From Trueperaceae bacterium (lineage in GTDB: Bacteria > Deinococcota > Deinococci > Deinococcales > Trueperaceae), in assembly GCA_020354625.1 (NCBI GenBank), contig CP070651.1, forward strand, positions 1,319,594 to 1,369,532: DNA of 49,939 nt. The letters run 5' to 3'. The translations under genes and the position numbers were made by a program. The notes under the pieces are model-generated. The model was not told where the DNA came from and did not search any database. It saw only the letters and a list, made by a program, of their open reading frames with translations. Of this stretch, positions 1 to 49,939 are shown piece by piece; within the stretch, counting starts at the first letter, position 1, and every line of letters starts with the position of its first letter.

Positions 1-1367
1 TCTGCTGCCTCGGGTAGAAACGGGGTGGTCTCGACGGCGTACCCCCCTTGCGGGTAGGCTTCCGGCCAGGGGATGTAGCCGATGGAAGCGCCGGTATAGC
101 CGCCGAAAAAGGTGTTTGCGAAGGGGCTGGCGCGCTTGATGGCCAGGCCGATCTCACAAAAAGGTTCACCGTTGCAGAGGGCGAGCGCCAGCTCGCCGAA
201 AACGAGCGCCCAGATGTCGAGTTCGACGCTCTGGAGCCCACCATGAAGCCGCGCGCGTCTCTGGGCCATCTGGGCGCGCCTGGCTCTGAACATGGTGGCT
301 TCCACGAGCTCGGCTGCCGAGCCGTCGGACATCACGCGGGCGAGTTCGGCCTGCATTGCTCTGTAGTGGGCGTCGACCTCTTCGATCGGTGGCTGCGGTC
401 GTAGCGGTAGCATCACGCGACCGTGCGTCAGCCGCAACGCGGCGGGGACATCGGGGCGCGGCCGCTCTTCCCAGATAGCCAGGCTGGCACCCGACTCACG
501 GGTGTGCTGGTAGACGAGGTCCACGGGACGGCTGTCGATCTCGGCGTAGGTGCGGGCCGCCTCGAGCCCGAGGACGCTGCCCAAGCGCTCGACGACGGCG
601 ACGTCGCCGGTGAAGCCGTGGAGCGGTCCCACGTTGCCGGCGGCACCTTGCAGAAAGAGGCACGAGGCGCCGGTGGCCGCCTCGAACACCGCTTTGGCGA
701 CGCCGGGATAGTCGGGGCTGTGCAGCCGGTTGTCGGGGCCGAGGGTAGTGGGGTGGCAAGTGTAGCCGAGTACCGCACTATAAGGGGTTCCGTCGAGTTC
801 GTCGAGTCGCCAGACCAGCACATCAGGGTCGCTGACGCCCGCGTCGTCGCGGCCGACCACGATCCGCTGTGAACCGTCTCGGTCCAAAACGCGCTGGCGC
901 CGGTTTCGTCCGATGGTGCAGCGCCCGAAAGCCGACTTCGCCCGCACCGGTCGCAACGAGAGTTTGGCGGCACGGGCGGCACCGGCGGCGGCGTCGGGCA
1001 GGCTGGCGCGGTAGGCGGCCACCTGTTCAGGGCGGCTGCCGATCCAGTTCTCCCACACCACCGGGTTGGCATGGTTGTGCGTCACCGTGACGATCACCGC
1101 GTCGGCAGCAAGGCCTGTCTCGCGAGCTACGGCCGCTTGGATGGCGGGCTCGAGCCCGTAGAGTCCGACCAGGTCGAAAGAGACCAGCGCACACGCCACC
1201 TCGGCGTCGGCTCTCTTTTGCTCGAGCAAGAGGACATCGACGTAGAGCTCGCGGTGTACCCCGTCGGCGAGCACGTGGGTCTGGGCACCCCAGCCGGCGT
1301 GCGGTACGGCCAGGCTCGGGGTGATGTTACTGCGGCCGAAACCGGCCAACAAGTGCGAAACGGACAT
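1..1367 (-). CDS. Neutral/alkaline ceramidase-like hydrolase, C-terminus cut by window edge
   Basis: The frame is open from an ATG at 1367 to the first base of the window, about 455 codons, so only a short C-terminal tail is missing if it matches its 465-residue neighbour. A GGAGGA ribosome site lies just upstream of the ATG. Seen: THNHA near residues 96-100, then CHPTTLGP, SPDYPG and CLFLQGAAGN, the conserved blocks of the neutral ceramidase N-terminal family (zinc amidases that cut N-acyl bonds). No signal peptide is visible, so it is probably cytoplasmic and acts on an imported N-acyl or amide compound; the substrate is unknown. It is a paralogue of the gene at 1402-2799, 34 bp upstream, and is the last visible gene of the transporter operon. 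Confidence 0.82.
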   Translation of the reverse strand, partial: MSVSHLLAGFGRSNITPSLAVPHAGWGAQTHVLADGVHRELYVDVLLLEQKRADAEVACALVSFDLVGLYGLEPAIQAAVARETGLAADAVIVTVTHNHANPVVWENWIGSRPEQVAAYRASLPDAAAGAARAAKLSLRPVRAKSAFGRCTIGRNRRQRVLDRDGSQRIVVGRDDAGVSDPDVLVWRLDELDGTPYSAVLGYTCHPTTLGPDNRLHSPDYPGVAKAVFEAATGASCLFLQGAAGNVGPLHGFTGDVAVVERLGSVLGLEAARTYAEIDSRPVDLVYQHTRESGASLAIWEERPRPDVPAALRLTHGRVMLPLRPQPPIEEVDAHYRAMQAELARVMSDGSAAELVEATMFRARRAQMAQRRARLHGGLQSVELDIWALVFGELALALCNGEPFCEIGLAIKRASPFANTFFGGYTGASIGYIPWPEAYPQGGYAVETTPFLPEAA

Positions 1368-1401
1368 GGTTCCTCCAGATGCGTTTTCTGGTCTTGCAGG
1401 T

Positions 1402-2799
1402 TCAGGCTTGGGCCAGAGCGCCGAGCAGCTCGAGTGCGGACTCGACCACGATCTCGCCCGCCTCGGATTTGAAGGGACAGTTGTCGAACTGGAACGGCGT
1501 AGGTTCTCGGTAGGCCTGCGGTGAGACGATGTACATCGGGTCGCCTGCCAGGTAGCCACAAAAGAACGTCTGCGCCCAGGGTGAACGCGTCTTGATGTCG
1601 ACGCCGATGTAGGCGTAGGGTTCCCCCCAGCTGAAAAGGAGCGCCACCGGTCCGAGGGCTACGGCGTGCATTTCGATCGAATGGTGCTGCTGGGAGGCAA
1701 AGGTTTCGTGGCGCAGAGCGCGCAAGCGTTCGCGCTCGAGATTCTGATGGGCGTGAGCGATCGCCTCGGGATCCGCCCCCTGCTCCCTGCGCAGACGCAG
1801 CGCTTCCTGCCACTCGCTGGCGCGGCGTTCGGCCCCAGCCAGAACTTCCGGAAGAGGCGAGCGCAGGGGTAAGGCTACGTGGCGAAACAGGTGGCGCAGC
1901 CGCGGCTCAGGCTCGCCGGTCGGCCGCTCCGCGTACACGGTGAGCGGTGCTCCCGAAGCCACGATGCCGGCGAGTTCGCTGCGGACCGGGCGGGCGTCGA
2001 GCGACAGCGCTACCTTGGCCGCTTCCAGCCCGAGGAGGGTGCCGAGCCGTTCCGCAACGCTCGGGTCGCCGACGAAGCTCTTGACGGGTCCCATATCGCC
2101 GGCGGCACCTTGCAAGAACAGGCAGGTGGCGCCCGTCAATCGTTCGACGGTGCGCTTGGTGGCGCCGGGATAATCGGGACTGACCAGCACGTTTTTGGGG
2201 CCCAGCACGGTCGGGTGGCAGGCGTAGTTGACTACGATGGCGAGTGGCGAACCGTCGTAGCGCTCCAAGCGGATCACCCCGACGCTGCGGTCGGCGAAAC
2301 CGTCGGGGTTGGGGCCGGCGACGACCCGACCGTCGGTCAGGTAGAGATCGCGGTTGATGCCGATCTCCGAATGACCCGATCCCGCAGCGACGCGAACGGG
2401 TTGAAGTCCGTCGATTGCCTCGCGGCTCGCGGCCGCCGCCCAACCCGGAAGCCTCGCGATGTAGTCGGCGACCTGATCAGCCCCCTCGCCGCTGTAGGTT
2501 TCCTGGGTGACGGGTCCGGCGTGGTTGTGGGTGCAGACCGGCAGGATTCGCTCGGTCGGCAGGCTGCACACCTCGGCCACCGCACGCCTCACGGAAGCTA
2601 CTTGGTCGTCCGAGAGGATGCACCAGTCGATGTCGAGGATCACAAGTGACTCGTCGTCGTCTCGCACGACCGCTACGGTGAGCCATAGATCCTGGTGCAC
2701 TCCGCGGGCCCGAACATGCGTCTGGGCCATCCACATCCCGTTAGGGATGTCGGGAGGTGGGGTGATCGTCACGCGACCGACCCCTGCCAAAAGGGGCAC
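1402..2799 (-). CDS. Neutral/alkaline ceramidase-like hydrolase
   Basis: 465 residues. The start is a GTG at 2799 with an AGGAGGT ribosome site 5 nt upstream. Seen: CTHNHAGP at about residues 89-95 (the zinc His pair), CHPTVLGP, SPDYPG and CLFLQGAAGD, all typical of the neutral ceramidase N-terminal domain. Classical neutral ceramidases are near 650-700 residues with an added C-terminal domain; this short form without signal peptide belongs to the many uncharacterised bacterial relatives. It begins 18 bp after the permease gene at 2818-3648, so it is almost certainly cotranscribed with the ABC transporter. This suggests that it hydrolyses the imported compound. The family is firm; the substrate is not. 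Confidence 0.85.
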   Translation of the reverse strand: MPLLAGVGRVTITPPPDIPNGMWMAQTHVRARGVHQDLWLTVAVVRDDDESLVILDIDWCILSDDQVASVRRAVAEVCSLPTERILPVCTHNHAGPVTQETYSGEGADQVADYIARLPGWAAAASREAIDGLQPVRVAAGSGHSEIGINRDLYLTDGRVVAGPNPDGFADRSVGVIRLERYDGSPLAIVVNYACHPTVLGPKNVLVSPDYPGATKRTVERLTGATCLFLQGAAGDMGPVKSFVGDPSVAERLGTLLGLEAAKVALSLDARPVRSELAGIVASGAPLTVYAERPTGEPEPRLRHLFRHVALPLRSPLPEVLAGAERRASEWQEALRLRREQGADPEAIAHAHQNLERERLRALRHETFASQQHHSIEMHAVALGPVALLFSWGEPYAYIGVDIKTRSPWAQTFFCGYLAGDPMYIVSPQAYREPTPFQFDNCPFKSEAGEIVVESALELLGALAQA

Positions 2800-2817
2800 G
2801 GGTACCTCCTAACGGTG

Positions 2818-3648
2818 TCAGCGTTCGACCATCCTCGGATCGAGCACATCCCGCAAGGCGTCGCCGATGAGGTTGAGGCTGAGCACGGTTACAAAGATCG
2901 CGGCTCCGGCCGCGACCGAATAGAGTGGACTGATCGTGATGAGCTTGCGGCCGGTGTCGAGCATGGCACCCCACGATGGTTGGGGTGGCGCGACCCCGAG
3001 GCCGAGAAAGCTCAGTGCCGCCTCTACCAGCACGGCGCTTGCGAAGGTGAGGGTGAACTGTACGATAACGGCGGCCATGCTGTTGGGCAGGATGTGGACG
3101 AAGATCACGCGCGCGCTGCTCGCCCCTTGGGCTACCGCCGCCTGGACGAAATCCTGGCGTTTCAAGCTGAGCGTGTTGGCGCGCACCAGCCGTGCAAAGA
3201 GCGGGATCTGCATCAGGCCGATGGCGATCATGGCGTTGGCCAGACTCGGTCCGAGAACCGCGATGATGGCCAGGGCCAAGATGATAGCCGGAAAGGCGAA
3301 CATCATGTCCATGAGCCGCATCACGACGGTATCGACGAAGCCGCCGAGGTAGCCGCTGACCAGCCCCAAGGGGATGCCCCCGACCAGGGCGATCGACGAG
3401 GAGATGAAGCCGACCGCCAGCGACACGCGGCCGCCGTAGACGATGCGGGTGAAGATGTCGCGACCGACCTCGTCGGTGCCGAGCCAGAACAACTTGGACG
3501 GCGGTTCGAACGGCAGAGCGACCCCCTCGGCAAAGCCGTACGGCAGCAACCAGGGGGCGAAGATGGAGGCGAGCACGAGCACCGATAAGATCAGGGCGCC
3601 ACTCACCGCAGCCCAGTCGCGCAGCAGCTGTCGCAACACCTTTGGCAT
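2818..3648 (-). CDS. ABC transporter permease, DppC/OppC family
   Basis: 276 residues, inner-membrane permease of a peptide/nickel-type importer. An N-terminal membrane segment (about 15-38) is followed by the LGTDEVGRDIFTRIVYGGRVSL block that marks the DppC side, and further helices carry the EAA-type loop that docks the ATPase (AAVAQGAS region). The ATG at 3648 has only a weak ribosome site. An ATG overlapping the end of the upstream permease gene would run in frame only if a run of eight G (3683-3690) had one more base, so the N-terminus may be longer than annotated. Partner permease is 3700-4650 and the likely binding protein is 4844-6352. No ATPase gene is seen nearby. Confidence 0.9.
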   Translation of the reverse strand: MPKVLRQLLRDWAAVSGALILSVLVLASIFAPWLLPYGFAEGVALPFEPPSKLFWLGTDEVGRDIFTRIVYGGRVSLAVGFISSSIALVGGIPLGLVSGYLGGFVDTVVMRLMDMMFAFPAIILALAIIAVLGPSLANAMIAIGLMQIPLFARLVRANTLSLKRQDFVQAAVAQGASSARVIFVHILPNSMAAVIVQFTLTFASAVLVEAALSFLGLGVAPPQPSWGAMLDTGRKLITISPLYSVAAGAAIFVTVLSLNLIGDALRDVLDPRMVER

Positions 3649-3699
3649 CAGCCGGTCCGGTTGCGCCCCGAAGCCGCTGCGCGGGGGGGGCGAGCGTAG

Positions 3700-4650
3700 T
3701 CAGGCATAGCTGATGCGCGGGTCGATCACGGCGTAGAAGAGATCGACGATGAGGTTGACCGTTACGAAGATGGCGGCGGTGATCAGCACTGCTCCCTGGA
3801 CAACCGGGTAGGAGCGGACGATGATGGATTGAATGATCAACCAGCCGAGCCCAGGCCAGGCGAACACTTGCTCGGTTACCACCATGCCGCCGATCAGTGA
3901 GCCGAAGTTGATGCCGAGCACGGTGATGAAGGGCAGCATGGCGTTGCGCAAGGCGTGGCGGTAGACCACGATGGTCGGCAACAGCCCCTTGGCGTGCGCC
4001 GTGCGGATATAGTCGAGGCTCAACACCTCGAGCATGCCCGAGCGCATGAACCGCGTCAACACCGCGGACATGACCAGGCCGACGGTGATGGTTGGCAACA
4101 CCAGGTGGCGTAGGTGCTGGACCGGGTTTTCTGCCGGACCAACGTAACCGCCTGCCGGCAGCACGTTCCAGTGGTAGGAGAAGGCCAGCATCAACAAGAT
4201 GGCTAGCCAGTAGCTCGGTAGACTGAAGCCGGCCAGCGCAAAAAGGCGCGCCAGTTGATCGATCCAGGTGCCAGCTCGCCGTGCCGCCAGGGTGCCGAGC
4301 GGCACCGAGATCAGCAGGCCCAGCAACATGGCGATGACCGCGAGCTCCAGCGTGCGCCACATGGCCGGAAAGATCAAGCTGGCCACCGTCCGGTTCCCCT
4401 GGCTGATCGACGTACCGAGGTCGCCTTGTGCGGCCCGCCACAGCCACTCGCCGTACTGGACCGCGAGCGGACGGTTGAGGCCCATCTGCTCGCGTAGCGC
4501 CTCGAGAGACGCACGGCTCGGTTCTAACCCGAGCACCAGCTGAGCCGGATCGCCCGGCAGGATGCGGAAGATAAAGAAGACGAGCGTCGCCACGAGCCAC
4601 ATGACCACGATCATGTGAAAGACCCGTTCTATACTAAAGCGCAGCAGCAT
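3700..4650 (-). CDS. ABC transporter permease, DppB/OppB family
   Basis: 316 residues with the standard DppB layout: N-terminal helix (IERVFHMIVVMWLVATLVFFIFRILPGDPA), the extracytoplasmic stretch ending GDLGTSI, then five further helices and the EAA-type loop near DYIRTAHAKGL. The C-terminus VNLIVDLFYAVIDPRISYA is typical of the family. It forms the transmembrane pore with the permease at 2818-3648. The ATG at 4650 has no strong ribosome site. It lies 194 bp downstream of the binding-protein gene; that gap holds a 10-bp perfect hairpin and a repeat element, so its transcript level may be lower than that of the binding protein. Confidence 0.9.
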   Translation of the reverse strand: MLLRFSIERVFHMIVVMWLVATLVFFIFRILPGDPAQLVLGLEPSRASLEALREQMGLNRPLAVQYGEWLWRAAQGDLGTSISQGNRTVASLIFPAMWRTLELAVIAMLLGLLISVPLGTLAARRAGTWIDQLARLFALAGFSLPSYWLAILLMLAFSYHWNVLPAGGYVGPAENPVQHLRHLVLPTITVGLVMSAVLTRFMRSGMLEVLSLDYIRTAHAKGLLPTIVVYRHALRNAMLPFITVLGINFGSLIGGMVVTEQVFAWPGLGWLIIQSIIVRSYPVVQGAVLITAAIFVTVNLIVDLFYAVIDPRISYA

Positions 4651-4688
4651 GTTGTCTCGGTTTCAAGACCTCTTCGATAGGTTCGAGC

Positions 4689-4712
4689 CGGTGGGGCGTG
4701 AGCGCCCCACCG
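4689..4712 (-). promoter_or_regulatory. Intercistronic stem-loop between binding protein and permease
   Basis: A perfect 10-bp stem (CGGTGGGGCG with CGCCCCACCG) closes a 4-nt loop. No T-tract follows on the minus strand, so it is more likely an RNA-stability or partial-attenuation element than a full terminator. Similar hairpins follow the other two binding-protein genes in this window. Confidence 0.5.
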
Positions 4713-4729
4713 AGCTGTTCGGCGCCGTT

Positions 4730-4846
4730 CAAGCACCTCCCACCTAAGCTTGAAGGCAAGATGCCTCACACGTAGGGCTACAGAAGCGAGTAGGGGCCGC
4801 GGCCGCCCGCGGCCATATTTTCGCAAACACTGCTTGGATGTGCTTA
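4730..4846. repeat. MITE-like dispersed repeat, copy 1
   Basis: 117 bp related to 8452-8587. The right end TTGGATGTGCTTA is identical to that of copy 2; the left end CAAGCACCTCCCA is an imperfect inverted copy of it (10 of 13). The interior shares GCCTCA-ACGTA-GGCTACAGAAG and a GC-rich CGCGGCCGCCCG core with copy 2. The TAA stop of the binding-protein gene lies inside the right terminal repeat. No target-site duplication is evident. Confidence 0.6.
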
Positions 4847-6352
4847 GCGGTCGAGCCAGACCCGGGTCAGAATGGTCGAGCTCTGGACGTGGTGGATGAA
4901 GCCCTTGACGTGCTGGGCGTGTGCCGCCGGGACGATGCGGCCGTTGAGGACGATGTCGGGGAGACCCTGCATGGCTATGCGTTGCAGCTCTTTGAGATCG
5001 GCGGTGTAAGCCTCCTGGTCGGCCACGGAGCGTGCTTGGGTGAGCAGCTCGTAAAAGTCCGGGTTCTCCTGCTGATAGCCGCTGGCGTCACCGACGGTCT
5101 TGGCCCACATGTGGGCGATAAGATCGTACTCAACCGGCTTCGGTACCTTGGCGGAAAAACCGGCTTGAAAGTTCTTCTGACCGAAGACGAAGTCGACCCA
5201 GGTGCCGATATCGACCGCACGGATCTTGACGGTAAAGCCCGCATCGGCCGCGCTCTGTTGGATCACTTGGGCGCCTACGTCCCACTCAAGGGCGCCGGTC
5301 CGGTGCACGAACATTTCGAACTCGACACCGTCGGGGTAGCCGGCTTCCGCCAACAGCGCCTTGGCACGCTCCACATCTCGCTGGTCGTAGCTGACCGCAT
5401 CGTCGGCAAAGGCCGCGCTAGAGCGGGGGATCGGGTTGGATTGCACGGTGGCGTAGCCGAACAGCGAGCGCACCAGCGACTCGCGACTGACGGCGTAGCT
5501 GAGCGCCTGGCGGACACGGGCGTCGTTGAAGGGCTCGCGTTGGGTGTTGAGAATGATGTCGTAAAAGCCCATCGAGCGGCCATCGGGCGGTACGGCGGTG
5601 ACCATGCCGGCGTTGACCAATTGGGCGATCTGCCCAAAGGGCGCCTGGGTGATCAGGTCGAGCTCACCGTTGATGAGCTGGATCACCAGCACGCTCGAGT
5701 CCGGCACCGTGCGGATCTCGATGCCGTCGAGGTAGGGGAGGCCCTCTGCCCAGTAGGCCGCGTTCCGCTCGTAGGTGAGTTGGCGATTCGGTTCCCAGGA
5801 GATGAGTTTGAAGGGTCCGGTGCCGATCGGGTTCTCGTTGAACTCGGCGGTGCCGACGGGTGTGACCCGAATGTCGATCATGGTGTGGGCAAGTAGCTGG
5901 TCTGCCTGCGATAGATCGATCTGAACCGTATGGTCGTCGACGGCGGTGACCGACTCGACGAAGCTGAGTAGCGGTGCGGTCCGGGTCGCTTCGGGTCTCA
6001 TGGCCTGCTCGAACGCCCAGACGACGTCCGCTGAGGTCATGGCGCTGCCGTCGTGGAAGGTTACGTTTTGGCGGACATTGAGCGTCCACTGGAGACCGTC
6101 GGCAGAGATGTCAAACGATTCGATCAGCGCAGGCACCACCTCGTAGGTGGTGAGGTTGTAATCGAGCAGGGAGTCGTAGATGGGTCGAAACGCGTTCCGG
6201 TCGAACTCGTTGCCAAAGACATAGGGGTTGAGCGTTGCCGGGTCTGAATTGGTCCCGACCCTCAGCACACCGCCGTACTGCGGTTCCTGAGCGAAGGCAA
6301 AAAGAAGGCTTGCCACGAGGAAGATGAGGCCCATAGAACGTCCGATAAACAT
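4844..6352 (-). CDS. ABC transporter substrate-binding protein, SBP family 5
   Basis: 502 residues from the ATG at 6352, chosen because AAGGAGT lies 7 nt upstream and a Sec signal follows directly (MFIGRSMGLIFLVASLLFAFA, cleavage before QEPQYGG). No lipobox cysteine, so a soluble periplasmic protein. The body is a family 5 extracellular solute-binding protein (DppA/OppA fold): GGVLRVGTNSDPATLNPY start, LQWTLNVRQNVTFHDGS motif, and VRQALSYAVSRESLV in lobe II. Such proteins bind peptides, nickel or other amides; the ligand cannot be read from sequence. The gene begins the minus-strand operon that continues into both permeases and two ceramidase-like enzymes. Its TAA stop coincides with the terminal repeat of a MITE-like element, so the C-terminus may have been altered by insertion. 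Confidence 0.9.
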   Translation of the reverse strand: MFIGRSMGLIFLVASLLFAFAQEPQYGGVLRVGTNSDPATLNPYVFGNEFDRNAFRPIYDSLLDYNLTTYEVVPALIESFDISADGLQWTLNVRQNVTFHDGSAMTSADVVWAFEQAMRPEATRTAPLLSFVESVTAVDDHTVQIDLSQADQLLAHTMIDIRVTPVGTAEFNENPIGTGPFKLISWEPNRQLTYERNAAYWAEGLPYLDGIEIRTVPDSSVLVIQLINGELDLITQAPFGQIAQLVNAGMVTAVPPDGRSMGFYDIILNTQREPFNDARVRQALSYAVSRESLVRSLFGYATVQSNPIPRSSAAFADDAVSYDQRDVERAKALLAEAGYPDGVEFEMFVHRTGALEWDVGAQVIQQSAADAGFTVKIRAVDIGTWVDFVFGQKNFQAGFSAKVPKPVEYDLIAHMWAKTVGDASGYQQENPDFYELLTQARSVADQEAYTADLKELQRIAMQGLPDIVLNGRIVPAAHAQHVKGFIHHVQSSTILTRVWLDR

Positions 6353-6504
6353 GCTGCACACTCCTTGCAGAGGTCGGCGCCACTCCAAAGCGCCCAAGGC
6401 GTCTAGCCGGCTGGAATATGGTGCGATCCTGAGCGACCCCCCTTACGCTGCTTGAAATTACCGACAAGTATATCGCATTCCAGCCAGGTTTCGGCACACG
6501 ATGG

Positions 6505-7290
6505 TCAGCTCATTACCATCCCCTTGTCGATGTTGATCGCCTGGCCGGTAATGGTGGCGGCCCCTGGTGTACAGAGAAACACTACCAACGGGGCGATATC
6601 TGCCGGCAGCAGCCTGCCGCCGATCGGGGTGAGACCCTGCTCGAAGCGGGCCCGATCGATCCCGGCACGTTCGGCGTCGAACTTCAGGCGACGGTCGTCT
6701 CCCACATCCACCGGACCCGGACAGATACTGTTGGCTGTGACGCCGCTACCGGCTACTTCGAGCGCCAGGACGCGGGTGAGTCCGATGAGCCCGTGTTTGC
6801 TCGCGACGTAGGCGGATGCGAACGGTGAGGGGACGCGGCCGTTGATCGAGGCGATGTTGATGACACGCCCGTAGCCTTGCGCGACCATGCCCGGTACCAG
6901 GGCGCGCGCCAATAAAAATGGAGCTGTGAGATTCAGGGCGAGGGTATAGTCCCAGAATTCTGGGTCGAACTCGACGATGGGACGTAGGTCCTCGCGGCTC
7001 CCGACCCCGGCATTGTTCACCAGGATGTCGATGGTGAGTCCGCTGGCGGTCAGCGCCGCGATAAGGGCTTCGACCCTGCTGGCTTTGGAGAGGTCAAAAC
7101 ATCCCACCATCAGGCTGTCGCCCCCAGCGGCGCTGATGTCTCCCCTCAGGCGCTCGAGCGCCTCGCCGTCCCGGCCTGTCATGGTGACCTTGGCCCCGGC
7201 AAGTGCTAAGCCGAGCGCCAGTTCCCTGCCGATGCCGTGGCTCGATCCCGTTACCAAGGCCGTCTTACCCGACAGCGCCTGTGAACTCAT
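6505..7290 (-). CDS. SDR-family oxidoreductase
   Basis: 261 residues from the ATG at 7290, supported by an AAAGGGGTGAT ribosome site; an upstream in-frame start would add an unlikely arginine-rich extension. Classical short-chain dehydrogenase: TGSSHGIG cofactor motif near residue 14, NNAG, catalytic Ser in NIAS 13 residues before Tyr of YVASK, and the ICPGPV segment. It reduces or oxidises a hydroxyl/keto substrate with NAD(P). It sits on the same strand as, and 152 bp upstream of, the binding-protein gene; that gap probably holds the transporter promoter (TATACT near 6460 on the minus strand, inside a region bounded by a GGCTGGAAT/ATTCCAGCC inverted pair). The substrate is unknown. Confidence 0.88.
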   Translation of the reverse strand: MSSQALSGKTALVTGSSHGIGRELALGLALAGAKVTMTGRDGEALERLRGDISAAGGDSLMVGCFDLSKASRVEALIAALTASGLTIDILVNNAGVGSREDLRPIVEFDPEFWDYTLALNLTAPFLLARALVPGMVAQGYGRVINIASINGRVPSPFASAYVASKHGLIGLTRVLALEVAGSGVTANSICPGPVDVGDDRRLKFDAERAGIDRARFEQGLTPIGGRLLPADIAPLVVFLCTPGAATITGQAINIDKGMVMS

Positions 7291-7560
7291 AGGATCACCC
7301 CTTTCACCGATGTGGTCAAGTCTACCAGTCGTGCGTCTCTCGATCGTCCTCAATAGAGAAGTCGCAGCTTGCTCGAGGTTCTCACCGACAACGGTCAACC
7401 AAGCGGTCCCATAGGTTTGCCGTCACCAGCGCCGATCTGCCCGAGGCCCTCGAAGCCGGCGAGGAAATCTGTGTGATGATAGCGTAAGGTGTAAGAAGCA
7501 TAACCACACGCTCGCGACTTTCGGAGGCGGTTTCGATTCACGCAGGAAGGATTCGACCAC

Positions 7561-8265
7561 ATGTCCGACACCACACCCGTACAGCAGTCTCCCAGACGCT
7601 CTGGGATAGACATCCTGATCGTGACCGCGGCATCCCTTGTCGCCTTCGCGCTCGAGATTCTGGCCGACTCGACCGGCCTGGTGAATGTGGGCGAAGTCGC
7701 ACGCGGCGGGTTTGCGGTCGTCGTCGGGGCCGTGGCGGCGCTCGCGGTGGTCCGGGGGCGCGGCGGATCGTGGGCCGACCTCGGCTTCAAGCGGCCCGCC
7801 CGTTGGGCCACCGTCCCGTTGTGGGTGGCGGGCATCCTCGTCGCCTTCGTCGTGGGCCAGATCCTGGCTCAGCAACTGGTGTCACTGTTCATCGAGCTGC
7901 CCGAACCGGACTTTTCCCGCTACGACTCCATCGCCGGCAACCTCCCCGCCGCGTTGGCCTTGGCCCTCGTCTTGCCCCTGACCGCATCCATTCCCGAAGA
8001 GATCATCTACCGCGGCTTCATCATCGGACGACTCGAGGCCATCTTCGCGTCCACTACAGTGGCACCGGTCCTGGCCGTCGCTGTCCAGTCCATCCTGTTT
8101 GGCCTGATCCACTTTCAGTGGGGCGTCGGTGGCATGTTCGTCACGGTCATCTTGGGAGCGATCTGGGGTACGGGCTACCTGCTGTGCGGACGAAATCTCT
8201 GGATCGTCATCATGGCGCACTCGGCCGGCCATGTGTGGTTCGTCGCGCAGCTCTACCTGTCATAA
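7561..8265 (+). CDS. CPBP-family intramembrane metalloprotease (CAAX/Abi type)
   Basis: 234 residues with about seven hydrophobic segments. The family signature is intact: EEIIYRGFI (EExxxR, motif 1) near residues 147-155, FGLIHFQ (motif 2, FxxxH) near 180-186, and a C-terminal IMAHSAGH motif. These residues bind the catalytic zinc within the membrane. Family members process prenylated proteins or small peptides, or take part in bacteriocin self-immunity. The ATG at 7561 has AGGAAGGA about 10 nt upstream. It is monocistronic, divergent from the SDR gene, and followed by a MITE-like repeat. Confidence 0.88.
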   Translation: MSDTTPVQQSPRRSGIDILIVTAASLVAFALEILADSTGLVNVGEVARGGFAVVVGAVAALAVVRGRGGSWADLGFKRPARWATVPLWVAGILVAFVVGQILAQQLVSLFIELPEPDFSRYDSIAGNLPAALALALVLPLTASIPEEIIYRGFIIGRLEAIFASTTVAPVLAVAVQSILFGLIHFQWGVGGMFVTVILGAIWGTGYLLCGRNLWIVIMAHSAGHVWFVAQLYLS

Positions 8266-8451
8266 CGCGACACCCCGGAGGGTCAGGTCGCTATCGGGTA
8301 GACCTGGTGAGCCCATCCGACTGGCGCCACGTGGACATCACCGGTCGGGAAGACACCGCCACGTCAACCGATTCGAACCGGAGGTGGCAGGAGGCAACAG
8401 CGGCGCCCGCCCTGGCCGCCCCACGCTCGTCCTTGCAGGCAAACGCTGCGT

Positions 8452-8587
8452 TAAGGACCTCCAACTCAAGTTTGGGGCAACGCCTCAAACGTAAGGCTAC
8501 AGAAGTGAGGTTGGGTCAGCGGAGCGCCGAGTTTGCGTCCCGCGGCCGCCCGAGGTCCAATTCTGCAAACAAACTTGGATGTGCTTA
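8452..8587. repeat. MITE-like dispersed repeat, copy 2
   Basis: 136 bp. The left end TAAGGACCTCCAA and right end TTGGATGTGCTTA form terminal inverted repeats (11 of 13 matching), and a second inner pair (CAAGTTTG with CAAACTTG) extends the pairing. It is alignable over its length with 4730-4846 and about 19 bp longer. It lies between the CPBP protease and DinB-like genes. The 186 bp before it (8266-8451) hold no gene or other feature that I can support. Confidence 0.6.
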
Positions 8588-8605
8588 GGCCGATAGGATA
8601 GGTGA

Positions 8606-9088
8606 GTGAACTCGATGTCCCCAGAGATCGAGCGGCTGGAGGAACAACTCAAGCGAGCGCTGGAGGGGGAGGCGTGGCATGGGCCGTCTGTGCTGGAGTT
8701 GCTGACGGGCGTCTCTGCGGCTGAGGCGGCTGCTCACCCAATCTCGGGTGCCCACAGCATCTGGGAGATCGTTCTGCATCTGACTACCGACTACATCCTC
8801 GTTCTCCGCCGCCTGTCTGGAGATGGGCGCCGGCTCACGCCGGAAGAGGATTGGCCGCCTTGCCCGGCAGTAACCGAGGAGAACTGGAGGAAGACTGTAC
8901 AGGATCTCACGAAGCTCAACCAGGAGCTTCTTCAGGCAGTCCACGCGTTTCCGGGAGCGCGACTGGACGAGCCGCTCGTGTCAGAGGTGCCGTACACGGC
9001 ATACACGCAGTTCATCGGCATCACCCAGCACAGTCTCTATCACGCCGGTCAGATTGCACTACTCAAACGGGCACTGCACACGGCATGA
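8606..9088 (+). CDS. DinB-like / YfiT-type metal-binding four-helix protein
   Basis: 160 residues. The DinB/YfiT pattern of three spaced histidines is visible: one in the HSIWEIVLHL helix near residues 50-60, and the pair in QHSLYHAGQI near 140-150, which together bind a divalent metal in a four-helix bundle. Functions in the family include thiol S-transferases and damage-inducible proteins of unknown role. Start choice is uncertain: GTG at 8606 (taken here) or ATG at 8615, with AGGATAGGTGA upstream of both. It is monocistronic, directly after a MITE-like repeat. Confidence 0.75.
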   Translation: MNSMSPEIERLEEQLKRALEGEAWHGPSVLELLTGVSAAEAAAHPISGAHSIWEIVLHLTTDYILVLRRLSGDGRRLTPEEDWPPCPAVTEENWRKTVQDLTKLNQELLQAVHAFPGARLDEPLVSEVPYTAYTQFIGITQHSLYHAGQIALLKRALHTA

Positions 9089-9122
9089 CATGCCAAGGCT
9101 GCAGGCATGAGGGAAGGCCAAA

Positions 9123-9310
9123 CTACCGGTTGGAGCGGACGCCGGCGAAAAAGACACCGAGGTTTCCCTTGGTAGCGATCAGAGTGAACGCGCCCGGCGT
9201 ATCGGTGACCGGGAACAAACCTTCAGCGTCCATGGTTGGGGTGGCCTCGGTTTTCAGCACTCGACGGGTCATCGTGTCGGTATCGACCTCTATGGCTCCC
9301 TTCCTGCCGG
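9123..9310 (-). pseudogene. Possible C-terminal gene remnant
   Basis: Directly behind the stop of the cupin gene the minus strand reads a protein-like stretch (GAIEVDTDTMTRRVLKTEAT, then PGAFTLIATKGNLGVFFAGV) that ends at a stop near 9123. No ribosome site or credible start precedes it, and codon choice resembles coding DNA. It may be the tail of a lost beta-propeller or lactonase-like gene. I cannot name the family. Confidence 0.25.
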
Positions 9311-9694
9311 CTAGATGGTCGGGAGCCAAGGTCCTTCCGTGAAGGCTGCCTCTTGGTCTCCGGGCCACGGTGGCATGGCAACACAGATGAACGTCAGATC
9401 GCTCGCCCCCGTGTTCCTATACTGAAAGGCGTATCCTCTGGGTATGTCGACCGACATTCCAGCGGTGAGTCTCACCAGCTGCGATTCCGTTCCGTCGCTG
9501 CGCCAAAGCTCTCCTTCGCCAGATAACACGTACCAAAACTCGCTTACGGTTGCGTGTATCGTCGCCCGGTTGATTTGGCCCGGTGGGACGGTGCTATGGA
9601 TCATGTTGCCGTGCGGATTGTCCAGCAAGTAGCGGATCAACGCTCCGGCCGGAGACCGGTCTTCCGGTTCGCTTGGCAGCGGTTTCGCCTTCAT
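9311..9694 (-). CDS. Cupin-domain protein
   Basis: 127 residues, a single cupin barrel. Motif 1 is HATVSEFWYVLSGEGELW (about 47-64) and motif 2 is the GMSVDIPRGYAFQYRNTG stretch (about 79-96). Motif 1 has one His and a Glu; motif 2 has a Tyr where a metal-binding His is often found, so metal binding is uncertain. The ATG at 9694 has a GGGAGGA ribosome site 5 nt upstream. It lies 35 bp downstream of the LysR gene on the same strand and probably shares its transcript, so it may sense or process the compound that the regulator responds to. Confidence 0.8.
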   Translation of the reverse strand: MKAKPLPSEPEDRSPAGALIRYLLDNPHGNMIHSTVPPGQINRATIHATVSEFWYVLSGEGELWRSDGTESQLVRLTAGMSVDIPRGYAFQYRNTGASDLTFICVAMPPWPGDQEAAFTEGPWLPTI

Positions 9695-9729
9695 GTGTCC
9701 TCCCGTGCTGACGGTGCCGCGCTAAGAAA

Positions 9730-10674
9730 TCATGAACCCCCGACCGTGGTCGGAATCGGCACAGAGAGGTCCGGGAGTTCACTCTCTGGGAAGAACTCCT
9801 TGAGCACGCCCATAAAGGCGCGCACGGCGGGGATCTTCAAATTGCCCGGGCTCACCGCGAGGAGCACCTGCCGCTCGAACGTCTCGGAAAATGGTGCGGT
9901 CGTCACCCCCTCCGGGAGCGCCCGGCAGGCCAAGCCGGGTGCGATCCCAACACCAACCCCTTCTGCCACCATGCGGAATAACCCGTCGAAATCGGTGGTC
10001 CAGTAGTCCGGTTCTTCTTTCCCGAGGTGCTTCTGGAGAAACCCTAGGATACGCACGGGGCAACCAGGACCAGGGCCGGCCATGACGATCGGCGTTTCCG
10101 CAAGGCTCTTCACGCTGATGCTGTTGGCGGCCTCGCCGCCATCCCGAAGAACCACCAGAAAAGGATCCGGCATCAGCTGCCAGTAGATGAGATCCTGGCG
10201 CTGGTCCGGTGAATCGTTGGTGAAGCCGACGTCTGCCAGACCGTTTCGCAGCACATCTTCGAACTCGAGAATCGTGCTCGGTTGAACACGATCTGCCGAC
10301 ACGGGTTTGACCGACAGCCTCGGGTAGCGCTTGCGGAGTTCCACGATCAACCGGGGCATGACCGCCGCCTCGATGGTGCTGAAGGTCAATACCCGCAAGG
10401 TGCCCGTAAGCTCGCCACCGCTCAGGCTGGCCTCTTGAATGGCTGCTTCTTCGAACTGCAGCATCTTGCGCAAGTGTTCCGCCATCCTCGCTCCCACCTC
10501 GGTGGGGGCCGCGCCGAAACGCCCGCGCGCCAAAAGCCGCACCCCAAGTTCCTTTTCCAGCTGCGTGATGGCGTAACTCACGGAGGATTGGTTGACACCG
10601 AGTTCGAGAGCCGCTTCGGAGAAACTGCCTTTTTCGAGCGTCATGAGGAAGGCGCGTGCCTGTTGCGAGGTCAT
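9730..10674 (-). CDS. LysR-family transcriptional regulator
   Basis: 314 residues from the ATG at 10674. The N-terminal winged HTH is clear (SFSEAALELGVNQSSVSYAI, then LEKELGVRLLAR), followed by the two-lobe effector domain (GTLRVLTFSTIEA to the C-terminus). Longer in-frame starts exist up to 10752, but a TATACT -10 box ends exactly 6 nt before this ATG, which points to a leaderless message starting at the ATG. Just upstream is a perfect palindrome with LysR-box geometry, so autoregulation is likely. Cotranscribed with a cupin gene. Divergent from the small gene at 10803. Confidence 0.88.
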   Translation of the reverse strand: MTSQQARAFLMTLEKGSFSEAALELGVNQSSVSYAITQLEKELGVRLLARGRFGAAPTEVGARMAEHLRKMLQFEEAAIQEASLSGGELTGTLRVLTFSTIEAAVMPRLIVELRKRYPRLSVKPVSADRVQPSTILEFEDVLRNGLADVGFTNDSPDQRQDLIYWQLMPDPFLVVLRDGGEAANSISVKSLAETPIVMAGPGPGCPVRILGFLQKHLGKEEPDYWTTDFDGLFRMVAEGVGVGIAPGLACRALPEGVTTAPFSETFERQVLLAVSPGNLKIPAVRAFMGVLKEFFPESELPDLSVPIPTTVGGS

Positions 10675-10680
10675 GGAGCC

Positions 10681-10686
10681 AGTATA
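10681..10686 (-). promoter_or_regulatory. -10 box of a probable leaderless promoter for the LysR gene
   Basis: TATACT on the minus strand lies 6 nt before the ATG at 10674, the spacing expected if transcription starts at the A of the start codon. The matching -35 position falls inside the left arm of the palindrome at 10703-10729. Confidence 0.5.
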
Positions 10687-10702
10687 GGGCATGTTATCGG
10701 CA

Positions 10703-10729
10703 GCATCCATTGAGGTTCTCGATGGATGC
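10703..10729. promoter_or_regulatory. Candidate LysR operator
   Basis: Perfect 8-bp inverted arms GCATCCAT and ATGGATGC are separated by exactly 11 nt, the arrangement of a LysR-type T-N11-A box. It overlaps the -35 position of the LysR promoter and lies between the LysR gene and the divergent small gene at 10803, so both could be controlled from here. Confidence 0.6.
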
Positions 10730-10802
10730 CTGTACAACGATGCAGGGGCCACTTTGAATGTCGAGCTTACAGCGCCCTAACCTCTTCTAAAGGAGGCTCA
10801 GC

Positions 10803-11015
10803 ATGTTCACGTCACCCGACAGCATCTACCAGATCCATCAACATCGCGCCAGGGAGTGGGAACGACAAGCGCGCTTCGAGCGCACGACCCGGGAGCGAAA
10901 CCGATCACCGGTTCGTGTGAGATTGGCCATCTGGCTGTTAGCTGCGGCTAGGAGCCTGGATCTTGGGTCGTTCGGGAAAAAGAGTTCAGCGCCAGGGCTT
11001 CCGCCTCATTCTTGA
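10803..11015 (+). CDS. Small basic hypothetical protein
   Basis: 70 residues, preceded by an excellent AAAGGAGG ribosome site 6 nt before the ATG. The N-terminal half is a charged helix rich in Arg, Gln and Glu (IYQIHQHRAREWERQARFER); the middle is hydrophobic (VRLAIWLLAAARSL). Small proteins with a similar opening are common in several bacterial phyla, but I know no function. It is divergent from the LysR gene, with the candidate LysR operator between them. The strong ribosome site is the main reason to call it real. Confidence 0.55.
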   Translation: MFTSPDSIYQIHQHRAREWERQARFERTTRERNRSPVRVRLAIWLLAAARSLDLGSFGKKSSAPGLPPHS

Positions 11016-11328
11016 GGTGAATGTTTGAGTGGATACGGACGGCGTAAACGCATGAGGATTGCGGCCGGAAGGCAGTGGCCGAGGTAAGTCGCAGCCTTTC
11101 GTTCATCCCTGACCACAGGTGCCCCTATGTGGTTATGCAGGGTATCTACAGCGGGTTGCATATTTCTTGATCGAAGATGGAGCTGGTCTATTTTTACTTG
11201 CTCCGCTCGGTAATGATTGCGCTGCTGCGCAATCCAGTGCGCAACGCGCTTTAGTATGGCACAAAAAGAGCTTATGAAAATCCCGACGACCAGTCGAAGT
11301 ACTCTTTACGTTATGGATGGAAAAATCG
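11016..11328. other. Intergenic region without supported genes
   Basis: I see no coding sequence here. It contains a small perfect hairpin (TTGCGC-TGCT-GCGCAA near 11215-11230). The T-rich stretch at 11321-11325, read on the minus strand directly after the tRNA CCA end, could help terminate the tRNA transcript. Confidence 0.4.
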
Positions 11329-11405
11329 TGGTGCGCCCGATCCGATTCGAACGGATGACCTTGGGCTTAGGAGTCCCCTGCTCTATCCAGCTGAGCTACG
11401 GGCGC
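11329..11405 (-). tRNA. tRNA-Arg (anticodon CCU)
   Basis: On the minus strand the cloverleaf reads acceptor GCGCCCG paired with CGGGCGC, D-arm GCTC/GAGC, anticodon loop CTCCTAA (anticodon CCT at 11369-11371), T-arm ATCCG-TTCGAAT-CGGAT, discriminator A and an encoded CCA end. The anticodon stem is imperfect: only its three central pairs (GGG with CCC) match, and the outer and inner positions are mismatched. A TACAAT -10 box lies at 11419-11424 on the minus strand. It decodes AGG. Confidence 0.9.
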
Positions 11406-11494
11406 ACGTCCAAGCCTCATTGTACCCCATGCCCAATCTCGGGCGCTCTTTACGAAGAACGATTCTCATCGGTTTGCAATGTAGGACAAGGGCA

Positions 11495-11522
11495 TTGATT
11501 TTCGCTGAGAAAGCATTAAAAT
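11495..11522 (+). promoter_or_regulatory. Promoter for the 55-residue micro-ORF
   Basis: TTGATT (-35) and TAAAAT (-10) are separated by 16 nt. The expected start of transcription is about 60 nt upstream of the micro-ORF at 11588. It directs plus-strand transcription away from the tRNA gene. Confidence 0.45.
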
Positions 11523-11587
11523 GTGAATAACTTCATATCGAGGTAGCTTGTTGGGAGCTTGGAAGAGCGCGCGTCATGGGAGGGACC

Positions 11588-11755
11588 GTGAATAGGCAGA
11601 GAATGGGATTGAGGCTTCTTATATATGTATTGCTATACACGTCGTTTGCGTTGGGTCTGCCACAGTATCACTACGCGACCGCCTTGATGATCGCCGTGAT
11701 CATCAAACATAAAGAGGATCCACAGAGTCTTTTGGCTCAGGTATACGCCTCTTGA
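11588..11755 (+). CDS. Micro-ORF with signal-peptide-like N-terminus
   Basis: 55 residues from the GTG at 11588, which has GGGAGGG 2-7 nt upstream; an ATG at 11576 would add four residues. The N-terminus is basic (MNRQRMGLR) and is followed by a hydrophobic stretch LLIYVLLYTSFALG, so it may be secreted or membrane-inserted; a second hydrophobic stretch (ATALMIAVII) and a charged tail follow. Its opening QRMGLR resembles QRIGLR in the second micro-ORF at 14169. It precedes the TPR-like gene at 12154, with a terminator-like hairpin between. Function unknown; it is short enough that chance is possible, but promoter, ribosome site and signal-like N-terminus agree. Confidence 0.42.
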   Translation: MNRQRMGLRLLIYVLLYTSFALGLPQYHYATALMIAVIIKHKEDPQSLLAQVYAS

Positions 11756-12083
11756 CGTGACGAGCTAATCAGATTGTAGTGCGCAACCGGCGTCGCTGAA
11801 GGTGAGCGTCGAAGGCTTTTCGGTCGGAGAGGTTCTGAGGTCGGTGTTGTGTCCACGTAGCTGGTGGATGTAAGAGAGCGTTTTGTGGGTAGCTTCGGGA
11901 GGTGAAATACGCAGGATTGGGCGCCTTCGCAAGTGGGGGGCGGCGCGCTCTGTGGGTTCACGTTGCGTGAGGAAGGGGGAGGTTGTTACGCGTTCGGGAG
12001 TCTATGACGTGGGTAGTCATACTTTCGTGTCGCACTATCAACCTCGAGCCAGTAGAGGCTTTTGGCGCATTCCGTAGCGTCTG
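11756..12083. other. Intergenic region, possible gene debris
   Basis: No complete gene is visible. A short plus-strand reading near 11778-11850 (SAQPASLKVSVEGFSVGEVL) resembles the start of a secretin/TonB-type short domain, but it has no start codon and soon meets a stop. I treat it as possible debris only. Confidence 0.3.
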
Positions 12084-12120
12084 GTGCCGGGAGCGCTTTC
12101 GGGCACTACCCCAATTTTTT
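12084..12120 (+). terminator. Candidate intrinsic terminator
   Basis: GTGCCGGGA pairs with TTTCGGGCAC (one mismatch) around a short GCGC-containing loop. A run of six T follows at 12115-12120 after an 8-nt gap. It would end transcription coming from the micro-ORF at 11588 and separate it from the TPR-like gene. Confidence 0.45.
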
Positions 12121-12153
12121 AGAAACATGCAAGAATAGTGGGCACAGCTCCGC

Positions 12154-14034
12154 TTGTCTGCGTTGGGATTGAATGGGATGACGCAAATGTACGGCCAGAG
12201 TGTGGAGGGTTCGGGCAGGTTGCCTTGGTGGCATGTCCCTGCGGAGAGCGACGCCAGGGTGGGCGCTGCCGGCTTCGACCATTTGAGAGGTCTCCTCTCA
12301 CAAATCCCGAGGGGTAGCGCAGCTGCTGAATACCGGCGTGCCGTCATCTTGATCGAGTTGGGCCGCTTTCAAGAGGCGCTGGAACTCATTCCACACATCG
12401 ATGGGCAGACTTCTGGGCTCGAGGCTTACGGATATCTCCGGGCGGGAAACCTTGAGACTTCTGCACGGTGCGCCGACGCCGCTGCGGCCGGGGTTTGGCT
12501 CAACCGAACGCTGCTCGTACGAGAAGACCTGATGTATCTTTACTTCGTCCGTGGCGTTACCACTCGACCAGAGGGGGCGCGGTGGCATCTCCGTACGGCG
12601 GAGTCGCTCGCCGTCGAACTCGGGATGGTCGATTTCAGGAAGCGGGTTCACGCGGTGGCGGGTAGAACCCTCGAGTTGCTCGATGAGGTGCCGTATCAAC
12701 GTCGTGAGGCCGTCGAAGTCTTCGTCACGCCGGAAGAACGTCTCGAAGACCTCTACCTTCCGGCTTGGTTCGACCAGTTCAAAGAGCACCTCGATCTGAC
12801 TTCGTTCGAAGAGCGCTATCAAATGTTTATGGCTGACCCGGTGGTGAAGTGCCGCAAGGCAGAACTGCTCATCGCTTTGGAGCGCGATCACGAGGCGCTC
12901 GAACTCTTGACGGGTTTGCGGTCGAATCTTGCGTACGGCCTTCAAATGAAGATCTTCGCTTCCCAAGGGAGGAGTGAAAAGGTCGAGGCGATGTTGAGGC
13001 ATTTCACGCCGAGGGGAGAGCTGCTCGCCTTGGAGGGAGCCGTCCACGTGTATGAAAATGCTGCCTGGCTCCACTTCAAAAATGTGCGTTTTGCAGAGGC
13101 GGAAGAAGCACTTTTGAAGGCGGTCGGATTGGCCGAACAACTCGGTCTCAAACGGCGTTTGACGACTCTATCGCTTCATTGGGAGAATGCTCGGACCAAG
13201 TTGGGGGCCGGCGTTCGGGAGGTGTTGGGTGAGGTGAGCCGGGATGTCCGACTCGATGCGTACCGAGAAGAGGTCAAAGTGCGCAGTCTCTTGTTCGCCG
13301 GAGACGCTGCCAACGCCAAGCGGATGGCTCAGGTGGGAGAGATCGGTAAGGGGGCGGCAAGCTTGGTTACTGCGACGGTTCTCTTACACAACAGAAACGA
13401 CTTCGGTGCTTCGTTCGAGATTACCGAAGAGTTCCCACAACTCGCCGAGCAGAGGCTCTTTTGGGGGTTTTTGATGCTCAGCAGCTTTGCGCGCGTCGGT
13501 GAGCGTGCGTATGCCAGTCCGGCGAGGGCGTTCGATGCGGTGCGGTCGAGTCTTCCTGTCCTGGCACTGCCCAAACAGTCGCTGGCTGACGCCAAGGCGC
13601 TCTACCCGCTCGGAATCGCCCTTGCCGCTTACCACCCGAGGCTTTCAGAGGCCCTGGAGCACGTGGCTGCACAGGTGCCGATTCTCCGTAACGATCGTGA
13701 CCGGCACGGGATATTTGTCGCCGGCCACAAGACCCATCTGACCAAACCGGTACGGGATGCGCTCATGCGAGACGGTTTGGAGGGAACTACCCGGCATTTC
13801 GAGCTGGCGACGCAGGGGAGCGCCAACAGTTATAGGAGAACCCGGTACATCAGAGCCTTGAGGGAAGCGGGGATCGAATCCTATCAACTGGTCTGTTTGA
13901 CGGAGCTATGGTCTGGGCTGATGCGTCTCGCCCGAGTGATGCCGCATGTAGGCTGGCAACGGGCGGCAGACGAGTTGCGAGCAGGCTCGAAGAAACTTCG
14001 GCAGTTGACGGCAAATTACCAAGTACCCGACTAG
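12154..14034 (+). CDS. TPR-like helical repeat protein, candidate peptide receptor or regulator
   Basis: Up to 626 residues, almost entirely helical. TPR-like helix pairs are visible near residues 57-82 (AAEYRRAVILIELGRFQEAL), 233-256, 261-284 and 300-330, ending in GLAEQLGLKRR. No HTH, kinase, ATPase or membrane segment is recognisable, and the C-terminal 150 residues match nothing I know. An in-frame TAG at 12136 limits the 5' end; possible starts are TTG 12154, ATG 12178 or ATG 12187, none with a strong ribosome site. It is flanked by two micro-ORFs with signal-peptide-like openings (11588 and 14169), an arrangement that recalls RRNPP peptide/TPR receptor systems. Known of the family: TPRs bind peptides or proteins. 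Inferred: signalling role. Confidence 0.7.
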   Translation: MSALGLNGMTQMYGQSVEGSGRLPWWHVPAESDARVGAAGFDHLRGLLSQIPRGSAAAEYRRAVILIELGRFQEALELIPHIDGQTSGLEAYGYLRAGNLETSARCADAAAAGVWLNRTLLVREDLMYLYFVRGVTTRPEGARWHLRTAESLAVELGMVDFRKRVHAVAGRTLELLDEVPYQRREAVEVFVTPEERLEDLYLPAWFDQFKEHLDLTSFEERYQMFMADPVVKCRKAELLIALERDHEALELLTGLRSNLAYGLQMKIFASQGRSEKVEAMLRHFTPRGELLALEGAVHVYENAAWLHFKNVRFAEAEEALLKAVGLAEQLGLKRRLTTLSLHWENARTKLGAGVREVLGEVSRDVRLDAYREEVKVRSLLFAGDAANAKRMAQVGEIGKGAASLVTATVLLHNRNDFGASFEITEEFPQLAEQRLFWGFLMLSSFARVGERAYASPARAFDAVRSSLPVLALPKQSLADAKALYPLGIALAAYHPRLSEALEHVAAQVPILRNDRDRHGIFVAGHKTHLTKPVRDALMRDGLEGTTRHFELATQGSANSYRRTRYIRALREAGIESYQLVCLTELWSGLMRLARVMPHVGWQRAADELRAGSKKLRQLTANYQVPD

Positions 14035-14168
14035 AGCGCACCGGACAATCCGTACAGTTAAGGGGCCATACCGTTCTGGATGGCCGCTTTGCCAGATGGG
14101 AGCCCCGCCGGAAATCTCAAGCGACCCGGTACTGGGGTGGCAGGGTGGATAACAAAGAGGTGTGCAAT

Positions 14169-14282
14169 ATGAAACAGAGAATCGGACTACGTCCTAATTC
14201 GGCGCTTGCCAAACTGGTTTTGGCCTTGGTCCCCTTGTCGATTCTCGGCATGGCCTTGGCCCAGTGGTGTACGCGCTGCTGA
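14169..14282 (+). CDS. Micro-ORF: secreted-peptide precursor candidate
   Basis: 37 residues. The ATG at 14169 has AAAGAGGTG about 7 nt upstream. The N-terminus is basic (MKQRIGLR), then a hydrophobic core (LAKLVLALVPLSILG) leads to a signal-peptidase-like site MALA, leaving a C-terminal QWCTRC with two cysteines spaced CxxC. This is the architecture of a short peptide-pheromone precursor. It lies 134 bp downstream of the TPR-like gene on the same strand. The opening resembles that of the micro-ORF at 11588. No homologue is known to me; function is inferred from layout only. Confidence 0.45.
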   Translation: MKQRIGLRPNSALAKLVLALVPLSILGMALAQWCTRC

Positions 14283-14631
14283 TCCAGTTGGGGATCGTTC
14301 GTTTACGTGCCGGATAGTCGATTGTAAAGGCACATCTGGCGATTTTGCAGAAATATCGCTCGCGATCCTGCAACACCGCGCGACAGGTCGTGCGGTATCC
14401 TACTTAGCGAGGTGGGCTCCTTACCCAGGGAGTTCCCCTTCTCTTCCATAACGGCACGGTCTTCGCGAGACTTGCCTAGTGCGATCGCGAAGTCGGTTGC
14501 TCCCACAACCCAGCGTGCCGGCAGTCATTGAGGCCTCTTTCGACTGTAAACCCGTCAAGATGCGTGGGGTGCGGTGATCTTCACACGATGTGGTCGCCTG
14601 CCCTGCGTTTTCTCAGGTTGTAAGCGCTACT
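14283..14631. other. Intergenic region without supported genes
   Basis: It separates the micro-ORF (plus) from the convergent aminotransferase (minus). I see no gene, no RNA gene and no clear terminator. Confidence 0.4.
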
Positions 14632-15810
14632 TCAGATCCGCAGTTTTTCCACAAAGACCGACATGCGCGCCAGCGCCTCGTGAATCCGCTCGAGGGGTTG
14701 GAGGTAGCTGAAGCGGATATAGTGCCCGCTATCATCGCCAAAAAGCTCGCCAGGAAACACCATGACCTGGGCTTCGCGGAGCAGAGCCTCACAGAAATCC
14801 GGAGCAGGCATGCCGCTAGCTGAAATGTTGGTATAGAGGTAGAAGGCGCCACCGGGATGCCCGTAGGTAAGCCCCATCGCGTCCATGGCCTCCATCATGA
14901 CCCTGCGCCTCTCAGCGTAGGCGACAAGCATCTGTTCGACGGGTTCCTGGGGACCGGTGAGAGCGGCTAGAGCCGCATGTTGCGAGATGGTGCAGGTGTT
15001 GATCGAGAGCGTGTGACGCGGTTCGGTCACCAAGCGTACGAACGGTTCGGGCGCTGCCAGGTAGCCGATGCGCCAGCCCGTCATGGCGTGGCTCTTCGAA
15101 AAACCGTTGAGAACAATCGTGCGGTCTTTCATGCCGGGCAGGCTACCGATCGAGAGGTGCTCTGAGCCTGGATAGATCAGCTCGGCGTAGATTTCGTCGC
15201 TGATCACGATGAGGTCGTGCTGCAAAGCCAATGCCGCGATCTCACGGATCACGTTCGGGGGCGTTACGGCCCCGGTCGGGTTGTTCGGTGAGACGAGGAC
15301 CAGCACCTTGCTGCGCTCGGTGATCCGGGCCTCGATTTCTGAGGGCATGAGCGCAAAGTCGTCTCTCTCATAGGTGGGGACCGGGACAGCCCGGCCGCCG
15401 CACAGGTGCACAGCGGTATCGTAGGTGGTAAAGCGTGGTGACGTGATCAAGGCCTCGTCGCCCGGATCGATCAGCGCCAGCATACAGAGCATGATCGATT
15501 CTTGAACCCCGGCAGTGACGATGATTTCATCGACGTTATAGGATAAGTCGTACCCTTTGGCGAGTGTATCGGCGATGGCAGCGCGAAGGTCGGGCAAACC
15601 GGCAGGATGTGTGTAGTGGTGCTCGTTTGCGTCGATGGCTCGTTTAGCAGCCTCGACGATATGGCTGGGAGTGTGAAAGTCGGGGTCTCCGCGCCCCATG
15701 GCGATCACATCTTGTTGGCCGGCGGCGATCTCCAACATCTTGGTGCGAAAAGAGACGTCCTCTTCGACGATCCGCTCGGCTCGAGCTTGCAAAAGGGGCG
15801 GCGTAGTCAT
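14632..15810 (-). CDS. Pyridoxal-phosphate aminotransferase, class I/II
   Basis: 392 residues, fold type I. Visible are the NNPTGAVT loop near residues 175-182, the SDEIYAELIY segment that contacts the cofactor ring, and the PLP lysine in SFSKSHAMTGWRIGY. It transfers an amino group between an amino acid and a 2-oxo acid; substrate preference is not readable. The ATG at 15810 has GGAGTG 6 nt upstream. It is divergent from the binding-protein operon at 16334, and the shared upstream region carries the 15-bp palindrome at 16020, so both may answer to the same regulator. It is a paralogue of the gene at 21167. Confidence 0.88.
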   Translation of the reverse strand: MTTPPLLQARAERIVEEDVSFRTKMLEIAAGQQDVIAMGRGDPDFHTPSHIVEAAKRAIDANEHHYTHPAGLPDLRAAIADTLAKGYDLSYNVDEIIVTAGVQESIMLCMLALIDPGDEALITSPRFTTYDTAVHLCGGRAVPVPTYERDDFALMPSEIEARITERSKVLVLVSPNNPTGAVTPPNVIREIAALALQHDLIVISDEIYAELIYPGSEHLSIGSLPGMKDRTIVLNGFSKSHAMTGWRIGYLAAPEPFVRLVTEPRHTLSINTCTISQHAALAALTGPQEPVEQMLVAYAERRRVMMEAMDAMGLTYGHPGGAFYLYTNISASGMPAPDFCEALLREAQVMVFPGELFGDDSGHYIRFSYLQPLERIHEALARMSVFVEKLRI

Positions 15811-16333
15811 GGTTACACTCCATTTCTCGGGTGCCGATGTGGGTAGAGAGCGGTGTCTGGTAGCACGAGATGAACCCAGAGATGCCCTCTACGGGTGGCG
15901 GTGTGTTTGGTGAACGGCACTAGTGCAATAGGTTTAGGTCCCCATATGGGTGCGATCGACCGGTCTTTCGTCGTTCTCGCTGTCGATCCGGTTGCTTCTC
16001 GGCGTTGGCATGATAAGATTGTTGACAGTCGACAGTTGGCTTAAATGATATGAACAACGCGATCCGAAAGTCAAGACGAGTTCACAGCGTCGAACGTCGA
16101 AGACGTCCTCTTTCAGGTAGAGGGGTTCGGAGGGTTCGATGGAACGGGTACCGGTTTCGTGGTGGAAGCGGTATGGTAGGTGTTGTCAGAGCGAAGCTGT
16201 TTATGGTTGGATTTCGTTCAAGCAGAAGTTCGATCGAGGAGGTGGTTGCCAAGCAAGATCGTCGATGTCGTGACAATCGTGTGAGTCCTTTTGTGCTCCG
16301 AGCCTGAGCGAAAGGCTACCCCTAGGGAGGTCT
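15811..16333. other. Divergent intergenic region with three palindromes
   Basis: 523 bp without a credible gene. It contains perfect 10-bp palindromes GCACTAGTGC (15917-15926) and CCCATATGGG (15941-15950), and the 15-bp operator candidate at 16020-16034. An arginine-rich frame beginning at 16050 has no ribosome site and is not called. If transcription starts near the operator, the binding-protein mRNA has a leader of roughly 270 nt. Confidence 0.45.
16020..16034. promoter_or_regulatory. Candidate operator (palindrome), copy 1
   Basis: TGTTGACAGTCGACA has 7-bp arms around one central base, with one mismatch from perfect symmetry. It contains the -35-like TTGACA (16022-16027), followed after 17 nt by a weak ATGATA. 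It is nearly identical to 36667-36681. The size and symmetry suit a GntR-type dimer. Confidence 0.55.
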
Positions 16334-17938
16334 ATGAGCAAGTTATCGAAGATGTGTGTCGTGCTAATCGCGGCACTGTTCGCAGCCGGATCCTTTGCCG
16401 TGGCGCAAGGCGGCGATCTCGTGATCGCCATGAACGGCTCCAGCGAACCCGCCAACTTGGATAGTCAACTCGATCCGTTCGATTCGGCCAAGGTCCTCAA
16501 TAACCTGGTTGCCGACCGGCTCGTCTTTATCAACCCGGACGGCGCTCAAATCGAGCCCCACCTGGCGACGGGCTGGGAGATCTCTGATGACAATCTGACC
16601 TGGACCTTCACCTTGCGTGAGGACGTAATGTTCCAAGACGGTACCCCCTTCAATGCTGAAGCGGTCAAGGCCAACCTCGAGCGGATCATCTCGCCCGAGA
16701 CCGGTAGTGGCGAAGCAGCCGAGGCGTTGGGTCCGATCGCGTCGGTGGACGTGGTCGACGAGTTCACCGTCACTGTTACCCACGAAAGCCCCTGGAACAG
16801 CTTCCTATACGCTCTGGCTACCCAGGGCGTGATGTGGTCGCCGACGGCGCTAGCGGAGAACACACCTGGTGAGTTTTCCAGTCTCCTCATCGGCACAGGA
16901 CCGTTCAAGTTGGTCGAATGGGTACCGAACAGCCACGTTCGCTTCGAACGTTGGGATGGGTACAATTGGGGTCCTTCCATCAAGCAAGAGCCTGGGCCGG
17001 TGGCGCTCGATAGCGTGACCGTCAAATTCATCGATGAGGAACTGGTTCGCGGCACCATCATCACCACCGACGAGGCCAATGTGGTGTGGGATCTGCCTGC
17101 TCAGTTCGTCGCGGACTACGAAGGCAACTCCGACTACCAGCTCCTCTCGGGTTATCAGGCCGGTACGGGCATGCAGTACGTCATGAACGTGACCCAGCCG
17201 CCGCTCGACAACCTGCTGGTACGCCGGGCCATCCGTCACGCGACAAATCAGGCCGGGCTCAACAATCTCGTATACGACGGTCGTAACCTGGTAATGAACA
17301 CGCCTCTTAATTCGGTGCACCCGTGTTATGCTCCCGAGCTCGAGTCGGTCTACCCCTACGATCTCGACGGGGCCAAGGCGCTGTTGGCCGAGGCGGGATA
17401 TGAGGACCGGAACGGAGACGGCATCGTCGAGGCGTACGGCGTTGCGGGCGTCGAGGACGGCAGCCCGCTGGTAGTCCGTTGGACCGCGCTCAGCAGACAG
17501 GCCAAGGGGGAGGCGCTGCAGGCGCAGTTGCGTCAAGCTGGGATCGATCTCCAGCTCGAGATCATCCCAGGACCGGTGCAGCTCGAGCGCGCTCAGAAAA
17601 AAGACTTCGATCTCATCTACGAACGCCAGCGTATAGCGCTGCCAGAAGTGCTGCACATCGTCTGGTTCTCCGAAAACGACGGCCCTGGCCAGTGGGCCTG
17701 GACGGGCTTCCAAGATGAAGAGCTCGACAGTCTGTTGGAACAGATGATCAACTCGCTCGAGCCGAGCGAGGCGTGTGATCTGGCGCGTCAAGCGCAGCAC
17801 ATCATTCAGGACAATGCCCTGCAACTCCCCACCCTGAGCGAGGCGGTATTCTACGTGCTCGAGAATAACGTTCAGGGCTTCGAGCTCGGTTCCCAGGGCC
17901 TCTGGTTCTACGTCTATAACGCCAGCGTCGAGGAGTAG
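16334..17938 (+). CDS. ABC transporter substrate-binding protein, SBP family 5
   Basis: 534 residues. The ATG at 16334 has AGGGAGG 3 nt upstream. The Sec signal MSKLSKMCVVLIAALFAAGSF ends before AVAQGGD, with no lipobox at the cleavage site, so it is periplasmic. Family 5 features: NGSSEPANLDSQLDPFDSAK near the mature N-terminus, LTWTFTLREDVMFQDGTPFN, LIGTGPFKLVEW, and VRRAIRHATNQAGL. It probably delivers its ligand to the permeases at 18060 and 18999. A cysteine pair (HPCYAPE and EACDLA regions) may stabilise the C-terminal lobe. First gene of the long plus-strand run, with the palindromic operator about 300 bp upstream. Confidence 0.9.
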   Translation: MSKLSKMCVVLIAALFAAGSFAVAQGGDLVIAMNGSSEPANLDSQLDPFDSAKVLNNLVADRLVFINPDGAQIEPHLATGWEISDDNLTWTFTLREDVMFQDGTPFNAEAVKANLERIISPETGSGEAAEALGPIASVDVVDEFTVTVTHESPWNSFLYALATQGVMWSPTALAENTPGEFSSLLIGTGPFKLVEWVPNSHVRFERWDGYNWGPSIKQEPGPVALDSVTVKFIDEELVRGTIITTDEANVVWDLPAQFVADYEGNSDYQLLSGYQAGTGMQYVMNVTQPPLDNLLVRRAIRHATNQAGLNNLVYDGRNLVMNTPLNSVHPCYAPELESVYPYDLDGAKALLAEAGYEDRNGDGIVEAYGVAGVEDGSPLVVRWTALSRQAKGEALQAQLRQAGIDLQLEIIPGPVQLERAQKKDFDLIYERQRIALPEVLHIVWFSENDGPGQWAWTGFQDEELDSLLEQMINSLEPSEACDLARQAQHIIQDNALQLPTLSEAVFYVLENNVQGFELGSQGLWFYVYNASVEE

Positions 17939-17963
17939 TCCCGGGTTCTTTCCCACGAGTGTG

Positions 17964-17994
17964 GTGGTGCGGAGTGGCTCGCTGCCCGCACCAC
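17964..17994 (+). promoter_or_regulatory. Intercistronic stem-loop after binding-protein gene
   Basis: A perfect 9-bp stem (GTGGTGCGG with CCGCACCAC) lies 26 bp after the binding-protein stop and 65 bp before the permease. Only a short T-rich stretch follows, so partial termination or 3'-end protection is more likely than a full stop. Confidence 0.5.
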
Positions 17995-18059
17995 TCATTT
18001 ATTGACGTTCTCAGTACGGCCTGCTTTGCCTGACGGCTCGTTGTCGTCGTAGGAGGCGG

Positions 18060-18992
18060 ATGTTCACCTATACGGTTCGTCGGATTACGGAACTGATTCC
18101 CGTCTTGATCATCGTTTCGGTGATCGTGTTTTCGGTGATGCATCTGCTCCCTGGTGACCCGACCGAGTTGATGCTCGCCGGCGCGGAGGGGGGTGCAGTT
18201 TCTGCCGAGCGGCTCGAGGAATTGCGCGAGGTCATGGGTCTCAACGACCCCCTCTACCAGCAGTTCGGCAATTTCTTTGTAGGCGCTGTACAGGGTGATC
18301 TCGGGACCTCGATCCGTTTCCGTTCGCCCGTGACCGAAATTGTGCTGGACCGCTTCCCTTACACCCTCAGGTTGAGCTTGGCAGGGTTGGCGGTGGCGAT
18401 GCTGATCGGTGTGCCGCTCGGGACGCTCGCTGCCATCAAGCGAAATACCTGGCTCGACAGCTTTAGTATGGCCCTATCTCTGATCGGCGTGTCCATGCCG
18501 ATCTTTTGGTTGGGGCTCCTTCTGATCCTGGTCTTCGCCATCAACTTGCGCTGGTTGCCGACCACCGGGGCGGGGGGGGTGAAGGCGCTGATCATGCCGG
18601 CGTTTACGCTCGGCTTCGTGTCTGCGGCGCTCGTGAGCCGTTTGATTCGAAGTAGTTTGCTCGAGGTGTTGCAAGAAGACTACGTGCGCACGGCGCGCAG
18701 TAAGGGTCTGACGGGTCGCGCGGTCCTTGTTCATCACGCCTTCAAGAACGCGCTGATACCTGTAGTGACCATCATCGGGCTTCAGTTCGGCCATATGCTT
18801 GCGGGGGCTGTGGTAACGGAGACCGTGTTTAGCAGACCGGGCCTGGGGCGCCTGGTGGTCAACGCTATTTTGTGGAAGGATTTCCCCCTGGTTCAGGGGA
18901 CGGTTCTCTTTTTGGCCATCATGTATGTGTTGGTCAACCTCATCGTCGATATTTCCTACGCCTGGCTCGACCCGCGCATTCACTACGGTTGA
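18060..18992 (+). CDS. ABC transporter permease, DppB/OppB family
   Basis: 310 residues. TAGGAGGCGG directly precedes the ATG. Standard DppB architecture: first helix ending VMHLLPGDPTELML, the QGDLGTSIRF stretch, then helices separated by the EAA-type loop near DYVRTARSKGLTGR. The C-terminus VNLIVDISYAWLDPRIHYG is family-typical. It forms the channel with the permease at 18999, which starts 6 bp after this stop. Confidence 0.92.
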   Translation: MFTYTVRRITELIPVLIIVSVIVFSVMHLLPGDPTELMLAGAEGGAVSAERLEELREVMGLNDPLYQQFGNFFVGAVQGDLGTSIRFRSPVTEIVLDRFPYTLRLSLAGLAVAMLIGVPLGTLAAIKRNTWLDSFSMALSLIGVSMPIFWLGLLLILVFAINLRWLPTTGAGGVKALIMPAFTLGFVSAALVSRLIRSSLLEVLQEDYVRTARSKGLTGRAVLVHHAFKNALIPVVTIIGLQFGHMLAGAVVTETVFSRPGLGRLVVNAILWKDFPLVQGTVLFLAIMYVLVNLIVDISYAWLDPRIHYG

Positions 18993-18998
18993 TTTCAG

Positions 18999-19880
18999 AT
19001 GCAGCATTCGGTTACCCAAGACAACTACGATGGCGACGCCACCACGCGGCGTCGTTTGCTGAGGCTCTTTTTTCGAAATAGGGGCGCGGTGATCGGCTTA
19101 TTGGTGCTGTTTTGTTGGATCGTGATCGCTCTCTTTGCACCGTTCTTTTCGCCCTTTAACCCCATCGAAATCGATTTTATCGGCCGGGTGGGGCCTAGTT
19201 GGGAACACCCTTTCGGTACCGACCGCCTGGGCAGAGATCTGTTGAGCCGCGTCTTTTTCGGCGCTCGCATTTCCTTGCTGTTGGGCGTCATCAGCGTCGC
19301 GATCGGGTTGGTGTCGGGGACATTGCTCGGCTTGGTGGCCGGATACTATGGCGGCCGGGTAGAGACCGTGATCATGCGCTTTGTCGACGCGCTGTTGGCG
19401 TTTCCCGGCATCCTGTTGGCCTTGATCGTGATCGCAGTGCTCGGTCCAGGATTGGGCAACGTGATGATCGCTGTCGGCATCTCGACCATCCCCGAGTACG
19501 CCCGCTTGGCTAGAAGCAAGGTTCTTTCGGTCAAGGAGCTCCCCTATATCGAGGCGGTGAAGGGGTTGGGTAGTGCCGGTGGGCGAATCATGTTTCGGCA
19601 TATTCTGCCGAATATCAGCGGTCCGTTGATCGTCCTATCGACGCTGCAGGTCGGCAACGCGATCTTGGTGGGTTCGGGGCTCAGTTTTCTCGGGATGGGT
19701 GCCCAGCCGCCCACCCCGGAGTGGGGGCTGATGACGGCCGAAGGCCGCAACTTTCTCAATCGGGCTTGGTGGATCAGCACCTTTCCTGGGCTCGCCATCC
19801 TCAGTGCGGTGATGGCTATGAATCTGATCGGCGATGGGTTGCGGGAGGCGCTCGACCCCCGCATGAAATTGGATGTATGA
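18999..19880 (+). CDS. ABC transporter permease, DppC/OppC family
   Basis: 293 residues. Diagnostic GTDRLGRDLLSRVFFGARISL follows the first helix and the periplasmic loop; the EAA-type loop is near YIEAVKGLGSAG; the C-terminus is MNLIGDGLREALDPRMK. The ATG is 6 bp after the upstream permease stop, with little ribosome site, so translational coupling is likely. No ATPase gene follows; the next gene is an oxidoreductase. Confidence 0.92.
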   Translation: MQHSVTQDNYDGDATTRRRLLRLFFRNRGAVIGLLVLFCWIVIALFAPFFSPFNPIEIDFIGRVGPSWEHPFGTDRLGRDLLSRVFFGARISLLLGVISVAIGLVSGTLLGLVAGYYGGRVETVIMRFVDALLAFPGILLALIVIAVLGPGLGNVMIAVGISTIPEYARLARSKVLSVKELPYIEAVKGLGSAGGRIMFRHILPNISGPLIVLSTLQVGNAILVGSGLSFLGMGAQPPTPEWGLMTAEGRNFLNRAWWISTFPGLAILSAVMAMNLIGDGLREALDPRMKLDV

Positions 19881-19952
19881 GGCGGTAGTGAACCGGGTCT
19901 CGACCTCTTATGGTCGGATCTGGGCTGGTCGCCTCCTGAAAGGAGTACATGG

Positions 19953-21026
19953 ATGCCCTTAACTGTTGGAATTATCGGTGCCAGCTTTGCCAAAGCGGCG
20001 ATGCTCCCTGCGCTGGCTTCGATCGACGATGTCGAGGTCGTCGCGGTGGCGAGCCGGCGTTTGGCGAGTGCCCAGGCTGCGGCAGACGCCTTCGGTGTAG
20101 CGCACGCCTACGATGATTGGCGGGCGATGCTCGAGGCCCATAAACTCGATCTGGTCTGTATCGCCACCCCGACCGACACCCACGCGCCCATGACCCTGGC
20201 TGCGCTCGAAGCGGGTGCTCACGTCCTTTGTGAAAAGCCGATGGCGATGAACCAGGCCGAGTCGGCTGCCATGCTCGAGAGCGCCGAAGCGCACGGTCGC
20301 CTCCACATGATCGATCACGAGCTCAGGTTCAATCCGAACCGCCGCAAGATCAAGCAGCTGATCGAGAGCGGTGCGATCGGTGAGGTTCGGCACGTCAATA
20401 TCGTCAACATCAACCCTTCCTGGGGCGATCCCGCTTCCCGCCCTGCCGGTGACTGGTGGTCGCTCGAGGAGATGGGTGGAGGACGCCTCGGCGCCAACGG
20501 TTCACACCAGATCGATCTGGTGCGGTTCTGGCTCGGCGAGGTCAGGTCGGTGAACGGCCAGATCAAGACGGTGGTGGCCGACCGGATCGATAAGGATACC
20601 GGTGAGCCGTGGACGGCTACCGCGGACGATCTCGCCACCTTTACGCTCGAGATGGAGAGCGGGGCTCTGGTCTCGGTATTCATGAGTGGTGCCGCACGAC
20701 ACGGGGTGGGCAACAGCACGCAGATCTACGGCAGCGAAGGGACCATCATGCTCGCCGACGGTGATGAGAAGCTGCTATACGCCAAGGCGGGTGAGGAGCT
20801 TCAAGATGTGAGCGAGGTCGATCCGAACGCTCTCCTTCCGGGTATCGGACCGGGGATCTGGAACGTGTCGGTGGTGACCCTCATGAACGAGCTCGTCGCT
20901 GCCATACGGGGAGGGCGTCCGCTCAAGGAGGGGGCGACTTTTGCAGACGGATTGGCCTGTCAGCGGGTCATGGACGCTGTGAGGCAGTCCTCGGCAGAGC
21001 GGCGCTGGATCGATCTCATAGACTGA
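19953..21026 (+). CDS. Gfo/Idh/MocA-family oxidoreductase
   Basis: 357 residues. The ATG at 19953 follows GAAAGGAGT; another ATG four bases earlier is out of frame. The N-terminal Rossmann fold shows VGIIGASFAKAAMLPAL, and the CEKPMAMN motif near residues 93-100 carries the Glu-Lys-Pro that closes the NAD(P) site. The C-terminal alpha/beta domain (GRLGANGSHQIDLVRFW) contains the conserved DxxxH-like catalytic region. It likely oxidises or reduces a hydroxylated or sugar-like product of the pathway. It lies 72 bp after the permease in the same run. Confidence 0.9.
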   Translation: MPLTVGIIGASFAKAAMLPALASIDDVEVVAVASRRLASAQAAADAFGVAHAYDDWRAMLEAHKLDLVCIATPTDTHAPMTLAALEAGAHVLCEKPMAMNQAESAAMLESAEAHGRLHMIDHELRFNPNRRKIKQLIESGAIGEVRHVNIVNINPSWGDPASRPAGDWWSLEEMGGGRLGANGSHQIDLVRFWLGEVRSVNGQIKTVVADRIDKDTGEPWTATADDLATFTLEMESGALVSVFMSGAARHGVGNSTQIYGSEGTIMLADGDEKLLYAKAGEELQDVSEVDPNALLPGIGPGIWNVSVVTLMNELVAAIRGGRPLKEGATFADGLACQRVMDAVRQSSAERRWIDLID

Positions 21027-21027
21027 T

Positions 21028-21064
21028 CGAAGGGAGCTACGGTAGCTCTGCTCGGTGCCCTTCG
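21028..21064 (+). promoter_or_regulatory. Intercistronic hairpin
   Basis: CGAAGGG pairs with CCCTTCG, and within it GAGCTAC pairs with GTAGCTC, directly after the oxidoreductase stop. No T-tract follows. It may protect the upstream message or reduce read-through into the aminotransferase. Confidence 0.35.
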
Positions 21065-21166
21065 TAGCTCGGCCAGTCCGAGTGGAATGAGGGGGATACC
21101 GAGAGAAACGAGGATCGATCGAGAACGCCGGTCGATCGACAGAAAGACTTTTGAGGAGGTACAGAG

Positions 21167-22303
21167 GTGGAATACCAACGCTATCTCGCTGCCCGCACCG
21201 AGCGAATCAGACCGGGACGGCAGACATCGGTGAACCTGCCGGGTCTGATCAATATGGGCAGTGGTACACCGGACTTCGAGCCGCCGGATTTTGTGTTTGA
21301 GGCCATGAGAAAGGCCGTCGACGAACGGCAGATTCAGTACACCCTCTGGGCGGGGACCACCGAACTCCGTGAGGCGATCGCAGTGAAACTCGAGCGGGAG
21401 AACCGATTTACGGTCGATCCCGAACGCGAGATCCTGGTGACATCGGGGGCGCAAGAGGCGCTGATGAGCATCTTCATGGCCCTGCTCGATCCTGGGGACG
21501 AGATCATCACCCCCGCTCCGTTCTACGGCGTCTACGGCGAGGTTGCGCACATCCTGGGTGCGTCCCTCGTGCCGGTCGAGACGACGGTGGAATCAGACTT
21601 CACCGTGACCGCCGATGCCGTGAGGGCAGCGATCACGCCGCGCACCAAGGCGCTCGTGCTCGTCTCGCCCAACAACCCTACCGGCACGGTGCTACCCGAA
21701 GAGACCTTGCGCGAGATGGCTGAGCTCGCGCTCGAGCACAACCTCTTGGTGATCTCGGACGAGATCTATGAGCACTACGTGTTCGGAAGCCATCGTCACG
21801 TCAGTTTGGCCACCCTGCCTGGGATGCGTGAACGGACCATTTCGATCTACAGCCTGTCGAAAGGGTATGCGTTGACCGGACTTCGCGTCGGCTACGTGGT
21901 GGCGCCGGCACCGCTCATCGAAGCGGTGCTCCCCTTCCACCACGCCATGACCATCTGTGCCTCCACCGTCGCCCAGAGCGGGGCGGTTGCGGCTCTCCGT
22001 GAACCGCGAGATTGGTTCGACCCCATTCTGGCCGAGTACGATCGCCGGCGGCGCTTGTGGATGACGATGCTGGATGGGCTCGGTCTCGTCTACGGAGAGC
22101 CCCAAGGTGCCTACTATGTCGCTTTCGATGTGTCCCCGACAGGCCTCAGCAGTGCCGAGTTTTCCAAGAGGATGCGCGAGGAGGCAGGGGTCATTCTAGG
22201 ATCTGCCGGGGCCAATTTGATGCGGGGCTCGTTGATGCAGGCCTCGCCGCAGTTCGAGGAGGGACTGGAGCGCATCGGTGGTTTTGTCAAGAGCCTACGT
22301 TGA
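21167..22303 (+). CDS. Pyridoxal-phosphate aminotransferase, class I/II
   Basis: 378 residues from a GTG at 21167, chosen for GAGGAGGT 8 nt upstream. Fold type I features: NNPTGTVLPEE loop near 170-180, SDEIYEHYVFG, and the PLP lysine in YSLSKGYALTGLRVGYV. It is a paralogue of 14632-15810 with the same general chemistry. Its place between the oxidoreductase and the amidohydrolases suggests transamination of an amino-acid product. A promoter for the next gene overlaps its stop codon. Confidence 0.88.
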   Translation: MEYQRYLAARTERIRPGRQTSVNLPGLINMGSGTPDFEPPDFVFEAMRKAVDERQIQYTLWAGTTELREAIAVKLERENRFTVDPEREILVTSGAQEALMSIFMALLDPGDEIITPAPFYGVYGEVAHILGASLVPVETTVESDFTVTADAVRAAITPRTKALVLVSPNNPTGTVLPEETLREMAELALEHNLLVISDEIYEHYVFGSHRHVSLATLPGMRERTISIYSLSKGYALTGLRVGYVVAPAPLIEAVLPFHHAMTICASTVAQSGAVAALREPRDWFDPILAEYDRRRRLWMTMLDGLGLVYGEPQGAYYVAFDVSPTGLSSAEFSKRMREEAGVILGSAGANLMRGSLMQASPQFEEGLERIGGFVKSLR

Positions 22304-22327
22304 TCGGTGATATGGCTTGAATATACT
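22300..22327 (+). promoter_or_regulatory. Candidate internal promoter for the amidohydrolase genes
   Basis: TTGATC (22300-22305) and TATACT (22322-22327) are spaced by 16 nt and overlap the aminotransferase stop. The leader to the GTG at 22542 would be about 205 nt. That leader contains three close copies of CTCATCAC (about 22428-22455) and a CCCGC-TTTTT-GCGGG hairpin. Confidence 0.45.
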
Positions 22328-22541
22328 CGCTTGAGAGCATCGAAAATGGCGATGAGGGAACCGTCGTGAATGTTGAGTTGACGCCTTGGCGATCTAAGAG
22401 GTTGAACCGTGAACCTGGCTATTCTCATCACTCATCACCCATCTCATCACCCAATCCCCGCTTTTTGCGGGTGGAGGAAAGCTTCTGTATAGATCGCTGA
22501 CAAGAGGTTTGTAAGCGTCTAGGTGCCAGGGAGGTCGTAGG

Positions 22542-24005
22542 GTGAAGGTCAAGATCCAAGGAGGATTCGTCGTCGGCTATCGTGAAGGGCATCACGAGCT
22601 CTTGGAGGGGGGGTGCGTCGTTTATGAGGGGTCCGAGATCTTATTTGTAGGCTTTCCCGATGATCCCGCGTGTCCGGCAGCAGACCGGGTCATCTCCGCC
22701 CCGGGCAAGCTCGTGTCACCTGGTCTCATCAACCTCCACTGTATTGCCAACATCGATTTGCAGCCGCTCCGCATCGATGTGGCGGGCGGAGGCTATCTAC
22801 GGGATAAGGCCTGGTTCGAAGGTGAAGAACACATTTTCGACGCGGCGGATTTCGAGACGTCGGCCCGCTTCTCGGTGGCGGCGCTGCTGCGGCACGGATC
22901 TACCACCTTCTGCAACGTGACCACCATGGCCAGCAAGCGCTTCGACGATCCCGAAATCGAACCCCGTCTCCTGGCCGAGGCGGCTGCGGAGTTGGGGGCC
23001 CGTGCCTACTTGGCGCATAACTTCCAAGACCACAGCCGCTACCACCACAGCGACGGGAGCGCCGAAGTGGTGCACGACGCTGCAGCGGGACGGCGGGGTC
23101 TGGAGCGGGCGGTTCGGTTGGTCGAGGAGCTCCGCGATCTCGGCGAAGAGCGCATCGCTGGGTTTCTCTTCCCCTATACGACCCAGACGTGTTCCGATCC
23201 CCTGTTGAAAGAGGCGAGCCGGGTGGGGCGAGAGCTCGGTGTGCCCATCCGCTCCCACTTCGCCCAGTACCTCTACGAGGCTGAAGAGACGCTGGCGAAG
23301 CGGGGATTGAGCCCGGTCGAGCGGCTCGCGGAGCTCGGGGTGCTGGGGCCGGAGCTTACTCTCACGCACGCCATCTACATCCGTGGGCATCCGCAGGTCG
23401 GTGGTGAGATGGATGGCGATCTGTCGCTGCTGGCAGATTCGGGGACCCATGTGGCCCACTGCCCGGTGGTGTTCTCGCGACGCGGCGAGCTGCTGCGGTC
23501 TTTTCAACGCTACCTCGATGCCGGCATCAACCTAGCACTCGGCACCGATACCGTGCCGCCCGATCTCGTGGCTGAGATGCGTATGGCATCGACCCTGTCG
23601 AAAGTGGCCGACGATGATGCGGAGTCAGGGAGTGCTGCAGCCGTTTTCGACGCGGCTACCTTGGGAGGGGCCCGGGCTTTGGGGCGGGACGACTTGGGGC
23701 GCTTGGAACCGGGCGCCAAGGCCGATATCTCGGTATTCAATCTCCACGCCCTGCACATCGGTGTCGTAGACGATCCCATCAAGGCGCTTGTTCACTACGG
23801 GAACGGTGTCGATACCGAGACGGTAATCGTCGGTGGACGTACCGTGGTCGAGAATGGCCACGTACTCGGCACCTCGGAGTTCGAGCTGCTCGATACAGCG
23901 CAGCAGGCGTGGCAGCGCTATAAAAAGGGCCTTATCGCTCGTGAGCCCGGCAGCCGGCGTGGCGAAGAGCTCTACCCGCGGTCCTTTCCGTGGCGGCAGC
24001 GATGA
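22542..24005 (+). CDS. Amidohydrolase-superfamily protein with altered HxH motif
   Basis: 487 residues from a GTG at 22542 with AGGGAGGT 6 nt upstream. The layout is that of aminohydrolase/chlorohydrolase-type members: N-terminal beta-sandwich, SPGLINLH entry to the barrel, RSHFAQYLYEAEE (the His and Glu that activate water), TLTHAIYIRG, HCPVVFSRRG and LGTDTVPPD (catalytic Asp). The first metal motif is H66-C-I68 instead of HxH, so one expected metal ligand is missing. The paralogue at 36817 shows the same change (HAL). Substrates in the family include deaminated or dechlorinated rings and cyclic ureides. It precedes another amidohydrolase by 24 bp. Confidence 0.82.
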   Translation: MKVKIQGGFVVGYREGHHELLEGGCVVYEGSEILFVGFPDDPACPAADRVISAPGKLVSPGLINLHCIANIDLQPLRIDVAGGGYLRDKAWFEGEEHIFDAADFETSARFSVAALLRHGSTTFCNVTTMASKRFDDPEIEPRLLAEAAAELGARAYLAHNFQDHSRYHHSDGSAEVVHDAAAGRRGLERAVRLVEELRDLGEERIAGFLFPYTTQTCSDPLLKEASRVGRELGVPIRSHFAQYLYEAEETLAKRGLSPVERLAELGVLGPELTLTHAIYIRGHPQVGGEMDGDLSLLADSGTHVAHCPVVFSRRGELLRSFQRYLDAGINLALGTDTVPPDLVAEMRMASTLSKVADDDAESGSAAAVFDAATLGGARALGRDDLGRLEPGAKADISVFNLHALHIGVVDDPIKALVHYGNGVDTETVIVGGRTVVENGHVLGTSEFELLDTAQQAWQRYKKGLIAREPGSRRGEELYPRSFPWRQR

Positions 24006-24029
24006 GGGCTTGAAAAAAGGAGGTGTCTG

Positions 24030-25232
24030 ATGGCGGTAGTGATTGAGGGCGGACGGCGATTCGACAGCCGGCGTGGCGCTTTTGAAGACAACGGCAGCCT
24101 CGTCATCGAGGGTGGGAAGATCGTGTCGGTGGACCGCGGTGGTGAGGTTGGCAACGCGCAGGTGATCGACGCCAGCGGCAAGACGGTGATCCCCGGCCTG
24201 ATGAACCTGCACGGACATCTGGCCTGGGATGGGTTCTCCGATCTCGAGAAACAGACCCGCTTCGACGGGCCCATGGGGTATCTAAAAGTCGCTCGAGGTC
24301 TACGGGCCGCGGTGGAAGCCGGCGTGACGACCTTCCGAGATCTGGCATGTGTCCACGATACCGGTCTGTTCGCTCGGCAAGCGGTACGCGACGGTCTTTT
24401 GCCCGGCCCTACCGTCTACGCTTGCGGGCGCGCGGTATGCAGGACGGGTGGACATATCTGGTGGGGGAACCGTGAAGCGGATGGGGCAGATGAGGTCAGG
24501 CGGGCGGTGCGCGAGCAGGCTCGGGCCGGCGTCGATTGGATCAAGCTCATGTCCCACGGCTATACCCGGGAGGAAATCGACGCTGCTGTGGATCAAGCCC
24601 ATCAAGAGGGTCTCCCCATCACGACCGATGCCGGGGATTGGGCCGCTTTGGCGGTAGAGGCCGGAGTCGACTGCATCGAACACGGTGGCAACTACAGCGA
24701 TGAACTCATCGAAACGATCCGTGCCAAGGGGATCTGGATCGTCCCCACCCTCTCGCCCGTGGTGCTGCAGGCGCGCAAAGGGTCCGAGTGGGGCATGAAA
24801 GCGAGCGTCATCGAACGCCGCAAGCGCCAGTTGGAGTCGAGTGGTCGCCATGAAGGATTGGTGCGGGCTAAGCGCGCTGGTGTGAGGTTGGCCTTCGGGA
24901 CCGATTCGGGGAGCCCGGTTGTGCCCCACGACGCGATTCTCGCTGAGATGGAGGCGCTTTTGGAGTTCGGAATCTTCGACCGCCCCGAGGAGGTGTTGCA
25001 AGCTGCAACCTACTGGGCCGCAGAGTGCCTCGGTCTCGAGGAGCAAACCGGCAGCCTCGAAGCGGGAAAAGATGCGGACGTAGTCGTGATCGGTGGGAAG
25101 CTCGAGGAAGAACTGTCACGAATCGAACAGGTGGAAACGGTCTTTGTCAAGGGCCATCTTACCGTTGAGGGAGGATGTTCGAAGGCACCCGACCCACGAG
25201 ACTTCCAGACATTTGTGGAGGTCGGAGCCTGA
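24030..25232 (+). CDS. Amidohydrolase (prolidase/imidazolonepropionase-like)
   Basis: 400 residues. AAAAAAGGAGGTG precedes the ATG at 24030. HxH is intact at H61-G-H63 (NLHGHLAWDG); a lysine in WIKLMSHG near 172 suits the carboxylated metal bridge; CIEHGG and FGTDSGSPV supply later ligands. The third-strand His seen in the paralogue at 40143 (PITAHAT) is replaced here by Asp (PITTDAG). Such enzymes cut amide or cyclic amide bonds, for instance in Xaa-Pro dipeptides. It is part of the plus-strand run and is followed by an M55 D-aminopeptidase. Confidence 0.85.
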   Translation: MAVVIEGGRRFDSRRGAFEDNGSLVIEGGKIVSVDRGGEVGNAQVIDASGKTVIPGLMNLHGHLAWDGFSDLEKQTRFDGPMGYLKVARGLRAAVEAGVTTFRDLACVHDTGLFARQAVRDGLLPGPTVYACGRAVCRTGGHIWWGNREADGADEVRRAVREQARAGVDWIKLMSHGYTREEIDAAVDQAHQEGLPITTDAGDWAALAVEAGVDCIEHGGNYSDELIETIRAKGIWIVPTLSPVVLQARKGSEWGMKASVIERRKRQLESSGRHEGLVRAKRAGVRLAFGTDSGSPVVPHDAILAEMEALLEFGIFDRPEEVLQAATYWAAECLGLEEQTGSLEAGKDADVVVIGGKLEEELSRIEQVETVFVKGHLTVEGGCSKAPDPRDFQTFVEVGA

Positions 25233-25266
25233 CCGACGTGGTACTTCAGGCTTGAGGAGAAGAGGG

Positions 25267-26109
25267 ATGCGCGTTTACATATCGGTAGACATGGAAGGTT
25301 GCTCGGGTGTCGTACATAGGGAGCAGACCAATCCCATCGGGTACGACTACGAGTCGGCGCGGACGTTGATGACGGCGGAAGCCAATGCCGCGGTGAGAGG
25401 TGCGTTTGAAGGAGGTGCCACAGAGGTGGTCGTGAGTGACTCGCACGGTGGAAACGGGATGCGAAACGTGCTCATCGACCGTTTGGATCCGCGGGCTGAG
25501 CTCATCCTCGGTAGTCCGCGCCGGTTGGGTCAGTTGGAAGGGTTGGACGATTCGTACGGCGCGCTCTTTCTGGTCGGGTACCATACCCGGCACGGCTCTA
25601 CAGGCGTATTGAGTCATACGACCAACGGTCAGGCGGTGGCTAATGTGTGGATCGGCGACGAGCTGGTCGGCGAAATCGGTCTCAATGCGCGACTGGCCGA
25701 ATCTTTCGGTGTGCCTGTCGCCCTGGTGACGGGTGACGACCGCACGGTGGCAGAAGCCAAAGAGCAGCTCCCCGAGGTCGAAGGCGTTGTCGTCAAGAAG
25801 GCGTTGGGGCGCTATACAGCTCGCTGTTTGCATCCGGAGCGGGCACAGCAACTGATCGAGCAGGGTGCGGTGCGGGCAGTGAAAAAAGCAGATCGTCTCG
25901 GGACCGAGCCTCTCGGTTCACCGGTGTCGATCCGCGTGCAGTTCAAAGAGACGGGCTCGGCGGAAGCCGCCGCCGCGGTACCCGGAGCGGTGTTGGTGGC
26001 CGATGATACCGTCGAACTCTCTTGTGACAGCGTGGAACAGGCCTACGCGGGCTATTCCTCGATGGTGGCGCTTTGGGAGCCGGCGTGGGGGGGGTGGATC
26101 CGTGGCTGA
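25267..26109 (+). CDS. M55-family D-aminopeptidase (DppA-like)
   Basis: 280 residues from the ATG at 25267, preceded by GAGGAGAAGAGG; a longer frame upstream is an artefact of the previous gene. The family metal ligands are at the expected places: D8 and E10 in SVDMEG, H60 in SDSHGG, a His in GYHTRHG (106) and E136 in GEIGLN. M55 enzymes are zinc D-aminopeptidases forming a decameric ring, and B. subtilis DppA is encoded beside a dipeptide transporter, as here. It probably releases D-amino acids from imported peptides. It overlaps the next gene by 8 bp. Confidence 0.88.
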   Translation: MRVYISVDMEGCSGVVHREQTNPIGYDYESARTLMTAEANAAVRGAFEGGATEVVVSDSHGGNGMRNVLIDRLDPRAELILGSPRRLGQLEGLDDSYGALFLVGYHTRHGSTGVLSHTTNGQAVANVWIGDELVGEIGLNARLAESFGVPVALVTGDDRTVAEAKEQLPEVEGVVVKKALGRYTARCLHPERAQQLIEQGAVRAVKKADRLGTEPLGSPVSIRVQFKETGSAEAAAAVPGAVLVADDTVELSCDSVEQAYAGYSSMVALWEPAWGGWIRG

Positions 26110-27166
26110 TTCTGTGGGGTTATTCGAGACGGTCAAGACCTTGACCGAGATGTTGGGTCCGTCTGGGTACGAGGACCGGGTCCAGGATTGGTTGGAGTCG
26201 AAATGGCGCGAGGCCGGCTGTGAGGTGCACCGGAGCCGGGTGGGCAATCTTTTTGCCAAGGTCGGCGGGAGCGGCCCGAAACTTCTGGTGGCGGCCCACG
26301 CCGATGAGATCAGCTTTCGGGTCAAGAGCATCGACGCTGACGGCCACCTGCTTTTGACCTCGGGGACGGGTGGAAGCGAGCTTTCCCCACCCCACTTCGC
26401 CTTTGTCGCCCAACCGTGTACGGTGCTGACGCCAGAGGGCGAGGTGCCGGGCACCGTGGGCACCGTCACCGGTCACGTGATGACCAAAGAGCAGCGCGAG
26501 AGCAACCGGGTGAGCTGGGCCGATATCTTTCTAGATATCGGGGCCCGAAGCCGTGAGGAAGCGCTCGGCTGGGGGGTACATGTCGGCTGCCCTGTGGTTG
26601 CGGACGTCAAAACTCGACGAGTGGGTCACAACCTCGTCGGTAAGGCTATGGACGACCGAGCAGCGCTCGCGATTATGACTTCGTGGTTGGAAGGGATCGA
26701 TAGGCAGGAGCTGGCCTATGAACTCTGGTTCGGCTCGACTGTCCAGGAGGAAGTCGGGCTGGTCGGCGCAGGCTCGGTGGAGGGTTTCGATCTGGCGATC
26801 GCCCTAGAGGTCGGCTTGGCCGGCGACATTCCACCGGTGAGCGAGTTGCACATCCCGTCGCGCCTCGGGGCGGGCCCGTTACTCGGCCACAAGGACGCAG
26901 CCGTTCACTACGACAAGGAGATCTTGAGGCGACTCGCCGAGGTGGCGAAGCGTGAGGAGATCGCGATACAGCATCTTGTGTTCCTTCAGTTTTCGAGTGA
27001 CGGCAAGATGTTTATCGCCAACGATATTCCGACCGCGATGGTCGCGTATCCGACGCGCTACACCCACAGCCCCATCGAGACGGTCGACTTGCGAGATCTT
27101 GAAGCGACCCTTGCGTTGTTGAAGGCGTTTGCGATCACGCCGAGCGCGGAGCGACCGGTTAGCTGA
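26102..27166 (+). CDS. M42-family metallopeptidase (endoglucanase M/FrvX-like)
   Basis: 354 residues from the GTG at 26102, which overlaps the end of the M55 gene by 8 bp and has GGGGTGG upstream, pointing to translational coupling. Motifs of M42 dinuclear aminopeptidases: AAHADEISF (first metal His and Asp), KAMDDRAAL (bridging Asp), TVQEEVGLVGA (catalytic Glu pair), IALEVG (metal-site region) and the C-terminal YTHSPIE (His). M42 enzymes form tetrahedral dodecamers that trim short peptides. Together with the M55 gene it makes a peptide-degrading pair feeding on the transported substrate. Confidence 0.9.
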   Translation: MADSVGLFETVKTLTEMLGPSGYEDRVQDWLESKWREAGCEVHRSRVGNLFAKVGGSGPKLLVAAHADEISFRVKSIDADGHLLLTSGTGGSELSPPHFAFVAQPCTVLTPEGEVPGTVGTVTGHVMTKEQRESNRVSWADIFLDIGARSREEALGWGVHVGCPVVADVKTRRVGHNLVGKAMDDRAALAIMTSWLEGIDRQELAYELWFGSTVQEEVGLVGAGSVEGFDLAIALEVGLAGDIPPVSELHIPSRLGAGPLLGHKDAAVHYDKEILRRLAEVAKREEIAIQHLVFLQFSSDGKMFIANDIPTAMVAYPTRYTHSPIETVDLRDLEATLALLKAFAITPSAERPVS

Positions 27167-27251
27167 CGGTTTGAATTATGGCTTACCCACCACCTCGCCT
27201 ACGCTTAATGCTACACTTGAATCTGTTTGTGACCAGTATGGACTCGAGGCC

Positions 27252-27281
27252 TTGTGGGAAGGGGGGGTAGACGAGTATAGT
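27252..27281 (+). promoter_or_regulatory. Candidate promoter for the third binding-protein operon
   Basis: TTGTGG (27252-27257) and TATAGT (27276-27281) are spaced by 18 nt, with a run of seven G in the spacer. The leader to the ATG at 27378 would be about 90 nt. The 15-bp palindrome seen at 16020 and 36667 is absent here. Confidence 0.45.
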
Positions 27282-27377
27282 TCAGCGCATTCGTCTGGTC
27301 TGCGCCACGATGACGATCAGGAGCGCTCTTACCGTGTTCGGGGGAGTGCAGGGAGTTTCTATCAAGGGAGGTTTTTG

Positions 27378-28973
27378 ATGCACAGTCGGTTTGTAAAAGT
27401 AGGGTTGCTCTTTCTCGCCTTCGTCATGTTGTTGGGGGTTGGTGCTACGGTCTTTGCCCAAGGCGAGATCGTCTACGCCATGAACCGTGAGCCCGATATG
27501 TTCGACCTGCACACGGGGTCGTCGCGTTACGATCTGGTCGTCGCTGCCAATGTTTTCGACACCTACCTCTACCTCACCGAAGATGGAGAGTATCTGCCGT
27601 GGTTGGCAGATGAAGTTACGGCTTCAGATGACGCGCGCGTCTATACCATCAAGCTGCGGTCTGGGGTCACCTTCCACGACGGTACGCCTCTCAACGCCGA
27701 GGCGGTCAAGTTCAACTTCGATCGCATCGTCGATCCGGATACGGCCAGCCGTGCCGCGATCGGTGACATGGGCTCATATGAGCAGACCGAGATCGTAGAC
27801 GACTTGACGGTGCGGGTGCATTTTAGCGATCCCCACCCTGCCTTCTGGAATGCGCTCGCCGACTGGCGTGCCGGGGGACCTCATTCGCCTGCGGCTCTGC
27901 AAGCTGACGCCGACGGCTTCAAGCAGGCCCCTGTCGGGACCGGACCCTTCAAGTTCGTCGAGTGGGTAGAGCGCGATCACATCACCATCGAGCCCTACGA
28001 AGACTACAACTGGCCCTACCCTCGGGCGGAACACGAGGGTGCAGCGCGGCCCGACCGCGTCATCTTCCGGATTATCCCTGAAGACCAATCACGCGTGATC
28101 GCCCTCACCACCGGTGAGGTCAACGCCGCTATGCGCATCCCACCGCAGAGTGTGGGTGAGCTCCAGAGTAATTCCGATGTATATCTCAACTCGGTCGTTT
28201 TGCCCGGGACCGGCGTCATCTTGGTCGTCAACGGCAGCAAGCCGCCGACAAACGACCTGGCCGTGCGGCAGGCGCTCCTTTACGCCACCGATCCGCAGGC
28301 GATAAGCCGGGTCGGGTACTTCAACGCCTGGCAGGCGCACCTCGGTTCGGTATTGTCTGCACCCAACCCGAGCTTCGTCGATCTTTCCGGTGAGTTCCCT
28401 CTCGACCTGGAGAAAGCGGCTCAGCTTCTCGATGAAGCGGGCTGGGTCGACAGCAATGGGGACGGCATTCGCGATAAGGACGGCAATGAAGCCGTGTTGC
28501 AATATATCGGCTTCCCCAACCCCGAAACCACGCGGGTGATCGAGTTCCTACAGGCCACTTTGCGCCCCATCGGTATGGACGTGCAGATCCTGGAACTCGA
28601 TAGCGGCGCCATCCAGAAGGCACGTCAGGCTGGCGACCACAACATCGCCCACCTCACCTGGATCTTCAAAGAGGGTGGGTTCTTGCGGACGCTCTTTCAC
28701 TCGGAGAACATCGGTACCGGTTGGAACTTTACCCACTTGGCCGACAGCGAGGTAGACGGCCTTCTGGAGGCTGTCGAGACCGAGGCCGATCTCAGCGTGC
28801 GTGGAGATATGCTAGAGCGTGTTCAACGCCGCATGCTCGAGCAAGGTATGGTCATCCCCACCGTCTATCAGCAGCAGATCAACGCCTATCGCAACGAGGT
28901 TCAAGGGATCAAGCTCTACGAGGTCTACGGTGAGGCGCCCTACTTCTACGACGCATACGTTGAAGGACAGTAA
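27378..28973 (+). CDS. ABC transporter substrate-binding protein, SBP family 5
   Basis: 531 residues from the ATG at 27378, chosen for GGGAGG 6 nt upstream and a Sec signal starting there (VGLLFLAFVMLLGVGATVFA, cleaved before QGE). No lipobox. Family 5 features: AMNREPDMFDLHTG, YTIKLRSGVTFHDGTPLN, PVGTGPFKFVEW and VRQALLYATDPQAIS. It also carries SNGDGIRDKDGN-type calcium-like segments in the C-terminal lobe, as does the gene at 16334 (NGDGIVEAYG). It probably works with the permeases at 29087 and 30118. Confidence 0.9.
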   Translation: MHSRFVKVGLLFLAFVMLLGVGATVFAQGEIVYAMNREPDMFDLHTGSSRYDLVVAANVFDTYLYLTEDGEYLPWLADEVTASDDARVYTIKLRSGVTFHDGTPLNAEAVKFNFDRIVDPDTASRAAIGDMGSYEQTEIVDDLTVRVHFSDPHPAFWNALADWRAGGPHSPAALQADADGFKQAPVGTGPFKFVEWVERDHITIEPYEDYNWPYPRAEHEGAARPDRVIFRIIPEDQSRVIALTTGEVNAAMRIPPQSVGELQSNSDVYLNSVVLPGTGVILVVNGSKPPTNDLAVRQALLYATDPQAISRVGYFNAWQAHLGSVLSAPNPSFVDLSGEFPLDLEKAAQLLDEAGWVDSNGDGIRDKDGNEAVLQYIGFPNPETTRVIEFLQATLRPIGMDVQILELDSGAIQKARQAGDHNIAHLTWIFKEGGFLRTLFHSENIGTGWNFTHLADSEVDGLLEAVETEADLSVRGDMLERVQRRMLEQGMVIPTVYQQQINAYRNEVQGIKLYEVYGEAPYFYDAYVEGQ

Positions 28974-28989
28974 GCCGGCGCTTGTGAGT

Positions 28990-29007
28990 ATCAGCTGAAC
29001 GGCTGAT
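28990..29007 (+). promoter_or_regulatory. Small hairpin after binding-protein gene
   Basis: ATCAGC pairs with GCTGAT around a 6-nt loop, 16 bp after the stop. It is weaker than the hairpins in the two other transporter operons but sits in the same place. Confidence 0.3.
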
Positions 29008-29086
29008 GACGGTCTCGAGGCGGGCTCTGCGCTCGCCTCGAGGCTTCATCGGTCGGCTCAGGCCTGAGGTTGAGGACGATCTAGCC

Positions 29087-30010
29087 ATGTGGTCTTATGC
29101 TGTTCGGCGCGTCGTTACCCTGATCCCGGTACTTTTCGGGGTGTCGTTTTTGGTCTTTGCGGGGATGTATATCATCCCTGGCGATGCCGTCGACATGATG
29201 TTGGCCGAGACGGGCGCGACGGCGGAGGATCTGGCCCGCCTGCGCAACCAGTTGGGTCTCGACGACCCCTTTATGGTGCAGTATGGCCGCTTCCTCGGTC
29301 AGATGGTAAGGGGCGATCTGGGGGAGTCGATCGTCACGGGACGGGACGTCAAGCAGCAGATCAGGAATCAACTCCCCGCCACCATCGAGCTCACCATGGC
29401 GGCCTTGGCTATCGCCTTTCTCTTCGGTGTCCCGCTGGGGATCGTATCGGCTATCAAGAGGGGGTCTTGGATCGACGCCGTGAGCATGATGATCGCCCTC
29501 ATCGGGGTGTCGATGCCGAACTTCTGGCTCGGCCTCCTCTTCATCATGGGCTTCTCCTTGGGCCTCGGGTGGTTTCCGGCAGCGGGAACAGGAGGGCTCG
29601 ATCACCTGGTGATGCCGGCGATGACGCTCGGTTTCAGTGGCATCGCTGTGATCGCACGCGTGTCGCGCTCGAGCCTTCTCGAGGTGATGAACACAGACTT
29701 CATGCGCACAGCCCGTTCGAAGGGGTTGCGAGAGCATAGCGTGGTGATCAAACACGGTATGCGCAACGCCATGGCTTCGGTGCTGACCATCGTCGGCCTG
29801 CAGTTTGGGGCGCTATTGGGTGGCTCGGTGGTGGTAGAGACGGTCTTCGGACGCCAGGGGATCGGGTTTCTGGCCGCCAATGCCATCCAGCGCGGCGATT
29901 TTACGTTGGTGCAGGCGACCGTGATGCTCGCCTCGCTCGCCTTCGTACTCGTCAATCTATTGGTCGATTTCTCATATTCGCTTCTCGACCCGCGTATTCG
30001 TTACACGTGA
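29087..30010 (+). CDS. ABC transporter permease, DppB/OppB family
   Basis: 307 residues from the ATG at 29087 (MWSYAVRRVVTLIPVLFG), the usual family opening; earlier in-frame starts would add an arginine-rich tail. A GAGG lies 12 nt upstream, so the ribosome site is weak. The IIPGDAVDMML, RGDLGESI, DFMRTARSKGL (EAA loop) and C-terminal VNLLVDFSYSLLDPRIRYT blocks are all present. It pairs with the permease at 30118. Confidence 0.9.
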   Translation: MWSYAVRRVVTLIPVLFGVSFLVFAGMYIIPGDAVDMMLAETGATAEDLARLRNQLGLDDPFMVQYGRFLGQMVRGDLGESIVTGRDVKQQIRNQLPATIELTMAALAIAFLFGVPLGIVSAIKRGSWIDAVSMMIALIGVSMPNFWLGLLFIMGFSLGLGWFPAAGTGGLDHLVMPAMTLGFSGIAVIARVSRSSLLEVMNTDFMRTARSKGLREHSVVIKHGMRNAMASVLTIVGLQFGALLGGSVVVETVFGRQGIGFLAANAIQRGDFTLVQATVMLASLAFVLVNLLVDFSYSLLDPRIRYT

Positions 30011-30117
30011 GAACCGTGCGACTCGCGTTTCGGGTCGGGATCACGCCGACCGCCGGTTATGACCTTTAGGAGGAAGCCATAGCCACGCAAGACCTATCCG
30101 CACTTCCAGGTGCGTCC

Positions 30118-30966
30118 ATGGAGCAACGGTCGACCCCCTCTCGGAAGGTCCTGAGGCGCTTTTTTCGCCATCGCGGTGGGGTGCTCGGTGCTCTACTTAT
30201 GTTCTCGCTCATCGTGATCGCGGTGTTTGCTCCGCAGGTTGCCCCCTTCGATCCGTTGGCCGTCTCTCCGTTCGATGCCTTGCTCCCCCCGTCGACCGAA
30301 CATTGGATGGGTACGGACACGCTGGGACGCGACATGCTCAGCCGCGTGATCTTCGGTTCGCGGATCTCGCTGCGGCTCGGGCTCGTGTCGGTGAGCATTG
30401 CCCTCACCATCGGGGTCATCGTAGGGAGTTTGGCCGGATATATCGGCGGCCGGGTCGACGACGTGTTGATGCGGATCATCGATGTGTTGTTGGCGTTCCC
30501 CTCGCTTATCCTCGCCCTGCTGGCCGTCTTCGCCTTGGGTCCGGGTCTGACAAACGCCATGATCGCGGTCGGAATTTCAGCGATTCCGAGTTACGCTCGC
30601 GTGACGCGCGGCGAGGTGCTTTCTGCCAAGGAGAACCTCTACGTTCAGGCGGCCGAGGCGGTGGGGGCTCCGGCCCTGGTGATTATGTTCCGCCATATTT
30701 TGCCAAACATTATCGCTCCCAATATCGTCATCGCGGCGCTCGGCACCGGCACGGCCATCCTCGCCGGTTCGGCGCTGAGTTTTTTGGGATTGGGTGCCCA
30801 GGCGCCGACGCCCGAGTGGGGGTTGATGCTCGCGCAAGGGCGTGGATTCATGCAGCTGGCGTGGTGGCTCAGCTTTTTCCCTGGGTTTGCGATCATGCTT
30901 ACGGTCATGTCGCTCAATCTGTTGGGGGACGGCCTTAGGGATGTGCTCGATCCCCGGTTGAACTGA
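30118..30966 (+). CDS. ABC transporter permease, DppC/OppC family; start uncertain
   Basis: 282 residues from the ATG at 30118, which has AGGTG 5 nt upstream. A much stronger site, TTAGGAGG, stands 5 nt before an in-frame ATA at 30079, which would add 13 residues (ATQDLSALPGAS before Met). Either a non-canonical start or a base change of ATG to ATA is possible. DppC hallmarks: MGTDTLGRDMLSRVIFGSRISL, the EAA-type loop near YVQAAEAVGAPA, and the end LNLLGDGLRDVLDPRLN. No ATPase gene follows; an amidase comes next. Confidence 0.88.
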   Translation: MEQRSTPSRKVLRRFFRHRGGVLGALLMFSLIVIAVFAPQVAPFDPLAVSPFDALLPPSTEHWMGTDTLGRDMLSRVIFGSRISLRLGLVSVSIALTIGVIVGSLAGYIGGRVDDVLMRIIDVLLAFPSLILALLAVFALGPGLTNAMIAVGISAIPSYARVTRGEVLSAKENLYVQAAEAVGAPALVIMFRHILPNIIAPNIVIAALGTGTAILAGSALSFLGLGAQAPTPEWGLMLAQGRGFMQLAWWLSFFPGFAIMLTVMSLNLLGDGLRDVLDPRLN

Positions 30967-31011
30967 CCACGCTATGGTAGTCGGGGGCTCCAAGGCTACC
31001 GGGTTGGAGGG

Positions 31012-32415
31012 GTGTCTTTGAGCGTTGAGTTGGCGTATACGCCGCTACGTGTCTTGGCGGAACGGATTCGCTGTGGTGAGCTGTCGCCCGTCGAGATAGT
31101 GGAGGGGTTTTTAGAGCGTATCGACCGGTACGACGCACGGCTAGGGACGTATATCACCGTCTGTGCGGATGATGCGTTGGAGACTGCTCAAGCAGCTGAA
31201 CGCGAGATCAAAGCGGGTTCTTACCGGGGACCCTTGCACGGTATACCGGTTGTGCATAAAGACAATATCTTGACCAAAGGGGTTTTGACCACCGCGCATT
31301 CGAAGACACTCCGCGATTTCTATCCCCCTACCGACGCCTCCTTTGTAGCCCGCTTGAAAGCGTGTGGCACGATCCTTATGGGCAAGACCAACACCACCGA
31401 GTTCGCTTGTGGAGATATGGCAGAGTACGGTCCCTCTAGAAACCCTTGGAATCTCGCCCTGTTTAGCGGCGCCTCGAGCGGCGGCTCAGCGGGAGCGTTG
31501 GCGGCCGGTCTGGCGGTAGCAGCCACCGGCACCGATACCGGAGGGTCGATTCGCGCTCCGGCTAGCATGTGCGGGGTGGTCGGGGTCAAGCCCACCTTCG
31601 GACGGGTGAGTCGCCACGGGGTAATCCCCCTCAGCTGGACCATGGATCACGCCGGGCCGATGACCCGGACGGTGGCCGATGCCGCGCTCTTGCTGGCGGG
31701 CATGGCGGGGCCGGATGCGCTCGACCCCTCGGGTTCAAAGCGAGCCGTGCCGGATTTTACCGAGGGCTTTACGCCCGAGCTGAGCGGGGTCTCGATCGGC
31801 GTTTGCCAGGAGCACTTTTTCGAAGGCCTCGAGCCAGCGGTCGAGAACGCCCTTCACGCCGTATTGTCCGAGCTCGAAGGGCTCGGTGCCGAGCTCAGGC
31901 CGTTATCCCTACCGTCAGCGGGTGAGCTCGCCGCGGCTGCAGACGTGTTGGTGATGGCCGAGGCCTTTTCGCAACACGCTGCTCGTTTGAGGGAGTGTGC
32001 TGCCGATTACGGGCCGAAAGCGCGGCGCCGGATCAGCACGGGAGCGTTTTATACCTCGGCCGAATATCAACAGGCGGGTCAGGTCAGGGAGCTCTGGATC
32101 CGCGAACTCGATCTCGCCATGCGGGATGTCGATGCCCTGGTGACGCCCACCTTGCCGTTTACCGCCTTCTCGCTCGAGCGCCAGGAGCGTGGGGCCCCCG
32201 ATACCAGTTGGGCGACGCGCCATTTCAACCTATCGGGTCATCCGGCGATGACCCTGCCGTGCGGTTTCGATGAGGGTGGCTTGCCGATCGGCATGCAGGT
32301 CGTGGCGAAGCCGTTCGATGAGTCGACCATGTTCCGTATCGGGCACGCCTACCAGTTGGCGACAGGCTGGCACCTGAGGCGTCCCCGGCCGTTCGCAGGT
32401 GATGATGATGCTTGA
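31012..32415 (+). CDS. Amidase-signature hydrolase (GatA/AtzE-like)
   Basis: 467 residues. The Ser-cisSer-Lys triad is visible: K83 in HGIPVVHKDN, S155 in GASSGGSAG and S179 in TDTGGSIRAPA, with 24 residues between the two serines as in GatA. It hydrolyses a C-N amide bond to an acid and an amine or ammonia. Start: GTG 31012 (taken) lies flush against GGAGGG, while TTG 31018 has GGAGG about 7 nt upstream and may be the real start. Its end overlaps by 17 bp a small GatC/AtzG-like ORF, which suggests a two-subunit amidase rather than the tRNA amidotransferase, since no gatB is present. Confidence 0.88.
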   Translation: MSLSVELAYTPLRVLAERIRCGELSPVEIVEGFLERIDRYDARLGTYITVCADDALETAQAAEREIKAGSYRGPLHGIPVVHKDNILTKGVLTTAHSKTLRDFYPPTDASFVARLKACGTILMGKTNTTEFACGDMAEYGPSRNPWNLALFSGASSGGSAGALAAGLAVAATGTDTGGSIRAPASMCGVVGVKPTFGRVSRHGVIPLSWTMDHAGPMTRTVADAALLLAGMAGPDALDPSGSKRAVPDFTEGFTPELSGVSIGVCQEHFFEGLEPAVENALHAVLSELEGLGAELRPLSLPSAGELAAAADVLVMAEAFSQHAARLRECAADYGPKARRRISTGAFYTSAEYQQAGQVRELWIRELDLAMRDVDALVTPTLPFTAFSLERQERGAPDTSWATRHFNLSGHPAMTLPCGFDEGGLPIGMQVVAKPFDESTMFRIGHAYQLATGWHLRRPRPFAGDDDA

Positions 32416-32596
32416 TCTCGAGTGGCTTCGATACGAGGCAGCGAGGCAGGGTCTGCCTTTGAGCGAAGAGGATCTGGTGGCGATTCTCGCCTCGCTGCAA
32501 CGGACGAAGGAAGCGCTGCTACGTTCCCGGCCAGACCAGACAGAAGGCCTCGAGCCCCCGTATCCCTTCGCAGCGATACCCGCCGACCGGCAGTAG
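32399..32596 (+). CDS. GatC/AtzG-like small amidase partner
   Basis: 65 residues, overlapping the amidase by 17 bp (coupled translation). Helical N-terminal half (LEWLRYEAARQGLPLSEEDL, then VAILASLQRTKEAL) and a C-terminal tail LEPPYPF. The same plan, two helices and an extended Glu-Pro-rich tail that wraps the amidase, is known from GatC and from AtzG, the partner of the AtzE amidase. Several ATG codons in series (32399-32407) allow slightly different starts. The assignment rests on length, context and the tail, not on a strong motif. Confidence 0.6.
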   Translation: MMMMLDLEWLRYEAARQGLPLSEEDLVAILASLQRTKEALLRSRPDQTEGLEPPYPFAAIPADRQ

Positions 32597-32611
32597 GGTA
32601 TTCTCAAGGTT

Positions 32612-33781
32612 ATGAAGATAACCGATGTTGTCTGTCACGTGCTCTTGGCGCCGAATTACGATCCCGGGTTTACCTCGTCTGCTCAAGATAGCTTCCTCGT
32701 TGTGGTCCACACCGATGAAGGGCTTCAAGGGATCGGTGAATCGGATGTCAACCCCTGGATCGCCAAGGCCTGTATCGAAGCGCCGGGTACGCACACGATG
32801 GGGCTGAGCATCAAAGACATGCTCATCGGTGAGGACCCGCGTGACATCGCGGCCATCTGGCGCAAACTCTATCGCGGATCTGCCATGAATGGTCGTCGTG
32901 GCGCGGTAATCAACGCTATCGGCGCCGTAGACATGGCGCTCTGGGATCTGCGCGGTAAGATCGAGGGGCTTCCTGTACACCGGCTTCTCGGTACAAAGCG
33001 CCCCGACAAGGTCGTTCCGTACGCATCTCTGCAGCCGGCCGGCGACAGCTTCGAGGCGTATCGAGACGCGCTCTGCGCGTCGGCCGAGAAGGCGAAGTCG
33101 CTAGGCTTCAAGGCGGTGAAGGCCGAAGTGACCATGAACGGCCCGTATGCGCACAGCGGCCTACGCGAATCGTATGACCGGCATACCGAGGTCGTGGCCG
33201 CTGTGAGAAAGACGCTCGGCGATGAGGTGACGCTCATGATCGATGTGCAGTACCTCTGGGAGGACGCCGCGACCTGCCTCTCGGTCGTGAGAGACTGGGC
33301 CGAGTTCGACTGTTATTTCCTAGAGACGCCGATCTGGGTCGATTATCTCGACGAGTACGCCAAGTTGGCGGCCGAGGCTCCGATGAGAATCGCCTCGGGG
33401 GAATGGCTGTCGACCCACCATGAGTTCGAAGCGCTGATGGACCGTGGCAAGATCGGAGTCGTCCAGCCCGATGTCGGGCGTGTGGGAGGTCTCAGCGAGG
33501 CGCGAACAGTGTGTGACATGGCTGCGGACCGCGGGCTCACTGTGGTGCCCCATTGTTGGAAGACGGGCGTGTCGATCTCGGCGACAGCGCACCTGGCCTG
33601 GGTGACACCTCACTGTGCCTTCATCGAATATTTACCGCCGCAACTCTGTCTGGAGACCCTGCGCAAAGAGCTCGCCTTTGAGGATTTTACGCTCGAGAAC
33701 GGTGTGATCAGCGAACCGAGCCGTCCGGGCTTGGGGTTCGAACTCGATTGGGAGGCGCTGGAGGCTTATAAGGTGGCTTGA
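32612..33781 (+). CDS. Enolase-superfamily enzyme (mandelate racemase/muconate-lactonizing group)
   Basis: 389 residues. N-terminal capping domain, then a barrel with FKAVKAEV (catalytic Lys), MIDVQ (Asp ligand), FLETP (Glu ligand), IASGEW (Glu ligand), QPDVGRVGG (Asp of the His-Asp dyad) and VVPHCWKTG (His). This set, Lys on strand 2 and a His-Asp dyad, is characteristic of the mandelate racemase subgroup, which abstracts a proton next to a carboxylate (racemases and acid-sugar dehydratases). A gluconate-, mandelate- or amino-acid-derived acid are all possible substrates. It is the last gene of the plus-strand run, 15 bp after the small amidase partner. Confidence 0.9.
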   Translation: MKITDVVCHVLLAPNYDPGFTSSAQDSFLVVVHTDEGLQGIGESDVNPWIAKACIEAPGTHTMGLSIKDMLIGEDPRDIAAIWRKLYRGSAMNGRRGAVINAIGAVDMALWDLRGKIEGLPVHRLLGTKRPDKVVPYASLQPAGDSFEAYRDALCASAEKAKSLGFKAVKAEVTMNGPYAHSGLRESYDRHTEVVAAVRKTLGDEVTLMIDVQYLWEDAATCLSVVRDWAEFDCYFLETPIWVDYLDEYAKLAAEAPMRIASGEWLSTHHEFEALMDRGKIGVVQPDVGRVGGLSEARTVCDMAADRGLTVVPHCWKTGVSISATAHLAWVTPHCAFIEYLPPQLCLETLRKELAFEDFTLENGVISEPSRPGLGFELDWEALEAYKVA

Positions 33782-33810
33782 TGAACGGTGCCCTCAAAAG
33801 CTACACCGTC

Positions 33811-35448
33811 CTACTCCAACTCGACACGGTAGTCTTTGCGGGCGCCTTCTGAGCTGATATAGCCCATCTCCAGGTCTTGCCGGAGCTGTTCTATGGACCG
33901 GGCCTCGGGCGGCCCGAAGCCACCCCCTCCGGCGATGTGGAGCTCGACCACATCTCCGGGCTCTAGCGTGATCGCCGGAAAGAGGAAGATCGCCTCCCCA
34001 TTGATGACCACCTTGCCGATCCTGCCAGGTTTTCCGCCGGCCAATCCCATCGGCAGGGTCGTGATCCGGTCAGGTGTCAGGCTAAAGGTGATGCCTGTCG
34101 TTCCGACGTGTTTGAACACGATCACCTGGCCGAGCCCACCCCGGTACTGACCCGGGCCACCGCTGTCACAGCGCAGCTCTTTTTTGGTGAAGAGGATCGG
34201 CGACTGGGATTCGAGTACCTCACACGGTGTGATGGTGCTGTTGTTCGGATAGGCCACCGGCACCATACCGTCTGACTGCGGCAACGCTCCCCGCCCTCCG
34301 TGGGGCAACATGTCGATCAGGAACGACCCGAGTTCCGGATCGACCCCCTTGAGAACCCACGGCCAGATGGCACCGTTGCTCGCCTGGACGCGCTCTTTGA
34401 AAATGGGCCAAAGAGCCCCGAAGAGAACCTGATTGAGGTTGTTTGTGGTTTTGGCGCGCGCTTTGACGGCGATGGGAAACTTGGCGTTGAGGATCGAACC
34501 TTCCGGTGCGATCATACGTATCGGCCGGAAGAGCGCCTCGTTGTTGGGCACCTCAGGCACCAAGGCACACTTGAACGGATAGACGGTAGAGGAGAGGGTG
34601 CTGTTGTATGACGAGTTGATGGCGCCGTGGTAGGACTCGGGCGAACTGCCGCTGTAATCGACGGTGACCTCGCTCCCCTCCACCGTTACGCTGGCGTACA
34701 GGTGCACGGTTTCGATGTAGCCGTCGATGTCCAGGCCGTAGCTATAGACACCGTCTGGGAGCTCCAAGATGCGTTGGCGCATGATCCCTTCGGAGCGCTC
34801 TGTAATCGCGGCAGCCAGCGTCTCGATGTCGTCGAGCTGATAGTCCTCCAAAAACTCCACCAGTCGGCGCGCGCCGATCACGGCAGCTCCCGCCATCGCC
34901 CGTAGGTCGCCGAGCAAGAGATCGGGGGCGCGGCAGTTGGCGCCGATGATGTCGAACGCCATCTGGTTTTCCGCGCCCGCTTCGTAGAGCTTGAAGGGGG
35001 GCATGCACAACCCTTCGCTGAAGACGTCATCCCCCTCGATCTCACCGGGGTGACCGCCAACATCCGACATGTGCGACACCGTGCCGAGGCAGGCGACGAG
35101 CTTTCCACCGAAAAACACCGGGGTCAACAAGATGTAGTCGGGGAGGTGTCCCGTGCCGAGCCACGGGTCGTTGGTGGCCAAGACGTCGCCTTCGCGCAGG
35201 GTCTCTAGCGGGAAGTGTGCCAAAAGCGATTTGGCAGTTAGAGGATAGACCGCCGAGAAGTTGGCGGTAGAGAGTTGGGACTGGCATAGCGAGCGTCCCC
35301 ATTTATCGGTGAGGATGCACGCAAAGTCGCGGCTCTCCCTCAGGATGGTGGAAAAGGTCGTTTTGACGATGATGCTATCGACCTCATCCATGATGGAGAT
35401 GAGGCGTTGCCAGAGAATCTCGAGCTCGATCGGGTCTAGTGAGGACAT
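33811..35448 (-). CDS. hyuB: Hydantoinase B/oxoprolinase-family subunit
   Basis: 545 residues, the usual HyuB length. It opens with LDPIELEILWQRLISIMDEVDSIIVKTTFS and contains SRDFACILTD, ATNDPWLGTGHLPDY, SDVGGHPGEIEG and GGRGALPQSDG, all hallmark HyuB blocks. HyuB works with an ATP-binding HyuA in ATP-dependent opening of hydantoin or 5-oxoproline rings. No hyuA adjoins this copy. GGGAG lies 9 nt before the ATG at 35448. It follows the DegT-type aminotransferase by 13 bp and is convergent with the enolase-superfamily gene. Confidence 0.92.
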   Translation of the reverse strand: MSSLDPIELEILWQRLISIMDEVDSIIVKTTFSTILRESRDFACILTDKWGRSLCQSQLSTANFSAVYPLTAKSLLAHFPLETLREGDVLATNDPWLGTGHLPDYILLTPVFFGGKLVACLGTVSHMSDVGGHPGEIEGDDVFSEGLCMPPFKLYEAGAENQMAFDIIGANCRAPDLLLGDLRAMAGAAVIGARRLVEFLEDYQLDDIETLAAAITERSEGIMRQRILELPDGVYSYGLDIDGYIETVHLYASVTVEGSEVTVDYSGSSPESYHGAINSSYNSTLSSTVYPFKCALVPEVPNNEALFRPIRMIAPEGSILNAKFPIAVKARAKTTNNLNQVLFGALWPIFKERVQASNGAIWPWVLKGVDPELGSFLIDMLPHGGRGALPQSDGMVPVAYPNNSTITPCEVLESQSPILFTKKELRCDSGGPGQYRGGLGQVIVFKHVGTTGITFSLTPDRITTLPMGLAGGKPGRIGKVVINGEAIFLFPAITLEPGDVVELHIAGGGGFGPPEARSIEQLRQDLEMGYISSEGARKDYRVELE

Positions 35449-35461
35449 GGTTGAACGCTCC

Positions 35462-36595
35462 CTAGAGGAGGGCGAGAAGGCTTTCTGCCACCTCTTCGAC
35501 TTGACTATCGGTCATGTAGGGATGGCAGGGTAGGGCCAGCAGCTCGTCAGCAAAGGCTTCGGTCTCGGGTAAGCTCCCCTTGCGGTAGCCCAGGTGGTGG
35601 TAGCACTCATCGAGGTGATTGGGGGGCAAGTAGGCCAAAGACACTCCGATTCCCTGCCTATACATCGCTTCAAAGATTCGGTCACGGTCGGGAATTCTGA
35701 CGGTGAAAACGCGCCATACGGCTTCGGCGTCTTGGGGGGGGCGTTGCAAGCCGACATCGCCCTCTAGGAGATCTTGGTAGCGTTTCGCGATCTCGCGGCG
35801 GCGGGTCAACGTTTCATCGAGTCGCCTGAGGCGGATACGCAGCACGGCGGCGTCGAGCGTGTCGAGCCGCTCGTTGTAGCCGATCTCCACGGTCTTTGAA
35901 GGCCATTTCGCTGTGTCGGCGGGGAGATCGCGGTAGGGAGGACGCTCTCTACCGTAGTGGCGCAGGCTATTGAGCTTGTCGTAGAGGATCTCGCTGTCGG
36001 TACTGATCATGCCACCACTCCCCACGCCGTCCAGCATCTTCCCCGGCGCGGTGCTGAAGGCGGTGAGTGTTCCGAGCGAGCCGATGCGCTGCCCCCGGTA
36101 GCGGGCGCCGGTAGCAAGTGCTGCGTCTTCCACCACGCTGAGTCCGTTTGCCTCGGCAAATTGGAGGATGGGGGACATCTCGGCCGGAACGCCGTAGAGG
36201 TGGACGGGGAGAAGCGCTTTGGTGGCAGGGCTCAGCGCAGCCGGCAACGCGTCTGGATCCATGTTGTAGCTCTCTTTGTCGATATCCACCCAGACCACCT
36301 TTGCTCCGGTCAGGGTAACCGCCTGGCTGGTCGGTATGTCTGAGTTGGCGACCGTGATGACTTCGTCGCCGGGCCCAATACCGAGAGCTCGCAGGGCGAG
36401 GTGGATGGCAGAGGTGCCCGAAGCCACGCCCACGGCGTAGCGCGCTTGGGAGTACGCCGCGAACTCCTCTTCGAACGCCCGCACGGCTGGACCCATGATG
36501 AGCTTTCCAGACTCGAGTACCTCGAGAACAGCAGCCTCGATCTCTTTCTGGTCGCGTCTGAAGTGGGCCTGATGATCGAACATTGGGATCCGCAT
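35462..36595 (-). CDS. DegT/DnrJ/EryC1/StrS-family aminotransferase
   Basis: 377 residues from the ATG at 36595: GGGGAGT lies 2-3 nt before it and a TATAAT -10 box lies upstream at 36648-36653, which excludes the ATG at 36649. The family pattern is clear: VGVASGTSAIHLALRALGIG, DEVITVANSDIPTSQAV, VVEDAALATGARYRG, and the PLP lysine in STAPGKMLDGVGSGG. Members transaminate keto-sugars or other cyclic keto compounds such as scyllo-inosose. It is unusual beside hyuB and suggests a sugar- or cyclitol-like moiety in the substrate. It is divergent from the amidohydrolase at 36817, with the palindromic operator between. Confidence 0.9.
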   Translation of the reverse strand: MRIPMFDHQAHFRRDQKEIEAAVLEVLESGKLIMGPAVRAFEEEFAAYSQARYAVGVASGTSAIHLALRALGIGPGDEVITVANSDIPTSQAVTLTGAKVVWVDIDKESYNMDPDALPAALSPATKALLPVHLYGVPAEMSPILQFAEANGLSVVEDAALATGARYRGQRIGSLGTLTAFSTAPGKMLDGVGSGGMISTDSEILYDKLNSLRHYGRERPPYRDLPADTAKWPSKTVEIGYNERLDTLDAAVLRIRLRRLDETLTRRREIAKRYQDLLEGDVGLQRPPQDAEAVWRVFTVRIPDRDRIFEAMYRQGIGVSLAYLPPNHLDECYHHLGYRKGSLPETEAFADELLALPCHPYMTDSQVEEVAESLLALL

Positions 36596-36647
36596 ATACT
36601 CCCCATTTCCATAGGCACGTGGGTGCCCCGTTCGTCTTCGTATTGCC

Positions 36648-36653
36648 ATTATA
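36648..36653 (-). promoter_or_regulatory. -10 box for the DegT-hyuB operon
   Basis: TATAAT on the minus strand. The corresponding -35 position (about 36671-36676) lies inside the palindrome at 36667-36681, so a protein bound there would block this promoter. Confidence 0.55.
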
Positions 36654-36666
36654 TGATAGAGTCAAT

Positions 36667-36681
36667 TGTCGACAGTCGACA
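36667..36681. promoter_or_regulatory. Candidate operator (palindrome), copy 2
   Basis: TGTCGACAGTCGACA is a perfect palindrome of 7-bp arms around one central base. It differs at one base from 16020-16034, and the ATTGT lead-in is also shared. It lies between divergent genes and over the -35 of the DegT-hyuB promoter. Confidence 0.6.
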
Positions 36682-36816
36682 TCGGCTTTGGAGGGTTGGT
36701 TCGCCTTTCGTGCGCTTGCAACACGCCCGCTAGTGGCACCCGGCCCCTTATCGCTGCGCCAGATCAGTATTGCCCAAATAGTTTTGATGCCGCCGGCCGA
36801 TACCCCAGGAGGAGAG

Positions 36817-38283
36817 ATGAAGACGAAAATCACGGGCCGTTACGTTGTCGGATTCGACGACCAGAAAAACGAACATGTCATCTACCGGAACGGTGAGGTC
36901 GTATTTGAAGGTGACACTATCGTGCACGTCGGGCCGGGGTATCAAGGGTCGGTCGATCGGACCATCGACGCCTCGCGTTGCCTGGTGAGTCCAGGTCTGA
37001 TCAATATGCACGCTCTGATGGACGCCGGTATTCATCCGTTTCTTTTGGATAATGAAAAGAAGCGGGGGATGTATCGCCCCGAAAGTTGGGTGATGGCACC
37101 GGGGGAGCCCCCCGTCTTCACCCCAGAAGAGGTTCGTGCGGCGGCTGAACATACCTTTTTGTCGATGCTCCGCTCGGGTGTGACAACCTTTTGTGGTATC
37201 ACCGCCATGGTGTTCAAGCGTTGGGACGATCCGGTATGGGAACCCGAAGTCTATGCCGAGACGGCTGTACGCTACGGGTTGCGCGCGTACTTGTCGCATC
37301 ACTTCCGTGCCGGCGCTCAGTACGTCAAACCGGACGGCTCTCCCGGCTGGGTGTGGGATGAGAAGCGAGGATTTCGTGGCCTAGAGAGGAATATCGAGTT
37401 CGTCAAAGCGTTCCATGGCCGCTTTCAAGGGCGGATTCGTGGCTTGCTCTTCCCCTACACCACCGATCAGGTTACCCCGGACCTCCTCAAGGCCACGCGT
37501 GAGGCGGCTACCGAACTCGGGGTTGGGATCCGGATGCACTTTGCCCAATCTGAGTTCGAGCTCGCGCAGATCAGTGAGCGTTCCAAAGGCATGACCCCGG
37601 TCGAGTACTTAGAAGACCTCGAGTTTCTCGGACCCGATGTGATGCTCACGCACGCGCTCTACGGGCGGGGTTATCAGGGTGGTCCATGGATGAGCGATGA
37701 GGAGCTGGCAACCTTGGCTCGTCACCAGGTTACCGTCACCAACTGCCCCTGGATCTACTCGATGCGGGGTGGATATCTCATGTCGCTGTCGCGCTACCAC
37801 GAGGCGGGTGTCAATGTGTGTCTCGGCACCGATACCCAGCCCGACGATATTCTGAGGGAGATGCGTTGGGGGGCCATGATGGGTAAGGCGGCCCTGGGTA
37901 GCGCCAATACGGCGACGGCTAAAGAGGTCTTTAACGCGGTTACCGTCAACGCAGCCAAGTATCTGGGACGGCAAGATATCGGTCGCCTGGCCCCGGGAGC
38001 CAAAGCGGACATCACCGTGGTCGACCTCGATCGACCTGCGCTAAGCGCCCAACACGATCCGATTCGGAGCCTGGTGTACTTTGCATCGATGGCGGATGTC
38101 AAGCAAGTATTGATCGGGGGTAGGTTGATGGTCGACGACTTCGCTTGCCCCTCGGTAGACGAGGCCGAAGTGAGCCGCGCAGCCCAGTCGGTATCGGAAA
38201 AGGTCAAAAAGACCCTGGTCGATTGGGACCGCTCTGGCAGCACCGAAGAGGAGTTTTTTCCGCCCAGTTTCGAGATGCGGTAG
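36817..38283 (+). CDS. Amidohydrolase-superfamily protein with altered HxH motif
   Basis: 488 residues from the ATG at 36817, preceded by AGGAGGAGAG; the longer frame upstream runs across the promoter and is not used. It is a full-length paralogue of 22542-24005: SPGLINMH, MHFAQSEFELAQ, MLTHALYGRG, NCPWIYSMRGG and LGTDTQPDD. The HxH metal motif reads H65-A-L67, and the usual His of the HCP block is Asn (TNCPW), so two canonical metal ligands are missing. It may use a single metal held by the remaining residues. It is divergent from the DegT gene, with the operator between, and upstream of an MFS transporter. Confidence 0.8.
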   Translation: MKTKITGRYVVGFDDQKNEHVIYRNGEVVFEGDTIVHVGPGYQGSVDRTIDASRCLVSPGLINMHALMDAGIHPFLLDNEKKRGMYRPESWVMAPGEPPVFTPEEVRAAAEHTFLSMLRSGVTTFCGITAMVFKRWDDPVWEPEVYAETAVRYGLRAYLSHHFRAGAQYVKPDGSPGWVWDEKRGFRGLERNIEFVKAFHGRFQGRIRGLLFPYTTDQVTPDLLKATREAATELGVGIRMHFAQSEFELAQISERSKGMTPVEYLEDLEFLGPDVMLTHALYGRGYQGGPWMSDEELATLARHQVTVTNCPWIYSMRGGYLMSLSRYHEAGVNVCLGTDTQPDDILREMRWGAMMGKAALGSANTATAKEVFNAVTVNAAKYLGRQDIGRLAPGAKADITVVDLDRPALSAQHDPIRSLVYFASMADVKQVLIGGRLMVDDFACPSVDEAEVSRAAQSVSEKVKKTLVDWDRSGSTEEEFFPPSFEMR

Positions 38284-38298
38284 CGTAGCGATTATTTC

Positions 38299-38401
38299 CA
38301 GCGCCTTCGGTGTGTAGCGAACCTGATCGGTTTGAACTCTCTTCGGCCGATAACAACCTTCTCCCGTCGGTCTTCTCGACCTGAGAGAAGGACTGGCGCT
38401 G
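38299..38401 (+). promoter_or_regulatory. Nested hairpin leader before the MFS gene
   Basis: An outer stem CAGCGCC/GGCGCTG (38299-38305, 38395-38401) encloses CCTTCTC/GAGAAGG (38357-38363, 38385-38391), which encloses GGTC/GACC. It lies between the amidohydrolase stop and the GTG at 38424. It may be an attenuator or structured leader; no known riboswitch class is recognised. Confidence 0.4.
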
Positions 38402-38423
38402 CGAAAGGTGGAAGAGCCCGAAG

Positions 38424-39704
38424 GTGGTAAGGCAGGGCATCGAAAGATGGAATCTGTGGCGGCGCCGGACCTTTTTCGGTTGGTGGATCGTTTCGGGTGC
38501 CGTCGGGATACAGATCCTGCAAGCAGGTCTCTTCCTCCAGGCCTTCGGCGTTTACGTGGTGGCGTGGCAAGAAGAGTTCGGATGGAGCAAGACGGCGATT
38601 GCGATCGCTTTTGCGCTGCAGCGTGCGGTAACCGGTCTGCTCGGTCCCTTGCAGGGTTGGCTTTTGGATCGCTATGGAGCCCGCAACGTCATGCGGGCAG
38701 GGACGGTAGTCTTCGCTTTCGGCTTCGTGCTCCTCAGCCGGACCGATACGCTACCGTCTTTTTATCTCGCGAGCGGAGTGCTCGCTGTGGGGGCGAGTTT
38801 GGGCGGCTTCTTGTCGCTCATGACCACCATCGTCAACTGGTTCGAGCGAAAGCGCGCCACCGCGCTCGCGACCATGCAGCTCGGCATCAGCATCGGCGGG
38901 TTGCTCATCCCACTCGTTGCCTGGTCGTTGGCCGCCTTCGGTTGGCGCTCCACCTCTTTGGTGACCAGTCTGATCGTGCTCTTGTTCGGTCTGCCCCTCA
39001 CCCAACTGATGCGCAGCCAACCAGAAGATTACGGGCTGCTCCCAGATGGGCACCAGCCACGGAAAACAGCCGGAACAGACCGGCGGGTTGCCGTGACCGA
39101 CGAGCGTGGATCATTCTCTTTGGGACAGGCACTCCGTACCAGAGCCTTCTGGCTCCTCTCTTTGGGGCACGCTTTGGCTGTCATGATCGTCGCCTCGGTG
39201 ACGGTTCACTTCGTGGTGCACCTGACCGAAGAACGGGGCTACGCTCTACAGTTGGCGTCACTCATCGTCGCCTTGATGACGGCCTTGTTGATGGCGGGTC
39301 AGATCCTGGGCGGTTTATTGGGAGACAGGCTGAGCAAGCGTCTCATCGCATCTGTCGCCATGCTTGCCCAGGTAGGCGCGCTGCTTGCGCTCGCCCTCGG
39401 AACCACGCTCTTCTCCGTTCTGCTGTTCGCGCTCGTGCACGGGCTAGCCTGGGGTGTTCGCGGTCCCCTTATGGGGGCTTTGCGTGCTGACTACTTCGGT
39501 CGATCGTCATTTGCAACCATTATGGGGATCTCCACGACGATCATCATGCTCGGCTCGATGAGCGGCCCCATCTTGGTGGGCTACCTGGCCGATCAGCTCG
39601 GTAGCTACCGGACGGCGTTTCTGCTCCTCACCATCGTTTCCGTCATCGGTTCTCTCTGCTTTGCGCTGGCCAAAAGGCCCAGGGCCCCGCGATCCGAAGC
39701 CTGA
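38424..39704 (+). CDS. MFS transporter
   Basis: 426 residues from a GTG at 38424 with GGAAGAG about 8 nt upstream. About twelve hydrophobic helices are visible in two halves, with the cytoplasmic loop 2-3 motif GWLLDRYGARNVMRAG (DRxGxR) and its counterpart GGLLGDRLSKRL in the second half. The central loop is charged (PEDYGLLPDGHQPRKTAGTD). The overall look is that of the oxalate/formate or monocarboxylate MFS group, which moves carboxylate anions; the substrate is uncertain. It lies 140 bp after the amidohydrolase behind a structured leader. Confidence 0.88.
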   Translation: MVRQGIERWNLWRRRTFFGWWIVSGAVGIQILQAGLFLQAFGVYVVAWQEEFGWSKTAIAIAFALQRAVTGLLGPLQGWLLDRYGARNVMRAGTVVFAFGFVLLSRTDTLPSFYLASGVLAVGASLGGFLSLMTTIVNWFERKRATALATMQLGISIGGLLIPLVAWSLAAFGWRSTSLVTSLIVLLFGLPLTQLMRSQPEDYGLLPDGHQPRKTAGTDRRVAVTDERGSFSLGQALRTRAFWLLSLGHALAVMIVASVTVHFVVHLTEERGYALQLASLIVALMTALLMAGQILGGLLGDRLSKRLIASVAMLAQVGALLALALGTTLFSVLLFALVHGLAWGVRGPLMGALRADYFGRSSFATIMGISTTIIMLGSMSGPILVGYLADQLGSYRTAFLLLTIVSVIGSLCFALAKRPRAPRSEA

Positions 39705-39737
39705 CCTTGCTAAAGCGTCGGTTGCCGAGCCCTGAGA

Positions 39738-39754
39738 AGCCTTCGACAAAGGCT
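39738..39754. terminator. Hairpin between convergent MFS and darA genes
   Basis: AGCCTT pairs with AAGGCT around a 5-nt loop, overlapping the darA stop codon. No T-tract is visible on either strand, so termination would be weak or factor-dependent. Confidence 0.35.
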
Positions 39755-40082
39755 ACAGTCGCAAGAACTCTTCGACCTCGATCACAAAGATGATGGCTCC
39801 CCCCACAGTGACCTCGATGGGTCGGGTGGCGGACATCCCCTCGAGATCGGTGATGGTCGGACCCGGTGTGTGGATCTTGGTACGCTCCCGGCAGGTCGAC
39901 TCGACGATCTTTTTTGCGGTGTCGACCTGATGGTCCTCCACACCGATGAGCAGGGTGGTGTTGCCCTGCCGTAAGAACCCCCCAGTCGAAGAGAGTTTCG
40001 TCGAATCGAAGCCGCTTTCGATCAGGGCTTGCTGCAGCTTACCAGCATCCGTATCCTGAACGATGGTGAGAAGGAGTTTCAT
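39753..40082 (-). CDS. darA: Cyclic-di-AMP receptor, DarA/PstA family
   Basis: 109 residues from the ATG at 40082, matching the family length exactly. The N-terminus MKLLLTIVQDTDAGKL, TKLSSTGGFL at residues 28-37 and GNTTLLIGVE at 40-49 are the signature blocks of this PII-like trimer that binds c-di-AMP between subunits. A TACAAT -10 with an upstream TG (40091-40099) ends 8 nt before the ATG and there is no ribosome site, so the message looks leaderless and independently transcribed. It lies downstream of the amidohydrolase but is not obviously part of its function. The protein's partner is unknown in most species. Confidence 0.93.
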   Translation of the reverse strand: MKLLLTIVQDTDAGKLQQALIESGFDSTKLSSTGGFLRQGNTTLLIGVEDHQVDTAKKIVESTCRERTKIHTPGPTITDLEGMSATRPIEVTVGGAIIFVIEVEEFLRL

Positions 40083-40090
40083 TTGCAGGC

Positions 40091-40099
40091 ATTGTAGCA
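40091..40099 (-). promoter_or_regulatory. Extended -10 of the probable leaderless darA promoter
   Basis: TGCTACAAT on the minus strand, 8 nt before the ATG at 40082. A clear -35 is not seen; the TGn extension can compensate for that. Confidence 0.5.
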
Positions 40100-40128
40100 C
40101 TTGGCGATGCCGGGGTAGGCACGGCACG

Positions 40129-40143
40129 GCCTCGCCCCGAGGC
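40129..40143 (-). terminator. Hairpin at the end of the amidohydrolase gene
   Basis: GCCTCG pairs with CGAGGC around a 3-nt loop, starting at the TAG stop of the gene at 40143. It has no T-tract. It separates the long minus-strand operon from darA. Confidence 0.35.
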
Positions 40144-41369
40144 TACACCAGGCGCCGTCCGGCCACGTAGGTCATGTTGACGTGCTCGAGCGCGTCTAGG
40201 TCATCGAGCGGATTCCCGGCCACGGCGATCACATCGGCGGACATGCCGGCTGCCAACACGCCTAACTTCTCCTCGAGCCCATTGATCTTGGCAGCGATGC
40301 TGGTGGCGCTGTGGATGGCGCCGTAGTTGCCGTTTACCACGCCCAACTTGACCATGAACTTCATTTCGGGAGCGATCACGTCGTGGCCGACGACCGGGCT
40401 GCCGGCATCGGTTCCAAAGCCGATGGTCACGCCCGCGTTGGCCGCTCGTACCAGCCCTTCGTAGCGTGCGGAGTTGGCGACGGCCTTCTGCCGCTCTTCG
40501 ATCTTCCATTCGGGGATGTTGTATCGGCGCGCTACTTCAGCCTGGCTCTGCATCACCAGCGGTGCGAAGGTGGTCACGATGGGGATCTTCTTCTCGACCA
40601 ACAGGTCGATGGTCTCATCGGTCATGCTTCCGCCGTGCTCGACGCAGTCGATACCGAACTGTGCCACTCGGTTGATGGCGTCGTTGAAGGTGGCGTGGGC
40701 GGTGATCGGTAGGTTGTTCCGGTGCGTCTCATCGATCACGGCGGCCAGCTCATCATCGGTGAACTCCAAGGTGTCGTGGCAGGCCATGATCTTGATGAGG
40801 TCGGCACCAGCCCGCACCTGTTCGCGTACGGCCCGCCTCATCTCATCTGCGCCGCTCGCCTCGCGACAGCACCAGTAGGTATGCCCCCCGGTCTGGATGA
40901 TGGCCTCGCCGGTGATCAGCAGGCGGGGGCCGGGGAATATCCCTTGCTCGATCGCCTGCTTGGCGGTGATGTTGGCCTTGTTCATGCCGAGGTCGCGCAC
41001 CGTGGTCACGCCGGAACGGAGGCTGATCAGCATGTTGCCTGCCGACTTGTACGCGCTGATCTCGGGTGAGTCGTCCATCGATTGGCGGGCGAGATCGTGT
41101 ACGCCGTCCCAAGCGAGGTGGGCGTGGTTGTTGAATAAGCCCGGTAACAGGGTGCCGCCCGTCTCGAGTGCCGCGTCGGCGCGTGAGCCGAGTTCGCTGG
41201 CCCGGCCGACCGCCTTGATCGTGTCGCCTTCGAGTTCGACGAATCCGTCTTCGATGACCTCATCGCCCCGGCAAGTCAGCACCCGACCCCGCAAGAGCGG
41301 GCTTTCGAGCGGTGGGTCGAACATCGGTTTGATAATCTTCTGATAGCGCCAAGCAGGTGGTTCAGCCAT
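40143..41369 (-). CDS. Amidohydrolase (prolidase/imidazolonepropionase-like)
   Basis: 408 residues. AGAGGAGT precedes the ATG at 41369 by 5 nt. All expected metal residues are visible: H82-A-H84 (NNHAHLAWDG), Lys in LIKIMACHD, His in PITAHATFND, His in CVEHGG and Asp in FGTDAGSP. It is a paralogue of 24030-25232 and keeps the third-strand His that the other has lost. It probably cleaves a cyclic amide or an Xaa-Pro-like bond. Last gene of the minus-strand hydantoinase operon, 89 bp after the TIM-barrel gene. Confidence 0.88.
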   Translation of the reverse strand: MAEPPAWRYQKIIKPMFDPPLESPLLRGRVLTCRGDEVIEDGFVELEGDTIKAVGRASELGSRADAALETGGTLLPGLFNNHAHLAWDGVHDLARQSMDDSPEISAYKSAGNMLISLRSGVTTVRDLGMNKANITAKQAIEQGIFPGPRLLITGEAIIQTGGHTYWCCREASGADEMRRAVREQVRAGADLIKIMACHDTLEFTDDELAAVIDETHRNNLPITAHATFNDAINRVAQFGIDCVEHGGSMTDETIDLLVEKKIPIVTTFAPLVMQSQAEVARRYNIPEWKIEERQKAVANSARYEGLVRAANAGVTIGFGTDAGSPVVGHDVIAPEMKFMVKLGVVNGNYGAIHSATSIAAKINGLEEKLGVLAAGMSADVIAVAGNPLDDLDALEHVNMTYVAGRRLV

Positions 41370-41458
41370 GGAATACTCCTCTGAAAAACGGCCTTTGCCG
41401 GGCCGGTCGGTAGCTGTGGTGTGGCTACCGGAAGGTGACTATCGGTACCCGTATGCGT

Positions 41459-42877
41459 TTATTTGAGACCCAACTCCTCGAGTGCCTGGGCGGCACCGTC
41501 GAGGTTGGTGAGCTTCATGCTGGCGTAGTTGGGTGAGAAGATCACGCCCTGCCCCCCTGCGCGGTAGGTGGCCAGCACGCTGCGGTAGACGATGTCGGGG
41601 GTGCATCTGGCTTGATCGGCACGTGAACGCGGTGCGTCGACGCCGAGACCCATATAGACCGGGACCTTCCCGTTTACGCCCTTCACGGTATCCTGGCACT
41701 GGCCGTAGACGTAGGTATCAGGATCCATCCCGCTTTGAACGAGGTCGTCCCAAGGTGCCTCGTCGAGCCCGAGGGCCTTGTACATGATGGGGGTCAGCTC
41801 CTGGGGTGTGAAGTCGCGCAGGATCGACTGGTGGAACGCGCTCATCTCGTTGGCGTAGATGAGACCCGACTGATGTTGATAGGTGATCGGCTTGACCCAG
41901 TCGGCGTAGAGGGTCTGTTCGTCCCACGGCCACTGCGCTTTACGGATGGGGTTGAAGTGGTTGCGGTTCCAGACGTTGAGACCGAATTGCAGGTTGGGAT
42001 CGCACCATTTGACGATGCCGTAGAGCTCTCGGTCGAGATCCTTGTTGCGCTCGAGCCAGAACCTCTCCCAGATGAGCACCTCGGGGTTGCGGAGCAAGAC
42101 GCGCAGGAATTCGATCAAGGCCCCGTCGACAAAGGGTTCCCCGGCGCGCGCCTGTTGAAAGTAGTCGTAGACCTCTCGCATCGCGATGCGTACGCGTTCG
42201 ACATCGATCCCCCGTTGGAGCGCCTCATGACAGCTCGCAGGACTGAAGTCTCCCGGGGCTTGACCCGAGATGAGCTGATCGAGTGGACTCTTCCGTTCGT
42301 TGCACCACATGATCCCATCGAGATCGTAGTTGCGGCAGTGATCTTCGATCATCGAGTGAATCCAACGGCGGTAGTCGGGGTGACTGGTGCTCGGTTCTGC
42401 CCCGTGACGCCCCAAGAAATCGACCTCTAGACACTGCGGCAGGTTGGGGATCCTGACCGTGTTGGCCGAGCCGTGGCCGGCGTATTTGAAAAAGGGCTCC
42501 ATCAACTCCGCGAATACCATCATCCCGCGCTTTCGTGCGGCGGGGATCACCAGCTCGAGGATGTCGATTCCGGCCGTTTCAGGGTCGGTGGCGCGGTAGT
42601 CTTTGATGAAGGTGTTTTGGTAGTACTCCGAATGGGGCTTGAAGTAGGCTCCCCCCTTGAGGTCGATCGGTTCTGGCACGCCGTGATCGGCCCAACCGTC
42701 GAGTTCGTGAGAAATGCTGCGCCCGACCTTCAGCCCGAGCCAAGAGACGGTCCCGATCATGAGCACGTTGACGCCTACCCGCTCTTGCAACGTATCGAGC
42801 ACCTGATCTACGCCTTCATCGATAAAACTGATCGGACTGATCTGAATGCCGACAAACTTGTCTTTCTCTTGTGCCAC
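41459..42877 (-). CDS. TIM-barrel protein, glycoside-hydrolase-like, uncharacterised
   Basis: 472 residues from a GTG at 42877 with GGAGG 4 nt upstream. No signal peptide, so probably cytoplasmic. The sequence alternates strands and helices as in a beta/alpha barrel: VGVNVLMIGTVSWLGL, GMMVFAELMEPFFKY, YDLDGIMWCNERKSPL, LQFGLNVWNRNHF and GKVPVYMGLGVDAPR. Acidic residues near strand ends (AELMEP, WCNERK) could be catalytic as in glycoside hydrolases. I do not recognise a characterised family. Its place between an M24-fold protein and an amidohydrolase suggests action on the same substrate, possibly cleaving a glycosidic part. Confidence 0.6.
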   Translation of the reverse strand: MAQEKDKFVGIQISPISFIDEGVDQVLDTLQERVGVNVLMIGTVSWLGLKVGRSISHELDGWADHGVPEPIDLKGGAYFKPHSEYYQNTFIKDYRATDPETAGIDILELVIPAARKRGMMVFAELMEPFFKYAGHGSANTVRIPNLPQCLEVDFLGRHGAEPSTSHPDYRRWIHSMIEDHCRNYDLDGIMWCNERKSPLDQLISGQAPGDFSPASCHEALQRGIDVERVRIAMREVYDYFQQARAGEPFVDGALIEFLRVLLRNPEVLIWERFWLERNKDLDRELYGIVKWCDPNLQFGLNVWNRNHFNPIRKAQWPWDEQTLYADWVKPITYQHQSGLIYANEMSAFHQSILRDFTPQELTPIMYKALGLDEAPWDDLVQSGMDPDTYVYGQCQDTVKGVNGKVPVYMGLGVDAPRSRADQARCTPDIVYRSVLATYRAGGQGVIFSPNYASMKLTNLDGAAQALEELGLK

Positions 42878-42922
42878 GTGTCCTCCAATGATGCCTAATT
42901 TTTCCTTGATACTGACGCTAGA

Positions 42923-44092
42923 TCAGTCCATCTTGCGCCAGCGGTGGTTCCAATCGATGCTGAGGCGCTCGGCCCCGTTCTCGGTGATGAGGATGTCTTC
43001 GTTGAGGCCGGTGCCCCACAAGCCAGGGGGCAGCACGTTGCGACGGGGATGGTACGAGAAGATCATACCGGCCTCGAGCTCCCAGTCTTGCGATTGGCCC
43101 CACGGCTCTTTCTGGGAGAACCAGGGGCGTTCGATGGTGTCCATCCCCTGTCCGTGGAAGTGGAAGTGGGTGGTCTGTGCTCCGAGGTCCCAGCCCTGAG
43201 CTTCCAGGACGCGGTTGAAGGTGGCTGCCATATCGCTGAGCCTGGCACCCGGCTTGGCGATCTTTCGTACCTCTTCGAAGGCGAGAAGCTCGTCCTCCAT
43301 CAGTTTGAGCTCAAGTTCGTGAGGATCTTGGAAGGCGCAGTTGATCGTGATCTCGCACCAGTGACCGCTCTCCCCACAGATTTCGAGGTGAAACCGGAGC
43401 TTGTCGTCGCAGCGAAGCGCGGTGTCCGACGGTGGGTCTGAAGCACCGGGCTCTTCACCCATGAAGATGAGGATGTCCCGGGCCCCTTTTTCCCAGAGCT
43501 GTTTGGTCGTTTCAGCCGCCACCTGGCGTTGGCTCATCCCTTGCCGTGCGGCCTCTTGGACGATCGACCCGAAATAGGTCATGGCCGCTTTGGCATCGTG
43601 CCATAGCTCGCGCTCCTGAATGAGTTCGAAGGGGCTCTTGATCATCCGTACCCGGTCCATGAGTTCGTCGGCATCGACGAATGTGGCATCGGGTAACAGC
43701 CGCTCGAGCTCGGCGTAACTTCCAGCCGAGAGGATGAATCGTAGTCCCGCGATGCCGATTCGGGAGCTTGCCAGCCCCCTCTCTCGGATGGCGTCGGCCA
43801 TGCGGGGGACCAAGTAGACGTCGCCGCGGGCGTCGGTGACCCAGCCGCGCGCAGCGATACGCTCGGCAACGGCGGGGCTCGAGAGCGTCAGGGCCGGCTC
43901 ACCGTTCAAAGGCAAGAGCAAAAGACCGTCGTGTCCCCAGAGATGGAAATCGGTAAAGTAACGAAAATAACCCCGCCCCGTCCACCAGTGCCCTTTACCG
44001 GCCAGTAGGAGTGCGTCTAGATCGTGGCGGGCCATCGCCTCGCGCGTACGCTCAAAGCGTCGATCGCGTTCGCTCTTATCTGCTTTGGTCAT
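42923..44092 (-). CDS. M24-fold (creatinase/Xaa-Pro peptidase-like) protein with altered metal site
   Basis: 389 residues from the ATG at 44092, with AAGGAG 8-10 nt upstream; a GTG at 44101 directly abuts that site and is less likely. It has the creatinase-type N-terminal domain (ARHDLDALLLAGKGHWWTGRG) and a pita-bread C-terminal domain. The first metal aspartates of M24 appear as E237 and E247 (HLEICGESGHWCEIT), the His is present in HFHFHGQGMD, the usual Glu of the EPG block is His (FSYHPRR), and the last Glu may be that of ITENGAE. Such changes are seen in non-peptidase members, for example creatinase and DMSP lyase DddP. Substrate unknown. Confidence 0.75.
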   Translation of the reverse strand: MTKADKSERDRRFERTREAMARHDLDALLLAGKGHWWTGRGYFRYFTDFHLWGHDGLLLLPLNGEPALTLSSPAVAERIAARGWVTDARGDVYLVPRMADAIRERGLASSRIGIAGLRFILSAGSYAELERLLPDATFVDADELMDRVRMIKSPFELIQERELWHDAKAAMTYFGSIVQEAARQGMSQRQVAAETTKQLWEKGARDILIFMGEEPGASDPPSDTALRCDDKLRFHLEICGESGHWCEITINCAFQDPHELELKLMEDELLAFEEVRKIAKPGARLSDMAATFNRVLEAQGWDLGAQTTHFHFHGQGMDTIERPWFSQKEPWGQSQDWELEAGMIFSYHPRRNVLPPGLWGTGLNEDILITENGAERLSIDWNHRWRKMD

Positions 44093-44110
44093 AGTTACCA
44101 CTCTCCTTAC

Positions 44111-45511
44111 TCAATTTTGCAAGGGGTGAGCGAGCGCTCCATCCCCGCGTGTGCCGACAATCTTGCCGCCTCGGTAGACGGTCTTACCTCCGACGATTGT
44201 GGCGGCGACGTTCCCGTGGAGCCTCATGCCCTGGTAAAGCCAGTTGCAAGCAGCCGCCCTGCTCCATCCGTCTTCGAGCCGTACCTCGTGTTCTCCTGTG
44301 GGGTCATAAAGGGTGATATCGGCGTCGGCACCGGGCCAGAGCGTGCCCTTGCGGGGGTAGAGACCGAAGAGCTGTGCGGGTGTGGTACTGATGAGCGCTA
44401 CCGCCTTGGCGAGGGTCATTCGCCCTCTGAGCGCCTGATCCAAGACGAGGGGGACCAACATCTCTACCCCTGGATGCCCCGGTGGTGCGTCGATGATGTT
44501 ACCCCAAGAAGCCTCTTTCTCTTCTGCCGTAAACGGAGCGTGATCGGTGGCGATTACGTCGATCACACCCTCGTCGATGGCCTGCCAAAGAGCTTCCCGG
44601 TCCTCTGGGCCTCGGATCGGCGGGTTGATTTTTCCGTAAGGGCCCACCCGCTCGAGGACCGATTCGTCGAAGAGCAGGTAGTGCGGGCAGGTTTCGGCCG
44701 AGACCGAGATACCTGCTTCTCGCGCCCGTTTGATGAGGGCGACCGACTCGGCTGAACTGACGTGGGCGATATGAATCGGGGTGCGTATGCTTTCGGCCAA
44801 AGCGAGGAGGCCCGCGACGGCGGTCGCTTCGGCAACCGCGGGTCTCGAGCGACGGTGCCTCAGGTGGTCGGCGAGGTCGCTCTCCCTGGCGCGCGCCATG
44901 TAGAGGTCGACCAGGCCCTGAACTTCGGCGTGGAATACGCAGCGTAAGCCGGTCGGCTGAATCAGCTCCAAGGCCTGAGCGATGTCCGCCAAATCCGTGA
45001 GGCAGAGCCCGTCGAACTCGCTCTCCCGGCCTTTGACGGCGGCGGTCATGAATACTTTGAAGCCGATGGCCCCCGCTTCGACCATGCCGTCGATTTCCTT
45101 CCGGTCGAGGCGTCCTGGGGCCGCGAAGAGTCCGACGTTTACGACCGTGTTTGCCAAGGCGAGTTCGCAGCGGTTTCGCCACACTTCGGCTGTCGAGGCG
45201 CAAGGGTTGGAGATCGGCATCTCGAAATAGGTGGTGACCCCACCTGCTGCTGCGGCCCGGCTCTCGGTGAAAAAGTCGCCACGTTCCGGAAAGGCGGGGG
45301 CGCGGCAGTGGAAGTGGATATCGATGGCTCCCGGCAACACCAACAGGTTCGCAGCGTCGATGACCGTGTCGGCTTCGATCCGCTCTCCAGGGGTGACCAG
45401 AGCCACGATCTTGCCCTGATCGATGACGATATCGCTTCGTATGGGCGCACCACTTGCACCTGCATCCGGGTGTGCGACCACCGAACCGTTCAAAATGGCG
45501 AGGTCGGCCAC
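44111..45511 (-). CDS. Dihydroorotase/allantoinase/hydantoinase-type cyclic amidohydrolase
   Basis: 466 residues from a GTG at 45511, one base after the stop of the upstream hyuB gene, so translation is probably coupled. The complete dinuclear-metal set is visible: H66-F-H68 in GAIDIHFHCRAP, Lys in IGFKVFM (carboxylated bridge), His in CVFHAEVQ, His in IHIAHVSS and Asp in IATDHAPF. These enzymes open or close cyclic amides such as dihydroorotate, allantoin, hydantoin or dihydropyrimidine. No other pyrimidine or purine pathway genes are near, and the hyuA/hyuB company suggests a hydantoin-like substrate. Confidence 0.88.
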   Translation of the reverse strand: MADLAILNGSVVAHPDAGASGAPIRSDIVIDQGKIVALVTPGERIEADTVIDAANLLVLPGAIDIHFHCRAPAFPERGDFFTESRAAAAGGVTTYFEMPISNPCASTAEVWRNRCELALANTVVNVGLFAAPGRLDRKEIDGMVEAGAIGFKVFMTAAVKGRESEFDGLCLTDLADIAQALELIQPTGLRCVFHAEVQGLVDLYMARARESDLADHLRHRRSRPAVAEATAVAGLLALAESIRTPIHIAHVSSAESVALIKRAREAGISVSAETCPHYLLFDESVLERVGPYGKINPPIRGPEDREALWQAIDEGVIDVIATDHAPFTAEEKEASWGNIIDAPPGHPGVEMLVPLVLDQALRGRMTLAKAVALISTTPAQLFGLYPRKGTLWPGADADITLYDPTGEHEVRLEDGWSRAAACNWLYQGMRLHGNVAATIVGGKTVYRGGKIVGTRGDGALAHPLQN

Positions 45512-45512
45512 T

Positions 45513-47210
45513 TCAGCTTCTCGCCCGGCTTCGAACTGCGCTTCGGATCGCCTCGAGCCTGATCTGCTCCGGTTCGAGCTGAACGTCGATGCCGTAGATC
45601 TCTCGGGCGGCTTCGATGCTGACTAGGCCGTCGGCTACGTCCTCGAGCACGCGTTCCCGTTCCCGTTCCCGGGGAGGTCCGAAGCCGCCGCCACCAGGGA
45701 CTCGCAGGAGAATCTCGTCGCCGGGATGCCACGGAATCGGAACGAAGCGTTCCAGGCGCTCGCCATTGAGGAGGACTTCACCTTTTGCGCCGTCGCCACC
45801 GCCGTCCAGTCCCGGTGCGGGGAACTTCATCAAATCGGGTCGAACGGTGAGCAGTACGGGCTTTTTGGAGGTGCAGTATAACGTGATCTCTTGGCCGGGC
45901 CCTCCCCGTCTACGACCTGGCCCCCCGGAATCTTGAATCATCTCTTTTCTAAGCATAATGGCCGGGCATTGCCGCTCGATGATCTCGGTGGGGGTCACGG
46001 TGCTGTTGTGGGGATAGGCGGTCGGCAAGAGCCCATCAGCGTTCCGGGTAGCGCCCATCCCACCGTGCGGGAGCATGTGCACAGCAAACTTACCGAATCG
46101 CTCGTCGACGCCGACGAAGTGAAAGGGGAAGATTCCGCCGGCGGCGGCGATAGTCGCTTCGGGGAGGAGGGGCGCGAGCGCGCCAAAAATCAGCGGGGGG
46201 ATATGTTTGATGACCTTGGCCCGGGCCTTCACGGGAGCAGGAAACGTACAGTTGACGATCGAGCCTTCGGGTGCAGTGATGCGGAGCGGTTTGACGAGCC
46301 CATCGTTGTTCGGGATGTGAGGAGCGAGCATGCACTTGATCGGATAGACCGCGGTGGCGTAACTGATGTTGAAAGCGGCGTTGATAGCCGAGTGATCCTG
46401 TTGGGGTGAGCTCCCGGTGAAATCCATCACCATATCGGAGCCGCTGATGGTGATGGCTAGTTTGAGAGTAAAGGGCTCTAGGTAGCCGTCGGCCGTCAAT
46501 TCGTAGTGCACCTCGCCATCCGGTAGCGCCTCGATCGCCGTGCGGAGTGCGCGTTCGGACCGATCTTGAATCGCGCTCGAGAGCGCGCGCAGATCGGTCA
46601 GACCGTAGTCTTTCATGAACTCGACGATCCGCTTGGCGCCGATTCGGTGGGTGCCTACGATCGCGTGCAAGTCGCCGAGGACCATCTCCGGAACGCGGCA
46701 GTTGGCGGAGATGAACTCCTCGATGATGGGGTTGACGCGGCCGGCCTCGAAGAACTTGTTGGGCATGAGCCGGGTCCCCTCCATGAACATGTCCGACGCT
46801 TCGAGATCGCCCAGGTGGCCGCCGACGTCTGAAACGTGGGCTACCGTGCCGAGAAACGCCACCAGTTCCCCGTCGCAGAAAACGGGTGAAACGAGATTGT
46901 AATCGGGTAAGTGAGTACTGCCGATCCAAGGATCGTTGGTGGCCAGCACGTCGCCCTCTTGCAGGGTTGCGGGGGGGAACCTCTCCAGCATCACCCTGGT
47001 GGTGCGAGGGAGCATGGTGCAGAACTGGGGAGGGCTCCACTGCGCCTGGGTGAGCCCTGCACCGTTGGCGTCCATGATGGCACAGCCGAAGTCGTGGCTC
47101 TCTCCCACGATGGTCGAGAAAGATGTGCGGATGGTGGCGGTGTCGATCTCGTCGGCGATAGCTACCAGACGTTGCCACATGACTTCGAGGCTGATCGGGT
47201 CGATCGTCAT
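45513..47210 (-). CDS. hyuB: Hydantoinase B/oxoprolinase-family subunit
   Basis: 565 residues. AAGGATAAAG precedes the ATG at 47210, whose upstream gene stops 2 bp earlier. Family blocks: DPISLEVMWQRLVAIADEIDTATIRTSF, SHDFGCAIMD, ATNDPWIGSTHLPDY, SDVGGHLGDLEA, VNCTFPAPVKARAKV and PHGGMGATRNADG. The C-terminus EREREREREVLE-like charged stretch is followed by a short arginine tail. It is one of two adjacent hyuB genes with no hyuA between, so two B subunits may share the single A subunit upstream. Confidence 0.92.
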   Translation of the reverse strand: MTIDPISLEVMWQRLVAIADEIDTATIRTSFSTIVGESHDFGCAIMDANGAGLTQAQWSPPQFCTMLPRTTRVMLERFPPATLQEGDVLATNDPWIGSTHLPDYNLVSPVFCDGELVAFLGTVAHVSDVGGHLGDLEASDMFMEGTRLMPNKFFEAGRVNPIIEEFISANCRVPEMVLGDLHAIVGTHRIGAKRIVEFMKDYGLTDLRALSSAIQDRSERALRTAIEALPDGEVHYELTADGYLEPFTLKLAITISGSDMVMDFTGSSPQQDHSAINAAFNISYATAVYPIKCMLAPHIPNNDGLVKPLRITAPEGSIVNCTFPAPVKARAKVIKHIPPLIFGALAPLLPEATIAAAGGIFPFHFVGVDERFGKFAVHMLPHGGMGATRNADGLLPTAYPHNSTVTPTEIIERQCPAIMLRKEMIQDSGGPGRRRGGPGQEITLYCTSKKPVLLTVRPDLMKFPAPGLDGGGDGAKGEVLLNGERLERFVPIPWHPGDEILLRVPGGGGFGPPRERERERVLEDVADGLVSIEAAREIYGIDVQLEPEQIRLEAIRSAVRSRARS

Positions 47211-47212
47211 CT

Positions 47213-48871
47213 TTATCCTTCCTCGCCATCGAAGCCGTAGTCTCGGCGAGCACCTTCGCGGGTGATGTAACCGAGGTCGAGGTCACGTTGGATGAGTTGG
47301 CGATCTCGCTCGGACACTCTCCCGAAACCGGCGCCCCCGGGCATGCGGAGTTCGATCTCGTCGCCGGGTTGAAACGCTAGGATGGGAAACCGTGTGATGA
47401 CCTCTCCATTGAAGCGCACTTCGCCCACAGTGCCGGGCTTGCCGCCACCGATTCCGGGCGGTGCACAGAAGATCTTATCGGGCCTGACACGAGCGTTGAA
47501 GGTCACCTCGGAGATGTTTTTGAAGGTCATGACCTGACCGACCCCGCCGCGGCGCCTCCCCGCTCCTGCGGAGTCGGGGAGGAGCGCTTTGTTGAGGATC
47601 AAAACGGGTGCTTGAGCCTCCATGATCTCGATCGGTGTGACCGAGCTGTTGTGGGGAAAAGCGATCGGCACCAGGCCGTCTAGGTCGCGCATCGAACCGC
47701 GGCCACCGTGGGGCAGGACGTGCACGGAGAAGGTGCCGTAGCCCGGGGCCTGCCCGCTGACGCTAAACGGCCAGATCGAACCGCTCCCGGCCTGGGCGTA
47801 TTCGCCCAACACCGGCCAGACCGCTCCGAAGAGGACCTGGTTGATGTTGTTGGTGGTCTTTGCCCTCGCCTGTACCGGGTGGGGGAAGGTGCAGTTCAAA
47901 ATCGAACCTTCCGGTGCCGAGACGTGGATCGGCCTGAAAAGGCCTTCGTTGTTGGGGATGGTGGGCACCAGCGAACATTTGAACGGGTAGAGAGTGGAAG
48001 CGTAGGTGGTGTTGTAGACGCAGTTGATCGCAGCTTTATCGGTCTGGGGCGAGGTGCCCTGGTAATCGACGTAGATGTCGGAGCCTTTGACCTCGACCTT
48101 GGCGTGCAGGTGGACGATGTCGATGTAGCCGTCGATGTCGAGGCCGAACTCGAACACACCGTCGGGTAATTCCGAGATGCGTTGGCGGATCAGCCTCTCC
48201 GAGCGGCGTAGGATCTCGTTTGAAAGGGGGATCAGATCGGCCAGTTCGTAGTCGTCGAGGAACTCCTGTAAGCGTTTGGCGCCGACCTGGTGCGTGCCGA
48301 CGATTGCCCGCAAATCGCCGAGCACCAGGTCGGGAACGCGGCAGTTCTGGCCGATGATCTCGAAGAGGAGCTCGTTCTCCTCGCCCGCTTCGTAGAGTTT
48401 GGCCGGTGGAATCCGAACGCCCTCGGTGAAGACGTCCGGGGCTTCGATATCGCCGCTATGCCCTCCTACGTCGGCCAGGTGCGCGACCGTCCCCATAAAA
48501 GCGACCAGCTTCCCCCGGTGAAATACGGGTGTGATCACCACGTAATCGGGAAGGTGTCCCGTGCCGATCCAGGCGTCGTTGGTGGTCAACACGTCACCTT
48601 CGACGAGCGTTTCGATCGGAAAGGCCTCTAAGAGTATTTTCGACGTTCGTGGTAAGACCACACAGAAGTTGGGCGGGCTGAAGCTCGATTGGCAGAGCGA
48701 TACGCCGTCTTGATTGACGAGAATACAGGCAAAATCACGACTCTCGCCCACGATGGTGGAAAACGAGGTGCGTACGGTGGCGTTGTCGACCTCGTCCATG
48801 ATGGCGATGAGGCGCTGCCACTGGATCTCGAGTTCGATCGGGTCGATTTCGTAGTCAGGAGAGGCGTTCAT
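47213..48871 (-). CDS. hyuB: Hydantoinase B/oxoprolinase-family subunit
   Basis: 552 residues. AAAGGAG lies 7 nt before the ATG at 48871. Family blocks as in its neighbour: DPIELEIQWQRLIAIMDEVDNATVRTSF, SRDFACILVN, TTNDAWIGTGHLPDY, ADVGGHSGDIEA and PHGGRGSMRDLDG. It resembles the isolated hyuB at 33811 (both IxWQRLIxIMDEVD and RDFACIL) more than the adjacent 45513 copy, which suggests separate duplications. It lies between gntR and the second hyuB. Confidence 0.92.
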   Translation of the reverse strand: MNASPDYEIDPIELEIQWQRLIAIMDEVDNATVRTSFSTIVGESRDFACILVNQDGVSLCQSSFSPPNFCVVLPRTSKILLEAFPIETLVEGDVLTTNDAWIGTGHLPDYVVITPVFHRGKLVAFMGTVAHLADVGGHSGDIEAPDVFTEGVRIPPAKLYEAGEENELLFEIIGQNCRVPDLVLGDLRAIVGTHQVGAKRLQEFLDDYELADLIPLSNEILRRSERLIRQRISELPDGVFEFGLDIDGYIDIVHLHAKVEVKGSDIYVDYQGTSPQTDKAAINCVYNTTYASTLYPFKCSLVPTIPNNEGLFRPIHVSAPEGSILNCTFPHPVQARAKTTNNINQVLFGAVWPVLGEYAQAGSGSIWPFSVSGQAPGYGTFSVHVLPHGGRGSMRDLDGLVPIAFPHNSSVTPIEIMEAQAPVLILNKALLPDSAGAGRRRGGVGQVMTFKNISEVTFNARVRPDKIFCAPPGIGGGKPGTVGEVRFNGEVITRFPILAFQPGDEIELRMPGGAGFGRVSERDRQLIQRDLDLGYITREGARRDYGFDGEEG

Positions 48872-48883
48872 GGCTGCGCTCCT

Positions 48884-49594
48884 TTACCGGTTCGCTGTCG
48901 TATCGTCGGCTATGGCCTCTTTTTGATCGCCGGTATTGTCGTACCAGTGCCTGCAGATCATGTCGCCTGCCTCCAAGATGTGCGTTTCGAGGATGCGACA
49001 CGCCTGCTCGGTCTCCCCAGACGTGATGGCCGCAATCAGTTCTGGATGGGAGCCGACGACCTCTTCGAGGCTTTCATAGATTTTATGGCGGGTGAAGAGG
49101 CAGCGTTTGAGTCCGATCTCCAAATGATTCCAGGTCTTTCGCAACAGATCGTGCCCCGATAGGTTGATGAGCGTGCGATGAAAGGCGAGGTCGAGCTCCA
49201 CCAGTTTCCGTGTATCCTCCTCTTTGGCCGCTTCGGCCATCTCGACAACGAGTGCTCTCAGCTGCTCGAGATCGCTGGGCTCTTTCCTCGCGATCGCCTG
49301 CCGTACGGCGAAGAGCTCGAGCACGCTACGAAGAGAGAAGAGTTCCTGTACATAGCCTGGGGTCAGCGAGGTGACATAGACCCCTTTGTAGGGTATGTTT
49401 CGGATCAACCCTTCCTGCTCGAGTTGTCCGAGTGCCTCGCGCACGGGTCCGCGGCTGATACCCAACTGGTCGGCAAGCTGGGCTTGATTCAATTCGGAAT
49501 CGGCTGCGAGTTTTCCCTCGATGATGGCGTCTCGGATGATGTTGGTGACGTTCTCACGCAGCGTCTTCGTTTCGAGAGATGGAAACTCTTTCAC
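48884..49594 (-). CDS. GntR-family regulator, FCD (FadR-type) domain
   Basis: 236 residues from a GTG at 49594, which has GGAGG 7 nt upstream; upstream in-frame starts (ATG 49609, ATG 49639) lie inside the end of hyuA and have no site. The N-terminal winged HTH reads ELNQAQLADQLGISRGPVREALGQLEQEGLI; the C-terminal FCD domain has the metal-type residues (ELDLAFHRTLINLSGH, RHKIYESLEEVVGSHPELI). Ligands of the family are small carboxylates or amino acids. It sits between hyuA and hyuB in one operon and is the best local candidate for binding the 15-bp palindromes at 16020 and 36667. Confidence 0.9.
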   Translation of the reverse strand: MKEFPSLETKTLRENVTNIIRDAIIEGKLAADSELNQAQLADQLGISRGPVREALGQLEQEGLIRNIPYKGVYVTSLTPGYVQELFSLRSVLELFAVRQAIARKEPSDLEQLRALVVEMAEAAKEEDTRKLVELDLAFHRTLINLSGHDLLRKTWNHLEIGLKRCLFTRHKIYESLEEVVGSHPELIAAITSGETEQACRILETHILEAGDMICRHWYDNTGDQKEAIADDTTANR

Positions 49595-49598
49595 TGAC

Positions 49599-49939
49599 TC
49601 ATCCTCCATCCAGCGTAACCACGAGGTTGGCGGTCGCATCGACCGTCACGGTCGATGCCGGTCCGATCACCGCGGTGGAGTCGATCTCTTCGATAATTGC
49701 TGGGCCGCGGAAGTGCATTCCCGCAGACAAGCGGCTCCGCTCGTAGAGAGGGGTGTCGACGAAGCCGCCGAGATCGGAGAAGTAGGCCTGCCTGTAGCCT
49801 TTGATCGCATCGGAGGGATCGCCGGCAGACGAGCCGATTTCCTGGAGGGTGATCTGGGGTGGTGGGCCGCTGGCCGTGAGGCGGCAGGTGGTGATCTCGA
49901 GCCCCAAGTGGCGGTGCGCGTGACCGTAGATCGCTTCGT
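49599..49939 (-). CDS. hyuA: Hydantoinase A/oxoprolinase-family subunit, C-terminal part
   Basis: About 113 residues of the C-terminus; the rest lies beyond the window. The readable part runs EAIYGHAHRHLGLEITTCRL, then RGPAIIEEIDSTAVIGPAST and the end VTVDATANLVVTLDGG, which matches the closing segment of HyuA proteins (RGPAIIEE.DSTTVV). HyuA is the actin-like ATP-binding half of the ATP-dependent hydantoinase. Its stop lies 4 bp before the gntR start. It is the only hyuA for three hyuB genes in this window. Confidence 0.88.
   Translation of the reverse strand, partial: EAIYGHAHRHLGLEITTCRLTASGPPPQITLQEIGSSAGDPSDAIKGYRQAYFSDLGGFVDTPLYERSRLSAGMHFRGPAIIEEIDSTAVIGPASTVTVDATANLVVTLDGG

Follow-up and report, generated by a model that had tools for sequence, protein, structure and literature searches.

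A two-gene unit of Trueperaceae that looks like a peptide signal and its receptor: a large protein of helical repeats with a very small, putatively secreted CxxC peptide encoded after it

RRNPP systems consist of a TPR receptor and a short secreted pro-peptide encoded adjacently, and to our knowledge cytoplasmic peptide signalling has been described almost wholly from Firmicutes. The question raised by the locus analysed here is whether a receptor and peptide of this sort are encoded in a genome of the Deinococcota. The window, that is, the whole stretch of DNA analysed (49,939 nucleotides, G000:C1:1319594-1369532), lies within the 4.29-Mb single-contig genome of a Trueperaceae bacterium. An earlier reading of the letters alone (the sequence-only reading) had noticed a TPR-like protein of up to 626 residues between two small ORFs, the second of them a signal peptide with an AxA-type site followed by QWCTRC, and had proposed that they form a new receptor-peptide pair. 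The three ORFs were confirmed, and the region contains the following features:

11588-11755, + strand: 55-codon GTG ORF, within a 59-aa ATG ORF (ORF list).
12154-14034, + strand: putative peptide receptor, a TPR-like (alpha-solenoid) protein of 626 aa at most (ORF list, weak TPR Pfam matches, homologues, AlphaFold); candidate in-frame starts TTG 12154, ATG 12178 and ATG 12187.
12739-13623, + strand: TPR-like module common to 8/8 complete receptors, residues ~196-490 (tblastn, invariant columns in alignment A1).
13666-14031, + strand: family-specific C-terminal domain, residues ~505-626, a beta-hairpin and, after it, helices carrying a basic segment (alignment A7, AlphaFold models).
14155-14162, + strand: Shine-Dalgarno-like AAGAGGTG 5' of the peptide ATG (sequence).
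14169-14282, + strand: 37-aa (37-codon) ORF MKQRIGLRPNSALAKLVLALVPLSILGMALAQWCTRC, 134 nt 3' of the 626-aa ORF; putative propeptide MKQRIGLRPNSALAKLVLALVPLSILGMALA / QWCTRC (ORF list, conserved counterparts, HMM).
14262-14279, + strand: hexapeptide QWCTRC that cleavage after ALA is predicted to release as the mature form (alignment A2, (-3,-1) rule).

The TPR character of the 626-aa protein is weak in Pfam (TPR_8 6e-4 and TPR_1 1e-3, both under the cut-off), as are the Pfam TPR matches of several members of its family. The AlphaFold models, which the sequence-only reading had proposed to examine for a TPR superhelix, are alpha-helical throughout the repeats: the window receptor is modelled as all-helical repeats forming an alpha-solenoid (moderate pLDDT, 67), and the 451-aa homologue of locus L002 gives a good model (pLDDT 83) in which an alpha-solenoid is followed by a beta-hairpin and helices. 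In a Foldseek search with the L002 model, a phage Rap with bound peptide ranked third among TPR folds (E 7e-3, low TM-score), a likeness which is suggestive only, the other matches being generic TPR proteins and TPR solenoids being widely similar to one another. No signal peptide was evident by eye in the receptor N-termini. The C-terminal domain, with invariant G, A, D, R and L in alignment A7, is a possible output domain. It gave no Pfam match in the window receptor and in the 850-aa class, a single insignificant one in L002 (DnaA_N, E 0.18), and no significant match among PDB sequences. No DNA-binding or enzymatic output domain was recognised in the receptors by Pfam, NCBIfam and PDB sequence searches, in agreement with the sequence-only reading, which had seen neither an HTH nor a phosphatase domain (none found with Pfam and NCBIfam). 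By eye, the C-terminal helices could be read as MerR-like or as a winged helix, but no tool backed this and it was rejected.

When the window receptor alone served as tblastn query against 61 genomes, G001 and G017 gave homologues with E-values from 2e-21 to 3e-8, and all of their alignments start within query residues 192-254. A match in G047 was discarded as spurious, lying inside a copper-ATPase-like ORF (identity read from the ORF sequence). The A1 profile of the eight complete receptors recovered the same loci from 111 genomes of the phylum and nothing further; its E-values in G001/G017 (1e-176 to 1e-236) come from a profile that includes those very proteins. A scan of 84,980 species genomes, keyed on short conserved stretches which distant relatives may escape, found the receptor pattern solely in two MAGs labelled Trueperaceae. 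The eight complete loci are the single copy of the window genome and seven in the two MAGs, and by the phylum search and the pattern scan the pairs are confined to two Trueperaceae genera. Receptor sizes are 447-451 aa (L002, L003, L008, L009), 626 aa (window) and 846-850 aa (L005, L007, L010); the L006 receptor is interrupted by the contig end. At L011 (G001:C703, 1435-1992) there is a truncated 185-aa receptor copy lacking both the C-terminal domain and a CxxC peptide, which have apparently been lost jointly. Searches of viral contigs, plasmids, PHROGs, PADLOC, NCBIfam and Rfam returned nothing informative. The L002, L003 and L009 receptors have a TAGACTT-like -10 element immediately 5' of the start codon, which suggests that transcripts of the 447-451-aa class may be leaderless; L005 and L007 have TTGACG...TATACT promoters, unlike the TAGACTT-like class.

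A signal-peptide ORF follows the receptor on the same strand in all eight complete loci (29-37 aa, gap 60-134 nt; in the seven loci outside the window, 29-33 aa and 60-86 nt 3' of the receptor), so the small ORF that the sequence-only reading had wished to see beside each homologue is there in every case, with the same pattern of signal peptide, cleavage site and cysteine tail. Every one of these ORFs is preceded by a Shine-Dalgarno-like site. Signal peptides were called by their n-h-c pattern, and the slash in the propeptides marks the predicted signal-peptidase site, placed by the (-3,-1) rule. The counterparts of the window peptide are:

L002: MKKRFYLIATLLLLAFNTIVLA / GPDFCTRC
L003: MKKRYLLIASLFLLALNTIVLA / GPDFCTRC
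L008: MAKVYRFLVAIALLALTLSPVIA / ENCTHC
L009: MKRLHRIAFATLLLLLTLAPVLA / GDWYVCPRC
L005: MFTRRAYLKFFIISLILVISSQTAFA / GWCANCF
L007: MLKRLAKTKYLIILGLLFFASQTAFA / GWCSNCN
L010: MLKRFAQVKYLVILGLLFFASQTAFA / GWCANCY

In alignment A2 all eight have a predicted (A/V)-x-A cleavage site and a C-terminal CxxC, which is invariant while the neighbouring residues vary; almost all have a basic N-terminus. Each peptide was recognised by an HMM built from the other seven (8.7-47.9 bits; window peptide 12.7 bits). Terminator-like hairpins with T-rich tails lie 3' of several of the peptide ORFs (clearest in L005, L007, L010 and L009), indicating that these ORFs close the unit and lead no further gene; terminator-like matches in the window region were not above the shuffled expectation.

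The upstream 55-aa ORF, taken by the sequence-only reading as part of the same system, does not belong to it. Its homologues (E<=1.2e-8, ~42-53% identity, conserved core LGLPQxHYxxALMIAxIxRH) occur in six other Deinococcota genomes, G001, G005, G008 (twice), G013, G017 and G021, in unrelated neighbourhoods and also where there is no receptor, which places it outside the receptor-peptide unit and led us to reject it as a second pheromone. It has no CxxC tail and no Pfam or NCBIfam family and is, judging by this conservation, a genuine conserved small membrane protein. The QR(M/I)GLR start that had seemed to link the two micro-ORFs is a coincidence or unexplained.

The reading that we favour, with a probability of about 0.6, is a two-gene peptide-signalling unit, in which a CxxC peptide would be secreted and the TPR protein would be the receptor matched to it. 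The small gene would encode a Sec-type prepeptide, cut by signal peptidase I after (A/V)-x-A to give a peptide of 6-9 residues ending in CxxC or CxxCx. Once released, and possibly disulfide-closed outside the cell, the peptide would be taken back up by an oligopeptide permease or would act before export, re-import being the most likely course; it would then dock in the concave side of the TPR solenoid, a cytoplasmic protein whose gene lies directly upstream, and alter the activity of the receptor C-terminal domain, which may contact DNA or protein. The peptide could also act while membrane-anchored. CxxC is a classic thiol-redox and metal-binding motif, and its invariance between variable flanking residues, together with the basic N-termini, would also suit an envelope redox or metal sensor, in which the small protein stays uncleaved in the membrane with CxxC at the outer face and passes its disulfide or metal state through the basic N-terminus to the cytoplasmic TPR protein. 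We consider such a sensor unlikely: a proper (-3,-1) signal-peptidase site, needless for an anchor, precedes the tail in all eight peptides, and the different tails of five paralogues in one genome are easier to reconcile with channel specificity than with a single common chemistry.

Non-orthologous loci have different flanking genes, which leaves the pair itself as the conserved unit; a dedicated exporter, protease or importer is not a constant neighbour of the pairs. An upstream tRNA-Arg was considered as an island mark and rejected, the pair lying on the 5' side of the tRNA, which is not the usual integration side. In the window, a SBP_bac_5 solute-binding protein and two Opp/Dpp-type permeases are encoded 2-6 kb 3' of the peptide gene (16334-19880, + strand) and are a possible peptide importer; such neighbours were not seen beside the other pairs, so the link is circumstantial. 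Pairs of toxin and partner are often compact and mobile, and a small hydrophobic ORF that lies next to the TPR gene in the same direction, with several paralogues in a genome, recalls them; the peptide might then be a small secreted antimicrobial or membrane toxin, and the TPR protein its regulator, chaperone or immunity partner. This seems improbable, given that 6-9 residues, as predicted for the mature part, would make a very short bacteriocin, that a transporter or modification enzyme is not consistently adjacent, and that the PADLOC matches are weak and at chance level.

How closely the peptide is tied to the receptor was seen from both sides. The peptide profile returned eight matches in the 111 genomes of the phylum (E<=3e-11), each beside a receptor, the next one standing at 0.025, and no orphan CxxC peptide was detected by this search. 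The L005, L007 and L010 receptors share homology over their N-terminal 475 residues with Deinococcota regulators of the SARP/BTAD-like kind (hhalign 99.9%, E 4e-36), and 0/16 of such regulators lacking the receptor C-module have a CxxC peptide (>=252 nt downstream read; Fisher p ~1.4e-6), which ties the peptide to the C-terminal receptor module and not to TPR proteins generally. The similarity matrices of receptors and peptides are strongly correlated (r=0.92, permutation p=5e-5; r=0.71, p=0.003 for the mature part by itself), a correlation that shows co-inheritance as a unit, not contact. In G001 the mature peptides predicted for the five pairs all differ from one another (GPDFCTRC, GDWYVCPRC, GWCANCF, GWCSNCN, GWCANCY), and distinct mature sequences for each paralogue, kept between orthologues, are the pattern that would be expected of separate signalling channels. 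Small conserved membrane proteins are common, the upstream 55-aa ORF being one example; the putative receptor could be an ordinary TPR protein and the downstream small ORF a translated regulatory leader or a small membrane protein without direct partnership. The perfect co-occurrence with the receptor C-module, the lack of orphans, the variable flanks and the constraint on the mature tail make this, too, an improbable account.

That constraint is visible in the codons. In the L002/L003 orthologues, whose receptors are 65% identical, the mature GPDFCTRC is identical while the leaders differ at five positions, and 13/18 base changes between the peptide codons fall at third positions; L007/L010 differ by 14 synonymous and 6 non-synonymous codon changes. 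The more distant pair L005/L007 has no synonymous excess (15 non-synonymous vs 7 synonymous). The codons of the close pairs show the peptide to be under coding constraint. A rule of basic start, hydrophobic core and terminal CxxC recovered the peptide ORFs; in the other loci fetched, 305 kb in all, it found 0, and in Markov sequence 0-1 per 2 Mb; this rule of hydrophobicity and pattern (not SignalP) was drawn up after the peptides had been seen, so the scans gauge rarity and give no unbiased p-value. The window peptide itself had been chosen in the sequence-only reading before the homologues were known. GC-rich DNA abounds in micro-ORFs (114 ORFs of 30 aa or more in ~8.5 kb), but that this one stands by chance beside an unremarkable TPR gene, as the sequence-only reading had cautioned, is so improbable that it can be set aside, being contradicted by the conservation with CxxC and Shine-Dalgarno-like site in 8/8 loci, the synonymous bias and the absence of any such ORF from the 305 kb.

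The proposed unit resembles the RRNPP/RRNPPA systems (Rap, Rgg, NprR, PlcR, PrgX, AimR and others) in its helical-repeat, predicted-cytoplasmic receptor built of TPR-like repeats, in the adjacent short Sec-type propeptide at 8/8 loci, whose active part would by analogy be the C-terminus, and in the several pairs per genome with different codes. The published signature, as in the RRNPP_detector default, is a propeptide of 10-100 aa, a spacing of -60 to 400 bp and a receptor of 250-500 aa (PMC10075063); the Trueperaceae propeptides (29-37 aa) and spacings (60-134 bp) are within it, whereas the receptors range over 447-850 aa, four fitting (447-451 aa) and the window receptor (626 aa) and three others (846-850 aa) exceeding it. 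The RRNPP family has been described in Firmicutes with N-terminal effector domains (PMC9765709), and a large survey covered only Firmicutes and viral genomes (PMC10075063); the Trueperaceae receptors, from a host outside Firmicutes, have neither an N-terminal HTH nor a Rap three-helix bundle (Pfam, NCBIfam), their extra domain is C-terminal, and their peptides have an invariant CxxC tail. Comparison of the receptor with PDB sequences gave nothing significant, and the RNPP_C profile was absent from G000, G001 and G017, in a search where the control set was also without a member over the cut-off. The unit probably works like an RRNPP system, by analogy; given the missing HTH, the lack of RNPP_C homology and the misfits in receptor length, we do not file it as RRNPP. 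The proposal of a receptor-peptide pair outside Firmicutes therefore holds as genetic architecture, well supported by the adjacent ORF in 8/8 homologues and the lack of orphans in 111 genomes; it does not hold for the upstream micro-ORF or for RRNPP membership.

The SARP/BTAD-like TPR regulators (L057-L075, ~820-860 aa, widespread in Deinococcota) share their TPR module with L005, L007 and L010 and differ in a SARP/BTAD-like winged-helix C-terminus (read from sequence, no Pfam match) and in having no receptor C-module and no CxxC peptide; the receptor C-module did not align with this family (hhalign probability 0.3%). The three G001 receptors are fusions of a SARP/BTAD-type TPR module and the CxxC-receptor C-module, and show module swapping between regulator families. 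Two of the regulators (L057 and L058; G001:C554, G017:C98) lie ~190 nt 5' of a gene with a secreted solute-binding-protein-like start.

Agr-type cyclic autoinducing peptides are short and secreted, with an essential cysteine; chemically they are thiolactones, which AgrB-like proteases produce and histidine kinases in the membrane detect. The Trueperaceae peptides, with their predicted secretion, are likewise short cysteine peptides, but AgrB-like protease or histidine kinase genes were seen beside no pair examined. In the open-licence literature we found nothing relevant on peptide signalling in Deinococcus-Thermus or Truepera, an absence there which is not proof.

The helical-repeat protein and the small CxxC peptide encoded after it are a previously undescribed two-gene unit that looks like a peptide signal and its receptor, in a phylum from which none has been described. 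A broader proposal, an independently evolved Deinococcota family of peptide quorum sensing with disulfide-capable CxxC peptides, TPR receptors derived partly from SARP-like TPR modules and several private channels per cell, is tentative, and we would place it a little short of even odds. The fusion of receptor module and SARP-type TPR module hints at a route by which such receptors may arise. The predicted CxxC peptides are short, cheap-to-synthesise candidate ligands whose binding is directly testable. A thiol-bearing peptide, if true, raises the question of its export and re-import, and a receptor-peptide pair conserved in a lineage of the Deinococcota, if true, would carry cytoplasmic peptide signalling to another phylum.

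Follow-up and report, generated by a model that had tools for sequence, protein, structure and literature searches.

A CxxC-ended peptide precursor paired with a TPR-type protein gene in Trueperaceae: a possible receptor and secreted-peptide cassette in Deinococcota

In a genome of the Trueperaceae (Deinococcota), a gene for a TPR-type protein is followed by a short gene whose predicted product has the anatomy of a secreted peptide precursor and ends in a CxxC motif, and the same arrangement was observed at every complete locus that we identified for relatives of the TPR gene. We propose that the two genes form a receptor and secreted peptide-pheromone cassette that would work like the RRNPP systems of Bacillota, a reading to which we assign a probability of roughly 0.6; membership of the RRNPP family has not been demonstrated. 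Our comparisons establish the pairing of the genes, the anatomy of the precursor, the conservation of its Cys pair, and, for one relative of the TPR protein, the prediction of a TPR-type fold. The stretch of DNA that was analyzed, hereafter the window, comprises 49,939 nucleotides, and the features of the cassette are compiled in the table.

Table. Features of the putative cassette, in window coordinates.
Feature	Position	Strand	Details and basis
TPR protein, proposed peptide receptor	12154..14034	+	Weak Pfam TPR matches, sequence relatives
Shine-Dalgarno-like AGAGGTG	14156..14162	+	Sequence; 6 nt spacer to ATG
Peptide precursor	14169..14282	+	37 aa, ATG start, TGA stop
Predicted signal sequence	14169..14261	+	31 aa, C-terminal A-L-A; by reading; same anatomy in 8/8 members
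Predicted mature hexapeptide QWCTRC	14262..14279	+	After A-x-A site; Cys pair kept in 8/8 members
Weak terminator-like stem over stop codon	14280..14297	+	Pattern scan only
Second weak terminator-like stem	14414-14435		Pattern scan only

The 37-codon ORF encodes the product MKQRIGLRPNSALAKLVLALVPLSILGMALAQWCTRC, which starts with basic residues and continues with a hydrophobic stretch and an A-x-A site ahead of a CxxC-bearing tail of six residues. The residues at positions -3 and -1 ahead of Q32 are both A (MALA/Q), which corresponds to a signal peptidase I pattern as read from the sequence. A preliminary description of this DNA had noted a standard start and a ribosome site for this ORF, and both were confirmed. 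A longer frame of 124 aa that starts at 13908 and runs into the precursor ORF was also listed; the start at 14169 is favored because of its ribosome site and because of the starts used in relatives. A promoter scan of positions 13900-14700 found none, and the number of terminator-like stems (two) compares with 0.4 (sd 0.7) in shuffled sequences, although by pattern scan only. The precursor gene is present as a single copy in its own 4.29 Mb single-contig genome, and when the precursor was used as the sole query against 101 genomes it recovered itself followed by just weak matches, from E = 0.08.

The upstream frame encodes up to 626 aa when read from a TTG, and its true start is uncertain. All of its matches to Pfam TPR models are weak and fall under the gathering cut-offs. 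This gene was absent from the preliminary description, which therefore missed its family as well. Used as the sole query, the window protein has relatives in two of 38 other Trueperaceae genomes, and when 111 genomes of the order and the phylum were searched with a profile of the TPR family, which its own members match by construction, the same three came up; this narrow distribution speaks against the proposed cassette. The search with the window protein listed ten TPR matches, including that of the window; eight of these are complete genes, and the remaining two are a 202-aa fragment and a gene cut off by a contig end. The seven complete relatives of the window gene encode proteins of about 450 or 850 aa, and the four with 447-451 aa match no TPR model.

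The loci in the two other family genomes are those of the Trueperaceae MAGs HKST-UBA01 and Ww127, with letter-for-letter identity over the stretch compared (locus L003 within L052 and L008 within L054). When 84,980 named species genomes were searched by pattern, five loci were returned, all of them in HKST-UBA01 and Ww127; the 850-aa type falls outside the patterns used. The window TPR protein had no match in plasmid and phage collections, the 850-aa type had none in phages, and no IMG/VR viral contig was confirmed in a comparison with the family alignment A2. The three genomes with CxxC cassettes (G000, G024, and G025) exceed all others of the family set in size, at 4.3, 5.6, and 6.0 Mb compared to 1.8-3.8 Mb for the rest. 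Around the cassette, the window encodes a tRNA-Arg (CCT) at 11329-11405 (minus strand), which lies 0.75 kb ahead of the TPR frame, and, at 16334-19880, an SBP_bac_5 solute-binding protein followed by two permease-like ORFs (permeases by reading). This nearby importer was considered as support for the cassette and dropped: the genome contains 58 SBP_bac_5 matches, and the closeness of one of them to the cassette therefore says little.

Each of the eight complete TPR genes is followed, on the same strand and 60-134 bp past its stop codon, by a short precursor ORF (134 bp in the window and 60-86 bp in the other seven). All eight precursors share one anatomy, comprising a ribosome-site motif ahead of the start (GGAG, GAGG, AGGA, or AAGG), a signal sequence, an A/V-x-A site, and a tail of 6-9 residues with CxxC. 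The predicted mature tails are QWCTRC (window), GPDFCTRC (twice), ENCTHC, GDWYVCPRC, GWCANCF, GWCSNCN, and GWCANCY. No CxxC-ended signal-peptide ORF follows the 202-aa TPR fragment. Since the pairing holds for all seven other complete relatives, whereas, among the 5,957 other distinct ORFs (20-130 aa, deduplicated) in the sequence analyzed, only 14 have a CxxC(x0-1) end and none of these 14 passed the signal rule, the association exceeds chance. In an earlier, redundant count, 30 of 4,754 ORFs were CxxC-ended, and the 21 of these with a signal part were copies of the eight family precursors. The ORF rules used here and for the wider TPR set described below (hydrophobic core, A-x-A, and CxxC end) were set after the family had been seen and were altered between counts. 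Furthermore, the eight members cannot be regarded as eight independent cases because they form only three groups.

A profile built from the seven other precursors ranked the window frame first among 1,272 window frames, with a modest E of 0.017. A profile of all eight precursors, which matches its members by construction, identified these eight in 111 genomes at E <= 3e-11, with the next best match at E = 0.025; no further signal-plus-CxxC ORF was detected around 13 of the weak matches (E from 0.025). Five complete cassettes with five different mature peptides were identified in MAG Ww127. The three of the 850-aa type are on whole contigs of this MAG (L041, L044, and L046); they have coding-like flanks in common on both sides, with tails ...SDEDALAILH and ...KHETNLAKLNNLLANLEQS, as if the cassettes had been inserted between copies of one gene. 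By reading, L046 also encodes an apparent Phd/VapB and PIN toxin-antitoxin pair.

Conservation of the Cys pair, which the preliminary description had proposed to check in relatives, extends to all eight members. It had named two refuting conditions, a lack of conservation of the six C-terminal residues and the absence of a predicted signal-peptidase site, and within the reach of computation neither applied. Both Cys are invariant, with variation at the four remaining positions of the hexapeptide, and an A/V-x-A site ahead of the mature part recurs in 8/8 members, based on reading of the alignment rather than on a prediction program. It had also raised cyclization of an N-terminal Gln to pyroglutamate; the mature parts start with Q, G, or E, and this modification would therefore be peculiar to the window member. 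Overall, its interpretation of the ORF as a precursor with a CxxC peptide is supported, with cleavage, secretion, and the disulfide remaining inferences.

In the closest pair of members, whose receptors are 65% identical, five of the 22 signal residues and none of the eight mature residues differ, and within the 850-aa group one or two of the seven mature residues differ and never the Cys. A short, hydrophobic ORF with a basic N-terminus might encode a hydrophobic peptide of the type-I-toxin kind, or it might be a regulatory leader with an irrelevant product. We consider this highly improbable given that the ORF trails a TPR gene in all eight complete loci with its C-terminal Cys pair conserved, that the mature residues of the closest pair are unchanged while the signal part varies, and that no RNA family reached its gathering threshold between positions 9000 and 20000 except for a tRNA.

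CxxC is a classic metal and disulfide motif, and the Cys pair is the sole strictly conserved part of the tail. Both points are compatible with a peptide that functions as an envelope redox or metal-binding miniprotein, either free or membrane-anchored, with the TPR protein as its regulator or assembly partner. This explanation appears unlikely, though, because the A/V-x-A site present in every member would free the peptide, because a mature product of six residues would be very small for a metal or redox job, and because neither a lipobox nor a heme CxxCH motif is present in any of the eight members and no conserved metal or redox neighbor was evident at the loci looked at. In a lipobox, a small residue (G, A, or S) directly precedes the modified Cys; here W, F, N, or V occupies the position ahead of the first Cys in all eight, and a lipoprotein reading was rejected. 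A c-type heme site (CxxCH) was likewise rejected, since the second Cys is followed by a stop, F, N, or Y and by His in none of the eight.

The proposed role of the TPR protein as a peptide receptor was evaluated by structure prediction. The AlphaFold model of a 451-aa relative was good (pLDDT 83.5, pTM 0.70) and that of the window protein was poor (pLDDT 66.9, pTM 0.47). The best VIA match to the 451-aa model among 968 chains was NprR in complex with NprX (Z 13.5, rmsd 5.4, 285 aligned residues), followed by apo NprR (13.2), a proteasome subunit (12.8), MalT (12.7), and phage Rap (12.4). RapF, AimR, and PlcR were within the top 15, and Rap, NprR, PlcR, or AimR accounted for 14 of the best 50 rows. 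Rows within Z 1 of each other are to be treated as tied, and repeat proteins reach a Z of about 13 via their common arrangement alone. A Foldseek search with the same model returned nothing at E <= 0.001 and was led by generic TPR proteins, with TTC7B first, and a Foldseek search against viral models returned generic repeats (best E 0.048). For the window model, the leading matches were a microtubule repeat protein and CHIP-type TPRs, with NprR at ranks 12 and 14 (rmsd 12-13). Given the ties, the repeat-level Z, the Foldseek results, and the matches of the window model, the likeness of the modeled 451-aa relative to NprR is suggestive but not decisive. No DNA-binding domain or HTH family was found in the CxxC-family members that were scanned. 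The last 100 residues of the 451-aa model form a hairpin and helices, and this segment matched nothing above cut-off in Pfam. An OmpR/SARP winged helix was rejected as its identity (hhalign probability 0.1), although this was compared with two sequences only and is barely tested.

The available portions of the literature (PMC10075063, PMC9765709, PMC12700828) describe quorum sensing that relies on TPR receptors and the import of peptides in Bacillota and in the plasmids and phages of these bacteria. The layout summarized in the accessible part of PMC9765709 consists of adjacent receptor and propeptide genes, cleavage by signal peptidase, a C-terminal pheromone, and import by Opp. The cassettes resemble RRNPP(A) systems, of which NprR-NprX is nearest (others being Rap-Phr, PlcR-PapR, and AimR-AimP), in that a TPR-type gene adjoins a short gene for a Sec-type precursor and in that the likely signal of 6-9 residues is at the C-terminus of that precursor. 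The first rank of NprR among the structural matches of the 451-aa relative points the same way but is suggestive only. Like RRNPP(A) propeptides, which have 10-100 aa and a signal for secretion, the adjacent precursor of the window has 37 aa, and judged by anatomy all eight members conform. The cassettes differ in being encoded by Deinococcota rather than Bacillota, in the CxxC pair found in each of their peptides, and in receptors in which no HTH was found and whose C-terminal domain has no assigned fold. An N-terminal HTH is present in most RRNPP(A) members and is optional, being absent in Rap, as far as the available part of PMC12700828 describes.

RRNPP_detector, in the portion of its description available (PMC10075063), requires receptors of 250-500 aa that match TPR HMMs. 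The window protein, with up to 626 aa and TPR matches below cut-off, does not meet this criterion, and the relatives of 447-451 aa fit the size but match no TPR model. Homology to RRNPP proteins was not supported either: the best match to RNPP_C (E = 0.091) fell below cut-off and involved one of the eight members, and a PDB sequence search had no RRNPP receptor among its matches. Because the size and TPR-HMM, homology, and HTH criteria were not met, we do not file the cassette under RRNPP.

TPR-type regulators linked to short peptides are also a property of Rgg/SHP and of the FxSxx-COOH TPR system (the latter taken from an NCBIfam model name only), and Rgg/SHP occurs with radical-SAM RiPPs in streptococci according to the accessible part of PMC13361665. 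The CxxC cassettes differ in having no adjoining radical-SAM gene at the loci read. The model NF040586 matched only one relative, at E = 0.036, and the score of 12.5 bits is far below the cut-off of 300.

A broader set of TPR proteins in Deinococcota is related to the 850-aa type. The N-terminal half of this type is homologous to theirs. It is similar to TPR proteins from two Deinococcus plasmids (28.5 and 26%, E about 5e-19) and to proteins, most of them 810-890 aa long, that many genomes of the phylum encode. At E <= 1e-8, 30 of 111 genomes have a match, including the CxxC-bearing Ww127. Weak scores (E <= 0.1) to Trans_reg_C (9/24) and BTAD (6/24) were obtained for the C-termini scanned, along with PhoB and OmpR entries at E 0.004-0.016, where the top row was a designed protein (E 0.0009). 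A convergent signal-peptide ORF is present at the 3' end of 10 of the 35 wider TPR genes, whereas only 11 of the 155 other genes compared have one (p = 0.001). Members of this set were defined by blastp at E 1e-5 or better, with A9 supplying 24 of the 35; L134 was left out as identical to L133, and L100 and L101 were included manually once their ORFs were already known. Exclusion of these two gave 8/33 versus 11/155 (p = 0.007). Six of the 11 cases among other genes are the same ORFs viewed from the opposite neighbor, and exclusion of these as well gave 8/33 versus 5/155 (p = 0.0003). Kinship exists within the set, in that L138, L145, and L149 are from one genus and L133 and L146 are from one genome. 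These loci differ from the CxxC cassettes in that their peptide ORFs are convergent, longer, and not CxxC-ended and in their DNA-binding-like C-terminus, which hhalign did not match to the CxxC family (two sequences only). The window genome encodes one such TPR protein (L137), without a signal-peptide ORF.

An OmpR/BTAD-like TPR protein, a convergent signal-peptide ORF, and a radical-SAM gene occur together at L100 (3227-8294), L101 (3311-8250), L133, L138, L145, and L149, and on the two Deinococcus plasmids a luciferase-like monooxygenase is also encoded at the TPR/radical-SAM locus. This combination looks like an undescribed peptide locus. A radical-SAM gene adjoins six of the 10 wider loci with a signal-peptide ORF, as in clusters for peptide natural products, which leaves room for an interpretation of the CxxC peptide as a small bacteriocin or modified natural product with the TPR protein as its regulator or immunity factor. 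We nevertheless judge this to be rather improbable, since no modification enzyme was found beside the CxxC cassettes at the loci read, the cassette consists of two genes only, and the mature part has just 6-9 residues. The wider loci suggest, without demonstrating it, that the pairing of a TPR regulator with a secreted peptide is a theme of Deinococcota.

In the signaling cassette that we propose, the TPR protein would be a cytoplasmic receptor, and the pre-peptide encoded downstream would be a Sec substrate that signal peptidase I cleaves. The released peptide of 6-9 residues with its CxxC end, here QWCTRC, would probably be oxidized outside the cell to a small disulfide loop. An oligopeptide ABC importer could then take it back into the cell, where it would bind its partner TPR protein and alter what that protein binds or does. 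Where one genome encodes paralogous cassettes, varied residues on the same CxxC frame may provide private channels. Secretion, cleavage, the disulfide, re-import, binding, and output are each inferred. More tentatively, and with somewhat less than even confidence, Deinococcota may have evolved a TPR-receptor and secreted-peptide signaling of their own that parallels RRNPP of Bacillota, comprising a narrow branch with CxxC pheromones of 6-9 residues, in which the redox state of the disulfide loop could gate recognition, and a broad branch of TPR transcription factors with OmpR/BTAD-like domains and convergent signal-peptide genes, the products of some of which are probably modified by radical-SAM enzymes.

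Searches of the open-access literature for quorum sensing in Trueperaceae or peptide pheromones in Deinococcota, and for RRNPP or quorum sensing in Deinococcus and CxxC pheromones with tetratricopeptide proteins, had no such system among the matches listed. In the absence of experimental data, the recurrence of the gene pairing in relatives suggests an undescribed system of cell-to-cell signaling. CxxC peptides are very small and easily synthesized, and the disulfide may be part of the message. If our interpretation is correct, a receptor-peptide pair in Deinococcota would take imported-peptide signaling to another deep branch, and it could bear on the root of RRNPP(A), which the available portion of PMC12700828 describes as open.
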